DNA of 47,044 nt from a virus, in IMG/VR virus record IMGVR_UViG_3300044734_000047, positions 1 to 47,044 of that record. One strand, given 5' to 3'. The notes beneath the pieces are model-generated. The model was not told the DNA's origin and did no database searches. It was given only the letters and a program-made list of their open reading frames with translations. Both the position numbers and the translations under genes were made by a program. Positions 1 to 47,044 of this stretch are shown piece after piece; positions within the stretch are counted from its first letter, which is position 1; the number at the start of each line of letters is the position of its first letter.

Positions 1-603
1 ATGAACCCTTGCGCCGACGAGCCCGCGCTCTTCGCCTGGATCATGAAGTCGTTTGGGCGCCCGGGCCTGCCGGGGACGTTGATCGAGCTTTGTGAGCGCG
101 CCGGCCGTCGCGGGCTAGCTCTGCTATCGGAGGATGAGCGTTTTCGCCACGTGCTCGCCTGGATTTGGGATGAAACCCTCCCGACCCTGTTCGTCAGGAT
201 GCTCAACCCTTCGAAGGCGCGCGCGATTGAGGACGATCAAACGATGAGGAAGATTTTCGGTTTCGCGAAACGCGGAGGGTATGGCTCCGTTGTAGTCATA
301 AATGAAAGCGACTTCCGGGCGACAGACCCAGAGGACGCAAAACGAGCGGGCTGGCCGCAGTCGGTTTATTGCGGCGCCCTACTGGATCGCGTCCTGAACG
401 ACCTACAAGACGATGAGGATCGCCGAGACCTGCTTTGCGCGTGGGGACGTCATGGTCCGCCGCTGAGGACGTGGGCGCAGGGCCGGAAGCGTGATCCGCG
501 GGTTCGCCTGCTCCACCTTGGCTTCACAGATAAGGGGCAGCCCGCCCACCCGTGCATGCTACCTTATTCGCGACCGCTGACCGTGTTGGCGACCACCGGG
601 TGA
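1..603 (+). CDS. DUF1643 domain protein
   Basis: A 200-aa protein whose middle part carries the DUF1643 pattern: LNPSKA near residue 68, then DDQT, a GYG turn and NESDFRATDP near residues 100-108. DUF1643 proteins are small cytoplasmic proteins of unknown function, common in phages and mobile elements. The C-terminal half has a CAWG motif typical of the family. The window begins on this ATG, so the start cannot be checked against upstream sequence. It is followed by a structured repeat and the gene at 739. It could be a moron gene or the first gene past the integrase in a circular map. Confidence 0.8.
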   Translation: MNPCADEPALFAWIMKSFGRPGLPGTLIELCERAGRRGLALLSEDERFRHVLAWIWDETLPTLFVRMLNPSKARAIEDDQTMRKIFGFAKRGGYGSVVVINESDFRATDPEDAKRAGWPQSVYCGALLDRVLNDLQDDEDRRDLLCAWGRHGPPLRTWAQGRKRDPRVRLLHLGFTDKGQPAHPCMLPYSRPLTVLATTG

Positions 604-640
604 GATATAGTGAAGGAGGAATGATGATGGGCTATAGGGC

Positions 641-726
641 TGGGCGATTGCCTTCGGCACCGTCGCCACTCGGCAGAGCCCGAGCCGGTTCCCGTCTCGG
701 CCCTTCGGGCGAGTGTCAACTATCGC
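641..726 (+). repeat. Dispersed three-hairpin element, copy A
   Basis: This segment is homologous to 38474-38561 and, more weakly, to the minus strand at 42448-42537. It can fold into three short hairpins: TGCC-TTC-GGCA, CTCGG-loop-CCGAG and CTCG-g-CCC-TTC-GGGCGAG. Two have UUCG-type loops. It ends in the block GTGTCAACTATCGC shared exactly with copy B, followed at once by the ribosome binding site GGAG and the ATG of the gene at 739. Paired bases differ compensatorily between copies A and B. An overlapping ORF from ATG 627, preceded by GAAGGAGGA, could be a leader peptide. Confidence 0.7.
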
Positions 727-738
727 ATTGGAGCCGTC

Positions 739-1146
739 ATGCTGCCGAATGACCCGCGCGTCGCCGACATCATCAAGCCAAATGCCGAGGACGGGGACGG
801 CGACTATTGGGACCCTTGGGAGGCGCTTGGGCTCGGCTGCTGCTCCTATAACAGCGCCATCGACCAAAACGCGCTCGATGTGCTGCGCGGCATGCGAGAT
901 GGCCTTTACTGCTCCGACATCGCCGAGCGGACGGGCATGTCGCCGGGGCATGTCGAGTTGTTGCAGGGCATCTTCTGTTCGGCGAATTGGGGAGAGTATG
1001 GCACCAGCCCACGCGGATGCTGGCCAATTGACCGCGAAGGCTTCCCGGCGCTCATCGCAGCGTGGGAGGCGTATTTCGAGCGTCAATGGGGCGAGCCTTG
1101 CGATAGCGGCAGCGACCCGAAGGGCGAAAACGGCGAAGCCGGTTGA
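739..1146 (+). CDS. hypothetical protein
   Basis: A 135-aa acidic protein I do not recognise. Residues 50-75 (LRGMRDGLYCSDIAERTGMS) look like a helix-turn-helix, so it may bind DNA; that is inference only. The start follows a GGAG ribosome binding site directly after repeat copy A, which makes the repeat the 5' leader of this gene. A GC-rich stem-loop at 1166-1187 follows the stop but has no U tract. Confidence 0.7.
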   Translation: MLPNDPRVADIIKPNAEDGDGDYWDPWEALGLGCCSYNSAIDQNALDVLRGMRDGLYCSDIAERTGMSPGHVELLQGIFCSANWGEYGTSPRGCWPIDREGFPALIAAWEAYFERQWGEPCDSGSDPKGENGEAG

Positions 1147-1221
1147 GTGCGAAGCATCGCAGAGCGGGCGGCGAAGCCGTCTCGCCCAACCCTATGGCAA
1201 TTCAGGACACAGGGAGAGGGG

Positions 1222-1322
1222 TGAGGTTGCGGGCCGGGCGACATGCTTCCTTGCCGGCACGGTTTCAGACGCGGGCTTTCGCCGCCGCAACCTCAGTGCG
1301 CTAGCCGCCTCAGCGTCTTTTT
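1222..1322 (+). ncRNA. candidate small structured RNA with terminator
   Basis: The 1147-1405 gap has no convincing gene but strong structure. TGAGGTTGCG at 1222-1231 pairs perfectly with CGCAACCTCA at 1286-1295. Inside are GCCGG (1233-1237) with CCGGC (1254-1258), and GCGG (1271-1274) with CCGC (1282-1285), giving a three-way junction. It is followed by a short stem CGCT/AGCG and the T-rich run TCTTTTTA at about 1316-1323, resembling a weak intrinsic terminator. No promoter could be assigned with confidence. It could instead be the leader of the gene at 1406. Confidence 0.4.
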
Positions 1323-1405
1323 ACGACCCAATCGGCAACCAGCGCACCCCACCTCGCTACCACGATAAGCCTTGCCGGTCCAGCGAAAAAGGGGTATGCG
1401 GGGGG

Positions 1406-1630
1406 ATGGGAAATGTCGTCGAGTTCACCGGCATTACGCGGCTCGACGGCGACCCCGATCGAGTGCTTCAGGGTGCGATCGGCGAACTCGAAAGCGTCCT
1501 CGTGATCGGCTTTACGAAGCAAGGCGGCGAGTTCTTCAGCTCATCCGTTCCTGATGGCGGAACGTGCCTCTGGCTGATGGAGCGCGCAAAGCTGAAGCTG
1601 CTCCAGGTGCCGGAGCGATTCGATGATTAG
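1406..1630 (+). CDS. small hypothetical protein
   Basis: A 74-aa protein starting MGNVVEFTGITRL, with a pattern shared by short conserved phage and host hypotheticals (VLQGAIGELESVLVIG). It is probably a cytoplasmic alpha/beta fold. A G-rich tract (GGGGGG) just before the ATG may serve as ribosome binding site. Its last bases overlap the ATG of the next gene by eight, so the two are probably translated together. Function unknown. Confidence 0.7.
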   Translation: MGNVVEFTGITRLDGDPDRVLQGAIGELESVLVIGFTKQGGEFFSSSVPDGGTCLWLMERAKLKLLQVPERFDD

Positions 1631-1856
1631 GCGCCGCGCGAAGGCCGAGAAACTCTTTACCGAGCGCCGTAATCCGCTGCCCACAGAGGTGTCCGGAACC
1701 GAACTCAACGGGCTCAAGAGCATCGCCAGCGGTGGCTTCAGCAATGCGAGAATGCGCGCACGGCTGACTTCGCGCGGGCTTGCCACATCGCCCATCGGAA
1801 GCAAGTGCCGCCTTACGCGCCTCGGGGCAGTGACGCTATCCGCAGGTGCTTCGTGA
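1623..1856 (+). CDS. small hypothetical, possible winged-helix
   Basis: A 77-aa basic protein. Its second half (RARLTSRGLAT then CRLTRLGAVTL) resembles the recognition helix and wing of small winged-helix proteins, where RGLA and RLT.LG motifs are common. It overlaps the genes on both sides: its start lies inside the end of the 1406 gene, and its TGA overlaps the GTG start of the next gene. DNA binding is inferred from pattern only. Confidence 0.55.
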   Translation: MIRRRAKAEKLFTERRNPLPTEVSGTELNGLKSIASGGFSNARMRARLTSRGLATSPIGSKCRLTRLGAVTLSAGAS

Positions 1857-1975
1857 ACTGCGCCCGCTGCGACAAGAAGCTATCCCGCAAGACGGCTCGC
1901 CAGATTGGCTCCGAGATATTGTGCAGCACGTGCATGTTCGCGTCGCCACCTCGGAAGCCCGCAACCGCTCTTTGA
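1853..1975 (+). CDS. zinc-ribbon micro-protein
   Basis: A 40-aa reading frame starting at GTG in a GTGA overlap with the upstream stop. It begins with CARC (residues 3-6) and has a second pair CSTC (residues 24-27), so two CxxC knuckles about 18 residues apart can bind one zinc ion. Such mini zinc ribbons are common in phages and usually lack a known function. It is the last plus-strand gene before the convergent lysis block, only 16 bp from the end of the gene at 1992. Confidence 0.6.
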   Translation: MNCARCDKKLSRKTARQIGSEILCSTCMFASPPRKPATAL

Positions 1976-1991
1976 ACCGTAGATCAGTTCG

Positions 1992-2162
1992 TCAGATAGT
2001 TTCTGACCGCGCGTCGGTTGCAATCTGCTTATGTTGCATGACCGACTTGGCGTAGCGTTCCAGGAGGGCGCCCAACGGGAAACGGTCTGGGCCGGGTCGA
2101 ATGGCGGGGAACGCGGCTCCAACCTTTGGCGGCGGCGTGGATGGATCAAATGCTACGAGCAT
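1992..2162 (-). CDS. small hypothetical protein, distal to spanin genes
   Basis: A 56-aa protein beginning MLVAFDPSTPPPKVG, preceded by a strong AGGAGGA ribosome binding site about 8 bases upstream of the ATG, which fixes the start. It begins 14 bases after the end of the Rz1-like lipoprotein gene and is the last gene of the long minus-strand operon. There is no signal peptide or membrane segment, and I do not recognise the family. Confidence 0.6.
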   Translation of the reverse strand: MLVAFDPSTPPPKVGAAFPAIRPGPDRFPLGALLERYAKSVMQHKQIATDARSETI

Positions 2163-2175
2163 GGCCTTTCTCCTC

Positions 2176-2484
2176 CTAGGGCTTCGTGCAAATATCGATA
2201 GCCTGACTCGCGCGCTCGCCATATCCGCCGGGTCCGGCCCATTCTAGGAGCTTGGCGGCGAGTAGGTCTATGAGCCTCGCCGGATCAACCGGAAGCGGCC
2301 GCGCCAGCGGTTTCGGCTTGACCGGCTTCGTCACCGGGCAGGGGCGTGGGACCTCTTTCTCTACCGTCTGGTAGATAACCTTCGTGCCAGCGGATTCGGG
2401 ATGCTCGCCGCAGCTCGCCAGCATGATGGTGCATGTGAGTCCCATCAAGACCCTGACAGCACGAACATGATGTGACTTCTTCAT
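2176..2484 (-). CDS. Rz1-like outer-membrane spanin lipoprotein
   Basis: A 102-aa protein with an N-terminal signal peptide ending in the lipobox LASC (Cys about residue 25). A proline-rich stretch follows (PRPCPVTKPVKPKPLARPLP), as expected for o-spanins. It overlaps the upstream Rz-like gene by four bases (ATGA). Together the pair should bridge inner and outer membranes and fuse them at the end of lysis. The assignment rests on lipobox, Pro-rich tail and context, since spanin sequences are poorly conserved. Confidence 0.75.
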   Translation of the reverse strand: MKKSHHVRAVRVLMGLTCTIMLASCGEHPESAGTKVIYQTVEKEVPRPCPVTKPVKPKPLARPLPVDPARLIDLLAAKLLEWAGPGGYGERASQAIDICTKP

Positions 2485-3005
2485 AGCCCCTCCATCGCCC
2501 TGCGGGCCTCGTCAGACACGCGACACGGCGGCAGCCCCTTCGCCCCCGCCGAAGCCTCCAGCCTCGCTACAGCGCCCTTCGTGGCCTCGTAGCGGGCATT
2601 TGCGCGGGCATCGTTCGCGGCCGCTTCCTGCCGAGCCGTCTGAAGCGCCGCATTGGCCGCCTCGATCCGCTTGTTGTTGTCGTTGATCTGGCCGAGCGCG
2701 CCGTCGAGCGACGTCTGCGTAACCTGGAGCGCGTCCACCAGTTTGACCACGCGGGCCTGCTCTTTTGCGAGGTGATCTTTCGTGCCGGCGAGCGTATGGC
2801 GAGTGACCAGCAGCGCAATGACCAGCAGGGCGATCAGGATCAGCGGCAAGACCTTGGCCCAGTTCACGCCGCCGGCAGCCGAAGCCGCGCCCTTCGCTGC
2901 GCCACCGATCCGGCCGAACACCTTGCCAGCGCCGAACTTGAGAATGGCAATACCGAGGCCGCCGCCAGGGATGAGGACGCCGAGGGCGAGAGGAAGCAGG
3001 CTCAT
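2481..3005 (-). CDS. Rz-like inner-membrane spanin
   Basis: A 174-aa protein with a hydrophobic glycine-rich N-terminus and a clear membrane segment at about residues 50-68 (VLPLILIALLVIALLV). A long periplasmic coiled-coil rich in Q, A, E and R follows to residue 155. It ends with CRVSDEARRAMEGL, the usual end of many phage Rz-type proteins. It overlaps the lipoprotein gene downstream by ATGA and the small membrane gene upstream. Role: i-spanin, partner of the lipoprotein at 2176. Confidence 0.75.
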   Translation of the reverse strand: MSLLPLALGVLIPGGGLGIAILKFGAGKVFGRIGGAAKGAASAAGGVNWAKVLPLILIALLVIALLVTRHTLAGTKDHLAKEQARVVKLVDALQVTQTSLDGALGQINDNNKRIEAANAALQTARQEAAANDARANARYEATKGAVARLEASAGAKGLPPCRVSDEARRAMEGL

Positions 3006-3214
3006 GACACGAGTCCTTTGATAGCGGCGGCGAGGATCAGCACCATACCGGCAAGCCCAGCCATGCAGCCGCCATTGCCGAGGTGCCGACGATCATTTTC
3101 CTCGACGAGTATGTCGTCGTACTTGCTCGCCAAAGGCTCGGCTCTGGCCCCCTCGACAGATATCCAGCCGCCAAGGATCAGCACGACACCGGCAGCGAGG
3201 AGCATCCAGGTCAT
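3002..3214 (-). CDS. small two-TM membrane protein
   Basis: A 70-aa protein with hydrophobic segments at about residues 3-18 (MLLAAGVVLILGGWI) and 50-66 (AGLAGMVLILAAAIKG), separated by a charged loop. I chose the ATG at 3214 because it has an AGGGGG ribosome binding site and an ATGA overlap with the upstream stop. Its place in the lysis block makes it one of several holin or antiholin candidates; nothing in the sequence decides between them. Confidence 0.65.
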   Translation of the reverse strand: MTWMLLAAGVVLILGGWISVEGARAEPLASKYDDILVEENDRRHLGNGGCMAGLAGMVLILAAAIKGLVS

Positions 3215-3411
3215 TTCCCCCTCCACGCCGCGACGTAAAGCAGGGCGAGGAGGCCCAGCACGGTCCAGAGCACGCCGAAGCCGATGACGTCGTCGACGCC
3301 CGCGAACAGGCCCACCCCAGCTATCAGGACGCCCAGCAGCGCCAAGCCGAGCGGCAGCTCGTAGAGCTCGGGCGGGGGGAGGAAACCGAAGGCCTTCATC
3401 AGTCGCACCAT
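3211..3411 (-). CDS. small membrane protein, holin candidate
   Basis: A 66-aa protein starting MVRLMKAF, with two long hydrophobic stretches (LGLALLGVLIAGVGLFAG and GFGVLWTVLGLLALLYVAAW) and a short basic C-terminus (RGK). Two TM segments with a charged tail fit a class II holin, but the family was not recognised. An in-frame extension upstream to 3501 runs through the preceding 46-aa gene and is rejected. The start is five bases after the stop of that gene. Confidence 0.6.
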   Translation of the reverse strand: MVRLMKAFGFLPPPELYELPLGLALLGVLIAGVGLFAGVDDVIGFGVLWTVLGLLALLYVAAWRGK

Positions 3412-3415
3412 CTCG

Positions 3416-3556
3416 TTAATCGTCCAGCTCGTAGTCGGACGATCTGATCTGACTGCCCGGCTTGTCCGTAAGCCGGTTGTAAATCGCCACTCCCACCGCA
3501 ATAGTTACAATGACAACTATTGCGACTAGAAGGACCCAGGCGGCAGGATCATCCAT
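3416..3556 (-). CDS. 46-aa single-TM protein
   Basis: A short frame with a clear AGGAGG ribosome binding site. The protein begins MDDPAAWVLLVAIVV, has one membrane segment at residues 6-26 and an acidic C-terminus ending SSDYELDD. It sits between a signal-peptide protein and a two-TM protein in the lysis block. It may modulate the holin. No family recognised. Confidence 0.6.
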   Translation of the reverse strand: MDDPAAWVLLVAIVVIVTIAVGVAIYNRLTDKPGSQIRSSDYELDD

Positions 3557-3572
3557 CTCTTGGTCCTCCTGT

Positions 3573-3797
3573 TCAGTCGCACCCGTTGACGACGTTATCG
3601 GCCCGCGTGATCTGGGCGTCTCGAAGTGTCGTTTCCGCGCCCTTGGTCAGGTACCAGCGGACCCACGGGTCCTTGGGGAGCGGACGGTGTTCCGGGTCGG
3701 CGAGGATGTGACGCGACCAGCGGGTGCCGCAGAATGGGCCGGGGTGAGCGACGGGACGATGCGGTTGGGCGGCGGCGAGGAGGAGGGCGAAGATCAT
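3573..3797 (-). CDS. small secreted hypothetical protein
   Basis: A 74-aa protein that starts MIFALLLAAAQPHRP, which looks like a short signal peptide. A conserved-looking domain follows (RHILADPEHRPLPKDPWVRWYLTKGAETTL). The start at 3797 has a GGAG ribosome binding site and an ATGA overlap with the upstream gene, so the longer frame beginning at 3842 is not used. It is probably periplasmic and lysis-associated by position. Function unknown. Confidence 0.6.
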   Translation of the reverse strand: MIFALLLAAAQPHRPVAHPGPFCGTRWSRHILADPEHRPLPKDPWVRWYLTKGAETTLRDAQITRADNVVNGCD

Positions 3798-4075
3798 GGC
3801 TTTGTCTCCGTCAGGGGGAAGCTGAACGGCGCCTGCTTCCACGGCCCCTCCGGAACGTCCTTCCAGCCTTCGACGTAGAGCCCGTCAGGGTAGGGCGGAT
3901 TGGGATATTCAGGACTCACGATGGTGAAGCGCCAAAAGACGGCGCCGTGCGCGCGCTGTCCGTCCGCCATCTCCGTAAACAGGCGGTGGCCGTTGTCCTG
4001 GTCAGCCGGAAGGTCACGCCAGCTGAAAAATGAGGGCTCGATTTCTGGGCGGGTGTCGCTCATTTCGGCTTTCAT
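3794..4075 (-). CDS. hypothetical protein
   Basis: A 93-aa soluble protein starting MKAEMSDTRPEIE, with a Trp/Pro/Tyr-rich C-terminal half (EYPNPPYPDGLYVEGWKDVP). Both ends are coupled by four-base ATGA overlaps to neighbours in the lysis block. No membrane segment or signal peptide is visible and I do not recognise it. Confidence 0.6.
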   Translation of the reverse strand: MKAEMSDTRPEIEPSFFSWRDLPADQDNGHRLFTEMADGQRAHGAVFWRFTIVSPEYPNPPYPDGLYVEGWKDVPEGPWKQAPFSFPLTETKP

Positions 4076-4377
4076 GGTTTTGTCTCCACGGAGGTTGGTG
4101 CCACGCCGGGAACTGCCCCGGTGTCGCGGATGATTTTTGCCTCTTCGACGCCCTTGTCTTTCCACCGAACTGCCGCCGCGATCGCGCCCACGGCCGCTGC
4201 AATGCCGGCGGGAAAGGCGACGCAATAGGCGGTCACATCGAAAGGACGCCCCTTCGCCATGTTCCACGCTTCGAAGGCGGGCACGGTGACGATGAACACC
4301 GTCGCACCAAAGGCGCCGACGACGCGGTTGATCTCGAATTCGCCCGAGATGCCGCGAAGGATGTTGAGGATTTTCAC
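4072..4377 (-). CDS. holin-like membrane protein
   Basis: A 101-aa protein with two hydrophobic segments at about residues 20-37 (VVGAFGATVFIVTVPAFEAW) and 47-70 (AYCVAFPAGIAAAVGAIAAAV), then a charged C-terminus. The start is GTG at 4377 in a GTGA overlap with the endolysin stop. Immediately downstream of the endolysin gene, this is the position where holins are usual, so it is my first choice for the holin. That is inference from topology and neighbours. Confidence 0.6.
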   Translation of the reverse strand: MKILNILRGISGEFEINRVVGAFGATVFIVTVPAFEAWNMAKGRPFDVTAYCVAFPAGIAAAVGAIAAAVRWKDKGVEEAKIIRDTGAVPGVAPTSVETKP

Positions 4378-4994
4378 AATAGCACCGCCTTCGCTCGAGC
4401 GAGCATGGCCTTGCGGTCCTCGAAGCCGTTCAAACCCCCATTGATCTTGCGGGTGATGCGTTCGATGTCGTCCGCGTCGGCGAGATCGTTGAGCCCGTGT
4501 CGCTTCCAGTAGGCGCAGGCGATGAGAACGGAGATTTCTGGATCTTCGGCGAATTCGGGATGCGCCACGAGATCGAGGTTCACCGCCTTGCTGTAATCGG
4601 CGTAATTGCCACGACCGGTGAGCTGGAAGATGCCCCGCCCGCGATACAGGTAGCCGTCGCCCTTGACGGTGTTACCGAGGTCCCTGCGGCCTTCGTAGCG
4701 GGCCTGCTCAGGTGTCGGACCCCATAGCTCGTGGAGATAGTGGAACTGCGCTGTCTCGTGCGCCGCCTGCGCCATGAAGTGGGCGATGCGAAGCGGGGTG
4801 ACGATCTCGTGAGGCGGGAAGTGAGCCGCGGCCCCCTTGCCCAGTGCCCTGCCCCTGTCGTCCAGGTCCCGACGCGCCATGTACCCGAACAGGGCCGAAT
4901 AAGTTTCGCCGCCGATTATGCCGTCCTGAGGGCCGGGGTCGTAGCCGGCGTGGGCGAGGCGGGCCTGGAGGCGGGTGGTGAGTGTGCTTTCCAT
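4374..4994 (-). CDS. endolysin: PG-binding domain + GH19 chitinase/lysozyme
   Basis: A 206-aa muralytic enzyme. Residues 1-40 (LQARLAHAGYDPGPQDGIIGGETYSAL) match the peptidoglycan-binding repeat. The rest is a glycoside hydrolase family 19 fold, with FMAQAAHETAQF around residue 83 holding the probable catalytic Glu, and GYLYRGRGIFQLTGRGNYADYS, a GH19 hallmark. It hydrolyses the cell-wall glycan at the end of the cycle. There is no signal peptide, so export needs the holin. Start 4994 is set by an ATGA overlap with the upstream gene; the longer in-frame extension is not supported. Confidence 0.88.
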   Translation of the reverse strand: MESTLTTRLQARLAHAGYDPGPQDGIIGGETYSALFGYMARRDLDDRGRALGKGAAAHFPPHEIVTPLRIAHFMAQAAHETAQFHYLHELWGPTPEQARYEGRRDLGNTVKGDGYLYRGRGIFQLTGRGNYADYSKAVNLDLVAHPEFAEDPEISVLIACAYWKRHGLNDLADADDIERITRKINGGLNGFEDRKAMLARAKAVLL

Positions 4995-5371
4995 CAGTGT
5001 TTTATCCACGCCGCGACCGCCGCCAGCAGTGCGATGAGGGTGGCAATCGGGGAATGATCGATTATCCACTGCTTCACGCTGCGAGCGCCGTCGTCCCGGC
5101 TGTTGCGCTGTTCGAGCGTGGCAATGCGCGAGACTGCCTGCGCGATCTCGGCGCGAAGGGTCGCGGCGATCTTGTCCATCTGCGCCGACAGTTCGAGCTT
5201 TAGGGAATCGTGCCGCTTCGCCTGCTCCACCGCCATGGCGTCCAGCTTCTGCGAGAGATTGTTGACGCCATGGGCCTGCTCGTGGACGTACTTCTCCACG
5301 GCTTCCGACGAGCCTTTCAGCTTGCCGATAGCCTCACTGATCTGGTCGAGTTGTCCGGGGCGAGCTGCCAT
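4994..5371 (-). CDS. coiled-coil protein with C-terminal TM (XhlA-like)
   Basis: A 125-aa protein with a long coiled coil (residues 8-95, heptad-rich around LSQKLDAMAVEQAKRHDSLK) and a C-terminal membrane segment (PIATLIALLAAVAAWI). This build resembles XhlA/hemolysin-type phage proteins that sit beside endolysins and holins and help lysis, though it is longer than typical XhlA. The start overlaps the upstream stop by one base. Confidence 0.6.
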   Translation of the reverse strand: MAARPGQLDQISEAIGKLKGSSEAVEKYVHEQAHGVNNLSQKLDAMAVEQAKRHDSLKLELSAQMDKIAATLRAEIAQAVSRIATLEQRNSRDDGARSVKQWIIDHSPIATLIALLAAVAAWIKH

Positions 5372-5562
5372 TATGCAGTTTCCACGGCTGACGGATGGAT
5401 CGCGGAGACGGTCGCGCGGACCTGGTCCTCCCGCTCGGCGCCGAACGGAGCGCGCACTTCGACGGTCAGCGTCTCGCCGTCGATCGAGACCGACACGCCG
5501 CACATCGCGCCGAGGCAGGTCTGGAACGCGCCCGCGCGGGCTGGATCAACCGTGAAGACCAT
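5371..5562 (-). CDS. small hypothetical protein
   Basis: A 63-aa protein (MVFTVDPARAGAFQTCLGAMCG), probably a small beta-rich fold with alternating hydrophobic residues in VSVSIDGETLTVEV. It lies between the tailspike-type gene and the coiled-coil lysis gene, with one-base stop/start overlaps on both sides. Unknown function; it could be tail- or lysis-associated. Confidence 0.6.
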   Translation of the reverse strand: MVFTVDPARAGAFQTCLGAMCGVSVSIDGETLTVEVRAPFGAEREDQVRATVSAIHPSAVETA

Positions 5563-7325
5563 CAGTACCTCACCATTGCTTGACCCGTGGCCGTCTTGTA
5601 GAACTTGCCCACCGCAAGGCCGCCCGCCGCAGCGGCCGCATTGTCGGCGTAAGTCGGAACAGTCGCGCTGAGGCCGGTTGGGAAGGTGGCACCGTAGCCT
5701 CCGGCCGCCCCACCAAGGATCATGTTGGTGGTGCCGCCGCTATTTCCCTGGAACGAGACGTTGCCGGTCACCGAGTCGTAAACGAAAAACCTTTCCTCGA
5801 CGAAGGCGACCTTGAGCTTGGATACGTTCACACCATCGATATGATTAGCCGTGGTGCCGATCCCATTAGGGAACCACCCCCGGCTGTCATTCGCGGCGAT
5901 GATGTTGCCCACACCCATAAAGGCACCGAATCCGCCACAGATCATGGTCGCATTCGCGGAGGTCGAGAGGCCGATTGTCTGATCGCTCTCCATGTAGATG
6001 AAGCAGACGCCGCTCTTGTTCGAGGCGCCGTCGATCAGCATTGCTCCGCCCTCGACATAGGTCGTACCGCTTACCCATGCGGGGAATAGCGCTGTGGCGG
6101 CGCCGTCGCCGTAGTAGAGCCACCAAGTGTTATCCGTGGCGGCGCCGCTAGGGGCATTGCTCTTCGCCCCCAGCGCCTGACCCGGAACGACCCGGTAATA
6201 ATGCCCGCCATGCTGGACTTGACCCGTGTAGCTCGCGGGGCGCCAGTCGGGGCCGGCCGACGTCGTCCCGTTGCCGGAAGTATGTCCGCCGAAATGGTGA
6301 TCGCCGAGAAAGGACTGCTGACAAATCCCCCAATGGGCGTTGGCGATCGCGTTGAAGCCAGGCACCTCGCACGCGTTGGCGTCGCCCCCGATCATGGTCA
6401 GGCCGTTGCGCCCGTTTTGTATGCCCCAGCAGTTGATAATCTTGCCGCAATTTGCGTTGCCCGCGTGAGTCACGTCGGCGGCCCAGCAAATCCCGTCTCC
6501 GCCGAAATTGATGAAGCCGCACCGCTCCAGGGTAACGGGCGCCTTGACTAGCGCGCCATGTTCTTCCGCCCCCAAGGTGCCTCCAGCGCTGTAAAAAACG
6601 AGATCCGCTATTCGACTGCCAGCCGAACCCTTAGGCGTATTTGTCGTGGTGCCGGTGACCCCGGTCGTATCCCAGCTCTGGCAAATGATGCCGCACGTAT
6701 TCTTGAACAGGAGCACGGTGTTGCCGGCCCTGTCGAGAGCGGCGGGGCCTGAGCCGGTCAACTCGTAGCTGCCGTCAGTGAGGTCCAGATACTGGGAAAA
6801 GCGGTAGATGTGGCGGCCGAAGTGGATCGCGGGGACGGCTTTATAGTAGCTGTTGCCGTGCACCTCTTTCAGCGTGTCGAGGAAGTCCTTGACCTTCAGC
6901 CATGAGGGGTAGTCGTCGGTCCCGTTGGCGAAGCTGAAATCCGTCGCATCTCCATAGGCACCGAACATCTCGAAGGTGATGCGCTGGCCCTCGGACAGGC
7001 GGAAACCGCGCCCGTTCAAACTCATTATCGACCAGCCCGGATGTGCAGCGACGAACGCGGCATCAACCGCTGGATCGTAGTCGTATATTGCCCCCCCTTT
7101 CGGCAAAGCCGGAACGACCGGAGATCGATAGCACGAGGTGGCGATCCTCGTCGTATTGATTGGGATTGTGGCGGTGGAAATGGTGGAGAAGGCGCCGACA
7201 TTTAGCGCCCCCAATGCCGTGCCAATGTCGAATTCGTAGTTTGCGCCGCCGGAGACGACGGGAATTTTGTCGCCGGCCGCCAGCCCCGCCTTCGTCGGCA
7301 TGTCGGAGATGCGGGTGCCCGTCAT
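5562..7325 (-). CDS. tailspike-like right-handed beta-helix protein
   Basis: A 587-aa protein. An N-terminal adaptor (MTGTRISDMPTKAGLAAGDKIP) resembles the head-binding part of phage tail fibres. The rest fits a pectate-lyase-like beta-helix: turns such as ITFEMFGAYGDATD near residue 95, ILNCWG-type rungs and Asn ladders. In podoviruses such trimeric spikes bind and often cleave surface polysaccharide. The open frame extends upstream to 7979 but that part is a shadow of the next two genes. The true start at 7325 makes an ATGA overlap. Confidence 0.8.
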   Translation of the reverse strand: MTGTRISDMPTKAGLAAGDKIPVVSGGANYEFDIGTALGALNVGAFSTISTATIPINTTRIATSCYRSPVVPALPKGGAIYDYDPAVDAAFVAAHPGWSIMSLNGRGFRLSEGQRITFEMFGAYGDATDFSFANGTDDYPSWLKVKDFLDTLKEVHGNSYYKAVPAIHFGRHIYRFSQYLDLTDGSYELTGSGPAALDRAGNTVLLFKNTCGIICQSWDTTGVTGTTTNTPKGSAGSRIADLVFYSAGGTLGAEEHGALVKAPVTLERCGFINFGGDGICWAADVTHAGNANCGKIINCWGIQNGRNGLTMIGGDANACEVPGFNAIANAHWGICQQSFLGDHHFGGHTSGNGTTSAGPDWRPASYTGQVQHGGHYYRVVPGQALGAKSNAPSGAATDNTWWLYYGDGAATALFPAWVSGTTYVEGGAMLIDGASNKSGVCFIYMESDQTIGLSTSANATMICGGFGAFMGVGNIIAANDSRGWFPNGIGTTANHIDGVNVSKLKVAFVEERFFVYDSVTGNVSFQGNSGGTTNMILGGAAGGYGATFPTGLSATVPTYADNAAAAAGGLAVGKFYKTATGQAMVRY

Positions 7326-7810
7326 GCTGTACCGATCACGCCGGTAAAGTCGCTGAAATAAGCGCCGACAGTGGCCGTGGCGGTGACGCCATTCGCGTCG
7401 GCCACGGTCACCGTCCATGTCGTCGTCACGAAATCGTCTTCCGCAAGGCCAGTTTGCGTGAAAGAAGTGGCCGCCGCGGTGGGGTTGCTGGCCGTCGCCG
7501 GAACGCCGGAGTCGGTCTCCGTGAGGACCCATGCGTAGGTATAGGGTGCGGTTCCCCCTGTTACCGTGGCGACAACGGAGCCTGTTGTTGCGGTACCGGT
7601 GCCATGGCTGCGTCCGTGGACACTTTCTACGTTGGTAGTGACCGCCAAGGTAACCGAGCCTGAAGGGTTGAAAACGAGGCGGGGGACGTTGTTGAGGTCC
7701 CGTATCCACAGCTCCGTGAGTGTGCGCGGCGTGTTCGCGCTGTCTCGGATGACGAGCACGGTCGGCGTGCGCGGGACATTCGCACCATCGCGGATGGTGA
7801 GGGCGACCAT
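7322..7810 (-). CDS. tail protein with IRD repeats and Ig-like domain
   Basis: A 162-aa protein. Residues 1-50 hold three degenerate copies of a unit like IRDxANVPRTxTxLxIRD. The rest (VTATVTGGTAPYTYAWVL) matches bacterial or phage Ig-like/PKD-type beta-sandwich domains that decorate tails and bind sugars weakly. The start at 7810 has a one-base stop overlap with the fibre gene upstream. It is likely a tail appendage between fibre and spike; the role is inferred from fold and place. Confidence 0.65.
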   Translation of the reverse strand: MVALTIRDGANVPRTPTVLVIRDSANTPRTLTELWIRDLNNVPRLVFNPSGSVTLAVTTNVESVHGRSHGTGTATTGSVVATVTGGTAPYTYAWVLTETDSGVPATASNPTAAATSFTQTGLAEDDFVTTTWTVTVADANGVTATATVGAYFSDFTGVIGTA

Positions 7811-8376
7811 CAGTATTTCGCCCAAATCTGACCCGCCGCACTGGTCGGATCGGAAGCGCCGGATGCAGTAAGGAAAAGCTCTCCTTTCGACATGGCGGCG
7901 GCGTTGTGATAGATGTAGGCGCCCTTGGTGCTCCGGGTGATTTCGCCGGTCGCGGCACCACCGGCTTTGGGGAGCGCACCTAGGGCGGTGAGCGCGTCGA
8001 CTGCCGTTGCCGATGCCGTGCCGCCGTTGGCGATGGGCAGGGGAGCAGCGCCAGCGAGGAAGCTGTTCAGCCCGGCTAGGATCGTCGGCGGATCGGCGGA
8101 AACGGAATAATTATCGACGCCGACCTTCACCACGCCGTTTTCGTCGGTCAGGACGTATTTATAGCTCGCCCCCACAGGCAGCCACATTTCGCCGAAACGG
8201 CCATCCGCGCCGGTTGCGACGGGGTTGGTGTTTGCCGAGCCCCCGGTCGGAGCGTTGAAGCTGTCCGTCCGGGACGATGTCCCCGCGACGTACCAGTTGA
8301 GCAACCACCCGACGCCGATGGCGCCGCCGGAGGTGAGAACGCTGAAGATTCTGGTGTCGAAGAGCTTGCGTGCCAA
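7810..8376 (-). CDS. tail fibre protein
   Basis: A 188-aa protein. Residues 1-85 (YVAGTSSRTDSFNAPTGG and WLPVGASYKYVLTDENG) match the head-binding N-terminal domain common in podovirus tail fibres and spikes. The C-terminal part holds IANGGTASATA, a frequent phage fibre linker. The only in-frame start is TTG at 8376, with an AGGA box inside a leader hairpin. It opens a transcription unit behind the promoter-like element at 8459-8492. Confidence 0.75.
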   Translation of the reverse strand: MARKLFDTRIFSVLTSGGAIGVGWLLNWYVAGTSSRTDSFNAPTGGSANTNPVATGADGRFGEMWLPVGASYKYVLTDENGVVKVGVDNYSVSADPPTILAGLNSFLAGAAPLPIANGGTASATAVDALTALGALPKAGGAATGEITRSTKGAYIYHNAAAMSKGELFLTASGASDPTSAAGQIWAKY

Positions 8377-8402
8377 AACACTTCATCCTGGTTTCGGATG
8401 AG
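8377..8402 (-). promoter_or_regulatory. start-proximal leader hairpin of tail fibre unit
   Basis: On the minus strand TCATCC pairs with GGATGA across a seven-base loop, ending six bases before the TTG start at 8376. The ribosome binding site AGGA lies in the 3' arm, so pairing would hide it. Similar start-proximal hairpins precede the genes at 14578, 17521 and 20551. A role in translation control or RNA processing is inference. Confidence 0.4.
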
Positions 8403-8458
8403 GTTGTCTTGGCGACTGCGCGGCCCTCTACCGCACGGCGGATGCCCGTCGCAGAGTT

Positions 8459-8492
8459 GTTCTAGCACATCGGGGAAGGCGATGCTATGCTG
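8459..8492 (-). promoter_or_regulatory. shared late-promoter-like element, copy 1
   Basis: On the minus strand this reads TAGCATCGCC, then a short spacer, then TGTGCTAGAAC. It resembles the elements at 20649-20677 and 17602-17622, each roughly 100 bp upstream of a structural gene start. The block TGCTAGAAC could be an extended -10 (TGnTAGAAC), with TAGCAT 17 bases upstream. A start near 8452 would give a leader of about 76 bases for the tail fibre gene. The rest of the 8377-8565 gap holds nothing else I can support. Confidence 0.45.
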
Positions 8493-8565
8493 AAGCGCGG
8501 TGCTGCTTCTTTATATCCTGCTCGCGTTGGGCGCGTTCTACGCGCTCAAGCTGATATTCGGAGCC

Positions 8566-11052
8566 CTACGGTTCCTGTTTGCCATATTGGTTGGCCGCCA
8601 CGGCCCCTCCGGTTATTGGGAAGAGCCCCTGCCTCCGATAGAGATGGCGCCGCGATTGGAGGGTGATTTCCCCAAGAGCATTCCGGAATTCACTCGGCGA
8701 TGTGCTGAAGAGCAACGAAGACGCAGCCTCGCGCGCACTCTGTCCGGCCTTTCCCGCCCCGAACCTCAGCAAGTCCGCCCCGCGCTCGATGGCCCTGAGG
8801 CCGATGCCGACATGTCCGCCCCCGACCGCCGCCAGATCGGACCCAACGCCTCGGACTAGATTGAAATCGGAATTGGCCTGATCCTCTGCCGCGCGCGCCT
8901 GCGTCGCCGAATTTCCATGGACAGCCTGATGCGTCTCGAAGGCGGCTTGCTCATCCTCCATGGTCGCAACGAAGCGGTTGAGGTTCGCCTTGCCTCCGAA
9001 CACACGCTGAAGCACGGCCCGGCGCTGCGGATTGCCGATCAAGGCGCGCACCTTGTTTGCACCGTCCGGCGAACGCTCCATGGCGTCGGCGATGGCTGAG
9101 CGAAGGCCGAGCCCGTATTGCTCTGCCTCGGCCGGCGTCATGTTCTTGATCCGCTGGTTGATTTCGGACGCGGACTTATTGAGTGCGGCCTTGCCGTCCA
9201 TCATCGCGTCCTTAAGCTGCGCGGGGCCGGCATATTGAGCCCGAGCGTCGGCATAGGTCGGGTTGATCCTGTCCACCTCCCTGAGAAAAGCCTTTCGACT
9301 GAGGTCGATCGCGCGGCCCCGCTGATCAAGAATGAGCTTGCCGCTCGGTCCTCGTGGATAGTTGTTGAGTATTTCGTCAAAGCCCCGCTTAACCGCATCC
9401 AAAGTCCGCATGTTCGGGACAGACGAAACAATAGGATTACCCGCCTCGTCTGTCCCGGTGATCGCATATTCGGTAGCGTTGAACGGCTTCCCTTCGGCTA
9501 GCGCCTCAAGCCGCTGAACCTCCAACCCTTTCGCGAGACCTGTTTTGGTGACCGGATCATCGAGAAACTGCTGAATCCGCGGTGACCAGATCGCGCCCGG
9601 TGCGTTGGCTGAGCCGTCAGCCTGAGCCTGCCGCAATCGCCCTAGGTTCGATTGATGCGCGGCCTCGGCGGCTGTTAGGCGGCTTTGGGCGGCCTGAAGC
9701 TCATCAGCGGCCCCGCGTTGCGCCCGCAAGCCGCCGCTTGCCCCGTATACATTGTTTCCGGCGCGCGAAATCTCGGCCGCGGCTTGGGTGGAACGCCTTT
9801 GAGCAGCGGCAACCGCGCGCCGAGCGGAGGTGACTTCTCCAGAGGATACGCGAAATGCAGAGGCAAATTGCTGCTCAAGAGGTGCCACACTGCCCCCCGC
9901 CAGCGCATCTGTGTAAACTGGAGCGGCGTTAGTCTTGGCCTCGTCAATAAGCCGTGCGGATTCCGCCAATACGTCCGTCGTCGGGCCAAGGTCGCGGTTG
10001 ATGGCGTCCCTCACCCTGTCCATTTGGCCCATTTGTCGCTCTTTGGTGAAGCCCTTGGCGATGGTTCGGGCGGGGCCGGGCTGGCGGGAGACTGAGCTGC
10101 CGAGCGCACGGACGTTTTCTCCAAGGTCGGCGAGAACCGCTGGCGTACCGTTCGCTTGCGCCTCGGTAATCACCCTTCCTGCGTCATAGGGGTTGAACCC
10201 GTCGTCATGAAGGCGCTGGGCCACCAAACGCGCGCCGACTGTCTTATCCGTCCCTGTGAGCCGGGCAATCGTCGCCATGGGACCGCGGGGGATCGGTGGA
10301 GGGGCAGTCGGCATTTCCGTAGGCGCGGACGGTACGGTACGGTCCAAAGGCCTAGCTCCAAGCCCGCCTACAAGCCCGCCCACAAGCGAGGCTATGGTCT
10401 GCACCCCTCTCCCAAAACCGGCCTGCCGCGCCGCTTCGCCTGAGAGACCAGCTCCAGCTCCGGACGTTGCGGCAGTAACCGCCCTGATTGGCGCGCCCCC
10501 TCCACCGAAGGGCAGGGCGGCGGTGACGCCTCTCACTCCGGCATGAAGATAGTGCTGCCCAGACGTTTCGGGATGGCCGAAGGGAACGCTGTCGGCGAGG
10601 GCCTCGACTTGCGCCCCACCGGACATCTCGGGACCGCCTAGAAGCGACGGCGCCAGATGCGAACCAGGGTTTATGACAGAATCTACCATGTTCAAGAAGT
10701 CGGCACCGCCATGGAGGACGGCGTTTCCAACCACGGCGAGATTGTGGCCGAGGCTCGTGTCCGGCGGAGGCGGGGGAGGAGGTTTGGGCGTCACATCCCG
10801 AACGCGCGCGTCTGAGTGACCGAGATTCTCGTTCAAATGACTTTTGATCGTAAGGCCCAGCGTGCCGGCATAGTTCAGCACCTCGGTTGCGGTGACTCCC
10901 GGCTGTCGAACCTTCTCTTGGAGCATGGCGTTGCGCTGCTCGATCGGAAGTTCCGAAGGATGGGCCGGCTCGGCGATGCCGGCGTAAGGATCGGCGCCCG
11001 GCGGCGCGGCGGCTGCCACAGGTTGCGCGAAGTCAGCATAGGGATCGCCCAT
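8566..11052 (-). CDS. large internal/ejection protein (P22 gp16-type position)
   Basis: An 828-aa protein starting MGDPYADFAQPV. Two DPYA repeats open a Pro-rich N-terminus. A glycine-rich, possibly membrane-active region lies at residues 180-245. From about residue 260 onward it is helical and coiled-coil rich (RRAVAAAQRRSTQAAAEI). It is the third of three successive virion-internal-type genes, as P22 gp16 is, and presumably enters the host cell with the DNA. Assignment rests on gene order, size and composition; no enzymatic motif seen. Confidence 0.65.
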   Translation of the reverse strand: MGDPYADFAQPVAAAAPPGADPYAGIAEPAHPSELPIEQRNAMLQEKVRQPGVTATEVLNYAGTLGLTIKSHLNENLGHSDARVRDVTPKPPPPPPPDTSLGHNLAVVGNAVLHGGADFLNMVDSVINPGSHLAPSLLGGPEMSGGAQVEALADSVPFGHPETSGQHYLHAGVRGVTAALPFGGGGAPIRAVTAATSGAGAGLSGEAARQAGFGRGVQTIASLVGGLVGGLGARPLDRTVPSAPTEMPTAPPPIPRGPMATIARLTGTDKTVGARLVAQRLHDDGFNPYDAGRVITEAQANGTPAVLADLGENVRALGSSVSRQPGPARTIAKGFTKERQMGQMDRVRDAINRDLGPTTDVLAESARLIDEAKTNAAPVYTDALAGGSVAPLEQQFASAFRVSSGEVTSARRAVAAAQRRSTQAAAEISRAGNNVYGASGGLRAQRGAADELQAAQSRLTAAEAAHQSNLGRLRQAQADGSANAPGAIWSPRIQQFLDDPVTKTGLAKGLEVQRLEALAEGKPFNATEYAITGTDEAGNPIVSSVPNMRTLDAVKRGFDEILNNYPRGPSGKLILDQRGRAIDLSRKAFLREVDRINPTYADARAQYAGPAQLKDAMMDGKAALNKSASEINQRIKNMTPAEAEQYGLGLRSAIADAMERSPDGANKVRALIGNPQRRAVLQRVFGGKANLNRFVATMEDEQAAFETHQAVHGNSATQARAAEDQANSDFNLVRGVGSDLAAVGGGHVGIGLRAIERGADLLRFGAGKAGQSAREAASSLLFSTSPSEFRNALGEITLQSRRHLYRRQGLFPITGGAVAANQYGKQEP

Positions 11053-13145
11053 TACTGCTTCCTCATGGTCCGGCCGTCCGTCGTGCGGAAGACCGTGCCC
11101 TTGGGGGCACTGCGCGCCTGTTCAGGGCTGAGCGTCGGAATACCAGCGGGTGAAGGTGCCGCGCTCGGAGCGCCCCTCCCGCCGGTCCTGATCTGGTCCA
11201 GCGTGGCCTGCCGCTCTTGCTCGATTCCCGCGCTCCGGTTCGCCATATCAATCTTCATCTGCCGAATGGCGGCGCGGAACTGGTCTGCGGTCATCGAGGT
11301 GTGAATGAGCGCGTCGGCTTCGTGACGCGCCGCATCGGAAAGCGGGGAGTTGCCGCCGCCTGACATGACGCGGGCATATTCGGTCGCCAACGTCTTCACC
11401 GCGACGTCGAAGGCCGAAACCTTCGCATCGCCCGTCGCTCGGCGGCCGGCCTGCTGCCACGCATTGAAGATAGGCGAGCCGGTCGACCCGGTGCTGCCGA
11501 GCAAGCTGATAACCTGCTCGGCATTGCGGGTAGCCGTATTTTCGGCGGTCAGGACATTCGCCTTGATGCTGGCGATGCGGGCGAGCTCGGCAAGGCCGGA
11601 CTTATTCTGGGCCGCAATGACGTTCGCCTCACCCGGACTGATTCCCATCGCCCTCCATTGCTTCGTTGCCTCGGCAAGGATGGCGCGCCGCATGGCCGCA
11701 GCCTCTTTGCCCATGCCGAGCGGGGGCATTGGCTGACCGAGTGCGACCTGTCCGCCGATGAACTTGGTCGTGTCGTCGTCGCCAGCGTTGGCCGGGAGCG
11801 GGCGGCCAGTGATTTGCGTTCCGCCGCCCGCCGGAGCCGATCCGCCCGCAAACGCAGTCGCAGCAGCCATGCGCGTCCGGCGATCCCGCCCGGATGACCG
11901 CTCATAATGCTGGTCTATCAGCGCGGCGGCTTCGGCGGGCGTCTTGGCGGCAAGGATCTTGTCCCGCTGCGCCACAGTCATTCCCGCCGCCTGAGGATTC
12001 TGCATTTCCCACACGACGAATTTGGCCTGCTCGGCAGGGGTCGCTTGAGTGACGGGCTTGCCGATGATGCGCTGGAAGGTGGCCGCTCGATCAGTATGCC
12101 ACTGGCCTATACCGCTCGCGGAGCCGCCATCGCCTTGCGCGCCATCATAGCCGCCCTCAACGTGGAAATTACCCATGAAGCCGGCAACCACGGGAGCTGG
12201 GAGACCGGCACTCGAAAGCGCGGAAGCCACAGACGCCGCGGCTGGCGACATACCGACGCCAGCGGACAGGGAGGGGCCTGAGGGGGTTCCATCCGCGCTC
12301 AGGGTGAAGGTCTGGTGGGTTTCTGGATCGAAGCCGTAGGGAGTGGTGGTTCCGTCCGCATTGTGGACCTCGAACGTGGTGTAGTGCTTGGGTTTCGGAT
12401 TTTCGGCGATCAGCGCGCCCGTCTCCGGATTGCGAAACTGCGTTCCTTCAGGGACAGCTACCGGCTTGCTCGCCTCCAGCACCTTTTCGAAATCCCTGCC
12501 CCTGTCGATAAGCCAATCAAGACCGTGGTCCGACATATCGGCGCGGGCGATCTCCTGCTGATTGACGCCTTGGGCGACGAGATCAGGAGCGAGTCGATCG
12601 CGCTCAGCCGCTCGCTGCTCGAGCGGCAAGCTGCGCAAGTGATGGGCGGCGGTGGCGACGGCGGTGTTATGCTGCTGCACCCGCTTGAGCTGCGCGTCGT
12701 CCATCTGCTGGAGGCTAGTCGAGAGCTTGAACGCCGTGTCCGGATCGACGGCGACGAGCTGGCGAATGACGTCCTGATTCTGCTCGATCCAGGATTGGGG
12801 GGTTGCTGCGGGGGCACTCGACGGGACCGTAGGAGCCGCAAGAGCCACTACAGGCGCCGGGGCGGGCGCTGAGCCAGTCGAGGCCACCGCGGCGTCTGGA
12901 GGCGCTGTAGCTGGCGCTATGGGGCTCTGGGAGGCTGATGCGGTGATCGCGGCGTTTGGAGCCGAACCCGGCCCCCTGACCTTCGCCATGATGCTGAGCA
13001 TGTTGTGCTCGCGTTCGAGCTGCGCGTCTTCGCGCTTGATCTGGCGCTCCGTCAACATCGCCTGCACCCGCCGCTGCCGCGCGGTGTCGTAAGCCGCGAG
13101 GACGCCGGGGATATCGACCTGTTCGATGCCGTAGGGATTCGCCAT
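11052..13145 (-). CDS. internal virion protein with phage tail lysozyme domain
   Basis: A 697-aa protein. A helical N-terminus (residues 1-130), then Ala/Pro-rich linkers, lead to a Phage_lysozyme2-type domain at about residues 295-440. Its marks are VVAGFMGNFHVEGGYD with the probable catalytic Glu, then SASGIGQWHTDRAATF. Such domains open the peptidoglycan during DNA ejection. It sits in the P22 gp20 position. Its stop overlaps the start of the 828-aa gene by one base. Confidence 0.78.
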   Translation of the reverse strand: MANPYGIEQVDIPGVLAAYDTARQRRVQAMLTERQIKREDAQLEREHNMLSIMAKVRGPGSAPNAAITASASQSPIAPATAPPDAAVASTGSAPAPAPVVALAAPTVPSSAPAATPQSWIEQNQDVIRQLVAVDPDTAFKLSTSLQQMDDAQLKRVQQHNTAVATAAHHLRSLPLEQRAAERDRLAPDLVAQGVNQQEIARADMSDHGLDWLIDRGRDFEKVLEASKPVAVPEGTQFRNPETGALIAENPKPKHYTTFEVHNADGTTTPYGFDPETHQTFTLSADGTPSGPSLSAGVGMSPAAASVASALSSAGLPAPVVAGFMGNFHVEGGYDGAQGDGGSASGIGQWHTDRAATFQRIIGKPVTQATPAEQAKFVVWEMQNPQAAGMTVAQRDKILAAKTPAEAAALIDQHYERSSGRDRRTRMAAATAFAGGSAPAGGGTQITGRPLPANAGDDDTTKFIGGQVALGQPMPPLGMGKEAAAMRRAILAEATKQWRAMGISPGEANVIAAQNKSGLAELARIASIKANVLTAENTATRNAEQVISLLGSTGSTGSPIFNAWQQAGRRATGDAKVSAFDVAVKTLATEYARVMSGGGNSPLSDAARHEADALIHTSMTADQFRAAIRQMKIDMANRSAGIEQERQATLDQIRTGGRGAPSAAPSPAGIPTLSPEQARSAPKGTVFRTTDGRTMRKQ

Positions 13146-13148
13146 GGC

Positions 13149-13829
13149 CTACATCCCGTACACGGGAGGGAGTGGCGTCGTCGGCTTGGCCGTGAAACCG
13201 CCTCCGGAGCTGTACAGATAGGCGGACAGGGCGTTGTTGATCGTGCCGTTGATCGCCGAGCCGGTATTCGCGTAGGAGGACGCGCGGGCGTCGCCTGCCC
13301 TGCCATAGGCCCCGGCCATGCCCGCCGTGGCGTTTTCACCGGCCGCAACGGTCGCATTGGTCGCGTTCTGCCCGAAACCGGCTATCTGTGCCAAACGGTC
13401 GGAAAAGCTCTGATATTCAGACGAAGCAAGCCCCTGAGAATAACGGTCGAGCGCCTTGACGGTGGCGCCCGAGCCGAGAAGCCCTCTGGCCGCAGCCGAG
13501 CGTTCGACAGCCTGATTTCCCTGGTCCAGGCGGAAACGATAGCCGGGCGAGGTGAAGAAGCCGCCATAGGCGTCCGCTGAAGGATTATCCGTTCCCTCCC
13601 CGCCCGTGGGCGCTCCGTTTACCCCGTACATCCCTGCCAGCTTTGAAAGCGCGATTGCTCCTGTGGTTCGCCACGGGGCGAGATCGGCGCGAGACGTGTC
13701 GTATTCGCGGCGATATTCCCCAACCTGGCTGTCGGCGGCCTGCTTCTGCGCCTTTGCCGCCTTACCGCCGGTAATCATGGTCGTGGCGCCGCCGATCACT
13801 GCCGCGCCGATTGTTGCGCCTATTGGCAT
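13149..13829 (-). CDS. DNA ejection/transfer protein (P22 gp7-type position)
   Basis: A 226-aa protein starting MPIGATIGAAVIGGATTMITGG, a glycine-rich hydrophobic N-terminus, followed by a helical stretch (AAKAQKQAADSQVGEYRREY) and a Gly/Ala/Asn-rich C-terminus. This build is common for podovirus internal proteins ejected with DNA. Start 13829 has a GAGG ribosome binding site and overlaps the GNAT-like gene by ten bases. It is the first of three ejection-type genes in a row. Confidence 0.65.
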   Translation of the reverse strand: MPIGATIGAAVIGGATTMITGGKAAKAQKQAADSQVGEYRREYDTSRADLAPWRTTGAIALSKLAGMYGVNGAPTGGEGTDNPSADAYGGFFTSPGYRFRLDQGNQAVERSAAARGLLGSGATVKALDRYSQGLASSEYQSFSDRLAQIAGFGQNATNATVAAGENATAGMAGAYGRAGDARASSYANTGSAINGTINNALSAYLYSSGGGFTAKPTTPLPPVYGM

Positions 13830-14578
13830 GATGCGACCTCCACCTTGCCCCCATCGAGTGTGACCAGATGCGAGCGGACATTGATCGTTAGAGGGTCGTA
13901 GGAAGCGATCTCGATGGGCCCATAGCCCGCGAACCGTGCCCAACGGTTATAGAGGACGCAGCCTTTGTCGGGCTGGCCCGCGAGAAACATCTCGACCGAA
14001 GCGCCGACATAGAGATCATGCGCCGGATCGTGTTCGTGCGTCGGCTCGTCCAGGAGCCCGTGAAACCACGCCCCGCCGCCCCTCAGCCAATCTTGGCGCT
14101 TGATCCATTCCGGGTAGCGCAGGGCGTAGAAGCTGACTGTCTTCGACCCTTCATCCGTCTGCCAAGCATTGGCGCGGGTGAATTCGGGGGCGAAGCCGAC
14201 TTTGCGGGTCAGTGCGGTGGCGGCGACGTTGCCTTCTACGACGCGGGTCAGCAGTTCCATTGCCGGGGTGGCGAAGAACATGCAGCGGATCGCGGTTTCG
14301 GCGGCCTCGAAGACATAGCGGCCGCGAACATGGGGCAGTGCGAAGGAGTGGACCTCGTAAACCGCCGGCTCGAGCAAATGGACGAGGAAGGCGCAATCGT
14401 GGAAGAGGAAGCCGATATTTTCGGCGTTCGCGAAAAAGGCCTCAAGGTCGACCGGACCCTGTCCCTTCTGCACAACAAAGGGCAGCACGGAAGGGTCGTT
14501 GACGATCCTGTGGAATTCGCCGACGTCGCGGCTCAACCGGAGGTCGGAGGCGGGATTGCGGACGGGTGACTGAAGCAT
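13820..14578 (-). CDS. GNAT-fold phage protein (P22 gp14-like, DUF2824 type)
   Basis: A 252-aa protein. Residues 20-190 have the layout of GNAT acyltransferases: FLFHDCAFLVHLLEPAVYEVHSFALPHVRGRYVFEAAETAIRC in parts gives the beta-4/alpha-3 acetyl-CoA region, and LTRKVGFAPE matches the usual GFxxE after beta-5. P22 gp14, a GNAT-like protein needed for infectivity, lies in the same place just before the ejection genes. Whether it acetylates anything is unknown. ATG at 14578 follows a hairpin leader and a candidate sigma70 promoter. Confidence 0.7.
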   Translation of the reverse strand: MLQSPVRNPASDLRLSRDVGEFHRIVNDPSVLPFVVQKGQGPVDLEAFFANAENIGFLFHDCAFLVHLLEPAVYEVHSFALPHVRGRYVFEAAETAIRCMFFATPAMELLTRVVEGNVAATALTRKVGFAPEFTRANAWQTDEGSKTVSFYALRYPEWIKRQDWLRGGGAWFHGLLDEPTHEHDPAHDLYVGASVEMFLAGQPDKGCVLYNRWARFAGYGPIEIASYDPLTINVRSHLVTLDGGKVEVASCQ

Positions 14579-14584
14579 CGCTTT

Positions 14585-14615
14585 CCAGACAGGTGACTAG
14601 CGATCTTCTGTCTGG
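14585..14615 (-). promoter_or_regulatory. start-proximal leader hairpin of GNAT gene
   Basis: CCAGACAG (14585-14592) and CTGTCTGG (14608-14615) form a perfect 8-bp stem with a 15-base loop, ending six bases before the ATG at 14578 on the minus strand. The loop shares the pattern GATCnCTnG with the hairpin at 17524-17549. No U tract follows, so it is not a normal terminator. Confidence 0.5.
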
Positions 14616-14659
14616 GTGCCCGGCGTCGATCATTCCGCCAGCTTGCGCCGCACGGGGAG

Positions 14660-14688
14660 GTTATAGCCGAGGACGGCCCTTCGCGCAA
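14660..14688 (-). promoter_or_regulatory. candidate sigma70 promoter for GNAT/ejection genes
   Basis: On the minus strand TTGCGC (14688-14683), a 17-base spacer and TATAAC (14665-14660) give a good match to a sigma70 promoter. A start near 14653 would leave a leader of about 75 bases that includes the hairpin. It lies directly at the end of the upstream gene, in the only gap of this part of the operon. Confidence 0.5.
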
Positions 14689-15180
14689 CTAAGAGTGCAG
14701 GATCACCTTGTAATCGGTCCCATTGAAGCTGACCGTGACGTAATGCGTCCCCGCCAGCACACCCGCGGTAGGAGCCTGGTCGAGCCGAAGCGTCGTGAAT
14801 CGGCCCGATGCTGGAACGATTGCACCGACCGACACGCCGTCGATATGGTCGCGGAACGCCACCTCATCCCCCTCTCGAGAGAGGACGCGATTGTCGGCGT
14901 CGGCGGTAATGTCGGCTACCTGTCCCACGGAATTGGCGTGACGGCCGATCACGCTGCACGCGGAGCCCTCACGAAGCTGCAAATTACCGATGCCGTGATC
15001 CGCAACGGCGATTGCCACGCCGGCCGAGACAGGCCCGCCGCCTGTGAGGCCGGAGCCAGCCGCCACCTCGCCGGCCTCAATGCTCGTTTCCTTGCGCGAA
15101 AACCAGCGGTACCATTCTGGCGTCACGTTGCCATTCCGGTCCACCATAGGCGTGTTCGGAGGGGGTATGCTGCCGGCCAT
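14689..15180 (-). CDS. structural hypothetical, tail-associated
   Basis: A 163-aa protein with a Pro-rich start (MAGSIPPPNTPMVDRNGNVTPEWYRWF), a motif often found at the N-terminus of phage tail or fibre proteins. The remainder is beta-rich (GSGLTGGGPVSAGVAIAVAD). It lies between the gp10-like protein and the GNAT gene, where P22 carries the tail needle, but no needle-like coiled coil is visible. Tail or connector component inferred from position. Confidence 0.6.
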   Translation of the reverse strand: MAGSIPPPNTPMVDRNGNVTPEWYRWFSRKETSIEAGEVAAGSGLTGGGPVSAGVAIAVADHGIGNLQLREGSACSVIGRHANSVGQVADITADADNRVLSREGDEVAFRDHIDGVSVGAIVPASGRFTTLRLDQAPTAGVLAGTHYVTVSFNGTDYKVILHS

Positions 15181-16536
15181 TTATCGAATGTCGGCGAAGT
15201 AGCTGATGACGAGGCGCCTGACCTTATCCGGCAGGGTGAGCCTGATCTGAAGCTGGCGGAATTCGACGTTCGGCCGCCAGACGGCGCGGGTCAGATATTG
15301 GCCCACCGCCCCCATGGAGCGGAACATTTCGTTGCACCAGTTCCGGCCCCCGTCGCGGCTGTATTGCATAATGATCTGGGGATCCGAAACGGCGGAATTT
15401 CCCACCCCGGTTTCGCAATGGGCTTCGAAGGCGTAGATGGTCACCCGTTCGCGCTTTCCCTCGATTGTGGGAAGCTCGATGATGACCGGCATGGGATCGC
15501 CGTCCTCATCGTAAGCGTCGAGATCGGGCGTGTAGAGCCGGCCGGTCGCATTGTCGCCGAAGATGGTCTGATCATAGGCCGTGACCGCGCAGCCGACTCG
15601 GTAATTCGACCTTCCAAAGCTGATCCGCTCCGCCCAAGCCTGGGTCGCCATGTCGTAGCAGAACGAGCCGACATCGGTGTTGAGGCAGTAGAATGTGTGC
15701 CCCTCTTGTGTATAGGTGAAGGCCCGGAACCAGCTCGCCTGCGCAAGCTTGAACTCGATCGAATGGGTGGAGACGCGCACCGGCTGATATCCGTCCAGGC
15801 GGTAGCAAATTCGATCATTCCCGATGAAAAACACCGTGTTGTCGAGCTTCGCCATCGAATCCTTGTCGATGCAGCCCCGTTCGATGAAGGCGTTGCCCTG
15901 CCGAGCGAACGGAAAATCGGCATCTCCGCTGTCGTACCAGACCTCGAATGTGTCGGTGCCGGGGAAAAGCAGCTCGCGATGACTGTTGACGGCGCCGACC
16001 AGATGGTCCGGGTCGCCCTCCACCGTGGCGACGTCCAGAGGATCGTAAACCGTCCCGGCGTTCAGCCCTGAAATGATGAACTGGTCGGAATTGGCGATGG
16101 TCCAGACGAAATAGCCGTCGATATAGGCGACGTGCGAGACATCGGGCAGGTTGAGGGGTGTGCTGATTACCCCTCCGGAATAGACATAACCGATGATCCC
16201 GCCGCCGTGGATCGCGAGCTCGGTTCCGTTATCGACGATTGTGACGGGCTTCGTGCCCGGGATGGTGCCGAGGCTGGTTTCCGTTCCATCGGCCGCGATG
16301 CTGTAGAGCGTGTCACCGACCACGCCATAGAGAACCGATCCCATGCGGTGCGCGCCGCGGACTGCCAGAGCCGAGATGTCGGCAAACCGGGCCAGGCCGG
16401 GAACGGCCATGATCGCAAAATCCTCGGCCTTGTCGCCGTCCGCTTTTTCGGCGAAGGCGTTGACGAGGCGGGAACCCGACCAAGGCTCGGACCGGCCCTC
16501 GCTCTGTTGCAGTGCCGGCTTAAGCTTTAGCACCAT
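15181..16536 (-). CDS. packaged DNA stabilization protein, P22 gp10-like
   Basis: A 451-aa protein, close to P22 gp10 (472 aa). The N-terminus (SRLVNAFAEKADGDKAEDFAIMAVPGLARF) is the typical opening of this family. Repeated short beta-blade units follow (MGSVLYGVVGDTLYSI, GYFVWTIANSDQFIISG, TVFFIGNDRICYRLDGYQP). It closes the portal channel after packaging and forms part of the tail hub. It overlaps the gp4-like gene by ten bases, as expected for a connector operon. Confidence 0.82.
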   Translation of the reverse strand: MVLKLKPALQQSEGRSEPWSGSRLVNAFAEKADGDKAEDFAIMAVPGLARFADISALAVRGAHRMGSVLYGVVGDTLYSIAADGTETSLGTIPGTKPVTIVDNGTELAIHGGGIIGYVYSGGVISTPLNLPDVSHVAYIDGYFVWTIANSDQFIISGLNAGTVYDPLDVATVEGDPDHLVGAVNSHRELLFPGTDTFEVWYDSGDADFPFARQGNAFIERGCIDKDSMAKLDNTVFFIGNDRICYRLDGYQPVRVSTHSIEFKLAQASWFRAFTYTQEGHTFYCLNTDVGSFCYDMATQAWAERISFGRSNYRVGCAVTAYDQTIFGDNATGRLYTPDLDAYDEDGDPMPVIIELPTIEGKRERVTIYAFEAHCETGVGNSAVSDPQIIMQYSRDGGRNWCNEMFRSMGAVGQYLTRAVWRPNVEFRQLQIRLTLPDKVRRLVISYFADIR

Positions 16537-17219
16537 TCATAATCCGGCTGAATGAAAATGCTGGCCGGTTCTGTGTCCCATCCCCTGAGCTGGCCTAGCA
16601 GAATTCCGGCCTTGCGCTCGATCTTGGCCGCCAGACGCGCGTCGTTGACCGGGTATTCGGTTTCAAGGTCGTTGGCGAGGTTCCACACGATCGCCTGAAG
16701 CCACTCTTGCGGCATGTCGAGATCGTCGTTCGAGGAAATCATGTCCTCGATACGGCGTAGATAGGTGATGTTGAGCGTAAACAGGCTTGCGACGGAGGCC
16801 GAGGGGGCGGGCCAGAGGTAGAGCGTCCCCGTGGTCGTCTGAGGGTCGTAATACCAGCTTACCGGCGTTGAGGGAGAAACCGTCTTGTTCGGCTGATCGA
16901 AATAGCCTTGCCGTGACATCTCCCCCAGAGGGACTTCCCGGCCGTCGTAGCTGCGGCGAACCGACAGGACCCGTCCGGGCTTGGGCGTGAGGATGTAGGC
17001 CGCGGTCGAATCGACGAGGGTCAGGGTCCGCTCCGTCTTGGACCACAGATGCTCCATCGTGTTGAGCGTCTTCAGCAGAAGGTTGAGGCTCGATCTGCCG
17101 TCCTCGTACATGCGGGCCGTGAGAGCCTCACCCTCACTTGCTTTGCCGAGGACGTGAAAAGCCTTCTCGACAAGCTGCGAGGTGTTGAGCGCGAACGAGA
17201 CGGAGCCGGAGGTGGTCAT
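16527..17219 (-). CDS. head completion adaptor, P22 gp4-like
   Basis: A 230-aa protein. Residues 15-60 (AFHVLGKASEGEALTARMYE then LNLLLKTLNTMEHLW) and the SVRRSYDGREVPLGEMSR stretch fit the gp4-like head-to-tail adaptor that binds beneath the portal. The DLDMPQEWLQAIVWNLANDL segment is characteristic: most family members end with such a helix. It acts with the gp10-like protein encoded downstream. Confidence 0.8.
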   Translation of the reverse strand: MTTSGSVSFALNTSQLVEKAFHVLGKASEGEALTARMYEDGRSSLNLLLKTLNTMEHLWSKTERTLTLVDSTAAYILTPKPGRVLSVRRSYDGREVPLGEMSRQGYFDQPNKTVSPSTPVSWYYDPQTTTGTLYLWPAPSASVASLFTLNITYLRRIEDMISSNDDLDMPQEWLQAIVWNLANDLETEYPVNDARLAAKIERKAGILLGQLRGWDTEPASIFIQPDYEWC

Positions 17220-17521
17220 AGCGAAACGACCTCGCCTTCGCCAAGCAACGCGGCGCCGTTTTCCAGCGTCATCGGCCTGCCGTCTTCCCAGAGGATGTTC
17301 TGGGCGATGTAGCGGTCGGGTGGTTCTGGGCGCGCAAAAGGTAGAGCCATTCTATCCGCCCTGCCCCGAACAAAATCCTGAGGATGGCGTTTGTCGACGA
17401 AGCGGCGGTCGACCATCTCGCCGTCCCACTGGCGGACGAGGTTTTCGAGCGGCACCTTGAAGCCGCTGGCGGGATCGATCGCTCGAGGCGTCGGCAGGGG
17501 CTGGTTTCGGCGGCGGCGCAT
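17216..17521 (-). CDS. hypothetical connector-region protein
   Basis: A 101-aa protein starting MRRRRNQPLPTPRAIDP with a very basic N-terminus and an acidic C-terminus. I use ATG 17521 because it lies directly behind a leader hairpin; the open frame extends to 17671 through non-coding leader sequence. Four-base overlap with the gp4-like gene suggests a head or connector role. No family recognised. Confidence 0.55.
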   Translation of the reverse strand: MRRRRNQPLPTPRAIDPASGFKVPLENLVRQWDGEMVDRRFVDKRHPQDFVRGRADRMALPFARPEPPDRYIAQNILWEDGRPMTLENGAALLGEGEVVSL

Positions 17522-17523
17522 GT

Positions 17524-17549
17524 CCAGACTTTCGCAAGGGATCGTCTGG
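17524..17549 (-). promoter_or_regulatory. start-proximal leader hairpin
   Basis: CCAGAC (17524-17529) and GTCTGG (17544-17549) form a 6-bp stem two bases before the ATG at 17521 on the minus strand. Stem and part of the loop (GATCCCTTG) match the 14585-14615 hairpin (GATCGCTAG), so the two leaders look related. Confidence 0.45.
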
Positions 17550-17601
17550 CTGGTGCGGTGCGGGCCGATCAAATCCCGCGCGCGTGGCGCTGCACGGGCG
17601 C

Positions 17602-17622
17602 TTTCTAGCACAGAGGCGCTAG
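17602..17622 (-). promoter_or_regulatory. shared late-promoter-like element, copy 3
   Basis: On the minus strand: TAGCGCCTCTGTGCTAGAAA. It shares TAGCGCCTC with the element at 20649-20677 and TGTGCTAGAA with that at 8459-8492. Its first TAG is the stop codon of the glycosyltransferase gene. TGCTAGAAA could be an extended -10; the start would lie near 17595, about 74 bases before the ATG at 17521. Confidence 0.4.
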
Positions 17623-18212
17623 GGAGGAAAGTGTGTGGTGAAGCGGTGTTCCACCTCGCCGATATGCGCAACCTCTCGGCTCAAGTCCTGGTCGACGTAG
17701 ATCGCGAAACCGGCGGCCCGCAACCGCTTGCACAGGAACCGATCCTCACTGCCTCCGGCGAACATGGGAAAGCCGATTTTCCGCAAGGCGTCGGCCGCCA
17801 CGAGAAACACACCCATCCCCGTCGATTCCGCCTCTATCAGCCCTGTCGTTTGCGAGCTGGTGACGAGTAGCGAGCCGTCCAGTGCAAGGGCCGTAGCCTC
17901 GAATGGAGCGACGCGGCGAGGCTGGTTGATACCGACAACGGGCTTTCCGCGCCCCAGAAGGCGTATGAGTGTGTCGGGCGGGAAAGAATGGTCTGCGTCC
18001 AGCCACAAGAGCCAATCTGCCCCGCCTTCCAACGCCTGTCGGGCCAGCAGCGTTCGGCCATAAGCGAGGTCGGAAGACTCGGCGCTGACGAAGCCGAATT
18101 GGACTTCTGGCAGGGCCCGCGACGAATAGAGCAGCAACGGCCCCAGGCTCGACATGAAGCCGTAGCGCGGACTGCCATGGCAAGGGACGCAAACGGTGAT
18201 TTGCACCCCCAA
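17619..18212 (-). CDS. GT-A fold glycosyltransferase-like protein
   Basis: A 195-197-aa protein. It opens VQITVCVPCHGSPRYGF, the usual beta-1 strand and loop of family 2-type glycosyltransferases. LARQALEGGADWLLWLDADHSFP (in pieces) holds the DxD metal/nucleotide-sugar motif at about residues 71-73, and GGSEDRFLCKRLRAAGF near residue 160 the probable catalytic ED. The start is TTG 18212 or GTG 18206, without a clear ribosome binding site. Lying inside the head/connector operon, it may modify a virion protein or host surface sugar. Confidence 0.7.
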   Translation of the reverse strand: MGVQITVCVPCHGSPRYGFMSSLGPLLLYSSRALPEVQFGFVSAESSDLAYGRTLLARQALEGGADWLLWLDADHSFPPDTLIRLLGRGKPVVGINQPRRVAPFEATALALDGSLLVTSSQTTGLIEAESTGMGVFLVAADALRKIGFPMFAGGSEDRFLCKRLRAAGFAIYVDQDLSREVAHIGEVEHRFTTHFPP

Positions 18213-18226
18213 GGTTCTAGCCGGGA

Positions 18227-18979
18227 TTAACTCCTCGGGAAAGCGGAAGTAGGGGACGTATATCCAGAATCCGAAGCATAGCGGGCGACGCCCTTGGTAA
18301 TGCGCACCTCATCGATGTGCCCGATGAAGCCTAGCGCGAGATTATCGATGTTTCCGATGACTACACGCGATGTGGCGTCGAATACCGTTGCGGGCGTTCC
18401 GCCCGACCCGAGCATGACACCATCTGCATAGACCCGATAGATAGTGCCGTCGAAATCCCCGGCGATGTGATACCAGGTCGAAATCGTAGGCGCGAAGTTC
18501 GCCGCAATCTTTGTCGTGAGCACGAAGCCCGTCGTTGACACGCTAAGCGATATCTGTGTGCCATTCCATGCGAGCTGCCAGCCTCGCTGGTTGCCAGTCG
18601 TCAAGGACTTGCCCATCAGCACACGCGAGGTGACTGTAACGTCCGTCCAGTAGAACCAACCCTCCAGCGTAAAGGGAGCGGAGCCGAACTCAAAATTGGC
18701 GCTGTCGGGCATTCGGGCGCCATCTCCAATGGTCGTCTGGAGCAATGAGGATGAGCCGAACTTCTTTTGAGCAGTGGAGGTAACCGCACTGCCCACCACT
18801 GTCACAGTGTTGGCGATCAGGCTTTCGTCAGTTACCGACGTGCCCCCATTCGACCCTTCAAAGCCGGAGAGGAACACGACGCTGGCAAAGCTGGGATCGC
18901 CAGACGCACCCGCTGGCGCTTGCCCTCCCTGCCCCCAACTCTGGTCTATACCAACGCCAACGCCGGCTCCGACGCTCAT
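18227..18979 (-). CDS. LamG/concanavalin-A-like virion protein
   Basis: A 250-aa protein. After a Gly-rich N-terminus, residues 35-245 form a typical LamG-like jelly roll: FGSSSLLQ, FTLEGWFYWTDV, GWQLAWNGTQ, TWYHIAGDFDGTIYRVYADG and FIGHIDEVRITKGVARY. This ending is the hallmark of phage and bacterial LamG_3 proteins that bind sugars. Probably displayed on the capsid or connector. Confidence 0.8.
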   Translation of the reverse strand: MSVGAGVGVGIDQSWGQGGQAPAGASGDPSFASVVFLSGFEGSNGGTSVTDESLIANTVTVVGSAVTSTAQKKFGSSSLLQTTIGDGARMPDSANFEFGSAPFTLEGWFYWTDVTVTSRVLMGKSLTTGNQRGWQLAWNGTQISLSVSTTGFVLTTKIAANFAPTISTWYHIAGDFDGTIYRVYADGVMLGSGGTPATVFDATSRVVIGNIDNLALGFIGHIDEVRITKGVARYASDSGYTSPTSAFPRS

Positions 18980-18980
18980 A

Positions 18981-19214
18981 TCAATAGGCCAGGAACAGGC
19001 CGGTCGCGGTCGCGGCGGTGATCTTGCTGAGCTGGTACGGATTCGAGCCGACGACGACGGGAAGCGCCGTGACCGTCAAGCCATTTGCATCCGTGCCGGT
19101 GATCGTGCCGGCGACCGTGGCGATGACGCCGCGGCATGTCTCGAAGGCAGTCGCGCCCGGCGTGCAGGCCACGAATTTCGAATAGGGTCCTACGTCCTTT
19201 GACCGTCCCGACAT
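18981..19214 (-). CDS. small structural hypothetical
   Basis: A 77-aa protein (MSGRSKDVGPYSKFVACTPG) with alternating hydrophobic and Gly/Thr residues that suggest a small beta-sandwich (GVIATVAGTITGTDANGLTV). Similar short proteins commonly lie near phage decoration genes. The next gene upstream ends directly against its ATG. Exact role unknown. Confidence 0.6.
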   Translation of the reverse strand: MSGRSKDVGPYSKFVACTPGATAFETCRGVIATVAGTITGTDANGLTVTALPVVVGSNPYQLSKITAATATGLFLAY

Positions 19215-19376
19215 CTACGCCTCCGGTATCACTTCCCAGCCGTTGCGCTTGATCGCAGCGGCCAATTTCGTGTCGCCTCGAGCCTCAGCCAGTGGGCGTT
19301 GCCAGATCAGGCCGCCATCGGGCGCAAGGACCTCGTAATTGCCGTCCCTGACCCGCCCGATCTGACGCTGCTTCAC
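19215..19376 (-). CDS. 53-aa hypothetical protein
   Basis: A short frame starting at GTG 19376 with a GTGA overlap to the upstream stop and ending directly before the next ATG. The protein begins VKQRQIGRVRDGNYEVLAP and ends AAIKRNGWEVIPEA; basic, soluble, no known family. The precise coupling on both sides is the main support for it being real. Confidence 0.55.
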   Translation of the reverse strand: MKQRQIGRVRDGNYEVLAPDGGLIWQRPLAEARGDTKLAAAIKRNGWEVIPEA

Positions 19377-19570
19377 TCCGGCAGCGACCAGCCGTTGGCG
19401 CGCGCCACGTCGAGAAAGGCCGCATGGCCCTTTTCGAGCTTGTCGAGCCGGTCGGCGTGCGAAGGCTCCTTGGGCTGCTTCGCGTTTTGCTCGTCGGCTC
19501 CGGCGCCCATGTTGGCGATGGGTTCGGGGGCGGCCTTCGCGGCCGGTTTCTTCGCGGGGGATTTCGCCAT
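19373..19570 (-). CDS. small Lys/Ala-rich protein
   Basis: A 65-aa protein. The N-terminus is disordered (MAKSPAKKPAAKAAPEP) and the second half is probably helical (HADRLDKLEKGHAAFLDVARANGW). Such short proteins occur next to capsid and decoration genes in many phages; function unknown. Confidence 0.6.
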   Translation of the reverse strand: MAKSPAKKPAAKAAPEPIANMGAGADEQNAKQPKEPSHADRLDKLEKGHAAFLDVARANGWSLPE

Positions 19571-19588
19571 GTCAGGTTCTCCTTATTC

Positions 19589-20551
19589 TCAGGAATCGGC
19601 CGCAGGGATCAAGAATCCGCTCGCGCCGACCGCGCCGGTGACCAGATTGTTGAAAGCCGCGAGGCCAACGGTGGTGGTGAACAGCAGGTCCGTGGTCGTG
19701 GTGAGCGTCTGGATCTTGTTGTTCGCCACGATCCCGGTCGAGGTCGTACCGCCGACGTTGATGAACGAGCCGCCCGCCGTGGTCGTGTTCGGACGATAGC
19801 CCAGATTCTCCACGGCGATCAGGTTGGTGAGAATGCCGGCCGTTACGATGACGCCGATGGCGACGTCGTTCTGCACCGCCCACTTGAGGTAGTTGCGGCT
19901 CAGGTTGAGGCGGTCGATCGTGTTCGCCGTCAGGATCGTCGTGTTGTTCGAGGTCACGCCGAGGTTGATGACGATGTTGTCGTTGAAAACGAGGCCGTCC
20001 GCTGTATTGGCGCCGCCGGTCGTCTTCACGATGTTGAGGAAATTGAGGATCGAGCTCGTGTCGCGGAAATAGCAGTTCTGGACCGCGAATTCCTTGGCCG
20101 AGGCGACGGTGAAGCACGCGGCTATCGACAGGAAATTGGCGAAGAATTGGCAGTTCTGGACGCTGATGTTGTCCGCCGAAACGGGGATCGTGGCCGTGTT
20201 CGCCGTGTCGAGCGTGAACTTCGGGCGATTGGTGCCGGACCCGAGGCCGACGATGGCGACGCCGGCGATGTTGAGGTTGAGGGCGGTGGCCGAGGACACC
20301 GTCTCGGCATGGCCGGGCTTGATGACGATGATGTCGCCGCGATTGGCGATGCACTGGCTGATCGCGTAATTGAGGCTGGCGAACGGGGACTCATAGGTCC
20401 CGCGATTGCCGTCCGATCCGCCCCGCTGACCCCCGAGAATGGTGGCCGCGTTGCTGACCCAGAACACCTTGCCGGGGTTGGTCTGCATGATGGGCACACC
20501 GCGAATGGTGATGCCCTGCGAGAAGCCCTGCGGATAGTTGGAGAACGGCAT
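19589..20551 (-). CDS. right-handed beta-helix structural protein
   Basis: A 320-aa protein. After an N-terminal anchor with ITIRGVPIM, most of it is built of regularly spaced rungs (ISVQNCQFFANFLSIAAC, FAVQNCYFRDTSSIL, LNLSRNYLKWAVQND), typical for a beta-helix of the pectate-lyase type. No catalytic cluster is obvious. Placed just after the coat gene block, it is more likely a capsid decoration or fibre-like protein than an enzyme. Its leader carries several hairpins. Confidence 0.65.
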   Translation of the reverse strand: MPFSNYPQGFSQGITIRGVPIMQTNPGKVFWVSNAATILGGQRGGSDGNRGTYESPFASLNYAISQCIANRGDIIVIKPGHAETVSSATALNLNIAGVAIVGLGSGTNRPKFTLDTANTATIPVSADNISVQNCQFFANFLSIAACFTVASAKEFAVQNCYFRDTSSILNFLNIVKTTGGANTADGLVFNDNIVINLGVTSNNTTILTANTIDRLNLSRNYLKWAVQNDVAIGVIVTAGILTNLIAVENLGYRPNTTTAGGSFINVGGTTSTGIVANNKIQTLTTTTDLLFTTTVGLAAFNNLVTGAVGASGFLIPAADS

Positions 20552-20620
20552 TTCAGTCAGTCCTTTCCAGGAGGTTCTGGACGAACGCCGTTGCCGGCGC
20601 CTGGATTGGCTTGACTGAAA
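20551..20620 (-). promoter_or_regulatory. structured leader of beta-helix gene
   Basis: TTTCAGTCA (20551-20559) and TGACTGAAA (20612-20620) pair perfectly over 9 bp and would close a 70-base leader whose 3' arm touches the start codon. Inside, CCAG/CTGG forms a small hairpin next to the AAAGGA ribosome binding site. This is the fourth structural leader with a start-proximal hairpin. Confidence 0.45.
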
Positions 20621-20648
20621 CCGCTCGTCGCCATTCGAGCAGGCGGCA

Positions 20649-20677
20649 TCGGTAGCATATATCGAGGCGCTATGCTA
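20649..20677 (-). promoter_or_regulatory. shared late-promoter-like element, copy 2
   Basis: TAGCATA (20653-20659) and TATGCTA (20671-20677) form a perfect 7-bp inverted repeat. On the minus strand it reads TAGCATAGCGCCTC then TATGCTACCG, matching parts of the elements at 8459-8492 and 17602-17622. It lies about 100 bp upstream of the ATG at 20551. Possible phage-specific promoter or activator site. Confidence 0.45.
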
Positions 20678-20687
20678 GTGCCTTGGG

Positions 20688-20864
20688 ATGCCCACGATCC
20701 GAACAGGTGGCCCGCGCCTTCGCAAAGACGGGAATCCCGACATGCGGTTCAAGATGAGCCGTGATTACGCGCCGTTTGTCGCCCCAAAACCTGACAAATG
20801 GCCTTGGACTACTCTCGGCCATGACTTTGAAACCGGGGCGGAAATACGAATCACAAGCTCCTAG
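20688..20864 (+). CDS. antisense-oriented small ORF, possible moron
   Basis: A 58-aa frame on the plus strand within the otherwise empty gap 20621-20938. It begins MPTIRTGGPRLRKDGN and continues with a protein-like, Trp- and aromatic-rich sequence (RDYAPFVAPKPDKWPW, GHDFETGAEIRI). It has no clear ribosome binding site and uses some codons rare in the neighbours (CGA, ATA). Base composition is less GC-rich than around it. It could be a lone accessory gene inserted between two structural units. Confidence 0.45.
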   Translation: MPTIRTGGPRLRKDGNPDMRFKMSRDYAPFVAPKPDKWPWTTLGHDFETGAEIRITSS

Positions 20865-20867
20865 CCA

Positions 20868-20908
20868 CAAAGGAAAGGGCCGATCCCCAGAAGGAAACCG
20901 GCCCTCCC
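20868..20908 (-). terminator. Rho-independent terminator after coat gene
   Basis: On the minus strand GGGCCG (20904-20899) and CGGCCC (20882-20877) pair over a 16-base loop and are followed by TTTCCTTTG. It lies about 35 bases past the coat gene stop and probably ends or attenuates the head operon, so the genes beyond need their own promoter (see 20649-20677). Confidence 0.65.
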
Positions 20909-20938
20909 CAAGCGGCGAGGAAGAGGAGAAACTGGCCG

Positions 20939-21853
20939 CTACGCTCCCGGCGAGCCGTAGAGCGCGCGCGGATCGGTCCAGCCCGTGCTGTAGCGCTCGT
21001 AGCCCTTGTACTTGAGGTTGGAGGTGTCGAAATCGCCGTCCTGCGCGAAGGCGGCTTCCTCGCGCTGGAACAGCTTCAACCCCTCCGGCGCATTGGTGCG
21101 GATGAAGAAGGCATCCGTGTCGGTCAGGTAGTGGTTGACCTTCGCGCCGTCCGGGAAGATGCCCAGCGCCTTCATCGCATTGATCGCGTTGTTGGCGGTG
21201 TCGTTCTGACCAGTTGACTTGAGGATGCGGGTCGCCTCGAACGCGAGGCCGGGCGGGACGATCAGCGACTTGGGCATCAGCGCTATCCTCATGCCGCGGC
21301 TGTTCGTCGCCTGCATGATCTGGACCGCTATATCCTCGAGCGCCGCCTCCGAAATGTCGGACGCGGTGGTCAGCGTGTTCGACCAATTCCCCGACAGCGA
21401 GGGGTGATCGGTGGCCAGCAGAGCCTTGCCATCGGCGCCGGTGTAGGACGAGGAGAAGGCGCGGTTGTAGATGTTGGCGACCACGTTCTCCTTGGTCTGC
21501 CGGAACGAGAAGCCGAGGCTGCCCGTCCGCTGCATCCCGAGCTTCTCGTACTGGTCGTCGACGATCGCTTCATGGGTGATGATGAAGCCCAGCGCGTAGG
21601 CGATGTGGGTGTAGCGGGCCGTAACCCCCTGGCCGGCGGTGTCGTAGACGACCGAAGCGCCCTGCGTCTTGATCGGAGCCATGCCGAAGCCGGTCATCTC
21701 CTGATCTTCCTCGTAGGCCTTGTCCGAATCGAACACGTCGACGAGGTCAGGATATTCCTTCGGATGCTCGGTGTAGGAGGCGCCCCAGCGGGCGTTGAGG
21801 CCGGGCCACAGGAGCTTGGCGATCTGGCCGGTTGTGATGATTGGTGCGCTCAT
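20939..21853 (-). CDS. major capsid (coat) protein
   Basis: A 304-aa protein that resembles Mu gpT-type HK97-fold coat proteins. The marks are ARWGASYTEHPKEYPDLVDVF at the start, YEKLGMQRTGSLGFSFRQTKE (the spine helix) in the middle, and LLATDHPSLSGNWSN followed by RGMRIALMPKSLIVPPGLAFEA (P-domain). Its place downstream of portal, protease-like gene and scaffold supports this. About 415 copies would form a T=7 shell; that number is known for related phages, not read from this sequence. Confidence 0.82.
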   Translation of the reverse strand: MSAPIITTGQIAKLLWPGLNARWGASYTEHPKEYPDLVDVFDSDKAYEEDQEMTGFGMAPIKTQGASVVYDTAGQGVTARYTHIAYALGFIITHEAIVDDQYEKLGMQRTGSLGFSFRQTKENVVANIYNRAFSSSYTGADGKALLATDHPSLSGNWSNTLTTASDISEAALEDIAVQIMQATNSRGMRIALMPKSLIVPPGLAFEATRILKSTGQNDTANNAINAMKALGIFPDGAKVNHYLTDTDAFFIRTNAPEGLKLFQREEAAFAQDGDFDTSNLKYKGYERYSTGWTDPRALYGSPGA

Positions 21854-21856
21854 GGA

Positions 21857-22438
21857 TCAGACCCCCGCAACTTGGTTGGAGAAGAGGTGGCGGTTGATCC
21901 GCACCAGGAAGCGAAGCGGCGAGGAGGTGTTGTCCACGTCCACGCGGTTCACGACGTCGACCAGCTTCAAATCGAGCGTGTTGGTCGTCGCCTCGGTCGT
22001 ATTGTCGAGCGTGAAGCCCGACCAGCCGGTGACGGTGGACCCGGTGCCGGCGACGAAGTTGGCGTTCATCCCGATATCGGCGACGGCGAGCGGCGTGCCC
22101 GAGTTCGCGTCCTGGATCTCGAACAAGGTGTTCGGATCGTCGTCGACGAAACACTGATAGGCCGCCGAGGCAGCGCCGTAGACCGTTGAATCGCGGGTGG
22201 TTGGAAGCGCGCCCATGAAGACGCCGCAGATCACGTCCCCGGTCGCGGCGCGAACCACGTCCTGAGTCGTGATGCCGTTGATGGTCTGGGCGGTGCCGGC
22301 GATCTTCACCGGGTCGCCCCGATAAAGCGCGGTGCCGTCGCCCGCGGCGTGGGAATAGAGACGGGGGCCACCGGAAACGGTCTGGCTATTCACCCCTCGG
22401 ACGGGGACCAGCCCCATCGGTGCATTTGCATTGGCCAT
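21857..22438 (-). CDS. capsid decoration-type structural protein
   Basis: A 193-aa protein starting MANANAPMGLVPVRGVN, a common opening of phage structural proteins encoded beside the coat gene. The body is beta-rich (YRGDPVKIAGTAQTING, VICGVFMGALPTT), with a conserved-looking FVDDDPNTLFEIQDANSG stretch. The ATG at 22438 is chosen; the frame runs a few codons further upstream. Probably a head decoration or accessory coat protein, three bases before the coat gene. Confidence 0.65.
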   Translation of the reverse strand: MANANAPMGLVPVRGVNSQTVSGGPRLYSHAAGDGTALYRGDPVKIAGTAQTINGITTQDVVRAATGDVICGVFMGALPTTRDSTVYGAASAAYQCFVDDDPNTLFEIQDANSGTPLAVADIGMNANFVAGTGSTVTGWSGFTLDNTTEATTNTLDLKLVDVVNRVDVDNTSSPLRFLVRINRHLFSNQVAGV

Positions 22439-22482
22439 GAAGGCAACCCCGTGCTCCAAGCCGGAGCTTCAGGGGTCGCCCG

Positions 22483-22995
22483 TCAGCCCGACTTGATGGA
22501 ACCCTGGCCGTATGTTTCTTCTGGAGACATCTGGCCGGTGGAATCCCTGCCAGCGCGGATCGCATCATCGACCGTGCGGCAAGCCGCTTCCTTCTCGGCT
22601 TCACCCTGGGCATAAAGCTCGTCAGGGGTTTCCATCAGGAATGCGTGGAGAGGTTCGCCGTTCGCCTTTGTGCCTACGAGGCGGGAGACGCGCGAACCGG
22701 GGCCGGATGTCTGGAGTCCCGTTTCCGAAACATGCTCATACCCCAATTCGGCGGCGGTCGCAAGCCTGTTCGCGTCGTCGTTGAAGAAACGACGCTTATA
22801 GCCGGGTCGAGTGGGAGCAGAGAGCTTGAGCGCATGACCGCCAACCGAGGCGCGGCGGCGCCGTTTTCCGGGCTCAGCGGTGGGCTCAGGCGCAGCCGCA
22901 ACGGACTCTGCCACTGGTGCGGCTGCCACGGCGGCTGGCTGCTTGGTGACGGTGCGGCGGCGAGCTCGGCGCGTGCCTGTGCGGGGGCCGGTCAT
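22483..22995 (-). CDS. hypothetical head-morphogenesis protein
   Basis: A 170-aa protein. Its N-terminus is Arg/Ala/Pro-rich and disordered. From residue 60 a domain begins (TRPGYKRRFFNDDANRLATA) that ends with GEPLHAFLMETPDELYAQGEAEKEA. This pattern recurs in phage hypotheticals located between scaffold and coat genes. It starts in an ATGA overlap with the scaffold gene. Exact role unknown. Confidence 0.65.
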   Translation of the reverse strand: MTGPRTGTRRARRRTVTKQPAAVAAAPVAESVAAAPEPTAEPGKRRRRASVGGHALKLSAPTRPGYKRRFFNDDANRLATAAELGYEHVSETGLQTSGPGSRVSRLVGTKANGEPLHAFLMETPDELYAQGEAEKEAACRTVDDAIRAGRDSTGQMSPEETYGQGSIKSG

Positions 22996-23840
22996 TTCTT
23001 GCTCCAATCGTAGCTGGCGAGGTAATCGTCTTTCTTCTTCAGCAGGCCGGATTTGACCCATTTTTCGGCCAGGCGTTCGCCGATGCGGCGCTCTTCAGGC
23101 TCCATATCGGCCCAGGACTTGCCGCGGTTGGGTGGACGGCCGCCCGTGGGACCGGCGACATCGCTCGGAGGCTTAGGGCGGGGCTGCTTCGCGCCGACCG
23201 ATGGATATTTTTCCTTCACCAGCTCGCCGATGTAGGCGAAGAACTCGACCGGCGGCATGGTTTCTGTCTTCGCGATATGCTTCTCGGTCATGCGATCGGC
23301 ATAGAGACGGGCGTTGACGTCAATCTCAGGCGCCGAGGCGAGGTTGGCGCGGTCGTACCATTCGTTCTTCTCGCGCCAGTCGTCCCATGCCTCCCTAGCC
23401 TCCTCGGCGGTTGCCTGATTTGGTTTCCCCCCGGGCATATCCTTGCTCAGCTCGCCGATTTCCTTCGAAATGGCGCGATGGGCGTCAAGGTCGCCCTCCT
23501 TAACAGCCTCTTCCTGCCTTGCGGTGAGGTCCGCCAGCGCGCGGGTGTAAGCCCGCTCCTCCGCCTTGCCGAAATGGGACGACGCCTGCCGGAATTGCTT
23601 CTTCAGATCGTCGATTTCCCGCTTCAGGCGCTTATTCTGCGCCTTGATGAGCGGCATGACCTCGTCGCCCTTCTTGACGAAGGTTTCGGCGTCGGTCCAG
23701 CGGGTCGGGTCGCCCTTGAACTCCTCCTTGGGGAGCCAGCCGAGGTCACGTGCCTCGCTTTCGAAATCTCGCTGAGGCGCTTCCTCGCCGGGGATGTGAG
23801 TGCCGGGCTCTTCTTCGATTGCCGGTGCTGCGGATGCCAT
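22992..23840 (-). CDS. scaffolding protein
   Basis: A 282-aa highly charged protein. Acidic start, then a WLPKEEFKGDPTRWTDAETF motif (residues 34-55) common in phage scaffolds, followed by a long helical part (residues 60-135, KRLKREIDDLKKQFRQA) and a basic C-terminus (DWSKK) suited to bind the coat. It should direct procapsid assembly around the portal and then be released or digested, possibly by the HslV-like enzyme encoded three genes upstream. Confidence 0.75.
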   Translation of the reverse strand: MASAAPAIEEEPGTHIPGEEAPQRDFESEARDLGWLPKEEFKGDPTRWTDAETFVKKGDEVMPLIKAQNKRLKREIDDLKKQFRQASSHFGKAEERAYTRALADLTARQEEAVKEGDLDAHRAISKEIGELSKDMPGGKPNQATAEEAREAWDDWREKNEWYDRANLASAPEIDVNARLYADRMTEKHIAKTETMPPVEFFAYIGELVKEKYPSVGAKQPRPKPPSDVAGPTGGRPPNRGKSWADMEPEERRIGERLAEKWVKSGLLKKKDDYLASYDWSKK

Positions 23841-23842
23841 GT

Positions 23843-23950
23843 CTATTCCTCGCTCTTTGTCTTGGTGGGAATAGCGGCCAAAGCCGGCCGCAATAGCGAT
23901 GTCCCGGCCAGCAAGCGGGCCTTGGCGCGGGAGAAGATGGGGACCTTCAC
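23843..23950 (-). CDS. 35-aa basic micro-protein
   Basis: A tiny frame from GTG 23950 in a GTGA overlap with the co-chaperonin stop, ending two bases before the scaffold ATG. It begins VKVPIFSRAKARLLAG. It could alternatively be only a translated spacer that couples the scaffold to the co-chaperonin gene. No known family. Confidence 0.45.
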   Translation of the reverse strand: MKVPIFSRAKARLLAGTSLLRPALAAIPTKTKSEE

Positions 23951-24273
23951 GCTCCCTCCTCCAGACGCGCGATCACGTCTTCGTCGTTCATGATGCGATA
24001 GTCCTCGCCATCGGCGCCCTTGAAGAGGATGCCGCCATATTTTGCGATCATGATGCGGTCGCCGGGCTGAGGGCGGGTGAATTGAGGTGAGCGGGCCGCA
24101 GCTTCCTCCCATGCGTTTTCACCATGGGCGATCAGCGTCCCTTTGACGGTCGCGTATTTCTCGCGTTCTTTCGTCTCGTCGGGAATGATGATGCCGCCCT
24201 TGGTCCTGGTCTCGACAGGGTCGGGACGAACGACAACGCGAAGATCGAGGGGGGTGACGCCGGAGGTGTTCAT
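23947..24273 (-). CDS. GroES-like co-chaperonin (Cpn10 family)
   Basis: A 108-aa protein. Residues 9-40 (LDLRVVVRPDPVETRTKGGI then IIPDETKEREKYATVKG) match the Cpn10 core, with the mobile loop TKGGIIIP that contacts GroEL. PQPGDRIMIAKYGGILFKGADGEDYRIMNDEDVIARL matches the C-terminal half: GDxVxxxKY.G and the final DI.A motif. Phages such as T4 (gp31) use an own GroES to fold the coat. Lying between protease-like and scaffold genes, it probably assists coat folding with host GroEL. Confidence 0.85.
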   Translation of the reverse strand: MNTSGVTPLDLRVVVRPDPVETRTKGGIIIPDETKEREKYATVKGTLIAHGENAWEEAAARSPQFTRPQPGDRIMIAKYGGILFKGADGEDYRIMNDEDVIARLEEGA

Positions 24274-24713
24274 GCCACGGCCTCCAGCTTGTGCTCCAAG
24301 TGGAGGACGGTGATTTGGCCACCCGTGTGTGTGTCACGCCGAGCCGCAATCGCGAGCGCATCAGAGGCGTCGGCACCTGCGTCCATCGCTCCGATGGCGA
24401 ACGCCCTGCCGCTTCCCGTGGCAGTCGGCACGTCTTCTGGAACGGCGCGGCACTCAGCATCGTAGCAAAGGCACGTCCCGTCCGTTTGCAGGACAAGGGC
24501 CTCGAAATTGTTGGTGTCGATCTTTGGCTTCTCGCCGCCCTTTTCCAGCCATTCGACGAATGGCTCAATATGGAAAGCAGAGCCCGAAACTCCGACGATG
24601 CGGCCATCACTCAGGGGCCGCACTTTGACGAACCTTCTGCCAAAGATCGCATCGCCGCACGTCGCCAGCCCGTCTCCCGCCATGCTCTTCCCGTCACAGG
24701 CTATCGTCGTCAT
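24270..24713 (-). CDS. HslV-like Ntn-hydrolase, candidate head maturation peptidase
   Basis: A 147-aa protein close to HslV (about 175 aa). Met is followed by TTIA, so removal of Met exposes the catalytic Thr. AGDGLAT (residues 12-18) holds the Asp of the GDG motif (D14), and K30 aligns with the HslV catalytic Lys. The pattern GSGRAFAIGAMDAG near residue 100 and a final TGGQITVLHLE also fit. No HslU partner is encoded here. The gene lies exactly where a prohead protease is expected, so cleavage of scaffold or coat is a plausible role. It is translationally coupled to the co-chaperonin by ATGA. Confidence 0.82.
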   Translation of the reverse strand: MTTIACDGKSMAGDGLATCGDAIFGRRFVKVRPLSDGRIVGVSGSAFHIEPFVEWLEKGGEKPKIDTNNFEALVLQTDGTCLCYDAECRAVPEDVPTATGSGRAFAIGAMDAGADASDALAIAARRDTHTGGQITVLHLEHKLEAVA

Positions 24714-24933
24714 CGCTCACCTCGATCCCGTATTGCTCTGCGACATCATGCCAGCTGATCCCCGCCAGTTGGCCCAACAGGACCGCTTGGCCCTGCTCCT
24801 CCGGCGACATCGGGGCCCCCCGGGCCCATGCCGCCATCAGGTCCGATTGGCGGTCCTTGAGGAACTGGAGGTATTCCCTGGTCAGAGGGTTGTCCTTCCA
24901 CGCCAGTAACCCCTCCTCCGTTTTGATTGTCAT
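24694..24933 (-). CDS. hypothetical protein overlapping portal 3' end
   Basis: A 79-aa soluble, helical protein (NPLTREYLQFLKDRQSDLM, EEQGQAVLLGQLAGISWHDV) ending in an acidic DDDDSL tail. It resembles small proteins often found next to P22-like portal genes. It overlaps the portal gene by 188 bases in another frame and the next gene by 20. Both frames look like genuine protein, so this is probably a dual-coding region. Function unknown. Confidence 0.65.
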   Translation of the reverse strand: MTIKTEEGLLAWKDNPLTREYLQFLKDRQSDLMAAWARGAPMSPEEQGQAVLLGQLAGISWHDVAEQYGIEVSDDDDSL

Positions 24934-26938
24934 GACTCAGATCGCTCCCTGTCTCTGTGGCGGCTTCGGCGAGGGCGGCGGCGTCCTGCCGAAGCCCAAC
25001 CTCGGCGAGGGCTGCCGCTGCGGCTGCTAGATCGTTGGCCGCGGCCGCGTCTTGTGCCCGCACCTTGGCGGCGCCTTCGACCTTTGCGCGCTGCTCCTTC
25101 ATGCCTTCGAGCAGAACTTTCGGATCGGGCGCCGGCGGAGGCACGGTCAGCAGCGTTTTGATGTCGCGCTCGCCCAATGCCTCGAACACGCGCTTGCGGA
25201 TTTCCTGCTGGTTAACGAGGATGTCGCCGTTGAAGCCCATCAGGGTCTGCGCACGCGCCATCTTCTGCATGTCGGAGGCCATTTGCGGGTCGGAGACCGG
25301 GATGACGTCCAGATCCTCGTCCTGATAATCCTCGCGGCCGATCTTCTGCGGCTGTTGCGGCTGCGGCTGGCCGTCCGGCCCCTGCTGCGGAGCCTGGTCG
25401 TTGAGCTGGAAATACTCCTCCTCGTCCAGATAGTCGCGATTCAGGCGGCGAAGGATGCGCAGCTCCTGCCCGAAAGCCCGATGGATACGCTTGAAGATGG
25501 CGGTCATGACCTTGTGGCCCTGCTCGATCAGGGCAAGCGTGGTCGTCGCGGGTTGGTTCGCTGTCCCCTCGCCGGTCATCACGTCTTGAACGGAGGTGAT
25601 TTCCTTCGCGGCGCCGATCAGCATCTCGAGCAACTGGAACAGGACCGACGAGGGGCCCGGCGTGTTGAACGGCACGATGTTGTCCTTGAGCGTGCCGCCG
25701 GTCACGTCGACCCGTTTCCACTCGCCAAGGCGAATTCTCATCTCGCCGCCCTTGATGTTCACCCCCGAGCCGAGGAACCCGCCCTGGGCGTTTTGAAGGG
25801 CGCCGGCATCGAGCATCTGGTTGAGCGTCGTGTCGATCGTAGCGGTGATGTCCTCCAGCAACGCCCCGAAGCCGATGTCGTAGAACGAGCCGTCCGGAGC
25901 CGGGATGAAGCCGTATTTGGTGAAATACTGGCGGCGCTCGATCCGGACTACCTTCTCCGCCAGGTGGGCGTTCGACTCGTCCAGCTTTGACAGCTTGAGC
26001 GTCTTGCCTGCTGCGGAGACCGTCACCTCGTCCGCGCCGAAGCATGGCACGATCCGGGCCACTTCGCCCTGTTTGGTCGTGGTGACGACATAAGGCTCCG
26101 GATAGCCATCACCGTCCAGGTCCATCGTCCTGTGCTGCTCGTAGAACTCGACCAGCGCGTCCTCGTCCTCCGCGTCGTCGTTGTCGTGATCGATGCGAAC
26201 CCTGAGCCAAAGGCCGGCGGCGATCTTCTCTTGCACCTCGTAGGGGTAATATCGGAGGACGTGGGTGTAGCGAGGGGCTGTCTCCAGAGACTTGGCCCAG
26301 TAGTTGATGATGAAGTCCTCGCCGGACACCATTTCCGACGTATTCGCGTTGGCGATGCTGTCGTAATAGGTCTTGCGGAAGACGCAGCCTGTGATCGGCA
26401 GCATGAGCAGGAGGCGGTCGGTCTCCTCTTCCCATCCCGGCATCCGGAACAGGAGCTGCCATGTCATGTGTTGGCCGATGCGCTCGGCTCGCGCCTGCTT
26501 CTGCCCGTCCGGATCAGGACCAAGAACACGGCCTTTGACGAGATTCGAGCCGTCGACGATCGCCGGATAGGCGCGAGCCTGGAATTGAACCGCAGCCGTG
26601 GTCAGCAGCGGGAATTTGACGTTGGAGGCGCGGGGCCAAGGGAAATTCTTCGTCGCCCGGACCTGCATCGCCATGTCGAGCCATTTTCGATAGCGGCCGA
26701 GCCAATCGCCATCCTCCCCGCCCTCGCCATTGCCCTTGCCACGCGACCGCTCATCTATTTCGACGTCACGGATGACATGGCTGCCGATCTTCGTGACCTC
26801 ATTGTCGTCCAAGTGCTCGGCGAGGTTGATGCTGGGCTGGAGGATTTCGGAGAGGGTCAGGTTCACACGGGCGTCGGGCGCCAGTTCAGCGGCACCCACT
26901 TCGGCCATGTCGGCGAGACGGTTTGCTGCGCCGGCCAT
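24746..26938 (-). CDS. portal protein, P22 gp1-like
   Basis: A 730-aa protein, nearly the length of P22 gp1 (725 aa). Family marks include YRKWLDMAMQVRATKNFPWP and FRMPGWEEETDRLLLMLPITGCVFRKTYYD in the first third, then YFTKYGFIPAPDGSFYDIGFG and LNQMLDAGALQNAQGG in the wing/stem. The C-terminus is Gly/Pro-rich and encoded in two frames together with the 79-aa gene. A dodecamer of it forms the DNA entry vertex and docks terminase. Start 26938 overlaps the upstream stop by one base; a longer frame exists but is not needed. Confidence 0.88.
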   Translation of the reverse strand: MAGAANRLADMAEVGAAELAPDARVNLTLSEILQPSINLAEHLDDNEVTKIGSHVIRDVEIDERSRGKGNGEGGEDGDWLGRYRKWLDMAMQVRATKNFPWPRASNVKFPLLTTAAVQFQARAYPAIVDGSNLVKGRVLGPDPDGQKQARAERIGQHMTWQLLFRMPGWEEETDRLLLMLPITGCVFRKTYYDSIANANTSEMVSGEDFIINYWAKSLETAPRYTHVLRYYPYEVQEKIAAGLWLRVRIDHDNDDAEDEDALVEFYEQHRTMDLDGDGYPEPYVVTTTKQGEVARIVPCFGADEVTVSAAGKTLKLSKLDESNAHLAEKVVRIERRQYFTKYGFIPAPDGSFYDIGFGALLEDITATIDTTLNQMLDAGALQNAQGGFLGSGVNIKGGEMRIRLGEWKRVDVTGGTLKDNIVPFNTPGPSSVLFQLLEMLIGAAKEITSVQDVMTGEGTANQPATTTLALIEQGHKVMTAIFKRIHRAFGQELRILRRLNRDYLDEEEYFQLNDQAPQQGPDGQPQPQQPQKIGREDYQDEDLDVIPVSDPQMASDMQKMARAQTLMGFNGDILVNQQEIRKRVFEALGERDIKTLLTVPPPAPDPKVLLEGMKEQRAKVEGAAKVRAQDAAAANDLAAAAAALAEVGLRQDAAALAEAATETGSDLSHDNQNGGGVTGVEGQPSDQGIPPVPQGPPIGPDGGMGPGGPDVAGGAGPSGPVGPTGGDQLA

Positions 26939-27213
26939 CAGAGCACAACCCCACGAGAGCGAAGCGCCCGCCTCATCGTGGGCGAATGGTCCACCTGCTC
27001 TTCCGCCGTGATTCCGCATTGCCGGCAGATCGACCACAAGCCAAAATCATGACCGCCGAAAAACCGACACCACCGGTCCTTAATTTCGTACCGCAGCCAA
27101 ACATAAGCCTTCGCCCATGCCGCAGTTGACAGGCGCTGTTTCCGGTTACACGGGAAGCGCCCGGTCCATGCCGAAGACCAAAAATGGTTGGGGAGATATT
27201 CGCCTTCGCGCAT
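26938..27213 (-). CDS. hypothetical protein between terminase and portal
   Basis: A 91-aa basic, Trp-rich protein (MREGEYLPNHFWSSAWTGRF). It carries WSICRQCG near residue 63, a single CxxC pair that may bind zinc with His residues nearby. It starts in a TGATG overlap with the terminase stop and ends in the same way at the portal start. Possibly a packaging accessory; no family recognised. Confidence 0.6.
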   Translation of the reverse strand: MREGEYLPNHFWSSAWTGRFPCNRKQRLSTAAWAKAYVWLRYEIKDRWCRFFGGHDFGLWSICRQCGITAEEQVDHSPTMRRALRSRGVVL

Positions 27214-28697
27214 CAATACCCCCCAATGTCCGAACGGCCGTCGTCGCCATATTCGTCCTCGTCGATCTCTTCCTGTGTCGGCAGGACCGGAACGGCGAAG
27301 GTCAACGCCAAGCCGTCACCATCATCGGGCGAGGCAAGACCGCGCGCCTTCATGTGCTCCTTCTTTTCGAGCTGGATTTCGTCGCGGGCGTTGAAGCTAT
27401 ATTCGACGCCGGTCAGGTCGTCGGCCAACTCTTGGTCGTCGGGGATTGCGCCGCCGATCATCCATTCGCGCATGATCGCCCACATCTCGGCGCGGCGGTT
27501 CGCGACCTTTGTCCATTCGCCGAGCTTCACTGCACCTAGCGGCTTAGAGCCGAACTGCACGCCGACACTCGGCACGTTCATCTGTCTCAGCCGGTCGACG
27601 ACACCCGCCCCAATGCCGCCCTCATCGACACAGACGAGCGCTGCCTTGTAGATCCGCTGCGCCTCTGCGGCCTTCGCGGCGAGCTGCATCGTATCGAGGC
27701 CGTGGAACTTTAGCGGCTTGATCGATCGCGCGTCCCTGCCACGGCGGAAGTAGATGGTCGAATGATCATCGCCGAACCGCGCCACATCGACGCCGATGAC
27801 GAGTGGCTCGGTAAGCTCGACCTTGACCTCACGCTTGCGGGCGGCCTCGACAACGTCCGTTGCCATGAACTGCAGCGACGAGGTCGATGGGAACATGCCG
27901 CGGACGCGCACCTTCACGATGTCGCTGTCCTCGCCGTAGGTCGTTACGAGCTCGTCAAGATAGGCCTTGTTCGTGCCCTCGACCATGCGGCTGTCTATCT
28001 GGTAAGTTTTCCACAGGCCGCGATGCTTGCCGAAGCATTCGCGGAACCGGCCAGTGGCCTGGGTGGGATTGCCGAACGCGATCCAGATGATCTCGGTCTG
28101 CTCGTCGGTCAGCGCGCCCTCGGCGACCTCCCACACCTTGTCGTCGATCTTGGACGATTCGTCGAAGATGATGACGATGCGCTTGCCCTGATTATGCAAG
28201 CCGGCGAACGCTTCGGTGTTATGGGCGGACCAAGTGACGAGATCGGCGCGCCAGCTATCCTCGTGGCCGGGAACGACGGAAGCGAGCTTCGTTGCGGTCG
28301 ACTTGAACCAATCCGCGGTGATCGCCAGCTTCGCCCATTTCGTCAGCTCGGGGCTCGTCTTGGTCAGAAGCTGCGATTCTGTGTTCGCGGTGATGACGAT
28401 GCGGCAATCGTCACAGGTGTCGAGCGCCCATTTGCAGATCATGGAGATTTCGGCCGACTTGCCAATGCCGTGCCCCGAGGCAACGCCTATGCGCAACGGG
28501 AGGTGGCGGGTGTCCGGGTTTTCCAGATGCTCGCGAATGTCCTCCATGACGTCGCACTGCCAATCTCGGGGGCCGTCCACATCCGCTAGCGGACCTTCTC
28601 CCCATGGATAGGCGTAGAGGGCGTGGCCGAGCGGGTCGTGCGTGAAGCCGGCGATGTCGTTCGCCAGCATCCTGAGTGTGTCAGGCTTAGTCGCCAT
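27213..28697 (-). CDS. terminase large subunit
   Basis: A 494-aa packaging motor. The ATPase domain has the Walker A-like GVASGHGIGKS (residues 70-80), Walker B IVIIFDESS (about 173-181) and coupling motif FGNPTQ. The nuclease domain has GVDVARFGDD (about 293-302), CVDEGGIGAGVVDRL and DDGDGLALTF, holding the acidic metal ligands. It translocates DNA into the procapsid and cuts it. It overlaps the putative small subunit gene by 11 bases. Confidence 0.93.
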   Translation of the reverse strand: MATKPDTLRMLANDIAGFTHDPLGHALYAYPWGEGPLADVDGPRDWQCDVMEDIREHLENPDTRHLPLRIGVASGHGIGKSAEISMICKWALDTCDDCRIVITANTESQLLTKTSPELTKWAKLAITADWFKSTATKLASVVPGHEDSWRADLVTWSAHNTEAFAGLHNQGKRIVIIFDESSKIDDKVWEVAEGALTDEQTEIIWIAFGNPTQATGRFRECFGKHRGLWKTYQIDSRMVEGTNKAYLDELVTTYGEDSDIVKVRVRGMFPSTSSLQFMATDVVEAARKREVKVELTEPLVIGVDVARFGDDHSTIYFRRGRDARSIKPLKFHGLDTMQLAAKAAEAQRIYKAALVCVDEGGIGAGVVDRLRQMNVPSVGVQFGSKPLGAVKLGEWTKVANRRAEMWAIMREWMIGGAIPDDQELADDLTGVEYSFNARDEIQLEKKEHMKARGLASPDDGDGLALTFAVPVLPTQEEIDEDEYGDDGRSDIGGY

Positions 28698-28986
28698 TGT
28701 CGGCCTCTGCGACGCGCTGGCGGCGTTGGGCTATGATCTCGGCGAGGACATCGATCGTCTCAGCCCCTAGATCGACGGTCGTCGCCGCGAGCTTGGGGTG
28801 ACAATACGGAGCGGCTTGTTTCGCAGCCTCGAATCGTTCAGCGTCATGCCTGGATTCGTCTCGAAGGATGCCGAGCATATAATCGAGCGGTGTTAGGCCG
28901 GAGGCGGCAATCTCCGCAGCTTTTGCAGCAGTCGCGCGGTTTGGAACCCCTTTCGGCCTCCCCGCTCCTGCTCTCGCCCCGCCCAT
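28687..28986 (-). CDS. putative terminase small subunit
   Basis: A 99-aa protein. The start GGARAGAGRPKGVPNRATA is an AT-hook-like DNA-binding motif seen in many proteins encoded next to terminases. It is followed by SGLTPLDYMLGILRD and EAAKQAAPYCHPKLA, a helical core also typical of these. It should recognise the packaging site. Assigned by pattern and position before the large subunit, with overlapping ends. Confidence 0.65.
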   Translation of the reverse strand: MGGARAGAGRPKGVPNRATAAKAAEIAASGLTPLDYMLGILRDESRHDAERFEAAKQAAPYCHPKLAATTVDLGAETIDVLAEIIAQRRQRVAEADNGD

Positions 28987-29008
28987 TTGATTTCCCCCTG
29001 ATACTTTT

Positions 29009-29173
29009 TCAGAGGCCGGCGAGCGGCACGAGCAGCTTCAGCGCGTAAATGGCGAACGCGACGATCACGACCACCTTGATGATCGTTTTGACCGTCGCAT
29101 CGATGGGGAGAAGCATCACGAGATACAGCGCGGCGCCGACGATGATGCAGATGATGAGAAATTGCTGGATCAT
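29009..29173 (-). CDS. small two-TM membrane protein (Thivi_2564 type)
   Basis: A 54-aa frame with a CGGAG ribosome binding site. Almost all of it is hydrophobic: residues 2-20 (IQQFLIICIIVGAALYLVM) and 31-50 form two membrane segments joined by LLPIDATVKTIIK. The motif PIDAT.KTIIK.V recurs in Thivi_2564-type membrane proteins found in phages and bacteria. Function unknown. Confidence 0.65.
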   Translation of the reverse strand: MIQQFLIICIIVGAALYLVMLLPIDATVKTIIKVVVIVAFAIYALKLLVPLAGL

Positions 29174-29206
29174 GTCGAGCTCCGCTGTCTATGCTCGACA
29201 GACCAG

Positions 29207-29440
29207 TTATCGTGTTTGCGTGGCCTCGTGCAGGGGGCTATATTTCACCTCACCCATTTCGCTCAGAGCGCGCATGATGCGTTTGAGGCGTGTGCGCTCT
29301 ACTCCGGTCGCGCGACACACTTGCCGCAATGGGCAGGGGCCGTGCTTTCGCCAATAGGTGAGGACACGGGCGCGGGTCGGATTGATCTGACCTCGTGGCC
29401 GACCGGCGCGACTAATCAACCCGTCTACCTTCAAATCCAT
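29207..29440 (-). CDS. small helix-turn-helix protein
   Basis: A 77-aa basic protein, or 70 aa from TTG 29419, which has a better ribosome binding site (AAGG). RARVLTYWRKHGPCPLRQVCRATGVERTRLKRI, in parts, has the build of a winged-helix domain: a first helix, then a classic turn between two helices and a likely wing at VKYSP. Possibly a late regulator placed before the terminase genes. Its first codons overlap an antisense HTH gene at 29415-29594. Confidence 0.6.
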   Translation of the reverse strand: MDLKVDGLISRAGRPRGQINPTRARVLTYWRKHGPCPLRQVCRATGVERTRLKRIMRALSEMGEVKYSPLHEATQTR

Positions 29441-29594
29441 TCGCGAGCGGGCCGGGCTTACACAGTCCGGCCTTGCCTCGCGTCTGAGGATTGATGACCT
29501 GCGGACGATCCGCCGCTACGAGAAGGGCGAGCGCGAGATTAGCGGTCCCGTCTCGTTGCTGATGGAGCTGCTCGATCAAGGCGCTCTTCCCTAA
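29415..29594 (+). pseudogene. antisense HTH (Cro/CI-type) gene lacking a normal start codon
   Basis: On the plus strand this frame reads INPSTFKSIRERAGLTQSGL, then RIDDLRTIRRYEKGEREISG, then PVSLLMELLDQGALP, an intact short HTH protein of a widespread alphaproteobacterial phage type. Family members normally begin MxPSxF, yet here the codon is ATC and there is no ATG, GTG or TTG before the upstream stop at 29388. No ribosome binding site is seen. It is either a recently inactivated gene or a protein started at an unusual codon. It fills the gap between two minus-strand genes exactly. Confidence 0.6.
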
Positions 29595-29599
29595 AGCGG

Positions 29600-30091
29600 T
29601 CATGCTGCCCTCAGTTGTTGAGCTCGTTCCGGATCGATATCCCCGACACTGATCCCGAGCTCGAGGAGGTGCTGTGGAAGCGCCCTGATCTCGTCGTCGC
29701 TGAGCGGGGGTGGGACAGGCTTTGGCGCCGTGTGGCGCTTGGGCGAGGTGAGCAGGCGGTCTGGCCTGGTGATCTTGCCCCATGCCATCGCCGCTTCTCG
29801 AAGTTCGCAAGCGCGCGGCAGGAACGGTTTCTTTCGGGCCCATTCCTCGGCGGCCGCTTCCAACCAATCCGGGTTGATGTCGGCGCAGTCCTTGGCGAGC
29901 AATGCGACGCGGGCGGCGTGATCTTCCTCATCCACCGAGTTCCGCGGCGGGTATCGCAGCCCCAGCTCGGCGGTAATCTTCACCGTCGCGGGCGATGGCT
30001 TCGTTTGCTGCCCGAAGCATGGTGAGCGTGGTGCTGGGCCCAGGTCCTGCCATGCGCTGAGCGCCGTGCCGATGTCCGTTGGTTCGCCCAT
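29600..30091 (-). CDS. phage hypothetical, replication region
   Basis: A 163-aa protein starting MGEPTDIGTALSAWQDLGPA. The central part (SPATVKITAELGLRYPP, AARVALLAKDCADINPDWLEAAAEEWARKKPFLPRACELREAA in parts) recurs in alphaproteobacterial prophages beside replication-type HTH proteins. ATG 30091 has a GGAAG ribosome binding site. Its first 164 bases overlap the end of the gene upstream in another frame. It may help load the replisome; this is only inferred from the neighbour. Confidence 0.6.
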   Translation of the reverse strand: MGEPTDIGTALSAWQDLGPAPRSPCFGQQTKPSPATVKITAELGLRYPPRNSVDEEDHAARVALLAKDCADINPDWLEAAAEEWARKKPFLPRACELREAAMAWGKITRPDRLLTSPKRHTAPKPVPPPLSDDEIRALPQHLLELGISVGDIDPERAQQLRAA

Positions 30092-30656
30092 CTTCCGGTT
30101 CCTCGATTTTGAATACGCCCTGCCAACAATGCTCCGTCGATTGATCCAGCACGTCGCCCGGCGGATATCCGGCGTCGTCAAGGGCCAGAAGCTTGGCGAG
30201 CAGGCGCTCCTCGGCCGTGTCGTTGACAGGCTTTTTGATCTGCCGCCGCATCGCCTTGAACGCTTTCCACTGAGGGGACGAAAGGATCGCGCGCGCCCGC
30301 ACCTCTCTCTCCTCTATAATTACGGTTCTTGATGGTTTGTCCGAAGCGGCTTCGGGGGTCAGCGGAAGCGTCTTCGGGGGCGAAATCTCTTCGGGGGCGA
30401 AATCTCTTCGGGGGTGGACGGTATAATTGCACCCCTTCCCCAGCACCTCCCGGCGCGTGAGGTGCTTCGCCTCGACCAGCGACCTGACGGCGGCCTGGAT
30501 GGTGCGGTCGGACTTGCTGCACTTACGCACGAGCGAGGCCATGGAGGGCCAGCAATGACCCTCGTCGTTCGCACTGTCCGCCAGTGCCAGAAGCACGATT
30601 TTCTCGCTATCCGGAAGGTCTAGGTCCCATACCTGAGTCATGACCCGCACGCTCAT
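29928..30656 (-). CDS. winged-helix replication-initiator-like protein
   Basis: A 242-aa protein. Residues 1-75 (LALADSANDEGHCWPSMASL and SDRTIQAAVRSLVEAKHLTR) are the classic helix_turn_helix_36 domain seen in phage replication initiators such as lambda-O-type proteins. The linker is Pro-rich with direct DNA repeats (FAPEEISPP). The C-terminus ends RAANEAIARDGEDYRRAGAA. Start 30656 gives an ATGA overlap with the upstream gene; the longer frame to 31163 is a shadow. Likely binds the phage origin. Confidence 0.72.
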   Translation of the reverse strand: MSVRVMTQVWDLDLPDSEKIVLLALADSANDEGHCWPSMASLVRKCSKSDRTIQAAVRSLVEAKHLTRREVLGKGCNYTVHPRRDFAPEEISPPKTLPLTPEAASDKPSRTVIIEEREVRARAILSSPQWKAFKAMRRQIKKPVNDTAEERLLAKLLALDDAGYPPGDVLDQSTEHCWQGVFKIEEPEDGRTNGHRHGAQRMAGPGPSTTLTMLRAANEAIARDGEDYRRAGAAIPAAELGG

Positions 30657-30997
30657 TTGCGCGCCCTGTCGAGGTAGCGCGACTCCGCGAGTAGCGAACC
30701 GACGTAGAGGTGAGCAGGCGGCCGTCCGGCGGCGCGGTCGCGCTTGATCAGTAGCGAGGCGATCTCCGTCAGCTCTCGGCGCGCGTCGCGGCACACTTTG
30801 GCCTTGACGCTGCCATGCTCGGCATGGCGAGTTTCCACCCAGGCCTTGACGAGCGCCGCGATTACCGCGCCCTCGCCCTTGGAGCGGTTGTGGAACAGAC
30901 GGCGACACGAGGACGAACAGAAGCGCTTGCCGAGTCCGCGCCCTCCCGGCTCGAAGCCGTCCCCGCAATTGGGGCAAATGATCTCCTGTTGTTCCAT
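30653..30997 (-). CDS. zinc-ribbon protein
   Basis: A 114-aa protein. The N-terminus has CPNCGDGFEPGGRGLGKRFC and then SSSCRR, giving a four-cysteine zinc site (residues 8, 11, 27, 31), as in DUF2116/zf-type ribbons for nucleic acids. The rest is helical. It is coupled to the replication-initiator gene by an ATGA overlap, suggesting a part in DNA metabolism. Confidence 0.65.
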   Translation of the reverse strand: MEQQEIICPNCGDGFEPGGRGLGKRFCSSSCRRLFHNRSKGEGAVIAALVKAWVETRHAEHGSVKAKVCRDARRELTEIASLLIKRDRAAGRPPAHLYVGSLLAESRYLDRARK

Positions 30998-31008
30998 GCG
31001 AAGGCGTG

Positions 31009-31227
31009 TTACATTGTTCCTGTGTTGCGGCGCTTGGGTGCCTTGCCCGCCTTAGGGGCACTTCGGCCCTCTGGCGGCGGTTTGGCGGGCTCGTATTCGT
31101 AATGGAGGAAAGGGCGTCCATCGGCGTCTTTGAGGTCGCCAGTGACGGGGCGGTAGCCGACACAGACCATTCCCTTCGGCGGGTTCGGAAGATTTGCAGC
31201 GCCGATGCTCACCGCTCTTCCTTCCAT
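31009..31227 (-). CDS. small hypothetical protein
   Basis: A 72-aa protein starting MEGRAVSIGAANLPNPPKGM. The middle (RPVTGDLKDADGRPFLHYEY) looks structured, and the tail is basic (APKAGKAPKRRNTG). Overlaps the DnaA-like gene by 19 bases. No family recognised. Confidence 0.5.
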   Translation of the reverse strand: MEGRAVSIGAANLPNPPKGMVCVGYRPVTGDLKDADGRPFLHYEYEPAKPPPEGRSAPKAGKAPKRRNTGTM

Positions 31228-31523
31228 GGTGAGCCGGAATCTAGGAGAGTGGCCAGCACGCTTTCCGCAGCTTCGAGAAGCCCGGGCTCAATGAAGAGAT
31301 GTTTGGCGATAGCTCGCTCTGCGTGAAGAACGGTGGAGTCGTGCTTGTTGCCGAAGTGCCGGCCGATCACGGTTCGAGAGCGGCTGGTCAAATCTCGTGC
31401 GAGAGCCATGGCGAGCTGGCGTGGCCGAGCAATCCGCCGACAGTTGCACGACATGATAAGTTGCTGTTCGCTCAGCCCATAGTGAGCGGCGACCGCGGCC
31501 TTGATGGAGGCTATGGTGATCAC
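31209..31523 (-). CDS. stand-alone DnaA domain IV-like DNA-binding protein
   Basis: A 104-aa protein that matches the C-terminal DNA-binding domain of DnaA: IKAAVAAHYGLSEQQL, then RRIARPRQLAMALARDLTSR and the signature GRHFGNKHDSTVLHAE. It has no AAA+ ATPase part. It could bind DnaA boxes in the phage or host origin, or compete with host DnaA. Start GTG 31523 gives a GTGA overlap with the nuclease gene; the ATG at 31538 is less likely. Lies next to the replication-initiator-like gene. Confidence 0.8.
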   Translation of the reverse strand: MITIASIKAAVAAHYGLSEQQLIMSCNCRRIARPRQLAMALARDLTSRSRTVIGRHFGNKHDSTVLHAERAIAKHLFIEPGLLEAAESVLATLLDSGSPWKEER

Positions 31524-31918
31524 GCCGCCTCCCGCCACTCTCTAACGGTACAAGGGGCTCCACGATCACGAAGGAAGGTGAAGGCTTCGGAGGGTGAGGT
31601 GACGACGGCAACGATCCAGCCAAGCTCCTCGAGCCGCGCGTGAACTGTCTTCTGGTCCGGGCTGAGTCGCTTGGCGCAGCCGGGGCGCTTCACCTCGATC
31701 AAGGCGTGGCCGTGGTTCCAGTAGATCGCTAGGTCGGGGAATCCGGTCTTGAGCCCGTCGCCTTTTAGGGCGCCCATCTGCTTGAAGCGCGCTGCATCGT
31801 TTCCCGCGAGGTGAGCCCCGTTCGGGATATGGGTGACGAACGTGTCGGGGAAGACGAGCCCGAGCATTTGCAGGATCGAGCGTTGTGTCTGCCGTTCGGT
31901 TGGGAGGGGGGAGGTCAT
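31520..31918 (-). CDS. VRR-NUC domain nuclease
   Basis: A 132-aa protein with the PD-(D/E)xK build of VRR-NUC enzymes: THIPNGAHLAG early, then GFPDLAIYWNHGHALIEVKRPG (in parts the catalytic D and ExK), then LSPDQKTVHARLEELGWIVAVV. Stand-alone phage VRR-NUC proteins cleave branched DNA or Holliday-type structures. It is likely a recombination or packaging resolvase. ATGA overlaps on both sides. Confidence 0.83.
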   Translation of the reverse strand: MTSPLPTERQTQRSILQMLGLVFPDTFVTHIPNGAHLAGNDAARFKQMGALKGDGLKTGFPDLAIYWNHGHALIEVKRPGCAKRLSPDQKTVHARLEELGWIVAVVTSPSEAFTFLRDRGAPCTVREWREAA

Positions 31919-32331
31919 GCCTGCTCCCTCCGACCTTTTTGGATAGAGGCGACCAAAGCCTCGGCGGGCAAAACAGTGGTCACGTGCCCCGCGCCGTTGA
32001 CCACGTAGATTTCCTTCATCCGGCCGCCGCGAATGCGCTCCGACGCGACTTGCGTGCCTTTTCTGACTTGCTCCGCTATCTCCTCTCGGATGGCGTCTAC
32101 GCTCATTCCGCGCACCCGTTCTAGGTAACGAATTACGGCGTGGTCACTCACTTCGATACCGCGACTGGGGCGGCAATCGCTCATCGCGCGTCCGATGAGG
32201 TTGAGGTGCTGCTCAGCTTCCTTTCGCGCGGCCACCCCGGCATCCTTCAGGCGCGCGTAATCCTTTCGGCGGCCGCACAGTTCGGCGTAACTAAGCCCTG
32301 CATAGGGGTTCGGGTCTAATGCCTCGCTCAT
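31915..32331 (-). CDS. phage hypothetical protein
   Basis: A 138-aa protein. It starts MSEALDPNPYAGLSYAELC and has a helical first half. The second half holds VSDHAVIRYLERVRGMSVDA, a motif seen in many phage and plasmid hypotheticals (HAVxRYLERV), reminiscent of ribonuclease toxins of the DUF4258 type (weak). Coupled by ATGA overlaps to the nuclease and to the gene at 32328. Confidence 0.6.
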   Translation of the reverse strand: MSEALDPNPYAGLSYAELCGRRKDYARLKDAGVAARKEAEQHLNLIGRAMSDCRPSRGIEVSDHAVIRYLERVRGMSVDAIREEIAEQVRKGTQVASERIRGGRMKEIYVVNGAGHVTTVLPAEALVASIQKGRREQA

Positions 32332-32822
32332 CCCGCCACCGCTCGAAGCTTGGCTACGGTATGAACATGTGGCTCCATACGAGCCGCGATAAGCCGTAGA
32401 CGGTGCTTCTCTTCCGGCACGATCTCTGGGCCGCCTGGACTATCCGGGCTTGTCGCCTTCGCATGTTCAAAGTTGAACTCGGCGCAATCGGTGTTAAGCA
32501 CATGGGCGTCACCCGAACCTTCCGGGTTCCAGTAGGCGCTTTGCTCGGCAACCTCGGTTAGATACGTGCTGGTGAACTCTGGGCCGAGGAACCTGTACAA
32601 AGAGGCAAGTTCTTCTGGCTTTATCGGCCGCCAATCGCTATGATTCGGATGGTGTCTGTAGCACTCGATCATGCGCTCCGGTATGCCAGCGCCGCGCTGA
32701 ACGTCCTTATAGGAATGCCGACAGCCGCGCCCGACGAATACGCTGAGCGCCTTACTTACGGCCTCGAAGTGGGCGTTGCGGGAAACCAAAGGCTCAATTC
32801 CCGCTGACTGCTTGTCAGACAT
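32328..32822 (-). CDS. hypothetical regulatory-type protein
   Basis: A 164-aa protein. Residues 20-60 (VSKALSVFVGRGCRHSYKDV then GIPERMIECYRHHP) look like a helix-turn-helix related to phage CII-like or XRE domains. The C-terminal part is acidic and helical. It overlaps the methyltransferase gene by eight bases. A role in early-to-late switching is possible but not proven. Confidence 0.55.
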   Translation of the reverse strand: MSDKQSAGIEPLVSRNAHFEAVSKALSVFVGRGCRHSYKDVQRGAGIPERMIECYRHHPNHSDWRPIKPEELASLYRFLGPEFTSTYLTEVAEQSAYWNPEGSGDAHVLNTDCAEFNFEHAKATSPDSPGGPEIVPEEKHRLRLIAARMEPHVHTVAKLRAVAG

Positions 32823-33438
32823 CGTTTACTCCGCCCGTGTGGAAAGGAGGCAGCAATCCAACAGCGGGGCCGCCTGTATGGGCAATGGCGGCCCCGCTAC
32901 CGGCGGAGAGGATGTTCGCCGGCGAAACAAAGCTGTTGCTGTTGGGAAGCTGGTCAGAGACTTGGTGGAGAGGCTCGAGAGGCTTCATGAAGACGAGCCA
33001 GTGAGTTTTCGCGGCGCTGCCAGAGCGGTGCCCGAAAAGCGGCCTTTCGGGCGTCATCGCCAAGACTGTTTTGATGGGCACCCGATGCTCGTTCCATTTG
33101 AAGATAAGGGTGCCGCCGGCGCACAACACCCGAAAGCATTCGGAGAAGCCGAGCGTGATTTGCTCACGCCACCCAGGTTCCAGGCGCCCATATTTCTGGG
33201 CCATTGCGCTGTTCGCCCCGTTGAACGTGTGCGGCGGGTCGAACACTACGAGAGAGAACGTCGAGTCCTCGAAGGGCAAATTGGTGAAGTCGCCAAGGAT
33301 GTCAGGATCGACGACGACTTCCCGGCCACGCGGATCGGTGCAGGTTTCCCGGCGCTTATCCAAAAACAGCGCGCGCGGGTCCGTCTTATCGAACCAGAAC
33401 ATCCGGGAGCCGCAACAAGGGTCGAGGACACGGTACAC
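32815..33438 (-). CDS. SAM-dependent DNA methyltransferase (DPPH motif)
   Basis: A 207-aa class I methyltransferase. YRVLDPCCGSRMFWF is a SAM-binding motif I variant; ALFLDKR gives the acidic residue region. LVVFDPPHTFNGANS (residues 64-78) is motif IV of amino-methyltransferases (DPPH), and CAGGTLIFKWNEHRVP follows. It probably methylates adenine or cytosine N4 in phage DNA to escape restriction. Start GTG 33438 follows the TAG of the Cys-rich gene without any gap. Confidence 0.78.
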   Translation of the reverse strand: MYRVLDPCCGSRMFWFDKTDPRALFLDKRRETCTDPRGREVVVDPDILGDFTNLPFEDSTFSLVVFDPPHTFNGANSAMAQKYGRLEPGWREQITLGFSECFRVLCAGGTLIFKWNEHRVPIKTVLAMTPERPLFGHRSGSAAKTHWLVFMKPLEPLHQVSDQLPNSNSFVSPANILSAGSGAAIAHTGGPAVGLLPPFHTGGVNDV

Positions 33439-33531
33439 CTACCCCTCCCTCCGCAACGGGCATCCATTGGCCTTACAGCCCTTGGTGCCGTGACAGTTGA
33501 GGATGGGGCAGAGACGGGGGGAGTTGCGCAT
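33439..33531 (-). CDS. 30-aa Cys-rich zinc-knuckle peptide
   Basis: A tiny frame packed between two methyltransferase genes with no spacer at either end. It reads MRNSPRLCPILNCHGTKGC, then KANGCPLRREG. Four Cys at residues 8, 13, 19 and 24 and a His at 14 could bind one zinc ion. The exact fit between the stop and start of its neighbours argues that it is translated. Possible small partner of one methyltransferase. Confidence 0.6.
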   Translation of the reverse strand: MRNSPRLCPILNCHGTKGCKANGCPLRREG

Positions 33532-34089
33532 TCAAGCAGCCTCGCGTCCGACAAAGACGGCGGGCGCTGCCGATCGAGCGTCAAAGAGATACCAGGCGCA
33601 ATTGTCCTTGCCGGTGAACGCGGAGTCGGGGATCCATTTGACCCGGCCGACGCTGACGATTTTCCGGCACAAAGGCAGGTAGGGCGCGGCTTGGCGGGTG
33701 TGCATCCAGTCGGCGTCGAAAAGGAGCCATGTCGGCAGAATCGATGCGAGGTTCTGCACAATGGGGTGGAGATAATCTCGCGTCCAAGGCGGGTTGGTGA
33801 TATAGAAGTCGGCGCTGGACTCCTCGATCGTTCGCGCGTCGCCCCAGAGGATTCGACCCGTGAACTGTGCGAGCCCGTCTGGCCCGACATCTCCTCGAGG
33901 CTCAATGTCCTGAGCCGCAACACACTGATGGCCGGCGCTTTCGAGGTGGCCGATCAAGGCCCCATCGCCAGCGCACGGCTCAATGAACGTCGAGCATGGC
34001 GGCAAATGCTGCAGCAGGGGTGCGACGGCGGCAAATGGGGTCGGGTAGAAATCCCGCTCCCGGCGCTCGAAGGTGGACCGCTTGCCCAT
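33532..34089 (-). CDS. SAM-dependent DNA adenine methyltransferase-like protein (NPPW motif)
   Basis: A 185-aa protein. RDFYPTPFAAVAPLLQHL and FIEPCAGDGALIGHL (motif I) resemble phage N6-adenine methyltransferases and related proteins that start with a YPTP box. FYITNPPWTRDYLHPI (residues 94-109) is motif IV, NPPW. Its partner may be the second methyltransferase two genes on. There is no restriction enzyme nearby, so this is likely an anti-restriction or regulatory modification. Confidence 0.8.
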   Translation of the reverse strand: MGKRSTFERRERDFYPTPFAAVAPLLQHLPPCSTFIEPCAGDGALIGHLESAGHQCVAAQDIEPRGDVGPDGLAQFTGRILWGDARTIEESSADFYITNPPWTRDYLHPIVQNLASILPTWLLFDADWMHTRQAAPYLPLCRKIVSVGRVKWIPDSAFTGKDNCAWYLFDARSAAPAVFVGREAA

Positions 34090-34242
34090 CTACTTCGCCT
34101 GCCAGCCGAGTTGCCGCCTGATCTGGGCGAAGAGCGATTTGCCGCGCGACTCCGGCACACCCGTTTCGCGCGCGGCTCGGCTTACATCCCCATGCTCGGA
34201 AAGATGCTCGGCGAAGGTGGAGAGGGTCCCCGGGGTGGTCAT
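34090..34242 (-). CDS. small HTH-like protein
   Basis: A 50-aa basic protein starting MTTPGTLSTFAEHLSEHGDV. SRAARETGVPESRGKSLFAQI has the shape of a helix-turn-helix: AARETGV.ES followed by a recognition helix. It ends directly against the next ATG and begins in an ATGA overlap. Possible early regulator. Confidence 0.6.
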   Translation of the reverse strand: MTTPGTLSTFAEHLSEHGDVSRAARETGVPESRGKSLFAQIRRQLGWQAK

Positions 34243-34568
34243 GCCGCAAAAACCGAGCGATTAACCGAGGTTAGTTGCGAGGCGCGGGCTTTGCGTGCAG
34301 GTGAGTCGCAAGCGCCTGACGGGCTGGGCGATTCTCCGTGGTTAGGAGAGATGCTTTGCAGACCGATGTTGTTGTCCATCTGGACGGGCCGCCCGCGATC
34401 CAAATCCGCAAAGGGGTCGCGCGCGTTATCGACAAAACGGGCGGAATACGGATCGAGCGGGCGATGGCCCTTGAGGACCTTCAGGCATATGTTGAGCGCG
34501 GGCGCCGCGCGCTTGAGCGCTACTCCAACGGTGAGAGCGACGTCATCGAGGGCACCTGAGCCGTTCAC
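34239..34568 (-). CDS. hypothetical early protein
   Basis: A 109-aa frame from GTG 34568, in a GTGA overlap with the Cro-like stop, and with an ATGA overlap at its end. It begins VNGSGALDDVALTVGVALKR. No domain recognised. An antisense frame on the plus strand (34338-34559) looks almost as protein-like; I prefer this one because it is coupled to genes on both sides. Confidence 0.5.
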   Translation of the reverse strand: MNGSGALDDVALTVGVALKRAAPALNICLKVLKGHRPLDPYSARFVDNARDPFADLDRGRPVQMDNNIGLQSISPNHGESPSPSGACDSPARKARASQLTSVNRSVFAA

Positions 34569-34762
34569 GCGGCTTGCGCTTCAAACAGTTGCGGGAGAGG
34601 AACTTCCTTCTTCCGGGCCAGTGCGCGCAGGCCATCCCTCCTCCACTTCGGTATTGAGTTGGTCGATTTCCAGCTCGATACCGTTGTCGGTGCTAAATCC
34701 AGGGCGGTGGCGACCGCTACCGTGCCGCCAAGCGCATCGATGAATTGCTCGATCGTCTGCAT
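34565..34762 (-). CDS. Cro-like repressor
   Basis: A 65-aa protein. MQTIEQFIDALGGTVAVATA then LDLAPTTVSSWKSTNSIPKW is the YdaS/Cro-type helix-turn-helix, with the recognition helix around TTVSSWK. The ATG at 34762 lies only one or two bases past the expected transcription start of PL, so the mRNA may be leaderless. It is the first gene of the minus-strand early operon and faces the CI-like repressor gene across the operator region. Confidence 0.78.
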   Translation of the reverse strand: MQTIEQFIDALGGTVAVATALDLAPTTVSSWKSTNSIPKWRRDGLRALARKKEVPLPQLFEAQAA

Positions 34763-34769
34763 GCCCGTG

Positions 34770-34798
34770 ATGTTACGATATCCGTAACTTCCATGCAA
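34770..34798 (-). promoter_or_regulatory. early promoter PL with operator O1
   Basis: On the minus strand TTGCAT (34798-34793), a 17-base spacer and TAACAT (34775-34770) form a sigma70 promoter driving the Cro-like gene. The spacer and -10 contain the 17-bp palindrome at 34772-34788, with arms GTTACG and CGTAAC around ATATC. Repressor binding there would block the polymerase. The design is the mirror of PR at 36065-36093. Confidence 0.75.
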
Positions 34799-34804
34799 CA
34801 GCAA

Positions 34805-34821
34805 AATACGATAACCGTCAT
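34805..34821. promoter_or_regulatory. operator O2 (degenerate)
   Basis: AATACGATAACCGTCAT, a variant of the O1 palindrome that keeps TACGATA and CCGT. It lies 16 bases from O1 toward the repressor gene. Together with O3 it could allow cooperative repressor binding and autoregulation. Confidence 0.5.
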
Positions 34822-34830
34822 CGACAGCCT

Positions 34831-34847
34831 GTTACGGTTTCCGCACT
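34831..34847. promoter_or_regulatory. operator O3 (one good half-site)
   Basis: GTTACGGTTTCCGCACT has one perfect half-site (GTTACGG) and a poor second half. It lies nine bases before the ATG of the repressor gene, where binding could repress the repressor's own synthesis. Confidence 0.45.
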
Positions 34848-34855
34848 CTGCGGGG

Positions 34856-35542
34856 ATGGTCACGCATGACGAAATTCGGGCCGAGCTGATCCGCCAAATC
34901 GATGCGAAGCGGATCAAGCAGGTAGATGTCGCCCGCAAGCTTGGAATTGCCGCCGCAAGAGTCGCAGAAATCAGAAGCGGCCTCCGCAGGGTCCAGCCCG
35001 CAGAAATGCCGACGCTCGCCGAAATGCTCGGCCTAGCTGAAAGTCCGAAGTCGGCGCCTAGGCAGGTGGAGTCTACGTCCTTCATTCCGAACTGGGGAAG
35101 GGTGGCACAGGGAGTATGGATCGAGCAAACTGAGGCGCGAGACGAGCAGGATTTCGTCCCTTACGATCGACTAAAAGGGGACCCACCCCCGACAGACCTT
35201 TTTGCTGTGACGCCAGAGGGCACCAGCATGAACAAGGTGTTCGGCCCAAACACTCACTTGATCTGCCGAAGAATCCCTTTCGCGATAGGCTCATTCAAGC
35301 CGGGAAATTATGTCATCGTGGAGAGGACTGCACACGACCTGGTTGAGCTAACCTGTAAGCGTGTCGAGGTCGATGGAGAGGGCGTTTATTGGCTGCACAG
35401 CGAATCTAGTGATCCACGGTATCAAGATCCATGGCGCATAGGCAGACCCGATGAAGCGCACCACGCAGATGACGTGGAAATAAGGGTGATAGGAAAGGTG
35501 ATCCGAGCGGTTAGGAACTTCGAGAGTGTCGGAAAAGACTGA
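34856..35542 (+). CDS. CI-like repressor with S24/LexA peptidase domain
   Basis: A 228-aa protein. The N-terminal HTH (DAKRIKQVDVARKLGIAAAR then VAEIRSG) is followed by a LexA-type latent peptidase. The Ser is in PEGTSMNKV (S124) and the Lys in ELTCKRVEVDG (K168), spaced 44 residues, close to lambda CI. A possible self-cleavage site lies in the linker around residues 85-95. It keeps the lysogenic state by binding O1-O5 and is destroyed in the SOS response. The gene stands between two divergent early promoters, as cI does in lambda. Confidence 0.85.
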   Translation: MVTHDEIRAELIRQIDAKRIKQVDVARKLGIAAARVAEIRSGLRRVQPAEMPTLAEMLGLAESPKSAPRQVESTSFIPNWGRVAQGVWIEQTEARDEQDFVPYDRLKGDPPPTDLFAVTPEGTSMNKVFGPNTHLICRRIPFAIGSFKPGNYVIVERTAHDLVELTCKRVEVDGEGVYWLHSESSDPRYQDPWRIGRPDEAHHADDVEIRVIGKVIRAVRNFESVGKD

Positions 35543-36050
35543 GGAAACCTTAGGGTGCGTCTTGCTAGTCGCCGGAGTAGTGGCCGGTGGCTGGTGGTTG
35601 TACAGCCACTATGAAATTAGGAAGGTTGACCAAGCCCCCGTTGCGGTCATCAGACCGGCCGGGCTGATACAGATTTCCGCGATGCCGGACGGAACAGTTT
35701 GGCGCCTTGATGCGGACTCCGTAAGTGGCACCAAGGACATGCGTCAGGCGTGGGTACGAGAGGATCATAGCAAGGAGGCTGGCGCCACCTACAAAGAGGT
35801 AGCCGTGCTCTACCGCGTTAACTGTCAGACCACCGCTTTTCAGACCCTTAAACGTATATACTACGACGCGACCGGCCAAGTGCAATTCTCTATGAGCGGT
35901 GCGGTGTTGGGAAAGGACCCCGACTATGCGCCTCCTAATACTTACCTTGGTACCGTGGTTTCAGAGGCGTGCCGCCCAGAGTACGGCTCTCCCGTCGCGC
36001 CGTCCCCTCCGCCCATTATCATCACTCCCACCGCGCCATCGCAAAAATAA
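35526..36050 (+). CDS. membrane-anchored protein, Adhesin_E-like domain, in rex-like position
   Basis: A 174-aa protein. Residues 8-27 (LGCVLLVAGVVAGGWWLYSH) form one N-terminal membrane anchor. The periplasmic part (VWRLDADSVSG, AVLYRVNCQTTAFQTLKRIY, LGTVVSEAC) resembles the surface-adhesin protein E fold with a likely Cys pair. It overlaps the repressor gene end, so it is made in the lysogen. Genes in this place (lambda rexAB, sie genes) often exclude other phages. It may change the host envelope or block superinfection. Confidence 0.65.
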   Translation: MSEKTEETLGCVLLVAGVVAGGWWLYSHYEIRKVDQAPVAVIRPAGLIQISAMPDGTVWRLDADSVSGTKDMRQAWVREDHSKEAGATYKEVAVLYRVNCQTTAFQTLKRIYYDATGQVQFSMSGAVLGKDPDYAPPNTYLGTVVSEACRPEYGSPVAPSPPPIIITPTAPSQK

Positions 36051-36066
36051 TTACGATTTCCGTATT
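36050..36066. promoter_or_regulatory. operator O4
   Basis: ATTACGATTTCCGTATT, an imperfect palindrome with arms related to GTTACG/CGTAAC. It touches the -35 box of PR and lies 8 bases before O5. Two adjacent sites would favour cooperative repressor binding. Confidence 0.6.
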
Positions 36067-36093
36067 GACCTAGCGTTACGGATATCGTAACAA
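36065..36093 (+). promoter_or_regulatory. early promoter PR with operator O5
   Basis: TTGACC (36065-36070), a 17-base spacer and TAACAA (36088-36093) form a strong sigma70 promoter. GTTACGGATATCGTAAC at 36075-36091 is the exact reverse complement of O1 and covers spacer and -10. A start near 36100 leaves a leader of about 24 bases with GCGGAG before the ATG at 36124. It should drive the whole plus-strand early operon. Confidence 0.8.
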
Positions 36094-36123
36094 GGCTCCC
36101 GTACCCAACCGCGGAGCCCCACG

Positions 36124-36915
36124 ATGCAGTCAGCCCCCCTAATCGACGAGAAGCGCTGGCAGGAAGTCCAGAAACGCGGCCTCGCGACCGGAGCCCACTC
36201 GACCCCGAAGCAGGGCATGTGTGCGATGGAGGCCGTCGCCTATATCCGCCGCCAGCCTCATTCCGATCGCCCGCCCTGCGTCTCGCCGGTGATCGCCGCG
36301 TTCATGCGCTCTTGGAACGACGGCCTGCCCGACAACGAGCGGCACATTCTCCTCCCGCTGCTCCCGAAGTTGATCGACACTGCCGCTCCGGCCCTGGAAG
36401 AGCGACGCTCGCTGATGGCCGCGGACTGGCTGGTCCGCGTTCACACCCCCGCATGGCTTCGGCTGGCTGGGCTGAACGATAACGCCGACGCGCTGGAAAG
36501 CCTGCCCGAGATCATCGCCATGGCGCAAGTGCCCACGATCCGAGGGCCGATAGAGGCGGCAAGAAAAAATTCGGCCGCCGCATGGGACGCCGCACGGGCC
36601 GCCGCATGGGACGCCGCACGGGACGCCGCACGGGACGCCGCACGGGACGCCGCACGGGACGCCGCATGGGCCGCCGCATGGGACGCCGCACGGGACGCCG
36701 CACGGGACGCCGCACGGGACGCCGCACGGGACGCCGCATGGGCCGCCGCATGGGACGCCGCACGGGACGCCGCACGGGACGCCGCATGGGCCGCCGCATG
36801 GGACGCCGCACGGGACGCCGCAAAAGCGAAACTCGATCCGACCCGCCTTCAGCTTCAGCAGTCCGCCGTTACGCTGGTTGAGCGCATGTGCGCCCTGTCC
36901 GGCGGGGAGTCCTAA
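36124..36915 (+). CDS. first PR gene: Ala-rich AARD/AAWD repeat protein
   Basis: A 263-aa protein. Residues 1-140 form a globular part (MEAVAYIRRQPHSDRPP, LLPKLIDTAAPALEERRSLM, LVRVHTPAWLRLAGL) of a type common in phages and sometimes linked to immunity-like proteins. Residues 151-233 are about 20 tetrads of the form AA(R/W)(D/A), which should make one long amphipathic helix with Arg/Asp bridges. It is the first gene behind PR, thus strongly expressed after induction. Function unknown. Confidence 0.7.
   Translation: MQSAPLIDEKRWQEVQKRGLATGAHSTPKQGMCAMEAVAYIRRQPHSDRPPCVSPVIAAFMRSWNDGLPDNERHILLPLLPKLIDTAAPALEERRSLMAADWLVRVHTPAWLRLAGLNDNADALESLPEIIAMAQVPTIRGPIEAARKNSAAAWDAARAAAWDAARDAARDAARDAARDAAWAAAWDAARDAARDAARDAARDAAWAAAWDAARDAARDAAWAAAWDAARDAAKAKLDPTRLQLQQSAVTLVERMCALSGGES
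36574..36822 (+). repeat. 12-bp tandem repeat with 72-bp higher-order period
   Basis: About 20 copies of a 12-bp unit GCCGCACGGGAC or its variants GCCGCATGGGAC and GCCGCATGGGCC. Units are ordered in blocks that begin with two W units and continue with up to four R units; two blocks are full and two are shortened, as expected from slippage or unequal recombination. All six frames stay open here, so frames on the other strand are artefacts. Confidence 0.9.
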
Positions 36916-36918
36916 CCC

Positions 36919-37305
36919 ATGGCCTCCCCAACCGATCAGAGATTGTCGCAGGGTGATACGCCGACCCTAACGGGGCCGTGGTCGTTTCGTTACTTCATGG
37001 AGCCGGTTGGTAAACACGACGACAACTTCCACCTTATTGACGGCCCAGAAGGTGACCAAGGCAGCAGCATTCTCGAAGGATCATTCGTCTTTCCGGGAAC
37101 GCATTCTGAGGCGCTGAAGTACGCTCGCCTGATCGCCTCGGCGCCGGAACTGTACGAGGCTGACGACGACGCGGCTGATTTCCTGATAGCCAATTACGGC
37201 AGCGTTGCCGACCCGAACAACCGCGACGGCTGGTCATGCCCGGACGCTTACGCAGTTTATCAAAAGCTCGTCGCAGCCACAAGCAAAGCCAGAGGGGAAG
37301 CCTGA
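36919..37305 (+). CDS. hypothetical early protein
   Basis: A 128-aa acidic protein. The phrase ALKYARLIASAPELYEADDD is typical of a large group of phage early proteins with unknown function. An N-terminal beta-rich half (WSFRYFMEPVGKHDDNFHLI) precedes it. It ends in a TGATG overlap with the next gene. Confidence 0.65.
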   Translation: MASPTDQRLSQGDTPTLTGPWSFRYFMEPVGKHDDNFHLIDGPEGDQGSSILEGSFVFPGTHSEALKYARLIASAPELYEADDDAADFLIANYGSVADPNNRDGWSCPDAYAVYQKLVAATSKARGEA

Positions 37306-37496
37306 TGCACCCCGGCGACAATAGCGAGTGGATCGAGTGGGGCGGTGGCGAGTGTCCGGTAGGGCAGGAGACGGAGGTGGAAATTCGCCTTCGTGTCACC
37401 GGCGCCGAGTCAGTCATTACGGCCGCCAACTGCGACTGGCTCCATGTCGGCGACGGCTTTGGCGACATCATCGCCTACCGCGTGGTGTCGAAATGA
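37305..37496 (+). CDS. small hypothetical early protein
   Basis: A 63-aa protein (MHPGDNSEWIEWGGGECPVG), probably a small beta fold, with the ending FGDIIAYRVVSK. Phage proteins with the WIEWxGGxCPV start and IxAYRV end are frequent and may bind nucleic acid or sugars. One-base overlap at the start and ATGA at the end. Confidence 0.6.
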   Translation: MHPGDNSEWIEWGGGECPVGQETEVEIRLRVTGAESVITAANCDWLHVGDGFGDIIAYRVVSK

Positions 37497-37675
37497 CCGC
37501 CGCCCGTCCCCCTCGCAATGGACCGCCCGGCGTGTTCCACGTTCGCGCCGACAGGCTGCCCAAGGTGCGCGCGCAATATCCGAACGCCGCCATCATTCGC
37601 CCGGATGTGCCCGGACAGAGCTACATCGTGTTCGGCACGGTCTACGACGCGCTCCCGCTGGAGCTTCGGCTGTGA
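37493..37675 (+). CDS. small hypothetical early protein
   Basis: A 60-aa protein starting MTAARPPRNGPPGVFHVRAD with a basic N-terminus and GQSYIVFGTVYDALP near the end. Coupled by ATGA and GTGA overlaps on its two sides. No family known to me. Confidence 0.55.
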   Translation: MTAARPPRNGPPGVFHVRADRLPKVRAQYPNAAIIRPDVPGQSYIVFGTVYDALPLELRL

Positions 37676-37941
37676 CAGCTCTCTGGAGAGACAGTTCCGG
37701 CAAGGCCGTCTCCGCACGGAACAACGGCCCTCTGATCCTGCCCGCGAGCGTCCAGCTTGCCCGCCTGGATGAGGTGATCGCCAAGGCCATCGCCGCTCGA
37801 CGCGAGGCCTCAGAAAACAACCTGTTCGCCAGCAAGGCGGGCAAGGAACTGGTCAACGCCATGTTCGAACTGACCGAGGTCGATGGGCTCTACGACTTGG
37901 CTCGTGATGTCGGGTTCTTCCTGCCGGGAGGGGAACAGTGA
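37672..37941 (+). CDS. small hypothetical early protein
   Basis: An 89-aa, mostly helical protein from GTG 37672 in a GTGA overlap. VQLARLDEVIAKAIAARREA and GKELVNAMFELTEVDGLYDL suggest two helices joined by a loop. No catalytic motif visible. Confidence 0.6.
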   Translation: MTALWRDSSGKAVSARNNGPLILPASVQLARLDEVIAKAIAARREASENNLFASKAGKELVNAMFELTEVDGLYDLARDVGFFLPGGEQ

Positions 37942-38276
37942 GCGAGATAGCCGATATTCTGGATCGGGCGGCTGACCTGATCGAGCCGGAAGGGGCTTGG
38001 GTGCGTAGAGAATATGCCGTCACTCGTTCGGGCTATCCCATCTCTGTGCTCAGCGACAAAGCATGCCGGTTTTGTGGGGTAGGGGCGATCATGCGCGCTA
38101 CCGAAACGGGTAATGCACGCCTGCTTCTTCGTAAGATTGCCGGACTGCCAGCCCTCTTGGGATTCGGTAGCCTATCTTCGTTCTATGACTGGAACGACGT
38201 CAAGAGCCGCACCCAAGCTGAGGTTGTCGCTGCGCTTCGTGAAGCCGCCGCCAAAGCCCGTGGAGACACGGCATGA
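37938..38276 (+). CDS. DUF6197-like protein
   Basis: A 112-aa protein from GTG 37938. IADILDRAADLIEPEGAWVR at the start, CRFCGVGAIMRAT in the middle and YDWNDVKSRTQAEVVAALREA at the end match the layout of the DUF6197 family, common in phages and actinobacterial genomes. Function unknown. Four-base overlaps at both ends. Confidence 0.65.
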   Translation: MSEIADILDRAADLIEPEGAWVRREYAVTRSGYPISVLSDKACRFCGVGAIMRATETGNARLLLRKIAGLPALLGFGSLSSFYDWNDVKSRTQAEVVAALREAAAKARGDTA

Positions 38277-38443
38277 GCGAGCGGAAACTCAATCCGGACG
38301 CGCTGCTCAACCTGTACGAGGCGCTGGCGTCGATAGTGACGTGCGCGAGCATGTTACGGTATTTCCAGGGCGCTTCTGGCCAGAAGCTGATGGCGACCTG
38401 CAACGCAGCTCTCGCCAAAGCCCGTTCGGGTGAACAGCCATGA
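38273..38443 (+). CDS. 56-aa hypothetical early protein
   Basis: A short helical protein (MSERKLNPDALLNLYEALAS). Two or three helices are probable. ATGA overlaps link it to the DUF6197-like gene and to the small frame at 38440. No known family. Confidence 0.55.
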   Translation: MSERKLNPDALLNLYEALASIVTCASMLRYFQGASGQKLMATCNAALAKARSGEQP

Positions 38444-38577
38444 CCCGTATCCCGATAGAGGATGGAAGGGTTAGGGCGATTTCGCTTCGCGAACCGTCGC
38501 CACTCGGGCTCCGCCCCGAGCCGCTCCGCGTCTCGGCCATTCGGCGAGTGTCAACTATCGCGGGGGAGCGGACATGA
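38440..38577 (+). CDS. small ORF built mostly from the dispersed repeat
   Basis: A 45-aa frame with ATGA overlaps at both ends. It reads MTRIPIEDGRVRAISLREPS and continues in Arg-rich residues encoded by repeat copy B. It may be a real gene invaded by the element or a frame that only maintains translational coupling. Codon use is unlike that of the neighbours. Confidence 0.4.
   Translation: MTRIPIEDGRVRAISLREPSPLGLRPEPLRVSAIRRVSTIAGERT
38474..38561 (+). repeat. Dispersed three-hairpin element, copy B
   Basis: Homologous to 641-726. Hairpins: TTCGC-TTC-GCGAA, CTCGGG-loop-CCCGAG and CTCGGCC-att-GGCGAG. The end GTGTCAACTATCGC is identical to copy A and is again followed by a ribosome binding site (GGGGGAG) and an ATG (38574). 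Stem bases changed in pairs relative to copy A, so folding seems to be conserved. Confidence 0.72.
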
Positions 38578-38774
38578 GCCCGGAAGAAGCCACCGTGCGC
38601 CGCGAGATCAACGACATGCTCTCGCGCTGCGTGGCGCTAGAAATCGATCTTCTCCGCCTCGCGGCCGTCGATCCTGAACGAGGTCGGCGCCAGACGTATC
38701 TGCGGGGATGGTCGAACCTTCTGAAGGTTTCGGATGCCCTAGAGCGCCTAGTTCCAGAGGATATTCCGTTTTGA
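38574..38774 (+). CDS. small helical early protein
   Basis: A 66-aa protein (MSPEEATVRREINDMLSRCV) that is almost entirely helical and charged. It follows the GGGGGAG box behind repeat copy B and ends in a TTGA overlap with a 27-aa membrane peptide. Function unknown. Confidence 0.6.
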   Translation: MSPEEATVRREINDMLSRCVALEIDLLRLAAVDPERGRRQTYLRGWSNLLKVSDALERLVPEDIPF

Positions 38775-38854
38775 CCCGTATCCTGGCTGACGCCCTCACC
38801 GCCGTGATCATCTTCATCTTCTTGGCGCTTCCGGCGCTGTTTGGGGGACTGTGA
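38771..38854 (+). CDS. 27-aa single-TM micro-protein
   Basis: A tiny frame from TTG in a TTGA overlap, ending in a TGATG overlap with the Fic gene. The product reads LTRILADALTAVIIFIFLAL and then PALFGGL: one membrane segment with almost no loops. Small inner-membrane peptides of this kind are often missed. The double coupling supports it. Confidence 0.5.
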   Translation: MTRILADALTAVIIFIFLALPALFGGL

Positions 38855-39339
38855 TGCCTTACGAGGGCGGGCTTTACCTATTCGTGCGCGAGAGCAACCG
38901 GATAGAGGGGATCACGCGGCGGCCGACAAATGCAGAGATTGCAGCACATCGGGAGTTCCTGAATGACCAGCCGAGCATACGGTCGCTGGTCAAGCTTGTC
39001 TCTGTGCTCCAGCCCACCGCCGTCTTGCGTGACCGGCCCGGTCTTAACGTGCGCGTCGGTAATCACATCCCGCCGCCGGGCGGCCCGCATATTGCAGAAG
39101 TCCTCATTGCCATCTTGAGAACCCGCTGTGACCCGTACCAAACGCACCTAGATTACGAAACGCTGCACCCATTCACTGACGGCAACGGGCGTTCGGGGCG
39201 CGCGCTCTGGCTTTCGATGATGCACGAAGCGGCCCCGCTCGGGTTCCTCCATCATTGGTATTACCAAAGTCTGTCTGGCGGACGCTCGTCGCTGAATCCA
39301 GTGACTATCCCCCCCACCCCGGACTCCCCCCATGGCTGA
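38854..39339 (+). CDS. Fic domain protein with inhibitory motif
   Basis: A 161-aa protein. The catalytic Fic motif HPFTDGNGRSGR starts at H105 and matches HxFx(D/E)GNGRxxR exactly. Near the N-terminus SNRIEG (S14-E18) fits the inhibitory helix (S/T)xxxE(G/N), as in class II Fic enzymes, which would keep it inactive until the helix moves. Fic proteins transfer AMP or other nucleotides onto target hydroxyls. At 161 aa it is a minimal version. As an early phage gene it could modify a host target or defend the lysogen. Confidence 0.85.
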   Translation: MPYEGGLYLFVRESNRIEGITRRPTNAEIAAHREFLNDQPSIRSLVKLVSVLQPTAVLRDRPGLNVRVGNHIPPPGGPHIAEVLIAILRTRCDPYQTHLDYETLHPFTDGNGRSGRALWLSMMHEAAPLGFLHHWYYQSLSGGRSSLNPVTIPPTPDSPHG

Positions 39340-39379
39340 CATACACAGGCTGCCGGCTCGTCGCTGAAAGGAATTCGAT

Positions 39380-39676
39380 ATGGACAAGAACATTCTCGCC
39401 GCTCTGGACGTAGCCGGGGAAGCTTTGAAGGCGCTCGGCGAGGAATCCGTTGTCGCCAGCTTCCATGCGGCTGGGGGCTATTTCACGGGCGACCGCTACG
39501 GCGTCACCCTCACTCTCGCCGGCCTCGTCGGTGGCGTTCACGGCTCAGGCAGTTCGCTCAGCGAGGCGTTCCAGGTCGCGCTCAATCGTCGCGAAATCGA
39601 GGCAATCCGCCTTCGCGTTGAAGCACAAGTCCGCGCCGAAGTCGAGCAGCGGATGCAGCGCCAAGAGGCCGCGTAA
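39380..39676 (+). CDS. hypothetical early protein
   Basis: A 98-aa protein with a first domain (MDKNILAALDVAGEALKALG, GVTLTLAGLVGGVHGSG) and a charged helix at the C-terminus (RREIEAIRLRVEAQVRAEVE). It is likely an oligomeric DNA-metabolism accessory, judged from the recombination genes that follow. A GAAAGGA box precedes the ATG. Confidence 0.55.
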   Translation: MDKNILAALDVAGEALKALGEESVVASFHAAGGYFTGDRYGVTLTLAGLVGGVHGSGSSLSEAFQVALNRREIEAIRLRVEAQVRAEVEQRMQRQEAA

Positions 39677-39891
39677 TGGCGGACGACGGGTTCAGGGAAG
39701 TGGCTGGCGTTCGCTGTTCGACCGAAAAGGGTTGGACGACGATAATTGTCCACGAAGCCTACGGGGATCGAATTTCGCTCGATGCGAATTACCACGAGCG
39801 TTTCATGACGCCCCCACAGGCACGGCATTTGGCTGGCCGTCTCTATCGTCTAGCCCGTCGCATCGACAAGCGCGCGGAGGGGAGCGCGTGA
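39676..39891 (+). CDS. small hypothetical protein
   Basis: A 71-aa protein (MADDGFREVAGVRCSTEKGW) with beta strands followed by a basic helix (QARHLAGRLYRLARRID). Coupled to the Gp157-like gene by a one-base overlap. Unknown function. Confidence 0.55.
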   Translation: MADDGFREVAGVRCSTEKGWTTIIVHEAYGDRISLDANYHERFMTPPQARHLAGRLYRLARRIDKRAEGSA

Positions 39892-40388
39892 TGGGCGTTC
39901 GTATTGACCTAACCAAGATCCAGGTCAGCGCCGTCGCGACGATGTTGCGCGACGTGCTTACCGAGGACGAGCGCGCCTACGTCGACACCTTGGAAGGCGA
40001 GACGAACCTGTTTGAGGCCGTGCGCCTGCTCCTCGACAGGATCGAGGAGGACGACGGCGTTCAGAAGGAACTCGCCGAGCAAATCGACGCCCGCCGCTGC
40101 CGCAAGGACCGCGCCGGCGAGCGTGTGAAGCACAACCGGGAAGCGATCATGGCGCTGATCCAATGCGCCGGGCTCGACAAGCTCACCCTCCCCGAAGCCA
40201 CGCTATCCGTCCGCGCGGTGCCGCCGAAACCCATCGTCAATGACGAGACGGAAGTGCCGGACTCGCTCTGCAAAATCAAGAGATCGCCCGACATGGCAGC
40301 AATTAGGGCCGAGGTGGAATCCGGTCGCGCCGTGCCGGGCGTCACCCTCGACAACGGCGGAACCTCTTTGACCGTGAGGCGCAAATGA
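39891..40388 (+). CDS. Siphovirus Gp157-like protein
   Basis: A 165-aa protein with the layout of Sipho_Gp157: a helical N-terminal half (LEGETNLFEAVRLLLDRIEE, KELAEQIDARRCRKDRAGER) and a beta C-terminal half (LPEATLSVRAVPPKPIVNDE, VPDSLCKIKRSPDMAAIRAE, VPGVTLDNGGTSLTVR). Family members lie beside single-strand annealing proteins, as here, and are thought to take part in phage recombination. Confidence 0.82.
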   Translation: MGVRIDLTKIQVSAVATMLRDVLTEDERAYVDTLEGETNLFEAVRLLLDRIEEDDGVQKELAEQIDARRCRKDRAGERVKHNREAIMALIQCAGLDKLTLPEATLSVRAVPPKPIVNDETEVPDSLCKIKRSPDMAAIRAEVESGRAVPGVTLDNGGTSLTVRRK

Positions 40389-41020
40389 CCTTCACCCCCG
40401 AACAGACCGCCGAGCTCGCCAAGCCGCTTTCCTCGTCCGCCGTCAAGGATCGGCAGCAAGGCGGGCGCAAGGTGTCCTACATCGAAGGCTGGCACGCGAT
40501 CGCCGAGGCCAATCGGATCTTCGGCTTTGATGCATGGACCCGCGAGACAGACGAAATCCGTTGCGTTTCCGAACGGGAGCGCCAGCTCGGCTCGGGCAAG
40601 GCGGGGTGGGGCGTCACCTACGTCTGTCGCGTTCGTATTCGCGTCGGCAACGTCATGCGCGAGGGATGCGGCGCCGGGCATGGCATCGACCAGGACGTGG
40701 GCCAGGCTCACGAAAGCGCGATCAAGGAAGCCGAGACTGACGCGATGAAGCGGGCGCTGATGACGTTCGGCAATCCGTTCGGCCTCGCCCTCTACGACAA
40801 GACGCAGAGCAACGTCTCGGACGAGAAGCCGGTGCCGGCCGACATTCAGCGGCTGTTGGATGACGTCGGGGCCGCCGAAACGCTTCTCGTGCTTCAGGCC
40901 CTGTGGCGCGACAAGGGCAAGCGGGTATTCGATGCGGGCGGACCCTACAGCGCTGCCGTCAATGACGCCTTCAACGCCCGCAAGGCCGCCATCGATGCGA
41001 TGGACCGGAGCGCAGCATGA
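40385..41020 (+). CDS. Rad52/Rad22-like single-strand annealing protein
   Basis: A 211-aa protein. VSYIEGWHAIAEANRIFGFD, then GVTYVCRVRIRVGNVMREGC and GHGIDQDVGQAHESAIKEAE followed by DAMKRALMTFGNPFGLALYD are the typical Rad52 core. It anneals complementary single strands in phage recombination and repair, probably together with the Gp157-like and NinB-like proteins. ATGA overlaps on both sides. Confidence 0.9.
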   Translation: MTFTPEQTAELAKPLSSSAVKDRQQGGRKVSYIEGWHAIAEANRIFGFDAWTRETDEIRCVSERERQLGSGKAGWGVTYVCRVRIRVGNVMREGCGAGHGIDQDVGQAHESAIKEAETDAMKRALMTFGNPFGLALYDKTQSNVSDEKPVPADIQRLLDDVGAAETLLVLQALWRDKGKRVFDAGGPYSAAVNDAFNARKAAIDAMDRSAA

Positions 41021-41289
41021 CCCGCACGCAAGCCCGCCTCGCCGAGCTGGAAGCGATACGCGACCGCTCGCTCACGCCCGACGAGCAGGCGGAGGTGAAG
41101 CGCCTCGCTCACCTCGACCGCCAGTGCTGCGCCAAGCGCCGGCGCTATGCCAGCGATCCGGACTATCGCGCCTTGATGAAGCGCCGCGTTCAGGAATGGA
41201 GGTTCGAACGCTATTGGTCCGACCCGGCCTGGCGTGCGTCGCGCCTCGCCACCGCGAAAGTACGGCGAGCCCGGCAGCGGGAAGCATGA
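41017..41289 (+). CDS. basic hypothetical protein
   Basis: A 90-aa Arg-rich protein. Two parts: RLAELEAIRDRSLTPDEQAE and the basic RQCCAKRRRYASDPDYRALM. The basic composition suggests nucleic acid binding. It sits between the annealase and a His-rich nuclease-like gene. Confidence 0.55.
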   Translation: MTRTQARLAELEAIRDRSLTPDEQAEVKRLAHLDRQCCAKRRRYASDPDYRALMKRRVQEWRFERYWSDPAWRASRLATAKVRRARQREA

Positions 41290-41660
41290 TGCTCACCCGC
41301 CGCAAGCCCCTACAGGCCAAACGCCTGCTACAGCGCAGCAAGCCGCTGAGAGCCAAGCCTCGCCCGCGAAAGACGGCGGAAGAGTGTCGGCACTTCGTCC
41401 GCGTGGCGCAACTGCCCTGCCTCGTGTCGGGCGAGCGTCCGGTGACGATTCACCACGTCACGTCCAGCATCCACGGGGGCCGCATAGCTCGCTCGCACCG
41501 GCGCATCGTGCCTTTGGCGGCGAGGTATCACCTGATCCAGCACGGGCCGCGGGAGAGTGTGGAAGCTCTGGGCCACGGCGGGTTTTTCGAGGCTTACGGG
41601 ATCGACCTTCTGAGGGAGGCCGACCGGCTTTGGGCAGAGACGTTGGAGGATGGGCGGTGA
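41286..41660 (+). CDS. HNH-like/DUF968-type putative nuclease
   Basis: A 124-aa protein, start at ATG 41286 or 41289. The basic N-terminus precedes FVRVAQLPCLVSGERPVTIHH, RRIVPLAARYHLIQHGP and GHGGFFEAYGID. The IHHVTS pair and YHLIQHG resemble the His-metal motif of phage HNH/DUF968-type enzymes, but the usual Cys knuckles are only partly present. Possible recombination endonuclease. Confidence 0.55.
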   Translation: MMLTRRKPLQAKRLLQRSKPLRAKPRPRKTAEECRHFVRVAQLPCLVSGERPVTIHHVTSSIHGGRIARSHRRIVPLAARYHLIQHGPRESVEALGHGGFFEAYGIDLLREADRLWAETLEDGR

Positions 41661-41824
41661 CGGCGGGTGAACGTGCCTATGAGCAGGACGTGAGGGCGCG
41701 TCCTCACTACCATGACGGCGAGCCTCGTCGCGCGTGGTCACAGCTTGATGACATAGCTCGTTGGTCATGGGAGCGGGAGCCCTTTCCGCTGCCTTGCGCA
41801 CCTGAAGACGCCGGGTCGAACTGA
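41657..41824 (+). CDS. 55-aa hypothetical protein
   Basis: A short frame from GTG 41657 with a GTGA overlap and a TGATG overlap at the end. It begins VTAGERAYEQDVRARPHYHD and is Trp-rich in the middle (ARWSWEREPFPLPC). Small proteins with YEQD..ARP.YHDG.PR..W start are frequent in alphaproteobacterial phages. Function unknown. Confidence 0.6.
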   Translation: MTAGERAYEQDVRARPHYHDGEPRRAWSQLDDIARWSWEREPFPLPCAPEDAGSN

Positions 41825-42294
41825 TGGCCCACCGCATCCTCACCAACGCGGCCGAGCTGGACGACTTCACTCGCTTCCTCGGCAACCTCAAGCTGCCGGT
41901 GACGGTGGAATGGGTATTAGGCCGGGACCGCACCCGCGACCAGAACGCCCTTCAGTGGCTTTGGGCGACCGAGGCTGCTCACCAATACGGCGACCGTACT
42001 GCCGACGAAATGCAGCGGGAGTGGAAACTCCGCTACGGCGTGCCGATCCTGAGAGAGGACAGCGCGGAGTTTCGGACGGTCTACGACCAGGCCATTCGCC
42101 CGCTGCCCTACGAACTCAAGGTCGAGGCGATGCGGTTCATCCCCGTGACCAGCGAAATGAAGGTGCGGCAAATGGTCCGCTACCTCGACACGATCCAGCG
42201 CGAGTGCCTGTCGAACGGGCTGAAGCTCACGGATCCCGATCCCGACCTCGCTACCTATCAGGCCCGATATCGCGACAGGAAGGAAGCGGCATGA
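41824..42294 (+). CDS. NinB-like recombination protein
   Basis: A 156-aa protein. RTRDQNALQWLWATEAAHQY, then EMQREWKLRYGVPILREDS and FIPVTSEMKVRQMVRYLDTI match the layout of NinB/Orf family proteins of lambdoid phages, which bind single-stranded DNA and SSB and mediate recombinase loading. Here it would help the Rad52-like annealase. One-base overlap with the small gene before it. Confidence 0.7.
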   Translation: MAHRILTNAAELDDFTRFLGNLKLPVTVEWVLGRDRTRDQNALQWLWATEAAHQYGDRTADEMQREWKLRYGVPILREDSAEFRTVYDQAIRPLPYELKVEAMRFIPVTSEMKVRQMVRYLDTIQRECLSNGLKLTDPDPDLATYQARYRDRKEAA

Positions 42295-42560
42295 CCGATA
42301 TCGCCATGCGTTCGAAATGCGACACCTGCGGTCGTTTCCTGGCCTTCGCGGACCTCTGCTTCTCCGAACACCACTTCACGCCGCTGAACGAGTTCGGACC
42401 TGAGGAGAGCTCGTTCACGGGCCCGTGTTGCCGTTACCGCACCGCGCCAGTCGATACCGACCGACAGGCCGAGACGCACAGCGGCTCGGGGCGAAGCCTC
42501 GGTAGCGCGGTGGCCGCGAAGCGGACTGGCGCCAAACCCCAACAGCGAGACAATCCATGA
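42291..42560 (+). CDS. zinc-binding protein with a repeat-derived tail
   Basis: An 89-aa protein. Residues 7-50 (CDTCGRFLAFADLCFSEHHF and later GPCCRYR) hold cysteines and His for one zinc site. From about residue 52 the sequence is the low-complexity DRQAETHSGSGRSLGSAVAA, read through the dispersed element in antisense. The tail thus looks like an insertion that replaced the original end. ATGA overlaps at both ends. Confidence 0.65.
   Translation: MTDIAMRSKCDTCGRFLAFADLCFSEHHFTPLNEFGPEESSFTGPCCRYRTAPVDTDRQAETHSGSGRSLGSAVAAKRTGAKPQQRDNP
42448..42537 (-). repeat. Dispersed three-hairpin element, copy C (degenerate)
   Basis: On the minus strand it shares CTTCGCCCCGAGCCGCT and CGTCTCGGCC-type blocks with copy B, in the same order and spacing. 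The first hairpin is CCGC-TTC-GCGG, again a compensatory variant. It lies inside the 3' end of the plus-strand zinc-protein gene, in reverse orientation, and no minus-strand gene follows. That suggests a mobile or duplicated element rather than a plain gene leader. Confidence 0.55.
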
Positions 42561-43591
42561 CCCCCAACAACCCAATCGAACGGCTGCGGGAGGCGCTGGC
42601 GCCGCTCGCCCGGAATGGCGGCTATTACAAGCCGGAGGTGCCGCACTTCGAGATGGTGGAGGTGCCGCTCGAATATCTTCGGCGCGCCCATTCCGCCTAT
42701 GTCGAGATGTTCGGCGAGCCTCCCGCATTTGACGACGAACGCGCCCTCACCATCCCCACCGAAGGCGATGAGGCGGGGGAGGCCAAGTGCGCGAGTTGCG
42801 GCTTCCCTTGGGGCATGGACCCTGTTCGCCATGCTGAGTTTTGCGATGATCGTCGCCTCTCCCCTCGTCCTCCTGTCGATGTGGAGGGGCTGGTGGAGCG
42901 ACTGGAACGGGCAGGCGCTTCGCAACGTCACGCCGCAAATATCCTTCTCGCTCCGTCAGTCCTCAACGAGATCATCGCAGCCCTCCGCCAGCCCGCTCTC
43001 CCGGAGGGGGAGGAGGCGCAACCCATCGCTTGGCGCTGGCGGTACATGTACCCCGATCGGGGCGATAGGGACTGGCGCGTAAGGCAGACGCCGATTGAGC
43101 CGTGCGAGCCCTCGGCGGCGCTCGTCGGAATCGAGGTTCAGCCGCTGTACGCGCACCCGCCCGCCCTCTCCCAACCGCCGGGGATGCGGACGGCCCTCTC
43201 GAACGAGTGGTCGTCCATCGATGATGAGCTCAGGGACGGCACCGAGATCCTGCTCTACTCAGAGACAACCGACCAGCTCGCCGTGGCGCGATGGGCCGAC
43301 CGCACTGACGGGGGCGGCGCCTGGCTGGAGGCGCGCGGGCTGGAATGCGCCTCATGCGGGCACAAGAACGCAATCATCTTCGAGGGCGCCACCCATTGGC
43401 GAGACGTCTCCAGACCGGGAGAAGGGCGCTCCGAGGGGATGCGGAAGGCGCTGGAGGAGCTAGGCTTTCTAGAGTTCGATCTGCTCGGGATCGATGGCCG
43501 GAAGGTCAGTAGAAACGTAGCAACCAGCTTGCTCGCTCGCGTCGTGACCATCCGCGCCGCCCTCGCTGCCAACCCGGAGAAGGGCGCATGA
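42557..43591 (+). CDS. mosaic hypothetical early protein
   Basis: A 344-aa protein composed of several parts: a start PIERLREALAPLARNGGYYK, a zinc-type knuckle CASCGFPWGMDPVRHAEFC (residues 78-96), then VDVEGLVERLERAGASQRHA, a WRWRYMYPDRGDRDW segment seen in many phage hypotheticals, and a final Cys pair (LECASCGHKN). It looks like a fusion of early-gene modules. Function unknown. Confidence 0.6.
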   Translation: MTPNNPIERLREALAPLARNGGYYKPEVPHFEMVEVPLEYLRRAHSAYVEMFGEPPAFDDERALTIPTEGDEAGEAKCASCGFPWGMDPVRHAEFCDDRRLSPRPPVDVEGLVERLERAGASQRHAANILLAPSVLNEIIAALRQPALPEGEEAQPIAWRWRYMYPDRGDRDWRVRQTPIEPCEPSAALVGIEVQPLYAHPPALSQPPGMRTALSNEWSSIDDELRDGTEILLYSETTDQLAVARWADRTDGGGAWLEARGLECASCGHKNAIIFEGATHWRDVSRPGEGRSEGMRKALEELGFLEFDLLGIDGRKVSRNVATSLLARVVTIRAALAANPEKGA

Positions 43592-43740
43592 GCTTCCTAA
43601 GCCTTTTCCCTCGCAAGTGGCTGCAGCGCGCGCTGGTGACGCAATGGCGGCGCTCATTTTCTCGGCGAGAGCGGATCGCGCTCGACTACTGGGGCGCAAC
43701 CGGAAATCCGGCCCACCACCCGTTCCAGTGGGCAGAATGA
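43588..43740 (+). CDS. 50-aa basic hypothetical protein
   Basis: A short frame with ATGA overlap at the start. It begins MSFLSLFPRKWLQRALVTQW and continues with SRRERIALDYWGATGNPAHH. A weak amphipathic N-terminus; otherwise unknown. Confidence 0.5.
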   Translation: MSFLSLFPRKWLQRALVTQWRRSFSRRERIALDYWGATGNPAHHPFQWAE

Positions 43741-44063
43741 TGACTGACCCCATCAAAAAGCGATCAGCGCCGCCAATCCGGAGAAGAGAGATGGGTGAGG
43801 CGCGGCCAGCTAAAACCAGTCTGCGCTGCCCCAAGTGCAGGTCGCGGACGCTCGTTCTCTCTGAGGTTTCCGAGGCGATCTATACTGTGGAGGTCAACGG
43901 CGGCCTTCTAGACTTGCGCTCGGGCTTTACCGAGCAGGGTGAGATCACCCGTTATTTCGCCCAGTGTCAGACGTGCGCGCACTGCTGGAAGCCCCGCGCC
44001 GCCCAGCCCTTTGAAGAAGTCGACGCCCTCCCCACTACGACCGGCCAGGGAAGCGGGGGGTGA
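43740..44063 (+). CDS. zinc-ribbon protein
   Basis: A 107-aa protein from ATG 43740 (or 43737). LRCPKCRSRTLVLSEVSEAI and AQCQTCAHCWKP hold two CxxC pairs about 45 residues apart, as in transcription-factor-type zinc ribbons. Between them lie beta strands. It could bind DNA or RNA polymerase; this is inferred from the fold only. Confidence 0.6.
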   Translation: MTDPIKKRSAPPIRRREMGEARPAKTSLRCPKCRSRTLVLSEVSEAIYTVEVNGGLLDLRSGFTEQGEITRYFAQCQTCAHCWKPRAAQPFEEVDALPTTTGQGSGG

Positions 44064-44539
44064 GGGCTCTGTCTCTCTGGCAGCCGTGGGCGTCGGCGAT
44101 GGCGCTCGGCCTGAAGCGGATCGAGACGCGGCATTGGGCGACGTCTTATCGCGGCCCGATGGCGATCCACGCGGCGAAGCGCTGGACTGCGGACGAGCGA
44201 GAGTCCCGTGAGATGATGATTGAGCTCGGCTACTTCCCGGCCAGTCACTTCCCACCGCTCGGCGCAATCGTCGCGGTTGGCAATCTCGTCGACATACAAC
44301 GGACGGAGATGCTGGAGCCTAAGATTACGAGGCTGGAGGAGGAGTGGGGCAATTACGGTCCGGGCCGCTATGGCTGGATTTTCACGGACATCGTGCCGCT
44401 CGCCGATCCGATCCCGTTCAAGGGGATGCAGGGCCTTTTCGACGTTCCGGCCACCGTGCTGCGCGGCGAAGCGGCCGCCGCCGTTGACCCCATGCCGGCC
44501 GCGGTGACGCTGGCCGCCCTGCAAGGCCTGCTGCTGTGA
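44060..44539 (+). CDS. ASCH domain protein
   Basis: A 159-aa protein from GTG 44060. RALSLWQPWASAMALGLKRI followed by ETRHW is the hallmark start of ASCH domains, with MAIHAAKRW after it and GAIVAVGNLVDIQR in the middle. It ends with FTDIVPLADPIPFKGMQGLF. ASCH proteins bind RNA or modified nucleosides and some deacetylate cytidine. The phage role is unknown; one-carbon or RNA modification control is possible. Confidence 0.85.
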   Translation: MRALSLWQPWASAMALGLKRIETRHWATSYRGPMAIHAAKRWTADERESREMMIELGYFPASHFPPLGAIVAVGNLVDIQRTEMLEPKITRLEEEWGNYGPGRYGWIFTDIVPLADPIPFKGMQGLFDVPATVLRGEAAAAVDPMPAAVTLAALQGLLL

Positions 44540-44572
44540 CCCCTCCCTCCCGCTTCACCAAGGACGCTCCCC

Positions 44573-44776
44573 ATGACTAGCACCCCCAAGGCAATGCTCG
44601 AACTGGCAGAGCGGCTGCGCTCATTCGACGCTAGGCTCAATCGGATCATCAACAACTCCGGCGGGTCGATGACGGTAGGCGGCCAAGCAACCGCGATAGC
44701 CATGCTCGTGACGCTAGACCTCAACTTGTTCGAAGAGGCAGCCAACGCCCTCGCCAACGGAGGCAATCATGGCTGA
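44573..44776 (+). CDS. small helical hypothetical protein
   Basis: A 67-aa protein (MTSTPKAMLELAERLRSFDA) that seems fully helical (AIAMLVTLDLNLFEEAANAL). It overlaps the next gene by eight bases. Unknown function. Confidence 0.55.
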   Translation: MTSTPKAMLELAERLRSFDARLNRIINNSGGSMTVGGQATAIAMLVTLDLNLFEEAANALANGGNHG

Positions 44777-45314
44777 CGATATTGTAGAGCGGCTGCCGTG
44801 CGGTTGTCTGGATAAACCGGGTTGGGGTCACAACGAACGCTGCCCGACTCTCGTGGCGCTCACCCATCCTGACGGGCGGCCCAAGATTGCTCCGGTGCAG
44901 GGTTACTCGCCGGGCATTCCGTGGAGTCTGCAACTCGAAGCCTACGACGCCTACCGGGCGAAGTGGTCGCCGCAGCCCGCTATGATCGACCTCGACCGGC
45001 GCGGCTGCCGAGGCGGTTTCAGCGTTGGCGAGCTAGACGAGTTCGTGCCCGGATGGCGCGACAGGGTAAGCGAGATCACAGCCCTCCGATCCGAGGCCTC
45101 CACCCTACGCGAGAGGGTGAAGAAGTTGGAGGACGCCGCCAACGAAGCCTTGGGCGAGGTTTGTGTTGCCATGGCGTTTCTCGGGCGCGGCCCCGGCGGC
45201 GTCAACAACCGACGGCCGAAAAACTGGGCTGAAATGTCCGGACAGATCGCCGACCGATTGGCCCCCATCGAGCGGCTGTTGCGCTCCCTCCTCACCAACC
45301 AGGAGCAAGGCTGA
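44769..45314 (+). CDS. hypothetical protein with coiled coil
   Basis: A 181-aa protein. Its N-terminus has Cys residues at 11, 13 and 25 (LPCGCLDKPGWGHNERCP), a possible metal site. A coiled coil occupies residues 98-130 (EITALRSEASTLRERVKKLE). The final part is helical. Early gene of unknown role. Confidence 0.6.
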   Translation: MADDIVERLPCGCLDKPGWGHNERCPTLVALTHPDGRPKIAPVQGYSPGIPWSLQLEAYDAYRAKWSPQPAMIDLDRRGCRGGFSVGELDEFVPGWRDRVSEITALRSEASTLRERVKKLEDAANEALGEVCVAMAFLGRGPGGVNNRRPKNWAEMSGQIADRLAPIERLLRSLLTNQEQG

Positions 45315-45526
45315 TGGACGCACGGGAGATAGCGGGCAGGCTCAGCGACGAGCAGAGGCGAGGCCTTGTGGCTGGTGGCGAAATGCACCCGGACGACCTG
45401 TTCGCTCTGGAGTCGCACGGGGTTCTTTATCGCGACCGGCCGCGCGACACTCACGAACATTACGCCTTCAATCCCACCCCTCTTGGCCTTCAGGTCCGCT
45501 CCCTCCTCCCCGGAGACCAGCCATGA
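45314..45526 (+). CDS. small hypothetical protein
   Basis: A 70-aa protein (MDAREIAGRLSDEQRRGLVA) that looks like a small winged-helix: AGRLSDEQRRGL, FALESHGVLYRD and TPLGLQVRSLL, the last like the T.LG motif of MarR-type folds. The overlap with its neighbour is one base at the start and four at the end. Confidence 0.55.
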   Translation: MDAREIAGRLSDEQRRGLVAGGEMHPDDLFALESHGVLYRDRPRDTHEHYAFNPTPLGLQVRSLLPGDQP

Positions 45527-45816
45527 AGCTGAGAGAGAAGATCGCGCGCGAGATCGAGCCGAAGTCATGGGCCTCAGCCGGAAGCGGGCTTGGCGACTTA
45601 GCACATGAGGATCGGCGAGCTTCGTCGTTGCAAAAGGCCGACTCCATCCTCTCCATCCTCACCGATCCTGACGAAGAGACGGTGGAAAGGGTGGGGCAGG
45701 CAATCGAAAAGGCGTGGAATAGCGGAACCCCACCGACCCTTCCGCCTATCGATCTAGCGCCTGACGAACGCAACTTCCTCGCCCGTGCAGCCCTCTCTTC
45801 TCTAGGGGAGGGGTAG
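45523..45816 (+). CDS. hypothetical early protein
   Basis: A 97-aa helical protein beginning MKLREKIAREIEPKSWASAG. The pattern REKIAREI.P..W....... ..R...S..KAD.IL..L is widespread in phage early proteins of unknown function. It is two bases from the excisionase-like gene. Confidence 0.6.
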   Translation: MKLREKIAREIEPKSWASAGSGLGDLAHEDRRASSLQKADSILSILTDPDEETVERVGQAIEKAWNSGTPPTLPPIDLAPDERNFLARAALSSLGEG

Positions 45817-45818
45817 GC

Positions 45819-46097
45819 ATGGGGGAGCGTTGTAAGACGCGCGAGGCCGCTGCGATTACGGGCCTCGACATTCGCACCTTGCAAGAGAAGGCCGCCCGGG
45901 GCGAAATACCCGGCGCGGAGAAGCCGTTCGGGCGTTGGACATTCGACGTGGCGGCGCTCCGCCGATTGAGAGGAAGACCATGCCACAGGGCATCTACTCG
46001 CGCGGCGGGATATACTGGGCGCGTTTCAAGGTCCGGGGCCATGAATATCGAGCGAGCCTACGAACTCGTTCTCTCGCAGTCGCGAAGCGGCGGTTGA
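45819..46097 (+). CDS. excisionase-like HTH protein
   Basis: A 92-aa protein. Residues 7-50 (TREAAAITGLDIRTLQEKAA then FGRWTFDVAALRRL) match the HTH_17/AlpA-type excisionase domain. It lies directly before the integrase and overlaps it by 118 bases; the part in the overlap is low in recognisable structure. It should bend DNA for excision and favour the lytic direction. Confidence 0.68.
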   Translation: MGERCKTREAAAITGLDIRTLQEKAARGEIPGAEKPFGRWTFDVAALRRLRGRPCHRASTRAAGYTGRVSRSGAMNIERAYELVLSQSRSGG

Positions 46098-47044
46098 AGG
46101 CGCTGCGCCAGCAGGTGGAAGATACCGCCTATTTCGGCGCCGCAGAGCCCGTGTCGTGGCCGACTGCCGTCGTCTCATGGGACGCGGCGATCAAACGCAC
46201 CCGTAAGCGCCCGGCGACTATGGCGCGCTATCTCGTCAGCCTAGGGCAGCTTCGGCCATGGTTGGATCCGTGCCTGGTCCAGAAGATCGACCTCGACTTG
46301 CTGCGAACGATCGTGCGGGAGCGGCGGAAGGTGGCGAGCAATGCGACGGTGCGACGCGACCTTACCGCGGTGTCCAGCGTCCTCGATCACGCCATGGACG
46401 AAGGCTGGATCGAGGAAAACCCGGCTCGCATGTTCGACCGGCGGCGGCTGAAGGAGGATCGTGAGCCCATCGTGCTGCCACAACCGGAAGCCATCGCCGC
46501 CGTTCTCGTGCTCGGTAGCCGCTTCGTGGACATGGCCGAGCTCGCCCGCGAGACGGGAATGCGGGAAGAGGAAATCGCCTCGCTCCGCCATAGCCAAGTC
46601 GACCGTGACCGCATGGCCGCCTCGCTCACCTACACCAAGGGCCGCCGCGCGCGAGAGGTGCCGCTGTCGGAAAATGCGCTGGAGATAATCGACCGGCAAC
46701 CTCAGTTCCTTCGTTCCCCGTTCGTCTTCTGGAGGGGCGCCGGCGAGCGCTTCATCAACGTCGCCTCGCAGTTTCACGCCACGGTCAAGCGTGCGGCACG
46801 AAACGCGGCACAGCCCATCGCCCGGTTCCGGTTCCACGATCTGCGGCACCTGTTCGCGGTCGAATATCTGCGCCAGCGGAAGGGCTCGCTGTACGATCTG
46901 CAGCTGATCCTCGGGCACGCATCGATCAAGACGACAGAGCAATATCTCGATCACCTGACACCGGAGGAGCAAGCTGCCGCGCGTCAGGGGGTGTCACAGA
47001 ATCCGGCACAAGATGAACGGTTCGGAGGCGAAAATGCTGGCTAA
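45980..47044 (+). CDS. tyrosine recombinase (phage integrase)
   Basis: A 354-aa enzyme. N-terminal arm-binding and core-binding parts (residues 1-165) precede the catalytic domain with R195 (TGMREEEIASL), K220 (TKGRRAREVPL), H286 and R289 (HDLRHLF), H313 (LGHASI) and the nucleophile Y322 (TEQYLDHL). ATG 45980 has a GAGGAAG box; the frame runs upstream to 45935 but that part is a shadow of the excisionase. The gene ends at the window edge, so the attachment site probably lies just outside or at the very end. No att repeat could be identified within the window. Confidence 0.92.
   Translation: MPQGIYSRGGIYWARFKVRGHEYRASLRTRSLAVAKRRLKALRQQVEDTAYFGAAEPVSWPTAVVSWDAAIKRTRKRPATMARYLVSLGQLRPWLDPCLVQKIDLDLLRTIVRERRKVASNATVRRDLTAVSSVLDHAMDEGWIEENPARMFDRRRLKEDREPIVLPQPEAIAAVLVLGSRFVDMAELARETGMREEEIASLRHSQVDRDRMAASLTYTKGRRAREVPLSENALEIIDRQPQFLRSPFVFWRGAGERFINVASQFHATVKRAARNAAQPIARFRFHDLRHLFAVEYLRQRKGSLYDLQLILGHASIKTTEQYLDHLTPEEQAAARQGVSQNPAQDERFGGENAG

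Follow-up and report, generated by a model that had tools for sequence, protein, structure and literature searches.

A constant GroES-like co-chaperonin and an optional HslV-like peptidase in the head operon of a podovirus-like phage

The head operon analysed here lies in a 47,044-base IMG/VR record of a virus of bacteria (the window, taken at its full length). Two adjacent genes of this operon encode a GroES-type co-chaperonin (P0002) and an HslV-like Ntn hydrolase (P0001) of the PPH family, a proteasome homologue that occurs in phages as well as in their hosts and was described in 2021 by Fuchs, Alva and Lupas (PMC8665760). In the explanation that we prefer, with a probability of roughly 0.7, the GroES is fixed head-folding machinery that works with the host GroEL; the PPH is an optional late peptidase that is probably active and does not depend on HslU. 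The family, the fold and the active-site conservation of the PPH, as well as the constancy of groES, are demonstrated by the comparisons below.

Table 1. Head-operon features of the window, with the key residues of P0001
Feature	Position	Strand	Basis
Terminase large subunit	27213..28697	-	family profile matches
Portal protein (SU10/P22 type)	24746..27037	-	family profiles
Small gene, 79 aa	24694..24933	-	out of frame over portal 3' end; conserved
P0001, PPH-family (HslV-like) Ntn hydrolase, 147 aa	24270..24713	-	phrog_1040, fold model, active site
P0001 key residues	Thr2/Asp14/Lys30/Gly44 and GSG 100-102		homologue alignment and HslV profile comparison
ATGA, 4-base stop/start overlap of the P0001 and P0002 genes	24270..24273	-	
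P0002, GroES/Cpn10 co-chaperonin, 108 aa	23947..24273	-	mobile-loop motif TKGGIIIP
Putative scaffold, 282 aa	22992..23840	-	position and charged composition
Major capsid protein (Phage_capsid_4 / Mu gpT-like)	20939..21853	-	family profiles

The two open reading frames were found as initially annotated, both on the minus strand and coupled by a shared ATGA (Table 1). Their placement between portal and scaffold was also upheld; however, the small 79-aa gene intervenes, and the scaffold is only putative. The latter had no family match in the Pfam and phrog profile searches, although its homologues occupy the same place in relatives, and two genes without assigned function separate it from the coat. 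The portal matched the SU10_portal profile at 6e-10 and P22_portal only at 0.0011; the coat, judged by its profiles, is outside the P22 family. Homologues of podovirus-type head-closure and ejection proteins are present as well. Searches of the 47 kb record for an HslU-type AAA+ protein (AAA_2), GroEL and an S78 prohead protease gave no match, in agreement with the earlier statement that no HslU is encoded. No near-DNA match to the window was obtained among known phages. The window also contains an integrase gene cut by the record end (45935-47044) and a gene for a Mu Gam-like protein (39450-40388), from which the phage is probably temperate.

About 188 bases of the small gene lie, in another reading frame, over the 3' end of the portal gene, and homologues of the small gene precede groES in relatives. 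The same long overlap was seen in loci L006, L007 and L011; in L004 the small gene comes after the portal and shares only 4 bases with it. The C-terminus of the portal seems to have grown over the small gene.

Structure prediction, Foldseek and profile searches agree on both the GroES-like and the HslV-like calls. P0002 matched Pfam Cpn10 at 1.6e-13 (50.9 bits, curated cut-off 21.1) and phrog_3188 GroES at 5e-14, and GroES entries of the PDB were recovered both by sequence and by fold. The GroEL-binding loop TKGGIIIP is retained, as had been noticed at first: its GGIII aligns with GGIVL in the mobile loop of E. coli GroES, and a GG-hydrophobic pattern is present in most of the 36 GroES homologues. 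T4 gp31 is also a phage-encoded GroES-type partner for the host GroEL and a structural match to P0002; however, the sequence likeness is weak (10% in the structural match), and no relation between the T4 head and the head of the window is recognisable in sequence.

Relatives of the operon were sampled through three proteins, namely GroES, PPH and the coat. groES was located between portal and scaffold in all 83 loci that carry portal, groES and scaffold. The coat sampling used the window coat and the coats of five PPH carriers, and yielded 84 further loci that have portal, scaffold and coat, a few of which are contigs already present in the earlier samples; groES was again in this position in 84 of 84. 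The idea that the GroES is placed to serve head proteins is supported. Among 82 HTVC023P-type phages, GroES counts as a core gene (PMC9599517). In HTVC023P-type and related phages (HTVC023P, CRP-901, RW), Cpn10 likewise precedes the scaffold gene; these phages differ from the window in having no PPH match. The cultured HTVC023P, HTVC027P, CRP-901, RW, Pag-Yong1 and QDWS535 and the metagenomic genome MW202785 all have groES in place, and PPH had no match in any of the seven.

P0001 matched phrog_1040 ('peptidase HslV family') with an E-value of 3e-33, and Pfam Proteasome with 0.0014, below the family cut-off. Its AlphaFold2 model, built with 52 homologues, had a pLDDT of 96.2, and HslV was the best Foldseek match (E 2e-8, TM 0.74). 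In a profile comparison with E. coli HslV, Thr2, Asp14 and Lys30 were aligned with T1, D17 and K33, and GSG with GSG, and the initial call of intact catalytic residues is supported. The initial annotation had placed Thr, Asp14 and Lys30 at HslV spacing, which is correct for Asp-Lys (16 residues in both); the Thr-Asp spacing is 12, whereas that of HslV is 16. Residues D14, K30, G44, G100 and G102 are invariant among the 52 PPH homologues, and T2 is conserved in more than 90%. The Met lies directly before the Thr, without a propeptide. Seven pairs of PPH genes had a measurable dS; dN/dS was 0.13-0.22 in six of these and 0.47 in the seventh, L029/L232. The PPH is under purifying selection.

Despite the fold, catalytic residues, Asp-Lys spacing and GSG motif shared with HslV (ClpQ), P0001 is shorter. 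The model has one helix at 46-58, a strand at 71-75 and helices at 103-111 and 116-126, and helix H2 is absent; in the profile comparison, some 28 consecutive HslV residues have no counterpart. The lack of H2 and a length of about 140 residues are the described PPH architecture (PMC8665760). P0001 belongs to phrog_1040 and combines this size and H2-less core with Thr1/Asp/Lys and an oxyanion Gly; both helix pairs with the pore-loop region, and a nearby HslU, which would mark an HslV orthologue, are absent. On the basis of its sequence and model, P0001 is thus a PPH and not an HslV orthologue. Because the missing part includes H2 and the pore-loop region, docking of a host HslU looks unlikely, and the PPH is probably HslU-independent. 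The protein is of a kind already described from Caudoviricetes, which has about 140 aa, an N-terminal Thr without propeptide, Asp/Lys and no H2 (PMC8665760, phrog_1040). It is unlike the described PPHs in being located in a late head operon and overlapping groES, a placement without mention in the literature found. Nothing was found in the literature on PPH function after 2021, or on the expression timing of the PAK_P3 PPH.

The initial annotation proposed that the two genes form a folding-and-cleavage module for coat and scaffold, and that the same pair be sought in other phages. This did not hold: groES is always in the slot and the PPH almost never. The PPH adjoins groES in 8 of the 83 loci (2 of the 76 found through GroES), and occupies the slot in 3 of the 84 coat-sampled loci, with absence calls that rest partly on contig fragments. 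Among 33 whole records, mostly of the groES lineage, nine carry a PPH, one of the nine PPHs being a fragment; one scan of genome contigs gave only four PPH loci. When 70 PPHs were placed in a tree, those adjacent to groES were scattered and did not form a clade, with at least three changes forced for PPHs before groES and three for those after it. This scatter, and the constancy of groES where no PPH accompanies it, led to the rejection of a conserved PPH-GroES module. The window PPH was nearest to those of L019, L021, L022 and L024, which have the PPH upstream of terL and lack the portal, coat or groES of this lineage in the stretch examined; these phages have a different head module, so the window PPH arrived on its own.

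Dispensability of the peptidase gene had been named beforehand as evidence against the module, and at the genome level it was found in three forms: deletion, absence and exchange. The intact groES of L124 overlaps, through the usual NTGA, a relict PPH just downstream (10297-10445), in which the first ten codons are joined out of frame to the last 36 and the middle with Asp14 and Lys30 is deleted. L233 has no PPH; its coat and that of the PPH carrier L029 share about 92% identity. The coats of L232 and L029 are 98% identical and their PPHs 47%, the PPH being the most divergent of nine head-region genes compared. Similarly, the coat of L007, which has a PPH, is 85-87% identical to those of L010 and L101, in which none was found. 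Dispensability and turnover of the PPH are thereby demonstrated as far as genome comparison reaches. In the PPH of L232 (6316-6759), Arg takes the place of the catalytic Lys30.

The patchy distribution, repeated acquisition and in-place replacement by divergent versions might also be expected of a counter-defence or host-takeover protease, which would remove a host protein or interfere with the host HslUV, for example through mixed rings. The neighbourhoods in larger phages are consistent with such an accessory or metabolic setting: the PPH lies among DNA-metabolism genes in PAK_P3, and among metabolic or hypothetical genes in Nican01, 2L372D and RHph_TM21B. However, no defence-island signal or partner was found, and the late-operon placement here is late for such a role; we regard this reading as unlikely.

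In many mid-size contigs the PPH instead adjoins portal, terminase or head-morphogenesis genes. A one-by-one scan of 25 large upstream neighbours of PPH genes, a choice that favours these gene classes, gave eight portal/connector, three terminase, one head-morphogenesis and eight other genes, and five unmatched ones. In L030, L034, L037, L052, L054, L032, L003 and L026, which have unrelated head modules, the PPH lies directly or one gene downstream of the portal/connector. The adjacency in many unrelated phages hints at a tie of the PPH to late or head functions.

A role as prohead protease, in which the PPH would enter the prohead and cut the scaffold, the coat or both, with GroES as the folding helper of the coat, would agree with the intact catalytic residues, with the location between portal and scaffold, with the negative search for an S78 protease in the record and with the recurrence of portal-adjacent PPHs in unrelated phages. 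Several observations argue against it, and it is given little probability. Phages with the same head genes usually have no PPH, L233 included, and the PPH is not co-conserved with coat and scaffold (3/84); as most close relatives lack it, it is probably not the shell-maturing enzyme. The deletion in L124 left groES and coat intact. The coats of carriers and non-carriers are all about 300-305 aa with similar N-termini, and no PPH-linked N-terminal extension that could be a propeptide was seen between the two groups. P0001 matched phrog_1040 and Proteasome only, and no known prohead protease family. Moreover, a head maturation protease is encoded beside the PPH in L054, and a phrog_458 protease, a putative head protease, just before the head protein in L030 and L037, so the PPH does not stand in for a head protease in these phages. 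In virions of phiAH14a, which carries a PPH upstream of the terminase, the proteins detected include the capsid protein, at 92% coverage, and do not include the PPH (PMC4936722); this is weak evidence, because the particles were tailless. Distribution, natural deletion, replacement in place and the coat N-termini together led us to reject the prohead-protease reading. A link of the coat N-terminal motif ITRS to the PPH looked promising in PPH-selected loci and was also rejected, as only 3 of 53 loci sampled with that coat type have a PPH.

PPH and GroES might also be one late proteostasis unit, in which the PPH would dispose of polypeptides left unfolded by GroEL/GroES. The PPH arrived independently on either side of groES, and the NTGA overlap was present in all nine adjacent pairs checked and in the relict pair. 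These repeated landings, always with a 4-base overlap, are a hint of a tie to late or head functions and are unlike a random passenger; the overlapping arrival is the one feature that keeps a functional tie of the PPH possible. However, groES occurs without PPH in about 95% of loci, and the PPH is found away from groES in the same lineage (L042, L083, L127, L154). Open reading frames resembling HNH endonucleases by eye flank groES on either side (L199, 7149-7640; L246, 6853-7404). The groES junction thus takes up other genes too, and may simply be permissive; the unit is considered quite improbable. A narrower form, in which misassembled head proteins that GroEL has released, the portal above all, are cleared or trimmed by the PPH of the late pair, would account for the landings beside groES and portal genes and for the short overlap here, and is likewise thought very unlikely. 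Least probable of all is a specific cut-or-join reaction of the N-terminal Thr instead of degradation, as in connectase: the proteasome superfamily includes a ligase (PMC8665760) and a small H2-less subunit may not form a closed barrel, but the two-helix insertion of connectase was not seen in the P0001 model.

Under the preferred explanation, the GroES-like protein is fixed equipment of the podovirus-like head operon. P0002 would cap the host GroEL through its mobile loop, and a head protein, most likely the coat, would fold in the host chaperonin, as with T4 gp31. Removal of the initiator Met of the PPH would expose the Thr, and Thr1, Asp and Lys would form a competent Ntn-hydrolase site in a probably self-assembled peptidase, perhaps a ring, without HslU. 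As an optional passenger of the late operon, acquired independently of groES, the PPH would be expressed together with groES through the 4-base overlap, presumably late. It would most likely degrade host proteins, or misfolded or interfering ones, late in infection, and would not be the enzyme responsible for head maturation.

These results correct a tempting story: the conserved head gene of the lineage is the co-chaperonin and not the protease. Cultured phages that share the head operon, such as Caulobacter phage RW, make the role of the GroES testable. Moreover, unrelated phages repeatedly carry the PPH next to portal and terminase genes, which provides a lead to the role of a widespread phage protein family.

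Follow-up and report, generated by a model that had tools for sequence, protein, structure and literature searches.

When one operator word stands in mirror image at two early promoters on either side of a repressor gene, the question is whether the phage carries a switch of the lambda type, with a single repressor working at both places. We examined this question in an IMG/VR record of 47,044 bp, classed as linear, which was analysed over its whole length and is called the window here. The left part of the window contains its structural genes (families of terminase, portal, head and tail proteins), all encoded on the minus strand. Leftward from the immunity region follow a cro-like gene (34565–34762, minus strand; a 65-aa HTH protein matching phrog_8008, DNA binding protein), a methyltransferase-like gene (phrog_799) and the genes for a DnaA-C-domain protein and for an HTH_36 protein of likely replication function (29928–31163, minus strand; Pfam, 1.9e-15). 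On the plus strand, a cI-like repressor gene (34856–35542; 228 aa, HTH plus S24 peptidase; phrog_4 repressor, 2e-14) is followed by a companion gene (35526–36050; Pfam Adhesin_E, 1.1e-7), and it is these two genes, a repressor and one further gene as the initial annotation had stated, that lie between the operator arrays. Lambda likewise has an extra gene between cI and its far promoter, at the rex position. Beyond the companion gene, a long rightward early operon begins with an ORF containing a long internal tandem repeat (36124–36915, plus strand; phrog_8332, unknown function), includes a Rad52/22-type annealing protein gene (40385–41020, plus strand; Pfam, 7e-38) and ends with a tyrosine integrase gene at the far end of the right arm (45980–47044, plus strand; Pfam Phage_integrase, 5e-22). 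Cro and replication (HTH_36) are reached leftward and recombination and integration (Rad52, integrase) rightward, which is the lambda gene order read in the opposite direction; in the relative L026, the rightward operon carries ERF and YqaJ. The tandem repeat in the first right-operon gene is made up of GACGCCGCACGG-like units (36580–36825) and encodes a DAARDAAR-like protein repeat.

The operator word GTTACGGATATCGTAAC occurs in exactly two exact copies in the window, inverted and 1303 bp apart: O1 (34772–34788, minus strand), within the spacer of the cro promoter, and O5 (36075–36091, plus strand), within the spacer of the right early promoter. The two are exact reverse complements about 1.3 kb apart, as had been noted initially, and no further match within three mismatches was found anywhere in the window (0.01 expected; two reached in 0 of 100 shuffles). 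When the window was scored with an operator matrix built from 104 sites of 26 other phages, the top four positions were O4 (36050–36066, plus strand; 27.3), which overlaps the −35 hexamer of the right promoter, O1 (25.0), O5 (24.9) and O2 (34805–34821, plus strand; 21.5), whose centre precedes the cI start codon by 43 bp, with a best score of 19.0 in 60 shuffles. The window had itself contributed to the seed of the matrix by which the training sites were picked, which makes these measures of site quality partly circular but not the presence of a second array. O3 (34831–34847, plus strand) scored 8.9, the sixth place in the window and below an unrelated position at 41984 (11.0). In view of this weak score, what places O3 in the window is its spacing of 26 bp from O2, which the relatives share; many of them have a good site there. 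Of the three additional degenerate sites first proposed, O2 and O4 therefore rank among the best four and O3 falls below background by score.

The hexamers, the 17-bp spacers and the operators inside those spacers were all as initially described. The cro promoter, on the minus strand, has TTGCAT (34798–34793) and TAACAT (34775–34770), and the right early promoter, on the plus strand, has TTGACC (36065–36070) and TAACAA (36088–36093). A strict sigma-70 scan of 34500–37000 called neither of them, their −10 hexamers being poor; because the strict consensus is not attained, the two assignments rest on conservation in relatives. At the cro −35 hexamer, 23 of 26 phages carry TTGC (one phage has no sequence there), and in 22 of 26 the first cro ATG follows the −10 by 6–8 nt. 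At the right promoter, 23 of 27 phages combine a −35 of TTGAC with a 17-bp spacer, and the remaining four have a shifted hexamer. What did not stand was the naming. The leftward promoter, which had been called PL, drives the cro-like gene and corresponds to lambda PR; the supposed PR, from which the genes for the annealing protein and the integrase are reached, is the counterpart of lambda PL. The bracketing layout holds, and the comparison with lambda is right once the names are swapped.

The repressor gene diverges from the cro-like gene, with O1 to O3 in the gap between them, and in 26 of 27 phages its start codon (ATG or GTG) follows the first base of O2 by exactly 51 bp. A second possible cI start, at 34793, is not favoured by the relatives, since the upstream start codon is inconsistent among phages and the one at O2 + 51 is kept in 26 of 27. 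A cI maintenance promoter is predicted from the relatives at TCGACA (34821–34826) and CACTCT (34844–34849), on the plus strand; TCGAC is found in 21 of 27 phages and a −10 of CAATGT in 12 of 27. Transcription of cI is predicted to start at its start codon, which by geometry would place the centre of O2 at −43; lambda OR2 lies at about −42. The start codon of the cro-like gene, at 34762, is 10 bp left of O1 and 7 nt after the −10. Because of these distances between promoters and start codons, both the cI and the cro mRNA are predicted to be leaderless, and the lambda cI mRNA is leaderless as well. In Pfam, the cro-like protein itself matches P22_Cro with a value of 4e-5, which falls short of the curated cut-off, and the YdaS_toxin model scores about equally.

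Relatives were sought in several ways, the first from the repressor. With a four-row repressor alignment as profile, a search of viral contigs and named genomes gave 10 viral loci and, among the named genomes, a single one, which is a prophage of Novosphingobium fuchskuhlense. All 10 viral loci found from the repressor had at least two sites in the cro–cI gap and at least two beyond cI, with L019 read on L018, L020 on L003/L015 and one locus cut inside cI. A pattern for the right promoter alone matched 25 stretches in viral contigs, in 22 of which a script also found the left array; the other three were L061, a fragment of the L028 record (in which both arrays are present), L066, a locus with a changed operator, and L074, one with weak sites. 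In 385 sampled genomes of the class the same pattern had one match, the Novosphingobium genome used as centre. The repressor profile matched 92 of 397 genomes of the family of Novosphingobium at 1e-8 or better; among the 30 loci of this family search that were listed, four have the operator class (one being the Novosphingobium prophage again) and 19 have no accepted paired sites, many of the array-less loci probably not being phage repressors. Another right-promoter pattern, matching 10 stretches, returned four loci already known and six (L097–L102) in which no paired arrays were found. A right-promoter pattern with a different end matched 12 further stretches, including the record of L015 (L096), two new members (L091 and L093), a locus with O1 and O5 but no O4 (L090) and eight stretches without an array.

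After pieces of the same record and records with identical operators were dropped, 27 distinct phages remained (window included), each with at least two sites on the left and two on the right. A search of related prophages for the same pair of sites had been suggested at the outset, and its result strongly supports the claim that operators bracket the immunity region in the manner of lambda, here in another phage lineage. The eight array-less matches among 12 are what speaks for chance or repeat-driven palindromes of no function. That explanation has a negligible probability and is refuted by the comparative data, with 0.01 matches expected in the window and a geometry conserved in 27 phages. 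In the one literature collection searched, no papers on CI repressors of sphingomonad prophages were found.

Spacing within the arrays is narrow and the distance between them is wide: over the 27 phages, O1 and O2 are 32–35 bp apart, O4 and O5 23–26 bp and O1 and O5 615–2350 bp. The third left site is absent in 7 of the 27 (L027, L059, L060, L063, L068, L071 and L078). Across phages, the two arrays have changed together. O1 and O5 differ at 2.2 positions within a phage versus 3.4 between phages, a contrast reached in 0 of 20,000 permutations, and the same approach gave p = 0.006 for O1/O4 and p = 0.04 for O2/O4, relatedness not being removed from any of these comparisons; O2 and O5 showed no significant within-phage likeness over the 27 phages (p = 0.21). 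When paired dyads were sought de novo at more distant repressor loci, different operator words turned up, each present to the left and to the right of the repressor gene. They form the full 3 + 2 layout in L033 (TTCCG) and L066 (CTACG) and flank the gene in L036 (ATCCG), L037 (TTATCC), L039 (ATGCTAT) and L046 (TGCGAT). Loose half-site matches numbered 7 versus 2.3 in shuffles for L033, 8 versus 3.2 for L036 and 7 versus 1.5 for L066; because these counts are near those of shuffles, the three variants rest on paired position and spacing. A pair in L040 was not counted as a variant, as shuffles reached an equal score, nor were pairs in L041, L042, L047 and L051, the first two being ambiguous. 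Judged from their sites, operator specificity has shifted in some relatives, and at the two arrays jointly; the six loci with variant words form a natural series for repressor specificity.

Because O1 and O5 match within phages and specificity has changed jointly, both arrays are very probably read by one and the same phage protein. The identity of the protein that reads a site does not follow from sequence alone, and one could suppose that the sites serve mainly the Cro-like protein or another regulator rather than CI; passages of PMC4997575 and PMC4488713, which describe Cro as reading only one site in phiKO2 and PY54, have been counted on that side. We consider this quite improbable, given that the operators were found by CI similarity alone and that the interval between O2 and the cI start codon is fixed.

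The repressors themselves are more varied than the layout. In the window the protein matches Peptidase_S24 at 3e-8 and HTH_3 at 0.006, the latter below its cut-off. The presumed S24 self-cleavage site is Q-G (VAQGVW) in the window, L025, L059 and L068 and A-G in L018, L021, L022, L026 and L078. Repressors of L027, L028 and L072 gave no Pfam S24 match and both arrays are kept; the L071 repressor, by eye, also appears to lack the domain, with paired arrays retained. For repressors without S24, induction would need a route other than self-cleavage.

The gene between cI and the far array is likewise variable. The window companion gene overlaps the end of cI with its start and abuts O4 with its stop, and by eye has an N-terminal hydrophobic stretch. 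Companions are of the Adhesin_E type in the window, L015 and L025 (under the cut-off in L025) and a PDZ protein in L060; the others tested matched no Pfam family at its cut-off, and PADLOC returned nothing for companion genes except one weak match in L028. That match falls on two adjacent genes between cI and O4 (L028, 6647–7752), which we take to resemble an antitoxin/toxin pair. Because the gap from the cI stop to O4 is 10 bp in L068 and 6 bp in L026, the layout does not need a companion gene. Phages with a 270–290-bp gap after cI have a short convergent ORF on the opposite strand, about 60–110 aa as called (L023, 6598–6834; L024, 6595–6831; the same gap in L081, L082, L030, L062, L064 and L083). 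By eye it is alike between two repressor types, making it a candidate small conserved gene, and no Pfam family was found for it in L024 or L062.

From the sites, geometry, conservation and joint change observed in these sequences we infer binding by CI and Cro, activation, autoregulation and looping, that is, a lambda-type immunity module in which CI acts on both arrays, regulates its own gene and probably closes a loop of about 1.3 kb, a reading to which we assign a probability of about 0.8. In such a module, CI would bind the three-site array in the cI–cro gap and the two-site array at the other early promoter and would shut both early promoters in the lysogen, O1 and O5 lying between −35 and −10 and O4 on the −35. 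CI at O2, centred at −43, would probably activate the cI promoter and CI at O3 would turn it down, while Cro probably reads the same sites or a subset of them. CI dimers at the two arrays would probably bridge the loop, which would hold cI and the companion gene.

The loop is the part most open to a simpler account, in which the same repressor sits on two independent arrays and each array controls only its own promoter. Each array is complete in itself; the O1–O5 distance shows no helical phasing over the 27 phages (Rayleigh p = 0.26–0.82); and four phages (L027, L028, L071 and L072) keep their arrays with repressors apparently without S24. Phasing is not expected to matter at lengths of about 1 kb, however, and according to passages of the loopometer paper, OL–OR loops are formed by each of the three lambdoid repressors it examined, namely lambda CI, HK022 CI (natural length, about 700 bp) and phiKO2 CB (about 630 bp) (PMC8053113). 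We regard independent arrays as rather unlikely and, by analogy with these systems, looping between the arrays as likely.

A second feature of the right promoter emerged from the same comparison. Immediately beyond O5, a dyad (36094–36118, plus strand) pairs GGCTCC (36094–36099) with GGAGCC (36113–36118), its 5′ arm lying between the −10 and the predicted +1 and its 3′ arm holding the Shine–Dalgarno sequence (SD; GGAG) of the first right-operon gene. In relatives the dyad begins within a few bases downstream of O5, and the 14 nt that follow O5 form more base pairs with the downstream region of their own phage than with that of another (7.27 versus 5.70 bp; 26 phages; 0 of 20,000 permutations). 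This covarying dyad is new here. Binding of a single conserved protein was rejected as its explanation, since the arm sequences differ among phages yet stay complementary.

The SD is unpaired to a fraction of 0.07 in read-through RNA and 0.37 in RNA starting 9 nt after O5 (24 phages), and to 0.30 with the 5′ arm shuffled. It is more open in the short RNA in 23 of the 24, with the change falling between starts at +5 and +7. L082, whose sequence ends in the leader, was dropped from the arm and SD-pairing analyses, and L030 and L035, in which no start codon passed the length rule, from the latter. Transcription of cI and its companion proceeds towards the right early operon and in its direction, and a terminator seldom intervenes: terminator-like sequence separates the cI stop from O4 in 3 of 27 phages, and none was found on the plus strand of the window at 34500–37000.

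Because the SD is hidden in read-through RNA and terminators before the right operon are few, we tentatively suggest, as a possibility short of even odds, that the right promoter carries a built-in insulator against read-through from the repressor operon. In read-through RNA the 5′ arm would pair with the SD of the first early gene and hide it, and RNA started at the right promoter would lack that arm and be translatable. RNA whose start lay no more than 4 nt from O5 would always have its SD hidden by the hairpin. In eight held-out loci, six of them with variant operators, the unpaired fraction was 0.16 in long versus 0.22 in short RNA, with 6 of 8 in the expected direction; the contrast was clear in L026 only, and the six variant-operator loci showed no consistent effect. 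Of three loci held out later, all with the main operator class, SD hiding is seen in L091 and L093 and hardly in L090. If true, the insulator would be a second, translational lock on lysogeny. The IS10/Tn10 transposase has a comparable translational lock. A read-through lock of IS10 is not described in the passages considered of PMC5006887 and PMC3196728.

Together, the sphingomonad phages add a further set of lambda-like paired-operator switches to a type already known. The relatives make the finding more useful. The lambda OL–OR layout, including promoters with the operator in the spacer and the fixed 51-bp step from O2 to cI, has been kept in these phages while repressors diverged into several C-terminal types and operator specificity changed more than once, which provides a natural series of loop lengths (0.6–2.35 kb) and specificities for testing the evolution of looping switches.

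Lambda shares with this group the divergent cI and cro genes, the operator clusters on either side of the repressor gene and 17-bp operators, of which it has six in the passages of PMC4997575. It differs in having 3 + 3 sites rather than 3 + 2, in arrays about 2.3 kb apart in the part of PMC5880393 concerned versus 0.6–2.35 kb in this set, and in that the window phage also has a predicted leaderless cro mRNA and a map in the opposite orientation. The OL–OR module is described in passages of PMC8053113 as common to many lambdoid phages, with looping probably widespread; HK022, one of these, has another host. Rhizobium phage 16-3 is, like these, an alphaproteobacterial temperate phage with paired operators (oL1, oL2, oR1 and oR2, in passages of PMC12429752), but has two plus two sites. 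In PY54, both the cI and the cro mRNA have been shown to be leaderless (passages of PMC4488713), as predicted here from geometry, whereas PY54 has one operator site. The telomere phages phiKO2 and N15 are linear plasmid prophages of enterobacterial hosts, with 16-bp sites and an OL that controls repA; their repressors lack the Ser/Lys pair, as a few relatives here lack the S24 domain, and phiKO2, with five operator sites in a 3 + 2 arrangement (passages of PMC4997575), has the same number on each side as the phages described here.
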